Of a stretch of 19,057 bases of DNA, positions 1 through 19,057 are shown in pieces. Source of the stretch: Myxococcota bacterium (GTDB lineage Bacteria > Myxococcota_C > UBA6777); NCBI GenBank assembly GCA_023150835.1, contig JAKLKB010000132.1, forward strand, positions 1 through 19,057, written 5' to 3'. The notes under the pieces were generated by a model that ran no database searches, was not told the DNA's origin, and saw only the letters and a program-made list of their open reading frames with translations. A program made the position numbers and the translations under genes. Numbering within the stretch: position 1 is the stretch's first letter; each line of letters starts with the position of its first letter.

Positions 1-504
1 CATGAGCCCACGCACTTGCTTCTCCAACCGCTCCCTTAGCGCTTTCTCCAATCCTACGATTCGCCGCTCTCGCTCCGCATCTTTCTGCCGCATCTCCCCT
101 TCCAAACGCGACATCCGACGGCTCAACGCTTGTCGCTCCTCCTCGGCTCGACCCTTGAGCTGTCCTTCCAAACGCAACATCCGACGGTTCAACGCTTGTC
201 GCTCCTGCTCGACTCGACCCTTGAGCTGTCCTTCCAAACGCAACATCCGACGGTTCAATGCTTGCTCTTGCTTCTCTGCCGCCTCCTTTAGCGCCTTCGC
301 GAGCTGCTTGAATCGCTCCTCTTGTCCTCGTTCCGCTCGCATCTGCCGCTCGTCTTGATCCACCTGACTACTTTTCAGACGCTCCACCTCGCCCTTTAGC
401 TTCCGAATCTCCTTCACCAAGTCCGCATCCGCCTTACCTTCACACACGCACCACTGCAAGCCCACCACCAAACCCACCAAGACACCCTGCCATCGTCGTT
501 TCAT
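1..504 (-). CDS. Exported coiled-coil protein, C-terminus beyond left edge
   Basis: Reading the minus strand from the ATG at 504 gives 168 uninterrupted codons that run off the left end, so the gene is partial. GAAGGAG lies 9 nt upstream of this ATG; two other in-frame ATGs at 513 and 510 sit too close to it. Residues 1-28 look like a signal peptide: MKRR, then a hydrophobic stretch rich in V, L and G, with a possible AxA-type cleavage near KADA. There is no clear lipobox. The rest is almost wholly Lys/Arg/Glu/Gln helix with heptad-like Leu spacing. A 22-residue unit (QALNRRMLRLEGQLKGR plus an acidic tail) is repeated about 2.5 times. Seen: signal-like start, coiled coil, internal repeats. 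Inferred: periplasmic or envelope-associated structural protein. No family was recognised. The plus-strand frame across this region is a shadow. Confidence 0.72.
   Translation of the reverse strand, partial: MKRRWQGVLVGLVVGLQWCVCEGKADADLVKEIRKLKGEVERLKSSQVDQDERQMRAERGQEERFKQLAKALKEAAEKQEQALNRRMLRLEGQLKGRVEQERQALNRRMLRLEGQLKGRAEEERQALSRRMSRLEGEMRQKDAERERRIVGLEKALRERLEKQVRGLM
100..264. repeat. 66-bp in-frame tandem repeat inside coiled-coil gene
   Basis: The word ttccaaacg recurs at 100, 166 and 232, an exact period of 66 bp (22 codons). Two full copies and a partial third are visible, with only a few substitutions. The repeat encodes the duplicated coiled-coil segment of the partial gene on the minus strand, so copy number may vary between strains. 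Confidence 0.8.
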
Positions 505-579
505 CGACATCATCTCCTTCTTTGTGGATAGGAGTTACGCAGTTGAAAAGAGAAGCCTCGGAACATCACCCCGTTGTAG

Positions 580-599
580 GGGCGGTTCGCGAACCGCCC
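580..599. repeat. Perfect 20-bp palindrome of the GTAGGGGC hairpin family
   Basis: GGGCGGTTCGCGAACCGCCC is its own reverse complement over all 20 bases and is preceded by GTAG. It closely matches the hairpin at 1765-1784, where TTCGCGAA is replaced by TTGGCGAA. It lies outside any gene and has no T-run, so a dispersed REP-like element is more likely than a terminator. Confidence 0.8.
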
Positions 600-698
600 A
601 AGGCCACATACCGGTCTATTTCGTATCGAACTGCGTAAGCCCTCTATGGAATCACCAAGAAAAACATCCGCCAAATGTGTGTTTCCATCATGTAGGAT

Positions 699-712
699 CG
701 GTTCGTGAACCG
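699..712. repeat. Shorter GTAGG-family hairpin
   Basis: CGGTTC-GT-GAACCG forms a 6-bp stem preceded by TGTAGGAT. The layout (TGTAGG, then a GGTTCGnGAACC core, then CGCCC) matches the element at 580, but the 5' arm has diverged, so this looks like a decayed copy. Confidence 0.6.
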
Positions 713-836
713 CCCGCATAAATCCGTCGAATATGTGTTCGCATCGTGGGGCGATTTGTATATCCCCCCCACACATGGTGGTTTGTACACCACACACGGC
801 GTTTTGTACATCGCCCACACAACATCGGGGATTTTC

Positions 837-864
837 ACAACGGGAGCACAACAACGGGAGCACA
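837..864. repeat. 14-bp perfect tandem duplication
   Basis: ACAACGGGAGCACA occurs twice head to tail (837-850, 851-864) in non-coding sequence. It could arise from replication slippage. No function can be assigned. Confidence 0.75.
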
Positions 865-1089
865 TAGACCAAAACGGCATGAGTTGGATCAAATGTTCGC
901 GAAACGCCCCTATGATGGGTTGATTTCTCTGCACACCCTCTGCGATGGCATCCACCACCGACATCCTCAACCGTCCCCCTCTTACGCCCCTGCCCAACTC
1001 CAAAAATGTGGGGGATGGATGGTTTGCTGCGCAACACGCGCAACACTTCACTTTGTTTTCTTGCCGCCTTTTACGAAGCGTGAGACTCC

Positions 1090-1710
1090 CTATGGTCGTC
1101 TTCGGTGGGCATCTTTTACGGACGCTGCGTATTGATGGGAGCGATGCTCAAGACAAACGGAGTTGATACAATAGCGGAGTCCGGTGGGTTTGGGGCCATC
1201 ATCGAAGACGTGACCCAAGTGTGCGTTGCAGCGGGCGCAAACGACTTCTTTACGGATCATGCCGTGGGAGGAATCGATATTTTCTCGGACAGCGTGTTTG
1301 TCGTACACATCATAAAAACTGGGCCATCCTGTGCCTGAATTAAACTTGGTCTTGCTATCGAAGAGAAGATGTCCGCAGCTTGAGCAGACAAAGACGCCCT
1401 TTTCTTTGTTGTGGAGATGTTTTCCTGTGAAGGGTCGTTCGGTTCCGGCTTTTCGGCAAACATAGAACGGCAAGGGGCTCAAATGTTTTTTCCAATAATG
1501 ATCAGGCTTTTTCTTCCACGGCGTACGAGCGATCTGTTGCGGTGTCATTCCTTTGAGATGTTCGAGTCCTTGGTTTGTAGGAGAGGGAGCTTTTGGATCG
1601 CCAGCCCACGACAAAGGACTGCGCCAACCGCTCCGAAGAGACCCGACAGATAGCAACAAAGCCACCACACCACACCACGAGACGAGACGCCACAAATTAC
1701 GCGAATCCAT
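1090..1710 (-). CDS. msrB: Peptide-methionine (R)-S-oxide reductase, membrane-anchored or exported
   Basis: MsrB reduces methionine-R-sulfoxide in damaged proteins. The 206-residue product has the full domain at about residues 55-188. It contains the zinc-binding pairs Cys109/Cys112 (VCSSCG) and Cys158/Cys161 (VCARCN), the substrate-pocket motif GTGWPSF around Trp129, [10 protein letters not shown], and the catalytic RYCINS with Cys181. The enzyme is typically about 130-150 residues; the extra N-terminus carries a hydrophobic segment at about 10-28 after MDSRNLWR, suggesting export or inner-membrane anchoring so that it works on envelope proteins. No lipobox is evident. A Cys (186) follows the catalytic motif where Ala or Ser is usual, and it could act as resolving cysteine. 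GAAGGAG lies 7 nt before the ATG. Function is certain from motifs; location is inferred. Confidence 0.95.
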
Positions 1711-1742
1711 ACATCAACTCCTTCGTGATACGAAAATCGCCC

Positions 1743-1784
1743 GTTGTGTGATCAGATGGTGTAGGGGCGGTTGGCGAACCGCCC
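1743..1784 (+). repeat. GTAGGGGC hairpin element with conserved left flank
   Basis: The hairpin GGGCGGTT-GGCG-AACCGCCC (1765-1784) is preceded by GTTGTGTGATC at 1743-1753 and GTAGG at 1761-1765. The same flank, GTTGTGTGATC then AGAT then GTAGGGGC, ends the 68-bp array on the minus strand (18863 down to about 18836). Hairpin and flank therefore travel as one unit, as expected for a REP-like or mobilised element. Confidence 0.7.
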
Positions 1785-1980
1785 GTCTATCGGGATATTG
1801 GGGATCGAACGGACATCATCACACAACAGGATTTCGTATGAGAGAAACAAGAAAGGCCCTTTTGGGATGAACGGAAACAACATCGGGGTTCCGCGATGGA
1901 AAAAAAGCCGTGTTCGCGCCCGATCAAGCGGCATTGTGGTTTGTAAAAAAAACGCACGACCACGCCGTCGATACGGGGGC

Positions 1981-2001
1981 CAAGGGGGCTGCGCTCCCTT
2001 G
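1981..2001. repeat. Hairpin CAAGGG/CCCTTG
   Basis: CAAGGG (1981-1986) and CCCTTG (1996-2001) can pair around a GC-rich loop. It directly abuts the left 28-bp inverted repeat and may be part of the same composite element. Confidence 0.5.
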
Positions 2002-2094
2002 CGGGGCATGGGGCAGAGCCCCATACGCGCCTTGTTAAGGTGGAAACCTCGTAGAGTCGGTCTTGATCGCCTTTTTTTTTCTCCCCCCCCTCAA

Positions 2095-2114
2095 TCCCCC
2101 CGTGAACGGGGGGA
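2095..2114. repeat. Hairpin with 6-bp G/C stem and GTGAAC loop
   Basis: TCCCCCC-GTGAAC-GGGGGGA is a near-perfect stem-loop (7 bp including the closing T/A). It is preceded by runs of T (from 2072) and C, and resembles the hairpin at 2198-2221, which has the same loop. Confidence 0.65.
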
Positions 2115-2197
2115 AGTTGGAACGGGCAGCGTCTGCGTCTCGTGCATACAGCGTGCGTCATGAAAAAACAAAATCCCCGATGCTTCCGACTTTCGCT

Positions 2198-2221
2198 CCC
2201 TCCCCCGTGAACAGGGGAGGG
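2198..2221. repeat. Hairpin with 8-bp stem and CGTGAACA loop
   Basis: CCCTCCCC (2198-2205) pairs with GGGGAGGG (2214-2221) around CGTGAACA. The shared GTGAAC loop makes it a sibling of the hairpin at 2095. It could help stop transcription arriving from the AAA+ gene on the minus strand, but there is no clear T-run after the stem in that direction. Confidence 0.6.
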
Positions 2222-2329
2222 CGGGGTGGGGGGCTTTCCTCCGCTTCACAAGGCGCGTATGGGGCAGAGCCCCACAAACACGAACCGCGAAACTCAGACA
2301 ACAGACGTTGTGTGGCTTGATACATTACG

Positions 2330-3454
2330 CTAGGGATTTTTTTTGCGTTCGATGCGCAGGACATCTTGGATGGTGGCCCAAACAGCGCCAGCGTCGGAGT
2401 GGACGTCATCCCAACGCCCCGAAAAACGCCCACAAAAAGAAGATTTCAGAACTTCGGCCAACACACGGGATTGGCGATCCTGAAACAACGGATGCTTGAG
2501 ATAAATACACGCTTCTTCGGTGGCGCGAACCGAAAGGTTCATACTGAGTTCTGCCGAGCGACGGACACGGTTGGCGATCTCGACGATCTGTCGGACGACT
2601 TCGGATTCGACTTCGGGATGCCGCTCAAACAAAAGTTTCTCTTCCTCTTGGGCGGGCATATAATCCATCTGTAGCGGAGCAAAACGATCAAGTTGCGCAG
2701 CGTCGATGCCGAAGGTACCGGAGAATTCGTTTCCTCGGTTGACGGCTGCGATGAACTGGACGTTGTCGGGGATCGAGAGGAAGGCATTGTTGATCGGGTG
2801 GTAGATGCGGCGAGTGGTGTCGAGGGCGGGCATCAGGGCGTTTCGTGCGCTTTCTTGGCAACGGTTGAATTCATCGAGAAAGATCAAGAAGCGCTGTTGG
2901 GGTTGTTCGTGGGCTTCCTCAAGGGCGCGTAAAAAGTCCGTTTTCAGAAAGTCTGTGACGGGTTGTCCTTGTTCGGTGGCGCGAACTTGGATCGTGGCCA
3001 AAAAGTCGGTCGCCTCGATCACAGCGCTGCAATTAAAGAACACAAAACGCATCCCGAGGGCTTTGGCGATCGCCCTTGCCACCGAGGTTTTCCCGCTCCC
3101 TTGTGGACCATCAAGCAAGATATTGAGTCCACTTTCGAGCAATATCTGGAGTTTGGTCGAGATCACAGGGTCGAGGTAGACGCCCTCTAATTTGAACGAA
3201 AGCAAGCGAACAAATTCAACTTCGATGGTTCCGTGATTCGGATTTTTGTGCTTTTTGATCTGCTTGATCCGCACAAGACACGGTATCCCGGGGCGGATGC
3301 GCTCATCATCGCAAAGAATGACCTTGGGAGCGCGTTTGCCATCGAGATGCGTCGCCCGATAGCGAAACCCCGATTCTTCCACAGGATTGCTCCAAAACGT
3401 CGCTTCCATCGTGGCGTTCAGATGGATCTCTTCGATGGCCCATTTTTCGGACAT
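2330..3454 (-). CDS. MoxR-like (AAA_5 type) AAA+ ATPase with N-terminal beta-rich domain
   Basis: The 374-residue protein has a complete AAA+ core: Walker A GPQGSGKT at 116-123, Walker B FLIFLDEFNR with Asp194/Glu195, sensor 1 Asn239 in AAVNRGNEF, and an arginine-finger candidate in LDRFAP (Arg257). The fold style (LDEFNR, nested loop, helical lid at about 270-374) matches MoxR/CbbQ/NorQ-type chaperone ATPases, which remodel partner proteins, often ones with vWA domains. Residues 1-95 have no Walker motifs and look beta-rich (GIPCLVRIKQI, GTIEVEFV), perhaps an OB-like substrate-binding module; this is a guess. It is the last gene of the minus-strand operon, 18 bp after the aldo/keto reductase. 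The ribosome-binding site is weak. No vWA partner lies next to it, so its target is unknown. Confidence 0.85.
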   Translation of the reverse strand: MSEKWAIEEIHLNATMEATFWSNPVEESGFRYRATHLDGKRAPKVILCDDERIRPGIPCLVRIKQIKKHKNPNHGTIEVEFVRLLSFKLEGVYLDPVISTKLQILLESGLNILLDGPQGSGKTSVARAIAKALGMRFVFFNCSAVIEATDFLATIQVRATEQGQPVTDFLKTDFLRALEEAHEQPQQRFLIFLDEFNRCQESARNALMPALDTTRRIYHPINNAFLSIPDNVQFIAAVNRGNEFSGTFGIDAAQLDRFAPLQMDYMPAQEEEKLLFERHPEVESEVVRQIVEIANRVRRSAELSMNLSVRATEEACIYLKHPLFQDRQSRVLAEVLKSSFCGRFSGRWDDVHSDAGAVWATIQDVLRIERKKNP

Positions 3455-3472
3455 CTCGATGCGCGTCCCCCC

Positions 3473-4447
3473 CTAACGCTTTTTGCCCAAACAATCCAAC
3501 GCGATATCCTCCGCTTCTTGCAAGAACTCAGCGTCAGGAAGATGCGAAACAGCGGCCACCGCACTTTCGAGCTGCTGACGATCACGCACACCACAAAGCG
3601 CGGTCGAGACTTGGGCAAAACGCAGCACATATCCAAGGGCGATCTCAAGGCCGCTGTGTCCGTGTTTTTGGAGCAAAGGCCGCAAGGCAGCCATCGCCTT
3701 GTATTTGAGACTGCGATCGGCTTGTTTCCACCACGACGCATGCGAACGGATATCGCTTGAATCGAAACCACTCGTCTTTTCGCGCTCTGCGGTCACTCGC
3801 CCCGTCAAGACGCCTTTATCGAGTGTGCCGTAGCTCATAAAGCCCATCCCATGCTCATCCACGAGCGGAAACAGAACGTCTCGTGCGTATCCATCGAACA
3901 GATTGAACGAGCCTTGCAAGACATCTACGCGATCGATCTCCATCGCCCGAGCGATCTCTTCGGGAGAGGTGTTGGAAAGACCGATCGATCGGATCTTTTG
4001 CTCTTGACGGGCTTTGGCGAGAACTTCCATCGTTCGACGGATATCGACGTTTGGATCAGGCCAATGCACAAAATACAAGTCGATGTAATCCGTTTGAAGA
4101 TCGCGCAAAGATTGATGCAACATCTCTTGGGTTTTTTTGGGGCTGTTGTCGATCCCAACGCGCTGATCACGATCCCACGTAACGCCACACTTCGACACCA
4201 AAAAAACTTTTTCACGCTTCCCCACAAAGGCTTTTCCGATGCGTTGTTCAGAAAGACCGAAGCCGTAGATCGGAGCCGTATCAAAAAGATTGATCCCCAA
4301 ATCAAGCGCTGCACGCAAAAGATCGAGTGCAGCTTGTTCTTGGATCTCTCCAAAGCCGTAACCTTTGCCTTCACCGCTCACGGCTGCACCACCAAAGCCA
4401 AGAACGGATACTTCGGCATCCAAACCGCCCATCCGTCGGTATCGCAT
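3473..4447 (-). CDS. Aldo/keto reductase family oxidoreductase
   Basis: The 324-residue protein is an NAD(P)H-dependent (beta/alpha)8 aldo/keto reductase. The catalytic tetrad is intact: Asp56 and Tyr61 (FDTAPIYGFG), Lys86 (LVSKCG) and His128 (YFVHWPDP). The C-terminal GVRDRQQL is the family's cofactor-binding region. I chose the ATG at 4447 (MRYRRMGG) because the family begins with such a short strand before the LGFGG motif. The longer frame starting at 4540 would run 27 codons into pgsA and has no family counterpart. The gap to pgsA is then 11 bp, matching the spacing of the rest of the operon. Substrate cannot be told from sequence; closest in style are the general aldehyde/ketone reductases of the YajO/Tas type. 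Confidence 0.93.
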   Translation of the reverse strand: MRYRRMGGLDAEVSVLGFGGAAVSGEGKGYGFGEIQEQAALDLLRAALDLGINLFDTAPIYGFGLSEQRIGKAFVGKREKVFLVSKCGVTWDRDQRVGIDNSPKKTQEMLHQSLRDLQTDYIDLYFVHWPDPNVDIRRTMEVLAKARQEQKIRSIGLSNTSPEEIARAMEIDRVDVLQGSFNLFDGYARDVLFPLVDEHGMGFMSYGTLDKGVLTGRVTAEREKTSGFDSSDIRSHASWWKQADRSLKYKAMAALRPLLQKHGHSGLEIALGYVLRFAQVSTALCGVRDRQQLESAVAAVSHLPDAEFLQEAEDIALDCLGKKR

Positions 4448-4458
4448 GAGCACGTCCC

Positions 4459-5268
4459 TCAAGGTTGTTTGTTGTGTTGGGATTCGTAGAAGGCCATCGC
4501 TTCTTTGTAACGCTCGTTGATCGAAAGAGCAAACTTCCAAAAGTAGTCAAAGGCCGAGATCAACGAGAAGAACAAGCTCAAAAACAACAACACAAGGCCG
4601 ACTTGGTGAAAGGAAACCTCGATCGAAGCAAGGCCAAGAAAATCAATGCGATAGGTGTAGTGGATCAACAAACCAAAGATGGCGAGCATCTGAAAAGCTG
4701 TTTTGTGTTTACCAAGAGAAGACGCAGCGATCACCAAGCCTTCGCTTGCAGCGATGCCTCGTAGTCCCGTGATCGCAAACTCCCGTGAAAGTAGGACGAT
4801 CACCACCCAACTCGGCACGCGGCCCATCGGAACCATGATGATCAAGGTGGCGGCCACGATCAGTTTGTCTGCGAGCGGATCGATCAACTTGCCGAGGATG
4901 GTGATCTGGTTGAGTTTTCGGGCAAGGTAGCCGTCCAAGAAGTCGGTCACACAAGCCGCAGCAAAGATACAAGCCGCATAAAAGCTATACAGGCGGCTGT
5001 CACGTTCCAAAACAAACAACACCAAGGGGATCATCAGGATGCGGATGTAAGTCAGGACATTGGGGATCGCGTACAGCTCGCGACGAAAGTTCGTGGGCGG
5101 AGTCAGCGGTTTTCGCTTGCGGCGTTCGCGTTTTTCTCGACGAGCGCGTGTCCACCAACGCTTTTTGACTTTCCCAACCACGACAGCGAGGTCCGAAGGC
5201 GTTGGGTTGGAAGCAGTCGCAGAAGTCGCCGACGTGTCGCCCTTTGTTGGAGGGATAGCCGTAGACAT
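4459..5268 (-). CDS. pgsA: CDP-diacylglycerol--glycerol-3-phosphate 3-phosphatidyltransferase
   Basis: This enzyme makes phosphatidylglycerophosphate, the committed step to phosphatidylglycerol and cardiolipin, in the inner membrane. The CDP-alcohol phosphotransferase signature is complete: Asp109, Asp112-Gly113, Ala116-Arg117, Gly126, Asp130 and Asp134. Several hydrophobic membrane segments follow (about 72-88, 95-108, 136-160, 190-203, 223-245), and IPNVLTYIRILMIP is typical of PgsA. The start at 5268 is set by GGAG 7 nt upstream; a longer frame from 5286 would overlap the TPR gene's stop. The first about 65 residues are unusual: a Ser/Thr/Pro-rich stretch, then a very basic patch (RARREKRERRKRKP) that family members usually lack. 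Total 269 residues versus roughly 180-200. It could belong to a related phosphatidyltransferase, but PgsA fits best. Confidence 0.93.
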   Translation of the reverse strand: MSTAIPPTKGDTSATSATASNPTPSDLAVVVGKVKKRWWTRARREKRERRKRKPLTPPTNFRRELYAIPNVLTYIRILMIPLVLFVLERDSRLYSFYAACIFAAACVTDFLDGYLARKLNQITILGKLIDPLADKLIVAATLIIMVPMGRVPSWVVIVLLSREFAITGLRGIAASEGLVIAASSLGKHKTAFQMLAIFGLLIHYTYRIDFLGLASIEVSFHQVGLVLLFLSLFFSLISAFDYFWKFALSINERYKEAMAFYESQHNKQP

Positions 5269-5279
5269 ACGAGATCTCC

Positions 5280-6896
5280 TTAGCACTTGCGAACGAGGAT
5301 GCCGCCCTCGCCTTCAAACTCGACAAACGCCACGGTCGGTCGATCAGGCAACGCAAGGGCTTTTTCGTGGACGATGCGAGGCACCAACGCCCCAACCCAC
5401 CCGACCAGTCGATCATAGGCCACGCGCACACGTTGCCCTGCTTTGATATGAAAGCCGCGCAGCGGGGCTTTGCTCACGACCAAAACCGTCCCTTCGCCCC
5501 ACAGATTATCGAGAGGCATATCGGGAACTTCGTTGGAGGGCGAGGGCACACGGCCATTTTCCCACGAGATCTGCGGGCCAAAAGCAAGGACACTGCCTTC
5601 GCAAAAGTAGGCAGCCAAGGGATCGGCGATCTGCATCATCGTCAGATGTTTTGCCTTCTCCACAAAAAGCCGCAACGTGCCGCGTCCTTCGATGCAAGCC
5701 ATCGGATCTTCGGGCGGACCAAAGATCTGCTCGATCGGTTTGCCTTGGAAACGCTTTGATTCCCACCGTGTCTCCAGCGAACCTGTGATCGAGATCAGCC
5801 CTGAAAGGCGGCTAAACACCTGACTTTCGCAATGGATCTCCAAGACATCGGCTTCCCGAGACCAAAAGGTCGGTGGTTCGGCCTCGTCGTCCACTTCCCA
5901 CCACGTATCCGCAAGCCCCAAGACTTCGTCGATCGCGCTGTAGTCATAATCCGCCAAATCCGCAGGTGCAGGCGGAGGGGTGGGTTGTTGTGGAGAAAAG
6001 ATATCGCCCAGATCGCCCATCGAAGCGTCTTCTTGGAGCAAGAAAGGCACATCTTCGGAAGGTGGTGGCTCGGTGTCCCGACGGCCACGACCGTTTTGCT
6101 CGGGCGGCAACACCACCACAGGCCACGACTCGTCTTGCACTTCGATCACAGAGGCCACAGGGAACGTTTTGACGGGTTCGGTCGGACGGGCGCTGTGTTC
6201 GGGTTCGTGGTTCGACAACAACAACAACGGAGCCGCACCGTCACTCTCGCTTGCCGAGAAAGCATCCGAAGACGAGATCGCCCGTTGTTCGGGGCTGGTC
6301 ATGGCTCCCTGCAAGGGCAAGATCGAACCATCCAACCCCACAGCAAGCTCATCTTCGACTACAGAAGCAGGAGCCGCAACAGGCTTGGAAAGCTCGATCG
6401 GAGCCAACAACACGGGTTGTTCTTCGATCTTGCGCGCCATTCGTGCGGCCATCTCGGTCTGTCCTGCCGTCTCAAAGTGCTCGTGCGCCTTGCGGTAGTC
6501 TTCCAAGCGTGCGTACACCAACCCCAAGGAGCTATGGACTTTTTTGTCTGCGGGGCTAAACTCCAATGCCTTTTCGAGTAGCTTACGCGCTGCTTGCACC
6601 CGTTGTTGTTGAAGGTACAACATCGAAAGATTGACATACAGTGCCGATTCCATCGGGACTTCATCGATCAATTCACCATATAAATTCTCGGATTCTTCAA
6701 GGCGTCCTGTTTTGTAGTATGTCAGCGCCAAAAGAGTCCGCACAGCGACGTGTTCCTCGTCCAATGCGCGGGCCTTTTCCAACACGCCCCGCGCCTCTTC
6801 CGCTTTTTGCTGCTCCAACAGGTTCTTGGCTTGGATCAGTAAGTCGACGACTTGGGATTCTTGTTGCGTTCCCAATGCTCCTTGTCCGCTCGCCAT
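5280..6896 (-). CDS. TPR protein with C-terminal AIM24-like domain
   Basis: The 538-residue protein has three parts. Residues about 15-150 form three to four tetratricopeptide repeats (for example ALYVNLSMLYLQQQRVQAARKLLEKALEFSP), a protein-binding scaffold. Residues about 160-343 are a Pro/Ser/Glu-rich, probably disordered linker. Residues about 344-538 resemble AIM24: GRGTLRLF, then GSVLAFGPQI, then LWGEGTVLVVSKAPLRGFHIKAGQRVRVAYDRLVGW, and a closing FEGEGGILV that matches the family's usual ending. AIM24 proteins are beta-helical and linked to membrane or mitochondrial biogenesis in yeast; their bacterial role is unclear. No signal peptide. AGGAG lies 6-7 nt before the ATG. First gene of the operon, 11 bp from pgsA, so a membrane-related role is possible. 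TPR part is certain; AIM24 assignment is from motif resemblance. Confidence 0.85.
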   Translation of the reverse strand: MASGQGALGTQQESQVVDLLIQAKNLLEQQKAEEARGVLEKARALDEEHVAVRTLLALTYYKTGRLEESENLYGELIDEVPMESALYVNLSMLYLQQQRVQAARKLLEKALEFSPADKKVHSSLGLVYARLEDYRKAHEHFETAGQTEMAARMARKIEEQPVLLAPIELSKPVAAPASVVEDELAVGLDGSILPLQGAMTSPEQRAISSSDAFSASESDGAAPLLLLSNHEPEHSARPTEPVKTFPVASVIEVQDESWPVVVLPPEQNGRGRRDTEPPPSEDVPFLLQEDASMGDLGDIFSPQQPTPPPAPADLADYDYSAIDEVLGLADTWWEVDDEAEPPTFWSREADVLEIHCESQVFSRLSGLISITGSLETRWESKRFQGKPIEQIFGPPEDPMACIEGRGTLRLFVEKAKHLTMMQIADPLAAYFCEGSVLAFGPQISWENGRVPSPSNEVPDMPLDNLWGEGTVLVVSKAPLRGFHIKAGQRVRVAYDRLVGWVGALVPRIVHEKALALPDRPTVAFVEFEGEGGILVRKC

Positions 6897-6913
6897 CTTC
6901 GCTCCTACATCGT

Positions 6914-6932
6914 CAGACCCTGTACGGGTCTG
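6914..6932. repeat. Inverted repeat in 5' leader of TPR gene
   Basis: CAGACCC-TGTAC-GGGTCTG is a perfect 7-bp stem with a 5-nt loop, ending 18 nt above the TPR start codon at 6896. On the minus strand it is preceded by TGTAGAA, recalling the TGTAGG start of the hairpin family elsewhere. It may be an operator, an RNA hairpin near the ribosome-binding site, or a decayed family member. Confidence 0.55.
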
Positions 6933-7044
6933 TTCTACACATCCTTCACGCGCTTTTGTACCGGCGTCATTTGTCCAACCGCATCGTGCTGGCGTCTTTG
7001 TCCAACTGCACTCGCCAAAGGCTGCGAAGTCAAAAAGATTCTAC

Positions 7045-7073
7045 CTCTTAGCGAAAACAGGCCCCCTTGTCAA
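7045..7073 (-). promoter_or_regulatory. Candidate sigma-70-type promoter for the TPR-pgsA operon
   Basis: On the minus strand TTGACA (7073-7068) is followed by a 17-bp spacer and TAAGAG (7050-7045). The -35 is a perfect match and the -10 is weak (3 of 6). Transcription would begin near 7038 and give a leader of about 140 nt containing the inverted repeat at 6914-6932. Confidence 0.35.
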
Positions 7074-7172
7074 CGCCACGCCTCCCAACACCCCACAAAC
7101 AAACGCCCCACAAGACCTGCCTCACCTCTCCCCACAAAACGCCCCCCAAATCGCGATGAATCCAAATTCATC

Positions 7173-7202
7173 TTGACGTGTGCTTCGGTGTGCCGTTATG
7201 AT
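7173..7202 (+). promoter_or_regulatory. Candidate sigma-70-type promoter for the acyl-CoA dehydrogenase
   Basis: TTGACG (7173-7178) and TATGAT (7197-7202) are each 5 of 6 to consensus and separated by 18 bp. Transcription would begin near 7209, about 74 nt before the start codon at 7283. Confidence 0.45.
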
Positions 7203-7282
7203 GGCGCACGCAAAGGAACAAAAACATCCTTCTTTACAGCAACTTAGGGATTATTCCTCGCAACCAGACACAGGAGCCAACG

Positions 7283-9154
7283 ATGCCATCGATCGAATTT
7301 AGCGCAGACAAACGCGATATCTTTTTTACGCTCTTTGAACAGATCGGCGTCAAAGAAGTGCTTTCCGCAGAAGCCTTCCAACATCTCGACGAAGAAACCC
7401 TCCAGATGACCCTCGAAGAAGGAATCCGCTTTGCCACGGAAGTTCTCGGCCCGCACAACCGCGTGTGGGATGTGGATGGCGCACACCACAAAGAAGGTCG
7501 TGTTCGCCTGCCTGCTTCTTTTCACAAGGTGTACAAGCAATACATCGAAAATGGCTGGAATGGTCTGATCGCCAACCCAGAATATGGAGGACAAGGATTT
7601 CCCGAACTGTTCGGCGTCGCCGTCAAAGAAGTCCACACAGGGGCCAACACCTCGTTTTCTCTGTTGCCGATGCTCACCAACGGAACAAGCCATCTGATCG
7701 AAGCCTTCGGCACCGAAGAGATGAAGAAGACCTACTGCGAAAAGATGTACACGGGTGTCTGGGGTGGAACGATGTGCTTGACCGAGCCGCAAGCAGGAAG
7801 CGATGTTGGCGCACTCAAGACCACCGCTGTCCCCCAAGGCGATCACTACTTGATTAAAGGCACCAAGATATTCATCACTTGCGGCGATCAAGACGCCACC
7901 GAAAATATCGTCCACGCGGTGCTTGCGCGGCTTCCCAACGCCCCCCAAGGCAGCAAGGGCATCAGCCTTTTTCTTGTGCCCACCCGCTTCGTCAACCCTG
8001 ACGGCAGTCTAGGCGCACACAATGATCTTGAATGCGCACGCATCGAAGAAAAGATGGGCATACACGGCTCGCCGACGTGCGTGATGAATTTTGGCGAAAA
8101 TGACCAATGCAAGGGCTGGTTGCTTGGTGAAGCCAACCAAGGCATGGCTTGTATGTTTCAGATGATGAACGAAGCCCGCCTTGGTGTCGGTGTCCAAGGG
8201 CTTGCAAGCGGTGCAGCCGCCTATTTGAGCGCTCTTGGTTATGCGATCCAACGCCGCCAAGGGGCCGATCCCAAGAACTTCAAAGATCCAAACGCCCCTC
8301 GCGCCGAGATCATCAAACACCCAGATATCCGCCGAATGCTGTTGACCATGAAAGCCTACGTCGAAGGCATCCGCAGCACGATCTACCACACGGGCCTTTA
8401 CATCGACCTGTCCAAAAATCACAAAGACCCCGAACAACGGAAGTTTTATCATCTGCTCGTCGAGCTGTTGACCCCGATCTGCAAAGCCTACGGCAGCGAC
8501 ATGGGCTTCAAAGTCTGCGATATGGCTGTCCAAACATACGGTGGCTACGGCTACACCCAAGACTACCCTGTCGAACAATACTTGCGCGACGTAAAGATCG
8601 CCGCCATCTACGAAGGAACCAACGGGATCCAAGCCATCGACCTGCTTTCTCGAAAGCTCGGAACGCTCGATGGTTTGCGCTTTACCACATGGATGACTCT
8701 GGTGGATAAAACGCTTGCTCCGCTCTCCAACCATCCGCTGCAAGGGCTTGTTGCACAAGTCAAAGCAGCCCAAAAGCAATTGCAAGAAAGCACGCTCGTG
8801 CTTCAACAACAGATGCGCAAAGGCAACCTTAACCACGGCCTGCTTAACGCGACCACTTATCTTGAGATGTTTGGGAACTTCTGCGCGGCGTTTTACCTGA
8901 CCCATGCAGCGACGATCGCGCACGACCAACTTCAAAAACACATCGAAAAAGCCCACGCCACCACCCCCGAAGCCCTTCAAGATCTCTTGCGCAAAAACAA
9001 CGAAGCGGCCTTTTATCACGCCAAGATCTGCACAGCCCGCTTCTTTAACGACCGTCTGCTCACCAACAACCACGCGATCGCCGCAACTATCCTATCCACC
9101 GACGACTCCGCCATCGACATCCTGTTCGCCGATGAGCAAGAGATCCATTCCTGA
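7283..9154 (+). CDS. Acyl-CoA dehydrogenase, long DmdC-like type
   Basis: FAD-dependent alpha,beta-dehydrogenation of an acyl-CoA, passing electrons to electron-transfer flavoprotein. The 623-residue length and layout fit the group with extra terminal domains (as in 3-methylmercaptopropionyl-CoA dehydrogenase DmdC), not the usual about 380-residue enzymes. Seen: an N-terminal helical extension (1-75), CLTEPQAGSD (165-174) and the FITCGDQD strand for FAD/substrate, QTYGGYGYTQDYPVEQYLRD (417-436), catalytic Glu444 in YEGTNGIQ, and a helical C-terminal domain (about 465-600). AGGAG lies 6 nt before the ATG. Substrate cannot be decided: these enzymes are annotated for 3-methylthiopropionyl-CoA, but many act on ordinary fatty acyl-CoAs and no dmd neighbours are present. 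A kinase gene follows 29 bp downstream, probably on the same transcript. Confidence 0.93.
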   Translation: MPSIEFSADKRDIFFTLFEQIGVKEVLSAEAFQHLDEETLQMTLEEGIRFATEVLGPHNRVWDVDGAHHKEGRVRLPASFHKVYKQYIENGWNGLIANPEYGGQGFPELFGVAVKEVHTGANTSFSLLPMLTNGTSHLIEAFGTEEMKKTYCEKMYTGVWGGTMCLTEPQAGSDVGALKTTAVPQGDHYLIKGTKIFITCGDQDATENIVHAVLARLPNAPQGSKGISLFLVPTRFVNPDGSLGAHNDLECARIEEKMGIHGSPTCVMNFGENDQCKGWLLGEANQGMACMFQMMNEARLGVGVQGLASGAAAYLSALGYAIQRRQGADPKNFKDPNAPRAEIIKHPDIRRMLLTMKAYVEGIRSTIYHTGLYIDLSKNHKDPEQRKFYHLLVELLTPICKAYGSDMGFKVCDMAVQTYGGYGYTQDYPVEQYLRDVKIAAIYEGTNGIQAIDLLSRKLGTLDGLRFTTWMTLVDKTLAPLSNHPLQGLVAQVKAAQKQLQESTLVLQQQMRKGNLNHGLLNATTYLEMFGNFCAAFYLTHAATIAHDQLQKHIEKAHATTPEALQDLLRKNNEAAFYHAKICTARFFNDRLLTNNHAIAATILSTDDSAIDILFADEQEIHS

Positions 9155-9183
9155 TCAGACTCCGTATGCGTGGAGGAACGGAC

Positions 9184-10215
9184 ATGCGGCTACCCGCTCT
9201 CGAAGCTTATCCCATCGGCGAAGTGCTTGAATGCAAGCCGATCGTGGTGGGTTTGATTCATCAAACGTATCGGATCGCTTGTAGAGAAGGTGCTTATAGC
9301 TTGCAGGGACTTCACCCCAAACTTGCAAGTGACGGGATCATGGCCGATTACGAGGTCGTGAATCGTGCGCTGATCGAGCGCGGCTTGCCTGTTCCTCGGC
9401 TGGTGTGGACACGCGAGAACCAAAGCTTCTACCAAGACGAGACGGGGAAACGCTGGCGATTGACCACTTGGCTTGAAGGACGATGTGTCGAAGCTCCTCA
9501 GCACGACGAGATGGTACGTAGTGCCGCTGCTTTGTTGGGCCGATTTCACGCAAAGATGGCTGACTTCGACTACACCTTCCGATCCACCCACCCGCTTCAC
9601 AAGACCGAACACCACCTTGCACGCCTCCAAGAAGCAGCCCACACGTTTCAAGGTTCGCCGCTGTGGTCGGATATCGCAGAGATCGCCACACAAGTCCAAG
9701 CCGATATCCCCTCCTTGCTGTTGCCCCCTGAACTCCCACGTGGCGTTGTTCACGGTGATCCCAAGATCTCCAACCTGCTCTTTGATGCGGACGATCACGC
9801 CATCGCCTTGATCGATCTTGATACATGCAACCGCCACAGCGTCCTTGTCGATGTCGGTGATGCGGTGCGTTCGTGGTGTCGCCAAGGCAGCGAAGATCGC
9901 GTTCAGCCTTTTTCACTCGAACGCTTCCAAGCGCTGATCGAAGGATACGCTTCGACCTATTCTTCGCTGTCTTCGGCAGAACGGGACTTTTTGCCGCACG
10001 CAGGCCGCCTGATCACCCTCGAACTGACCGCTCGCTTTGCTACGGATTATCTCGAAGATAGCTATTTTGGTTGGGACAACCAGCGTTATCCGACCCGCCG
10101 CGCCCACAACCTCGCCCGCGCCCAAGCCATGCTCGCCCTCGCCCAAGAGATGAAAGCCCACACCGAGACCTTGGCGGCGATCGTCATCAAGGCTTTTTCT
10201 CGGAAAATCGCTTGA
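9184..10215 (+). CDS. APH/NahK-like small-molecule kinase
   Basis: The 343-residue protein has the aminoglycoside-phosphotransferase/choline-kinase fold. The catalytic loop is HGDPKISN (His190-Asp192-Asn197) and the metal-binding segment is ALIDLDT (Asp211, Asp213), followed by DVGDAVR. This form of the loop, together with the ending RYPTRRAHNLARAQAMLALA, resembles N-acetylhexosamine 1-kinase and related sugar or alcohol kinases more than antibiotic-resistance enzymes. The N-lobe has no canonical protein-kinase P-loop, as usual here. I chose the ATG at 9184 because GGAGG sits 7 nt upstream; the frame also allows 9166, which would place the ribosome-binding site inside the gene. It follows the acyl-CoA dehydrogenase by 29 bp. 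Substrate unknown; phosphorylation of a sugar or amino alcohol is inferred. Confidence 0.85.
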   Translation: MRLPALEAYPIGEVLECKPIVVGLIHQTYRIACREGAYSLQGLHPKLASDGIMADYEVVNRALIERGLPVPRLVWTRENQSFYQDETGKRWRLTTWLEGRCVEAPQHDEMVRSAAALLGRFHAKMADFDYTFRSTHPLHKTEHHLARLQEAAHTFQGSPLWSDIAEIATQVQADIPSLLLPPELPRGVVHGDPKISNLLFDADDHAIALIDLDTCNRHSVLVDVGDAVRSWCRQGSEDRVQPFSLERFQALIEGYASTYSSLSSAERDFLPHAGRLITLELTARFATDYLEDSYFGWDNQRYPTRRAHNLARAQAMLALAQEMKAHTETLAAIVIKAFSRKIA

Positions 10216-10373
10216 CAATGCGCTGCATAAGAGGCATCTCTTCTGCCGCAAATGAGGCATACTTCACCGACCGATCCACAAGCGCGATCTGTGTGTTGTT
10301 CTCGAACCATGCAAGCATGTGATCTTTTCAAGCCCACGCGGCGGCGCGGGCGATATGAGGGAGCGTTGGCGTT

Positions 10374-11912
10374 ATGGCGAAAAAGAAAAAGCTCGAAGAG
10401 ACCGAAGTCACCACCCACACAAAACAGACCAAAGTTAAATCCACCGAAACCACCGAAGACACCGAAGACACCGTCGATGCGAAAGAGGCTTCTTCGCAAG
10501 AAGAACAGCCCGGATCTGCCGCTCATTTGAAATCCCCCCATGAACACGCCCAAGAGCACGCCCAAGAGCACGCCCATGAACACGCCCAAGAGCACGCCCA
10601 TGAACACGCCCACAAACACACACAAAAACACACACAAAAACACACACAGACGAGCGCCGAAGACGCGCCGAAAAAGCACACACGCAGCAAAAAAGCCGAT
10701 CATCCGACAGATCTGATCGCAGCGGTGGTTCAAAAGGGCGAAAGCCATCTCCAACACGCCACCCAAGCCGCAGAAAAAGCCGTCAAAGCCACACAAAAAG
10801 CCTCCAAAACCATCGTAGAAGCCGCAAGCGAGGCAGGCCACCTGATCGTGGAAGCTGCAACACAAACCACAGACGCCGCACGCCACGCGCTTGAAGACGC
10901 CGCACAAGTGACGGGGGAAGCCTTGGGTGGGGCCGTCGAGGAAGCCACAAAAACCGTACGCCAAGTCGCCAACGAAGTCGTTGACAGCGCAAGCCACGCC
11001 GCACACAAAGCCAGCGAAGATCTCTCTCATGCCGCACAAGATGTCGTCAAAGCCGCACAAAAGGCCGCCAAACAACTCCAACGCAGCGCCGAAGAGATCC
11101 TCCACGAAGCCCAAGCCGCCTTGCGCGAATCCACACACAACAACCCCCCCGTGTCGCACGATCAATCCCTTGTATCGAGCAGTATCAACCCTGATCCTCG
11201 CGCTCCCGAGGTCTCGATCGTGATCCCTGTTTACAACGAAGAAGGCATCATCACTTCTTCGGTCGAGGATCTGGTTCGCCGCCTCACCGAGATGGGTTGG
11301 TCCTACGAACTGATCCTTGCGGAAAACGGTAGCCGTGACGCCACCACCGCACTTGCCAACAACCTTGCGTCTCGTTTCCCTTCGGTTCGCGTGATCCATG
11401 CAGGCGAACCCAACTACGGAAAAGCGATGCGCCTTGGAATCCTCGAATCACGCGGAACATACGTCATCTGTGACGAGATCGATCTGTGTGACACGCGCTT
11501 TTATCGCGATGCGATGGCGCTCTTGCGCAGTGATGCCGCAGACATGGTGGTGGGGAGCAAGCTGTTGTCGGGTTCGTTGGACAATCGCGGATGGCTGCGC
11601 AATACCGCAAGCCAAGTCCTCAACAATATGCTGCGCGTTGCTGTGGGCTTTGAAGGCACCGATACACACGGACTCAAAGCCTTCCGTCGCGACCGTATCC
11701 TTCGGCTTGTCGAAGCCTGCCAAGTGGACAAAGATCTGTTTGCCTCCGAACTGGTGATCCGCGTGTGGCGCTCGACTGCCCGCATCAAAGAGATCCCCCT
11801 TCAGATCGAAGAAAAACGCAAACCCAGCATCAACTTGTTCCGTCGTGTGCCAAACGTCCTCAAAAACATGGGGAAACTGGTGTGGCTTTTCCGTGTACGC
11901 GGTGATATGTGA
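10374..11912 (+). CDS. Family 2 glycosyltransferase with His-rich/Ala-rich N-terminal extension
   Basis: Residues about 278-512 form a GT-A family 2 domain: VSIVIPVYNEEG (280-291), ENGSRDAT (317-324, in place of the usual DDGSxDxT), GKAMRLGI (349-356), an acidic CDEIDLCD (366-373) where the DxD motif is expected, and DTHGLKAFRR (430-439). The closest style is dolichyl/polyprenyl-phosphate sugar transferases; there is no C-terminal membrane segment. The first about 275 residues are unusual. Residues 1-50 are Lys/Thr/Glu-rich. At 55-92 a tetrad repeat (xHAQ, xHTQ) holds 13 His in 37 residues. Residues about 110-255 are Ala-rich amphipathic helix with Glu/Lys/Gln, like LEA, phasin or apolipoprotein helices, without long hydrophobic stretches. 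GAGGGAG lies 10 nt before the ATG. Donor and acceptor are unknown. The long antisense frame over this gene is a shadow. Confidence 0.85.
   Translation: MAKKKKLEETEVTTHTKQTKVKSTETTEDTEDTVDAKEASSQEEQPGSAAHLKSPHEHAQEHAQEHAHEHAQEHAHEHAHKHTQKHTQKHTQTSAEDAPKKHTRSKKADHPTDLIAAVVQKGESHLQHATQAAEKAVKATQKASKTIVEAASEAGHLIVEAATQTTDAARHALEDAAQVTGEALGGAVEEATKTVRQVANEVVDSASHAAHKASEDLSHAAQDVVKAAQKAAKQLQRSAEEILHEAQAALRESTHNNPPVSHDQSLVSSSINPDPRAPEVSIVIPVYNEEGIITSSVEDLVRRLTEMGWSYELILAENGSRDATTALANNLASRFPSVRVIHAGEPNYGKAMRLGILESRGTYVICDEIDLCDTRFYRDAMALLRSDAADMVVGSKLLSGSLDNRGWLRNTASQVLNNMLRVAVGFEGTDTHGLKAFRRDRILRLVEACQVDKDLFASELVIRVWRSTARIKEIPLQIEEKRKPSINLFRRVPNVLKNMGKLVWLFRVRGDM
10539..10650 (+). repeat. 12-bp coding microrepeat encoding His tetrads
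   Basis: A 12-bp unit of the form GAGCACGCCCAA or CATGAACACGCC is repeated about nine times, turning into CACAAACACACA-type units at the 3' end. It encodes the (Q/H)EHA and KHTQ tetrads of the glycosyltransferase extension. A multiple-of-three unit keeps the frame when copy number changes. Confidence 0.85.
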
Positions 11913-12034
11913 TCTTCCCCGTCATCCCGACGTTTGCGCGTTCTTCGCTGCGTCAACACCTCTCTGCCCGCCTTCTCCAGACCTTGCCAAAATGCTCTCC
12001 ATGTCCGACGTTCCTCGCAAACGATTGAGGGTTT

Positions 12035-13081
12035 GTGTTGTGTGCAGTAACTCCCACCACACGTACCCTCGCCATCTTGGAGATCTTGCTCTTGGAACTG
12101 GCCAGTTATTTGTGCCAACGCGCACGACTCCCTTTCCCCCCCCAACTCCAGACGCTTGCGGCCACAGAACGCCTTGCGATCGCAGCGCGCAGCGTCTACC
12201 TGCACCGACTCTTTCAGATGGGGGGCGTGCTTGCTCAATCCATCCCACAAAACGGGCATCTCCACAGCCAACGCTTGTGGGATCTCCCCCCCAAAGCCCT
12301 CGCTCTCGGACCCGATGCTTCGGCCCTTCTGCAATCCCTTGAACAGATCCTACGCAACAGACAGACCGACACGATCCCCCCACCCTCGCAAGGGGGGGAT
12401 GTCTTGTTCTACCATGCGATCACCCTGCTCTTCCTCGATCATCCTCACCCCACGCTCTCCCAACAATTGTCTCGTGTCTCTCCGTTGACTCGCCTTTGCC
12501 GCTTTCCCATTATTCCCGAACACCCGCCACTTCGGCTTCTCGATCAAGAAAGCGGCCACCCTGCCCTCACTCACGAAGAAGCCGAAGCCTTGCAACAACA
12601 CCCTGCCGTCCACTTCTTTTCGGCTTATCTCGCCGATCAGTGGTCGCTCTTCCCCCCCCCAACGCCCCAAGTCCCGCCCGAAGAACAGATCGCCCACTTG
12701 AGAACTCGGTTGGCGACGCTTTTGTTGTGGATGGAGACCGCCCCACGCACAGGCCGTTTTTCGCTTCTCAGCGTTTTTCCTTTGTGGTGGAAACGCTTAC
12801 TTTCCGAGCACTTTGTCGAAAAAGTCACGGAGATCCAAAACTTTCGTACCTACCGCTTATCCCAGCGCGAAGCGCTGGTCTTTTGCTATGCCGAATTCTT
12901 GCGCCTTGGCGAGCGCCTTACAACGATCATCGAACAATACATCACACGCCCCGGCCCTTATGGTTGGGAAGATCCCGCCGAAGTGCGTGTATTTCTAAGC
13001 GTCGCAGGTCGCCAATGGACCAGCGGTGGACTCCAACAACGCGTTCAAGAAGCCCAACACCAACTGCGCCGCAGCCTTTGA
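12035..13081 (+). CDS. Uncharacterised helical protein, first gene of MoxR-vWA cluster
   Basis: The 348-residue product has no domain I recognise. It starts at GTG (12035), the first possible start after an in-frame stop at 12026, with GAGG 6 nt upstream. The sequence looks mainly alpha-helical (LEILLLELASYLCQRARL; LRTRLATLLLWMETA) and has a Pro-rich linker around residues 208-217 (PPPTPQVPPEEQ). No signal peptide and no membrane helix beyond moderately hydrophobic patches. It lies 122 bp after the glycosyltransferase and 72 bp before the next gene, in the same direction as the MoxR, vWA and small genes. By position it would be one of the lineage-specific X-domain components of AAA-vWA ternary systems. 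That role rests on neighbourhood only; that it is a real gene is supported by base and codon use like its neighbours. Confidence 0.75.
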   Translation: MLCAVTPTTRTLAILEILLLELASYLCQRARLPFPPQLQTLAATERLAIAARSVYLHRLFQMGGVLAQSIPQNGHLHSQRLWDLPPKALALGPDASALLQSLEQILRNRQTDTIPPPSQGGDVLFYHAITLLFLDHPHPTLSQQLSRVSPLTRLCRFPIIPEHPPLRLLDQESGHPALTHEEAEALQQHPAVHFFSAYLADQWSLFPPPTPQVPPEEQIAHLRTRLATLLLWMETAPRTGRFSLLSVFPLWWKRLLSEHFVEKVTEIQNFRTYRLSQREALVFCYAEFLRLGERLTTIIEQYITRPGPYGWEDPAEVRVFLSVAGRQWTSGGLQQRVQEAQHQLRRSL

Positions 13082-13153
13082 GGACGCCAAGGTACCCAAC
13101 ACCACACCCAAAACAGCCACTTCCCCCCGCCACCACCGCATAAAGGGTTTGTT

Positions 13154-15160
13154 ATGTCGCCCAAAGCTCATTGGTATCTTTTCCCCCGCGAACCTGATCT
13201 GCGTGCCGCTTTGTCCCAAGAATCCACCGCACTTTTGCATCCCTACCAACTTTGGCGCATCCACACACCCCCTCATGCCAACTCTGCCTTGCTTTTGCGC
13301 ACCGAACAACCGCTGTCTTCAACTCCTTTCGCGACAGCGGTCTCTGTCCTCCCCCCAACGCCCGCTCCCAACGAAACCCTGCTCACCCTCACACACACCA
13401 CCCCTCCCTCCCCACCTCGAACAGTTGAGGCGGCCTTGTGGCGACAAGGCTCCTGTCTTCTTGCTGCCCTTGGAATGCAAGAGGCACGATCCACAGATCA
13501 ACTCCAAACCCTCGCATGGATCCTGTATGATCTTCCTGCACAGATGCTCCAAGAACTCGTCTCGGATCACCTCGCACTCGACAACCACGACCTGCGATGC
13601 ACCTACACCCCAACACAACGGGCTTGGCTATGGAGTCGCCGTGCCGAAAGCTTCCTGACCCTGAAATACAGCGCACGCCCCAACGTCCGCCTTTATCAGT
13701 CCTTCCAAGACGCACCACATATCTTGACTCCCCTCGGACAACGCGGCCCCTTCGCCCCCTCCCTCCCACAGGGCGAACACCTGCTTGTGCTTGAGGCGGA
13801 TGGAACGACGCGATCCCTCCAAACCTCCGAATGGTGGGCCGCAAGCGAGCACTTGCACATCCAAGATCTCCCCACACCACAGCCCACCTCTGCATTCGAT
13901 CCTCCCCCGCCCATCCGTCTCGCCCTACGTTACATCCACGCCGAACCACGCGATATCCCGCTGCTTTGGCTGCTCGAAGGCGAACCAGCCCACCCAGCCA
14001 TCGAAAGCCTCTTTTTTGAGCTAGGTATCGAAGAGCGCCGCGCCATCAGCCTCGCGATCACGCACCTCCCCGAAACGACACAGCCGCTGTTTTTCTTGCG
14101 CGATGATCGACCCACGCCCACTTCTCCGCTATTTCATGCTGATCAAGCGATCGGTTTCGTTCCTTTTCTTCCTCAAGAAGGATTCTACATCCAACACGCT
14201 TTTCGTCTGTATCCCTCTCTCCCTCCCAACGTCCTCAAAAACACCTTCCGCTTGCATTACGGGCGCTATACGATACTTCAGCCCAAAGCACACACGCCAC
14301 AACCAAGGTTATTGTGTGTGCCTCGCGAGAGCTTCCAACCCATCGAGACGTATCTCCATTACCAGATCGGCGCACACCCCGAAGAAGTTCGCCAACTCGC
14401 CCAACACACCGCCCTCGATATCCTTTTTGAACCCACTTCGCTCCCCGCCCCCTCCGCAGCACACACCCCCACCGCTGCGCCCCCGCCTCACCCCGAAGCG
14501 CCCAACGCTCCTTCACGCGCACAAGCCTCCGTAGACCTCGATCCTGCTCCGCTCGCCCCCACACGCCGCAGCGAGCAAGAAAACGCTCTTCAAAAACTCG
14601 AACAACGCTTGCGCGAACGCACGCGGCGCGGCGAACACCCCACCACCCACGAATGGATCGAACTCGCCCGCCTTTACTACCGAGAATACATTCAAAAACA
14701 AAATCAACTCGCCCTTCAAGAAGCCCTCAAAGCCATCGATCAAGTCCTCTATCTCGACCGTTGCGCGCCTGACGCCGTCCAACTCGAACGCGCCATCCTC
14801 GAAGAAACTCTCCGAACGATCGGCCTCTCTTTCTCCGAACAGATGCGATCTCTCGATGCGCACCTCCAAAGCAAAGAACCCTTGCGTATGCGTCTGGCCT
14901 TCCGACTCCGCGCACGTTTACTCCTCGAACAATACGACGGTCCAGAAGATCAACGCATCGCTTTGCGCTTGCATTTTTACCGCGACTTCGCCGCCATCGA
15001 AGACTCCTTGATGATCCGCGAACATTACATCTACGCCGAAGGAGTCGCTCTGACCCTTCAAGACGACGAACTCTACGAACGCGCACGCTTGCGATACCGC
15101 CAAGCGCTCCAAGATCAAGCACGACTCCAGCACGAGCTGCCCCTTGTCCTCTTGCCCTAA
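13154..15160 (+). CDS. Large uncharacterised protein of MoxR-vWA cluster
   Basis: The 668-residue product begins at ATG with AAGG about 7-8 nt upstream. Two parts can be seen. Residues about 1-430 form an alpha/beta region opening with HWYLFPRE, with LWRQGSCLLAALG, VFL-type core strands and LPPNVLKNTFRLHYGRYTIL near residues 356-375; no catalytic motif is evident. A Pro/Ala-rich linker (about 435-475) leads to a helical C-terminal region (about 478-668) with paired helices (ALEEALKAIDQVLYLDR-like, YERARLRYRQALQDQARLQ) that could be degenerate TPR-like repeats. This layout and its place directly before a RavA-type MoxR gene match the large X proteins of AAA-vWA ternary systems. I infer a scaffold or substrate-recognition role. 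No enzymatic activity can be claimed. Confidence 0.78.
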   Translation: MSPKAHWYLFPREPDLRAALSQESTALLHPYQLWRIHTPPHANSALLLRTEQPLSSTPFATAVSVLPPTPAPNETLLTLTHTTPPSPPRTVEAALWRQGSCLLAALGMQEARSTDQLQTLAWILYDLPAQMLQELVSDHLALDNHDLRCTYTPTQRAWLWSRRAESFLTLKYSARPNVRLYQSFQDAPHILTPLGQRGPFAPSLPQGEHLLVLEADGTTRSLQTSEWWAASEHLHIQDLPTPQPTSAFDPPPPIRLALRYIHAEPRDIPLLWLLEGEPAHPAIESLFFELGIEERRAISLAITHLPETTQPLFFLRDDRPTPTSPLFHADQAIGFVPFLPQEGFYIQHAFRLYPSLPPNVLKNTFRLHYGRYTILQPKAHTPQPRLLCVPRESFQPIETYLHYQIGAHPEEVRQLAQHTALDILFEPTSLPAPSAAHTPTAAPPPHPEAPNAPSRAQASVDLDPAPLAPTRRSEQENALQKLEQRLRERTRRGEHPTTHEWIELARLYYREYIQKQNQLALQEALKAIDQVLYLDRCAPDAVQLERAILEETLRTIGLSFSEQMRSLDAHLQSKEPLRMRLAFRLRARLLLEQYDGPEDQRIALRLHFYRDFAAIEDSLMIREHYIYAEGVALTLQDDELYERARLRYRQALQDQARLQHELPLVLLP

Positions 15161-15210
15161 ACACACCACCATACCCCGCGCAACCATGCCTAGCAGAAAG
15201 GAGACGCGAC

Positions 15211-15270
15211 GTGAAAGAATTTTTGCAAACGTCGCATACACCGCATGAATCCAACGATCTCCATCTCTGA
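15211..15270 (+). CDS. Possible 19-codon leader ORF overlapping the MoxR start
   Basis: AAGGAG lies 7 nt before a GTG at 15211, the best ribosome-binding site in this cluster. The frame runs 19 codons (VKEFLQTSHTPHESNDLHL) and stops at 15268-15270, 26 bp inside the MoxR gene in a different frame. The MoxR ATG at 15245 has no site of its own. The short ORF could couple translation to MoxR, or the true MoxR start could be the GTG with a one-base sequence error between. Either is inference. Confidence 0.3.
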   Translation: MKEFLQTSHTPHESNDLHL

Positions 15271-16207
15271 AGCCCGCCACCAACTCCGTCTGCTCGCTCG
15301 CAGCCTACAACGCGAGTTTGTAGGCCGCGAAGAAACCATCGATCTGCTCGTCCTTTGCGCCGTCGCAGGCGAACCGCTGCTCCTGATCGGCCCACCCGGC
15401 GTCGGCAAAACCGCTCTGATCAAAACCTTTGCCAAACGCATCGGACTCAAAGATCACGAACTCTTCGATTACTTAATCACCCGATTCACCGAGCCTAGCG
15501 AACTGATCGGCCCGATCGATATCCACGCCCTCCGCGAAGGTCATTACCGCAGACGCGTCCAAGGCAAACTCCCCACCTCCAAGCTCGCCTTTATCGACGA
15601 GATCTTTAAAGCCAACAGCGCCATCCTCAACACCCTCCTGAGCGTCCTCAACGAACGCTGCTATTACCAAGACGGACGCGCAGAACCCGTAGACACCGAG
15701 ATCTTTCTCGCTGCCTCCAACCGCATCGCCGACGACCCCGAACTCGAAGCCCTTCGCGACCGCTTTTTGCTCAAGGTCGAACTCCGCGAAGTAAAACGCG
15801 AACACTTTGATCCCCTGCTCCGTCAAGGCATGCTCCAAGAACTCGAACGACGGCTCCAACGCAACACTCCCCCGCTGATCCAACTCGAAACCTTTCTTCA
15901 ACTTCGGCAACACCTTGACGAAGGATTGCTCGCCACCGTCGAGCAAGATCGCGATGATCCACTCTTTCCCTCCGAGATGCGACGCTTGTTTGAGCGACTG
16001 GTGATCTCCCTCGATACCGAAGGATACGCTCGCATCAGCGATCGCGCTTTGATCAAACTCTACCGCATCATCCGCTTTCATGCGTTCCTTCTCGGTCGTG
16101 GCGAAGTCCAACACGAAGACCTGTTTTTGCTCGCCTACACCGCCAACCGACAAGACTATCTCACCCCCCTTCGCCAACGCGTCACCACGCTACTCGATCT
16201 GGCCTAA
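15245..16207 (+). CDS. MoxR/RavA-type AAA+ ATPase of ternary cluster
   Basis: The 320-residue protein is a classic MoxR ATPase: VGREE before the P-loop, Walker A GPPGVGKT (49-56), the loop LITRFTEPSELIGPID (78-92), Walker B AFIDEIFKANSAILNTLL with Asp118/Glu119, sensor 1 in AASNRI (Asn159), LRDRF for the arginine finger (Arg171 or Arg173), and a helical lid (about 200-320). The loop and Walker B wording are those of the RavA branch, whose members pair with vWA proteins to remodel targets by ATP hydrolysis. It is a full-length cytoplasmic enzyme. The ATG at 15245 is the first start after an in-frame stop at 15212 but lacks a ribosome-binding site; see the overlapping leader frame at 15211. The vWA-like gene follows 58 bp later, supporting a working pair. 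Confidence 0.95.
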   Translation: MNPTISISEARHQLRLLARSLQREFVGREETIDLLVLCAVAGEPLLLIGPPGVGKTALIKTFAKRIGLKDHELFDYLITRFTEPSELIGPIDIHALREGHYRRRVQGKLPTSKLAFIDEIFKANSAILNTLLSVLNERCYYQDGRAEPVDTEIFLAASNRIADDPELEALRDRFLLKVELREVKREHFDPLLRQGMLQELERRLQRNTPPLIQLETFLQLRQHLDEGLLATVEQDRDDPLFPSEMRRLFERLVISLDTEGYARISDRALIKLYRIIRFHAFLLGRGEVQHEDLFLLAYTANRQDYLTPLRQRVTTLLDLA

Positions 16208-16265
16208 ACTCTTGTCCTCTCTCGGTTTTGAGGCTTCACCCTCCCTCACATCAACAAGGTTTCAG

Positions 16266-17963
16266 ATGACCCACGCCACCCCACCCCACCTCTCCGTCCC
16301 CAAGATCACCATCCCGATCGCCGAAAAGCGCAACAGCCCGCACCAACGCAACTACTACGAAGAACGCGAACGCATGTACCAATGGGGCAGTCTTGCCCTG
16401 TCTTTGCGCCAAGATCGCCACGATCTCCCCACCCTCCGACGCGCTTTGCTTCTCCATCGAGAAACCATTCTACAACTACGCAAAACCCCGCCCCTTGGAC
16501 TTTTCCTCGATCTTCTTGGCATCCTCCAACGCGGCGAACAGATCTCCTTGCGCACCATCGATCACGAAGATCCTTCTCTCCAACGCGCTCTTCGCCGACA
16601 ACAAAACGATCTGCTCTGGCGCATCCTCCGATGCCACCGCTTCTTTCGCATCCAACACCTCCTCCAACAACTCCCCACAACTCCCACCACCAAAAAAACC
16701 AGCGAGATATCCGATCCCCTCTCTTTACGCGAACAAGCCCATGTCTACTTGCTTGCCCAATGGCTCCATCTGATCCAAGATCTGCTCTTTGAAACCTTTC
16801 CGCCTCACACTCTCCCTGACGCCTTTCCGCCCTATCCTCCGCCACTTTGGTGGCAACACCCCGAAGAAGCCCTACAGATCTTCGACCTCGCCCTCGCAGA
16901 ACCCGGATGGAGTCTCAAACAAGCTCACGCCATCTTCGATCGCTTTGTCCAAATCCCCGAAGAGATCCTCTTTCCCGATAGCGTCTTTTTGATCCTTCAA
17001 CACATCGAACTCATGCCCTCCAAACTCGAACGCGTCCGCTGGCAACAACTCTCCGAGATCTACACCGCTCTTCCTCCTCTTCAAACCCACCAACAGCTAA
17101 TCCGCATCCGCGATCTGGGCTACGCACAGATGCTCCTGCCTTCTCCTAGCGAGATCCCCGAAGGCGGAATCAACGGCTTGACCCACCAAGGCAAGATCGA
17201 AAGCCTCCTCCCCTCCGAACTCCTCTATTGGGAAGACTCCCCTTCAGCCCAACACATCGACCTTTTCGCGCTCCGATGGGTCGAACAAGAGCTACTGTTC
17301 TTCCAAAGAGAACAAGAATTCACCTTTACCAAACACCGCACCCTCTCGATCTGTCTCGACCTTGACCTCGGAGATGCCCGATACAAGGCCCCGAACGCAC
17401 CCGTCCCCGTCCATGCGCTGATCTTTGGCTTCCTCGCTCGCCTCTCCAACGATCTGCGCCGCCTCTGCCCCCAAGAAGTCCTCTCCCTGCGTTACCGCCT
17501 CGGCCCTGATACATGGGCCGAGGATATCGCCCTTTGGAAGCTCTTTCTCACCAGCATCGATGGCGTGGGCAGCCAAACCCACCTCTCCCTCCAACCCAAC
17601 ATCCAACACACCATCCTCCACCAACGACCATCCAGCGGAGAGTTTCGACTCCTTGTCGTCACCCCAACCACCTTGCCTCCTTACCTTCACTCCACGCTCG
17701 AACCCCCGTTCCATGCGCTTCTTTGCTTTGCACCAGCCCCCCTCCACGAACCCTCACTCTCTCCCGTCCCCCACCATCGGCTCCCTCCAACCTCCCTCCA
17801 ACCTCCTCTCCACCCCCCACGATGGCTCCTTGGCTTCTCCGAGCAGCAAGACATACAACACACCCTTGCCAACCTCCGTGATCTTCTCTTAGCTTCTATC
17901 CTACGGATCTCCCCAACTCGGGGAGCAGCATACACCCCCATGCACAGGGAGTCCCCACCATGA
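16266..17963 (+). CDS. vWA-like protein partner of MoxR, degenerate MIDAS
   Basis: The 565-residue protein has a helical N-terminal half with many Arg/Leu pairs (about 25-290), then the layout of vWA proteins encoded next to MoxR ATPases: GGINGLTHQGKIESLLPSELL at about 300-320, DLFALRWVEQELLFFQRE at 332-349, and a Rossmann-like domain from TLSICLDLDLGD (359-370) on. In working vWA domains this last strand carries DxSxS; here Asp365 is kept, but both Ser positions are Asp367 and Gly369. Strands RLLVVTP (461-467) and ALLCFAP (484-490) fit later vWA strands. A long Pro-rich segment lies at 487-520. Start: the ATG at 16266 after an AAGG, because the longer frame from 16080 lies inside the MoxR gene. 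Its stop overlaps the next ATG by 4 bp. vWA identity rests on motif pattern and neighbourhood. Confidence 0.8.
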   Translation: MTHATPPHLSVPKITIPIAEKRNSPHQRNYYEERERMYQWGSLALSLRQDRHDLPTLRRALLLHRETILQLRKTPPLGLFLDLLGILQRGEQISLRTIDHEDPSLQRALRRQQNDLLWRILRCHRFFRIQHLLQQLPTTPTTKKTSEISDPLSLREQAHVYLLAQWLHLIQDLLFETFPPHTLPDAFPPYPPPLWWQHPEEALQIFDLALAEPGWSLKQAHAIFDRFVQIPEEILFPDSVFLILQHIELMPSKLERVRWQQLSEIYTALPPLQTHQQLIRIRDLGYAQMLLPSPSEIPEGGINGLTHQGKIESLLPSELLYWEDSPSAQHIDLFALRWVEQELLFFQREQEFTFTKHRTLSICLDLDLGDARYKAPNAPVPVHALIFGFLARLSNDLRRLCPQEVLSLRYRLGPDTWAEDIALWKLFLTSIDGVGSQTHLSLQPNIQHTILHQRPSSGEFRLLVVTPTTLPPYLHSTLEPPFHALLCFAPAPLHEPSLSPVPHHRLPPTSLQPPLHPPRWLLGFSEQQDIQHTLANLRDLLLASILRISPTRGAAYTPMHRESPP

Positions 17964-18487
17964 GCAAACCTTATCGCATCCGCCTCCAAGAAACCGTCAC
18001 CGTCGCCGATCACTCGACCTTTCACATCGATCCCGTCCCCCTTGTCACACAACAAGGCTTCGAGCAGATCATGCAGCAAACACTCCAAGAACTCGGATGG
18101 AAGGCCGATTCAGAAGGACGCCTCTCGATCGCCATCGACGACAAAGAAACATGGACCTATCTCCCCGACAAGATGCAGATCATCACTTCCGTCGAAACCC
18201 AACACCAGATCAACCAAAACATCGAGTCGTGGAGTCCCGACGTCCTCGAACTAGAGGCCGAACGCATCAAGCAAGAACGCGAGCGCGAACTCCAACAACA
18301 AACCACCAACGTCCTCGAAGCCGGCCAAGAAGAACGCCGCCGACAATTCGAAACCATCGTCGCCGAGGCCACCGGACGCGCCATCAAACAAGCTGCCGAA
18401 CGGCTCGGCGATATCCAAGAGATCAGCGAAAGTCGCGGTGAAAAGGGACAATACACCCTCTCGATCACCATCCACGAACGTGAGTAA
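17960..18487 (+). CDS. Small alpha/beta plus coiled-coil protein of MoxR-vWA cluster
   Basis: The 175-residue product has no domain I can name with certainty. Residues 1-80 look alpha/beta (YRIRLQETVTVADHSTFHIDPVPLV, then a helix QGFEQIMQQTLQELGW and strands RLSIAIDD and QIITSVE). Residues about 90-150 are a Glu/Arg/Gln-rich helix likely to form a coiled coil, and the last strand is YTLSITIHERE. Its ATG overlaps the stop of the vWA gene (ATGA), with GGGAG 8 nt upstream, so translation is probably coupled and the products made in fixed ratio. Small proteins of this build occur in AAA-vWA ternary systems as accessory X domains, an assignment made from memory of the layout and not from a search. 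Cytoplasmic. A 28-nt near-copy of its 3' end lies 74 bp downstream. Confidence 0.75.
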   Translation: MSKPYRIRLQETVTVADHSTFHIDPVPLVTQQGFEQIMQQTLQELGWKADSEGRLSIAIDDKETWTYLPDKMQIITSVETQHQINQNIESWSPDVLELEAERIKQERERELQQQTTNVLEAGQEERRRQFETIVAEATGRAIKQAAERLGDIQEISESRGEKGQYTLSITIHERE

Positions 18488-18531
18488 GTCGCGGGGCACA
18501 AGCGTACCGCCTACAGCACCCGCCGATGCGC

Positions 18532-18559
18532 CTCTCCATCACCCTCCACGAACGTGAGT
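18532..18559 (+). repeat. Partial duplicate of the preceding gene's 3' end
   Basis: The 28 bases match 18458-18485, the last codons of the small cluster gene, at 26 positions, offset 74 bp. Both encode LSIT(I/L)HERE; in the copy the stop is replaced by a Ser codon. It may be the remnant of a deleted tandem paralogue. Confidence 0.7.
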
Positions 18560-18580
18560 CATACGATATCCGAGTGATAT

Positions 18581-18852
18581 GTGATCGTAAGATAGTACGT
18601 AGACGCCCGATTCTTGGGCAGCCACACCTGTCTGCCCCTACATCTTGCGTGATCGTAAGATAGCACGTAGACGCCCGATTTTTGGGCAGCCACACCTGTC
18701 TGCCCCTACATCTTGCGTGATCGTAAAATAGTACGTAGACGCCCGATTCTTGGGCAGCCACAGGGGGCTGCCCCTACATCTTGCGTGATCGTAAAATAGT
18801 ACGTAGACGCCCGATTCTTGGGCAGCCACAGGGGGCTGCCCCTACATCTTGC
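18581..18852 (-). repeat. Four head-to-tail 68-bp repeats, each with a hairpin
   Basis: Copies start at 18581, 18649, 18717 and 18785, a period of exactly 68 bp. Copies 3 and 4 are identical in the bases compared; copies 1 and 2 share other variants. On the minus strand each reads TGTAGGGGCAG, loop, CTGCCCAAGAATCGGGCG and so on. Copies 1-2 have a 6-bp stem (GGGCAG/CTGCCC), while copies 3-4 have an 8-bp stem (GGGCAGCC/GGCTGCCC). There are no unique spacers, so this is not CRISPR. It belongs to the GTAGGGGC family of 580 and 1765. Confidence 0.9.
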
Positions 18853-18909
18853 GATCACACAACAATCAACTGAAACTTGTTGCAGCATAAGCTGTGGGAC
18901 AGGTATTTT

Positions 18910-19057
18910 GGCAATGTGAGATTGCGGTGGAGGCTGTGAGACAGCCTGTTTGGCAATGTGAGATTGCGGTGGAGGCTATGAGACAGCCTGTTTGGCAATG
19001 TGAGATTGCGGTGGAGGCTATGAGACAGCCTGTTTGGCAATGTGAGATTGCGGTGGA
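18910..19057. repeat. 42-bp tandem array, continues past right edge
   Basis: Copies start at 18910, 18952 and 18994, with a fourth cut at 19057; a decayed copy lies at about 18888-18909. The unit is 42 bp (14 codons) and begins GGCAATGTGAGATTGCGGTG. Copies differ by one base (gctGtgag versus gctAtgag). One frame on each strand stays open through all copies: QCEIAVEAMRQPVW on plus and PNRLSHSLHRNLTL on minus. No ribosome-binding site supports either. Confidence 0.88.

Follow-up and report, generated by a model that had tools for sequence, protein, structure and literature searches.

The amphipathic helix of CTP:phosphocholine cytidylyltransferase alpha (CCT-alpha), a soluble transferase of membrane metabolism, regulates the enzyme and is placed after the catalytic domain, with larger hydrophobic residues than those of the helix described here. 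This 11-mer helix is listed in PMC5889406, which also characterizes the lipid-surface-binding helix of perilipin-4 (moment of 0.257, hydrophobic fraction of 0.35, nearly no aromatic residues). Apolipoproteins, synucleins, and perilipins have helices of the same 3-11 class (PMC6164224). Among glycosyltransferases, DPMS, ArnC, and GtrB are the closest described systems, and for the enzyme of P. furiosus (PfDPMS) the DAD motif places D89 in contact with the sugar and D91 with the metal, while the enzyme needs its interface helices and can dispense with its transmembrane domain (PMC5526996).

A gene with predicted features of both groups is present in the window, the whole 19,057-nucleotide stretch of Myxococcota DNA that was analyzed. 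A low-complexity extension and a GT2 glycosyltransferase domain form one fused polypeptide of 512 residues, encoded by a single frame that translates without a stop (Table 1). This agrees with a preliminary description made from the DNA letters, and the Pfam model Glycos_transf_2 matched residues 281 to 430 with 57.7 bits versus a curated cutoff of 23.3. The frame is also unbroken in a same-genus relative, a Myxococcota MAG (L013, the same locus as G001:C260), and the single frame in both genomes rules out an extension encoded by a separate gene. No convincing internal start was found; between residues 251 and 277 the sole common start codon is GTG 260, and no purine-rich site precedes it. An antisense frame of 437 amino acids (10086 to 11399, minus strand) is open in the window but was rejected because it contains a stop in L013. 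Over the helix, the two genomes differ at 34 amino acids in this antisense frame versus 9 in the sense frame; every other frame has more than 30 differences, save one antisense frame with three stops per genome. A search of Rfam returned no match.

Table 1. Coordinates of features at the glycosyltransferase locus, given as positions in the window
Feature	Coordinates	Strand	Basis
Putative ribosome-binding site, gagggag	10355..10361	+	12 bases 5' of ATG; identical in sister L013
Whole ORF, N-terminal extension and GT2 domain	10374..11912	+	512 aa; frame kept in L013
Polar Lys/Thr/Glu-rich stretch, residues 1-54, predicted disordered	10374..10535	+	pLDDT 33-47; composition
12-bp minisatellite encoding His/Ala/Gln/Glu tetrads	10537..10643	+	TRF; 28-residue gap in L013
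3-11 amphipathic helix, residues 111-253, 13 in-register hendecads	10704..11132	+	Periodicity; helix in models; dN/dS 0.08
Pro/Ser/Asn linker, residues 256-277	11139..11204	+	Low pLDDT, 257-272
GT2 domain, DPMS/ArnC/GtrB type, residues 278-512; invariant E368-I-D370 at DxD site	11205..11909	+	Pfam, structure model, alignment
Basic amphipathic C-terminal helix RVPNVLKN..KL, residues 486-510, conserved	11829..11903	+	Alignment, model, moment
Downstream cluster: 348-aa protein, fvmX7-type 668-aa protein (by orthologues), bpMoxR, ivWA, fvmX5	12035..18487	+	Gene order, orthologue matches

The predicted structure places the catalytic domain among GT2 enzymes of DPMS-like fold and in no narrower class. 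Polyprenyl-phosphate glycosyltransferases were the first matches to the model, and the best was the PfDPMS catalytic domain (PDB 5mlz; Z of 25.3, 2.6 A over 225 residues), a match that spans nearly exactly the part preceding the DPMS transmembrane helices. The window protein thus resembles DPMS, ArnC, and GtrB in its predicted GT-A catalytic-domain fold and in an amphipathic helix after the catalytic core. It differs from them in having no transmembrane domain, in its 277-residue N-terminal extension, in an identity of about 20%, and in reading EIDLC where DPMS reads DADLQ. No transmembrane helix was found in any orthologue (maximum 19-residue Kyte-Doolittle mean of 1.53). The DxD motif of the DPMS/ArnC/GtrB group was replaced by E-I-D in 35 of 35 aligned sequences. 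Because E368-I-D370 aligns to the DAD of PfDPMS, the Asp that is retained is the counterpart of metal-binding D91, and the position that faces the sugar has become Glu family-wide. Across loci L011 to L047, the sites equivalent to window residues 317 to 320 and 366 to 373 mostly read ENGS and (D)EIDLCD, replacing the usual DDGS and DxD, a change that spans the whole myxobacterial GT2 subfamily. The C-terminal helix at residues 486 to 510 has a charge of +4, is positioned as the DPMS interface helix is, and is probably a membrane-interface helix itself. The catalytic model is matched as well by soluble glycosyltransferases, the glucosyl- and mannosyl-phosphoglycerate synthases (Z of 18 to 20), which leaves a lipid acceptor uncertain.

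The distribution of the extension was compared across 37 related loci, including L013, and five genomes of the phylum. All five genomes encode the glycosyltransferase and keep the genes downstream of it, and the extension occurs only in the two genomes of this genus. In the other 36 loci the frame upstream of the glycosyltransferase domain is short or holds no similar sequence; the G003 protein begins about 45 residues ahead of the domain, and those of G002 and G004 about 20 to 25. The preliminary description had held that orthologues beginning near residue 275 with a ribosome-binding site of their own, or a broken frame in relatives, would refute it. Outside the genus, orthologues do begin close to the domain, with between a few and a few tens of residues ahead of it, and the family as a whole therefore lacks the extension, while within the genus the frame is unbroken and under selection. 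The build that it had called undescribed is real, as a lineage-specific module known from two genomes; the enzyme family that carries it is an ordinary one, not a new one.

Three same-family genomes retain the downstream genes and one of them, G003, the upstream genes as well, indicating that an old gene gained the extension recently. The extension was thus added in place, onto a gene that earlier had a short polar tail. A synteny break was rejected as the origin, since G003 has the same upstream acyl-CoA dehydrogenase and APH genes, as was a mobile or duplicated segment, since neither protein nor DNA searches of the five phylum genomes gave a second copy. Whatever else matched the extension in these genomes was a repeat or a weak compositional match, and one apparent paralogue of the helix (G000:C237) proved to be a tandem-repeat frame.

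Systems of the vWA-MoxR ternary type are candidate conflict systems, and glycosyltransferase domains are among their associated effectors (PMC7159879). The glycosyltransferase gene heads a cluster of such genes, conserved in the five phylum genomes, with fvmX5 absent from view in some of them. In G004 the glycosyltransferase stop and the start of the next gene share a four-base overlap. The 348-residue product encoded downstream had no Pfam match, and there is no FtsH gene in the window, whose end is the contig end. The suggested tie between glycosyltransferase and vWA-MoxR system is one of gene order alone. Near both contig ends there are tandem arrays, at 98 to 264 (66-base units), 18581 to 18853 (68-base units), and 18907 to 19057 (42-base units).

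Of the parts of the extension, the helix has the most regular sequence. Hydrophobicity over residues 111 to 255 gave a Fourier peak at 98.0 to 98.5 degrees, the 3-11 value (11 residues in three turns); versus shuffles of the same residues, z scores were 9.5 to 11. At a length of 121 amino acids the amplitude was 5.15; of 490 long frames from the retrieved loci, the highest-scoring unrelated one reached 3.22. When the sequence is stacked by elevens, positions 0, 3, 4, 7, and 10 are nonpolar across 13 repeats, and the phase from segment to segment stays on one side throughout, with a slow drift between -5 and -73 degrees. No Lys, Arg, Asp, or Glu falls within 60 degrees of the nonpolar direction, and acidic and basic residues are mixed on the far side. 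This periodicity, together with segregated polar and nonpolar faces, defines a 3-11 amphipathic helix, in line with the Ala-rich, lipid- or polymer-coating type of helix first proposed. The mean moment is 0.346 (Fauchere-Pliska scale, 33-residue windows, so that comparison with the published perilipin-4 value is approximate), the hydrophobic fraction is about 0.43, there are no aromatic residues, and the net charge is -7.

Structure predictions agree on a long helix with one interruption. The full-length AlphaFold model has helices at 111 to 180 and 182 to 256 (pLDDT of 54 to 73 in blocks of ten), and a model of the helix by itself has a mean pLDDT of 81 and a break at the same place, 181. The extension had no Foldseek match to solved folds at E below 0.01, and its sequence matched designed or helical proteins weakly at best. 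For this protein, PADLOC returned a weak match to a helix of ZorA and nothing else.

Substitutions between the window and L013 indicate that the helix is maintained as protein. Of the 42 nucleotide differences over residues 107 to 255, 32 fall at third codon positions, and 9 amino acids differ versus a neutral expectation of 28.5 +/- 2.7; none of 10,000 simulations gave a value as low. The resulting dN/dS values, which come from one genome pair, are 0.08 for the helix and 0.02 for the glycosyltransferase domain, and such purifying selection shows the extension to be functional coding sequence. The sister retains the periodicity despite substitutions at nonpolar positions (I/L, V/A, V/I, and S/A).

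The His run that first drew attention is the least conserved part of the protein despite being the most striking to look at; it varies and probably matters little. There are 13 His within the 37 residues from 56 to 92, in the tetrad rhythm originally noted, encoded by the 12-bp tandem array. In L013, 28 residues, most of the tract, are missing, a gap that repeat collapse in the MAG assembly may have caused; dN/dS over residues 1 to 107 is 0.32. The preliminary description had proposed a peripheral tether joined to metal binding. The amphipathic helix and the glycosyltransferase fold of membrane-lipid-linked enzymes fit the tether, and the metal-binding part is weakened because the His residues are encoded by a minisatellite that varies and of which little is left in the sister; conservation thus lends metal binding no support here. 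Near position 1500 of L068, L069, and L070, from the same genus, there are His-rich tandem repeats similar in DNA to the glycosyltransferase repeat. By reading of their sequences they belong to a CobW-like GTPase, a permease, and a LarC-like protein, plausible metal proteins, and the genus therefore does produce such tracts.

Our tentative preference is for the helix as a low-affinity lipid-surface tether, analogous to that of CCT-alpha or perilipin-4. A GT2 enzyme without a transmembrane helix of its own has gained, in one genus, an N-terminal module in which a flexible linker joins the 3-11 amphipathic helix of 143 residues, itself preceded by a disordered leader, to the catalytic domain. 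In the cytosol the helix would be unfolded or loosely helical; it would then lie along a lipid surface, the inner membrane or possibly a storage granule, where many weak Ala, Val, and Leu contacts could lengthen the stay of the catalytic domain where a lipid-phosphate acceptor sits. The likeness in mode would be to the 11-mer helix of CCT-alpha, an enzyme unrelated to the window protein in kind and lineage. The fused frame, selection, periodicity, predicted helix and fold, lack of a transmembrane helix, and restriction to one lineage are observed; lipid binding, a lipid acceptor, and an effect on activity are inferred. The helix shares 11-residue periodicity with those of perilipin-4, alpha-synuclein, and apolipoproteins, and with perilipin-4 also weak hydrophobicity, near absence of aromatics, and great length (PMC6164224, PMC5889406), whereas no sequence relationship to these proteins was detected and none of them is an enzyme. 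Several observations count against a tether: the helix is only weakly hydrophobic, its net negative charge does not favor anionic bacterial membranes, orthologues manage without it, and its hydrophobic pattern is just as well suited to a coiled coil of hendecads.

The main rival, such a coiled coil that oligomerizes the enzyme, or docks it on a coiled-coil partner such as a protein of the adjacent vWA-MoxR system, is rather unlikely by our estimate. Nonpolar positions 0, 3, 4, and 7 correspond to a, d, e, and h of hendecad coiled coils, entry titles describe tetramer and octamer volumes for a GtrB relative, and the matches to designed helical bundles and to the helical part of ZorA, like the long helical hairpins and coiled coils among the fold matches, point the same way, as does the break near 181 in the helix-only model. 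All of these matches are weak, however (best E of 0.001 for ZorA and 0.04 by fold), the core positions are mostly Ala with few Leu or Ile, and Gly-Gly 185-186, right after the break, is Asn-Glu in the sister, so that a tight hairpin turn is not conserved. Because tether and coiled coil share a periodicity, sequence cannot separate them; the tether is favored because the helix is like coating helices in its segregated faces, its length, and its lack of aromatics, and also because this enzyme class works at membranes. The helix is probably an extra anchor or an assembly rod.

Other explanations are less probable. Low-complexity accretion by repeat expansion, with little functional importance, would fit the restriction to one genus, the minisatellite and other simple repeats, and the near loss of the His part in the sister, but is improbable given purifying selection on the helix and its preserved register; it is largely refuted for residues 107 to 255, not for residues 1 to 106. 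It is slightly more improbable still that the helix is a LEA-like protective or entropic tail that folds on drying or crowding and shields enzyme or membrane without targeting. Group-3 LEA proteins such as DosH of Deinococcus share its 11-mer repeats, and their consensus shares its nonpolar spacing (gaps of 1, 3, 4, and 3; PMC10295645), but LEA_4 (PF02987) had no match in the protein or its own genome, consensus positions 6 and 8, basic in LEA proteins, are Ala or mixed here, and attachment to a single enzyme would be unusual. A phasin-like module placing the enzyme on polyhydroxyalkanoate granules is very improbable, even with a PhaC_N match above cutoff in the same genome. The Phasin_2 (PF09361) match of 18.5 bits is below the cutoff of 24.9, none of the five genomes has one above it, control genomes also give a weak signal, and the GT2 enzyme has no obvious metabolic link to PHA. 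The phasin or LEA membership first suggested was thus not upheld.

Beyond a tether in general, a more specific proposal is that a genuine perilipin- or CCT-like 3-11 helix, recently evolved on a conserved compact enzyme within a vWA-MoxR operon, recruits a bacterial glycosyltransferase, which we consider somewhat doubtful. If true, it would offer a natural before-and-after case of membrane-surface targeting added to an enzyme and could connect a vWA-MoxR conflict system with lipid-carrier glycosylation. Because relatives with and without the module occur in conserved surroundings, the effect of adding the helix is directly testable on a little-changed enzyme. The best descriptions of long 3-11 helices concern eukaryotic proteins of lipid droplets, lipoproteins, and desiccation, a picture that an example on a bacterial enzyme would widen. 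Another helix addition was observed in an unrelated genome (G037), where a SecG-like protein (L050, 1291 to 1839) has a C-terminal tail of roughly 90 residues, rich in Ala, Lys, Glu, and Val, with an 11-mer-like pattern.

Follow-up and report, generated by a model that had tools for sequence, protein, structure and literature searches.

A five-gene MoxR-vWA cassette in a Myxococcota lineage appears to be the non-FtsH part of an FtsH ternary system with a two-locus layout

Judging from their protein families, five genes of a Myxococcota bacterium (positions 12035-18487 of the window) appear to form a divergent copy of an FtsH ternary system without its FtsH. As described by Kaur et al. 2020 (PMC7159879), these systems consist of a MoxR ATPase, a divergent vWA protein, and a protein in which an inactive FtsH-type AAA domain precedes a second one. 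The kind of system is known, and what is new is its two-locus layout and reshuffled gene order (X6-X7-MoxR-ivWA-X5 // FtsH-X3). The initial annotation had described a MoxR-vWA ternary system with X proteins, and this class was borne out, with Pfam and profile matches placing it in the FtsH type. It had also suggested a new subtype because the first two proteins lacked a known domain. However, that reason does not hold, as these proteins are a divergent fvmX6 and a shortened fvmX7. Because the parts belong to known families and the FtsH is at another locus, the variant is one of layout, split and reshuffled. We found no experiments on FtsH ternary systems in the literature searched, where the class is described from gene neighbourhoods.

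The window, at 19,057 bp, is the entire contig C73 from a genome of 7.56 Mb. The closest genome is KLAP109 ("Myxococcota bacterium KLAP109," a metagenome-assembled genome), which is in the same genus. Our lineage sample was five genomes, the window's own and four others (G000 to G004). The features of interest are as follows.

10374-11912, + strand: family-2 glycosyltransferase, directly upstream of the cassette (PF00535, 1.8e-15)
12035-13081, + strand: fvmX6-like scaffold protein of 348 aa, largely helical, GTG start (iterated profile, hhalign)
13154-15160, + strand: shortened fvmX7, 668 aa (PF20005 in three of five orthologues; hhalign)
15245-16207, + strand: MoxR AAA+ ATPase of the bpMoxR clade, 320 aa (PF20030, 5.1e-61)
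16266-17963, + strand: ivWA, an N-terminal region plus an inactive vWA domain (likely start 16266; ORF from 16080, 627 aa as listed; PF19997, 3.7e-17)
17960-18487, + strand: fvmX5, 175 aa, coiled-coil rich (PF20003, 2.9e-13; kept in five of five genomes)

The ORFs confirmed that the five cassette genes are co-directional and that the last two share 4 bp. All five genes are present in the same order in all five lineage genomes; the relatives do not keep only MoxR and vWA. We take the ORFs to be real genes because their order is kept in the four other genomes and comparison with the nearest relative gives dN/dS values of 0.03-0.19. The ATPases have dN/dS values of 0.02-0.07. X6, X7, and ivWA (0.15-0.19) evolve faster than neighbouring genes (0.01-0.09).

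Neither the 348-aa nor the 668-aa window protein has a Pfam match on its own. We aligned both with their orthologues from the four related genomes. Iterated searches with a profile of the five 348-aa-type orthologues recovered Nannocystis and Polyangia proteins at the fvmX6 position of linked systems, and several of these match PF20004 (fvmX6) above its cut-off. Direct alignment of the family with bona fide fvmX6 gave a moderate match (hhalign 81.5%, E 1.1e-5, 269 columns). These profiles point to the 348-aa protein as a divergent fvmX6. The AlphaFold2 model (pLDDT 90.7) is mostly helical. For the 668-aa protein, three of the five orthologues match PF20005 (fvmX7; best 1.3e-11), and the family aligns with the long fvmX7 of a linked system in the same genome, the C9 locus (hhalign 98.4%, E 1e-14). 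It is thus an fvmX7 with about 400 residues less, and its model (pLDDT 83.8) is beta-rich over residues ~1-420 and has helical repeats over ~471-660. Both folds had initially been called unknown. This stands at the level of solved structures, where a Foldseek search with either model returned no match at E <= 0.001, but the families themselves, fvmX6 and fvmX7, are known. With profile matches to fvmX6, fvmX7, and fvmX5, the cassette genes did not turn out to be unrelated housekeeping families. The best VIA-align results were Z 6.6 for the 348-aa model (rmsd 5.1, 189 aligned; mixed helical proteins) and Z 7.6 for the helical-repeat region at the C-terminus of the 668-aa model (rmsd 6.2, 121 aligned; ties among EMC2, Fis1, 14-3-3, and other helical-repeat chains). 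We set them aside because such scores are background for helical models.

The MoxR protein had been called RavA-type. However, it is closer to bpMoxR (PF20030) than to RavA, reaching 143 bits against a RavA equivalog cut-off of 681. The Walker A (GPPGVGKT), Walker B (FIDE), and RDR motifs are all intact, and the motif residues are invariant among eight homologues compared. The vWA protein matches PF19997 above its cut-off; it retains the first MIDAS Asp, and the DxSxS serines are not conserved. About 300 residues precede its ivWA domain, with no match to PF19996, the helical N-terminal domain found in the C9 and Nannocystis ivWA copies. The in-frame ATG at 16266 (RFQ-M-THA) is the likelier start because a start at 16080 creates a 128-bp overlap with MoxR, compared with 4 bp in relatives. 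An antisense tRNA-Gln within the ivWA gene (17266-17337) was called by ARAGORN only and had no Rfam match; we consider it spurious. The fvmX5 assignment comes from a direct PF20003 match. Pfam found no beta-propeller family in the vWA protein or the other cassette proteins.

The closest known systems are the FtsH ternary systems (vWA-MoxR subsystem 3 in PMC7159879), specifically the simpler form, in which a helical region precedes the vWA domain. Shared with them are bpMoxR, ivWA, fvmX5, and fvmX6-like and fvmX7-like proteins, as well as a dual-AAA FtsH and an fvmX3-analog in the genome. However, the linked order is X6-X5-FtsH-X3-X7-MoxR-ivWA, whereas the cassette runs X6-X7-MoxR-ivWA-X5, with FtsH and the X3-analog at a separate locus. 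The cassette MoxR has a canonical P-loop where FtsH ternary systems have GXXXTAKS, the fvmX7 is shorter by the ~400 residues noted above, and none of the known effectors was recognised nearby. The C9 locus (~10326-21000) is a complete linked copy, with fvmX6-like, fvmX5, FtsH, fvmX3-analog, fvmX7, MoxR, and ivWA genes in an order common to Nannocystis genomes. All of its components are homologous to those of the cassette (MoxR 49% identical), but C9 is fully linked in the canonical order, its MoxR P-loop is GKPGTAKS, and its fvmX7 has 1077 aa. PF20030 is named for the MoxR-vWA-beta-propeller ternary systems and also covers the FtsH-type and cassette MoxR proteins. Unlike those systems, the cassette has no propeller in the vWA protein or a neighbour, and the vWA is of the FtsH-system type. 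A MoxR ATPase adjoining a vWA protein is also seen in RavA-ViaA. However, the cassette MoxR is far below the RavA cut-off, and the cassette has three extra X proteins and a putative FtsH partner.

The initial annotation saw no third partner, partly because the window ends at the contig end, and it pointed to the sequence past 19057 for an FtsH-like or beta-propeller gene. Tandem repeats of 68 bp and 42 bp make up most of the last 480 bp of C73 and also occur as dispersed copies at other places in the genome, which accounts for the assembly break. Contig C260 of G001 bridges the C73 end to the end of contig C146 (88% over 1,154 bp). By this synteny, the sequence continues on C146 with genes for a DUF1641 protein, an RlaP nucleotidyltransferase, and a MiaB-like protein, none of them an FtsH or other ternary component. 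Therefore, an FtsH just beyond the contig end is ruled out. FtsH is also absent from the cassette and its flanks in all five lineage genomes. Thus, a third partner is indeed missing from the cassette, its flanks, and C146, but a dual-AAA FtsH and an fvmX3-analog are encoded elsewhere in the genome, on contig C16. A direct C16-C73 join had no supporting overlap, dispersed repeats being the only match.

A glycosyltransferase orthologue precedes the cassette in all five genomes (73-89% identical over the GT domain), overlapping X6 by 4 bp in G002. An RlaP-like gene lies 3' of the cassette; in G002 and G004 it follows directly, whereas in G001 and G000 its position is deduced from bridging contigs. 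We regard both as conserved neighbours whose role is unproven. The MiaB-like radical SAM gene further 3' looks like an ordinary tRNA enzyme. Pfam recognised no caspase, EAD, NEFF1, TIR, or peptide-radical-SAM effector among the neighbours tested, and PADLOC returned only generic AAA matches.

In the window's genome, the unlinked dual-AAA FtsH is at C16:21417-23489. Every cassette-bearing genome of the lineage (five of five) has such an FtsH, followed directly by an fvmX3-analog (PF20002), on a contig apart from the cassette. In G004, a 212-kb contig carries the cassette and an 82-kb contig carries the FtsH; the two loci are separated by at least 75 kb. The first AAA domain of FtsH has no P-loop and is inactive. 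The second is intact (GPPGTGKT, FDE), as is the M41 metalloprotease (zinc-binding HEAGH and the third Asp ligand). This C16-type FtsH is ~67-98% identical among the five genomes and ~45% identical to the C9 type. The five C16-type FtsH proteins group in a clean clade with support 1.0, as do the five cassette-type MoxR proteins. G002 and G003 each contain just one ivWA, one such MoxR, one dual FtsH, and one X3-analog. A conserved protein of 612-701 aa is encoded after the FtsH-X3 pair in G000, G002, and G004. It matches GAF weakly, inspection by eye suggests degenerate kinase and receiver-like regions, and we consider it a candidate regulator.

Split layouts of other kinds are common in other genomes. 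Linkage of FtsH to MoxR and vWA is the usual layout and is not stated to be required in PMC7159879, and the main-text passages searched do not discuss unlinked FtsH. We compared 44 other genomes with related MoxR loci (49 genomes in total). Of the 44, 17 have the dual FtsH on the same contig as MoxR, 24 have it on a different contig, and 3 lack it. For 19 of the 24 split genomes, at least 8.5 kb of sequence is available upstream of the MoxR locus and contains no dual FtsH, upstream being the side of MoxR where FtsH sits in linked systems. Therefore, contig breaks alone are insufficient to explain the split. The usual partition elsewhere is X6-X5-FtsH-X3 // X7-MoxR-ivWA or X6-X5-FtsH-X3-X7 // MoxR-ivWA, and no genome in the sample outside the lineage has X5 and X6 beside MoxR and apart from FtsH. 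Of the 49 genomes examined, five have two dual FtsH genes, and each of these five also has two related MoxR genes (Fisher-type p ~1e-5, uncorrected for genome relatedness).

We think it probable that the cassette encodes the MoxR/ivWA/fvmX5/fvmX6/fvmX7 part of an FtsH ternary system, which the dual-AAA FtsH from the second locus joins in trans. fvmX6, fvmX7, and fvmX5 would form an adaptor scaffold, and ivWA would bind a target or the tail of a partner. The MoxR ring would then remodel the ivWA-bound complex by ATP hydrolysis, and the target would be handed to the dual-AAA FtsH, supplied by the separate two-gene locus (FtsH-fvmX3-analog), for unfolding or degradation. We infer the physical partnership in trans, the order of events, and the nature of the target. 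Several points weigh against such a machine. Co-occurrence in one lineage could reflect shared ancestry alone, and the unlinked FtsH might act separately, together with the adjoining GAF/receiver-like gene. Also, no effector or substrate was recognised, and the direct fvmX6 match is moderate.

A function in conflict, as an anti-phage or cell-death system, is compatible with the trans machine, but we consider it rather doubtful. The whole class was proposed to have this role on comparative grounds in PMC7159879. The effector might be unlinked or unrecognised, or it could be the conserved RlaP or glycosyltransferase, and the faster evolution of X6, X7, and ivWA also favours this role. However, none of the effector families searched for was recognised. 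Furthermore, the same content in five genomes, with vertical inheritance and no effector swapping, is unlike the hallmark of conflict systems given in that paper. A proteostasis role accords at least as well as a conflict role with the slowly evolving ATPases, the moderate evolution of X6, X7, and ivWA, the vertical inheritance, and the failure to recognise an effector.

It is unlikely that the FtsH step has been dropped, leaving a stand-alone chaperone pair with adaptors, like RavA-ViaA, and an unlinked FtsH that does something else. This would explain why no FtsH is in or near the cassette or on continuation contigs, and it accords with the shortened fvmX7, the reshuffled order, and the divergence of MoxR and ivWA from the linked type. 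However, every cassette genome keeps the dual FtsH with an fvmX3-analog, which is named for these systems alone. The cassette also keeps fvmX5 and fvmX6, which are neighbours of FtsH in linked systems, and genomes elsewhere with unlinked layouts nearly always retain one dual FtsH. Cross-talk, in which the linked C9-type FtsH of G000, G001, and G004 (which also carry a complete or near-complete linked system) serves both systems and the C16-type FtsH acts independently as a third protease, is very improbable given that the C16 type is the only such FtsH in the cassette-bearing genomes G002 and G003 and that the two FtsH types, ~45% identical, form separate clades matching the two MoxR types.

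The machine joined by FtsH in trans is thus the reading that we prefer. A broader and more tentative possibility is that the FtsH ternary system serves protein quality as a modular machine passed on vertically, and is not a conflict system. Its MoxR-ivWA loader and dual-AAA FtsH protease would be separable and repeatedly unlinked, and the cassette would be a streamlined form with FtsH acting in trans, possibly controlled by the conserved GAF/receiver-like protein of the FtsH locus. If the FtsH partner is often unlinked, then neighbourhood-based searches undercount or misassign FtsH ternary systems. The single split system in G002 and G003 offers a clean test of MoxR-ivWA and dual-AAA FtsH as one machine. 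Finally, the absence of a swapped effector, together with purifying selection, calls into question the idea that all members of the class act in conflict.

Several further features flank the cassette or the unlinked FtsH in the cassette-bearing genomes. Their positions are as follows (L-numbered stretches have their own coordinates).

L031:13518-14660, L035:7171-8349, L161:17134-19008: RlaP-type nucleotidyltransferase (PF10127)
10374-11190: N-terminal extension of the glycosyltransferase upstream of the cassette, long, with His/Glu/Ala-rich repeats
L028:5264-7180, L134:5809-7647, L136:11255-13360: conserved GAF/kinase/receiver-like protein, 612-701 aa
L133:2624-9025, L028:10817-16534: 2133-aa protein

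The nucleotidyltransferase lies 3' of the cassette in four genomes, directly or shortly downstream. The glycosyltransferase extension has a weak phasin-like match and is restricted to the window's genus. Downstream of the unlinked FtsH-fvmX3 pair, three genomes encode the GAF-like protein, in which the GAF match is weak and the kinase/receiver-like parts are degenerate. In G000 and G001 only, the gene directly upstream of this FtsH encodes the 2133-aa protein. Its N terminus is hydrophobic and membrane-like, and the protein matches AAA_16/NACHT weakly.

In some ternary systems, an intein splits the dual FtsH within its active AAA domain. One such intein-bearing protein (L088:335-3886) matches PF14890 and LAGLIDADG_3. 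Comparable long dual FtsH frames (1202 and 1263 aa) occur on contig C559 of G020 and contig C9 of G030.

ARAGORN called a tRNA-Gln at 17266-17337, antisense within the ivWA gene, but Rfam gave no support for it. This tRNA is probably spurious.

Tandem repeats (68 bp × 4.0 at 18581-18853 and 42 bp × 3.6 at 18907-19057) extend up to the contig end. Scattered copies akin to the 68-bp unit occur on contigs C9 and C16 of the same genome, which bear the complete linked system and the unlinked FtsH, respectively. Furthermore, intergenic stretches of the window (1771-2320) and of contig C9 (L013:8839-9120) have in common the translated motif SVRHEKTKSPMLPTFAPSPV. This sequence likeness suggests that these stretches are another dispersed repeat family.
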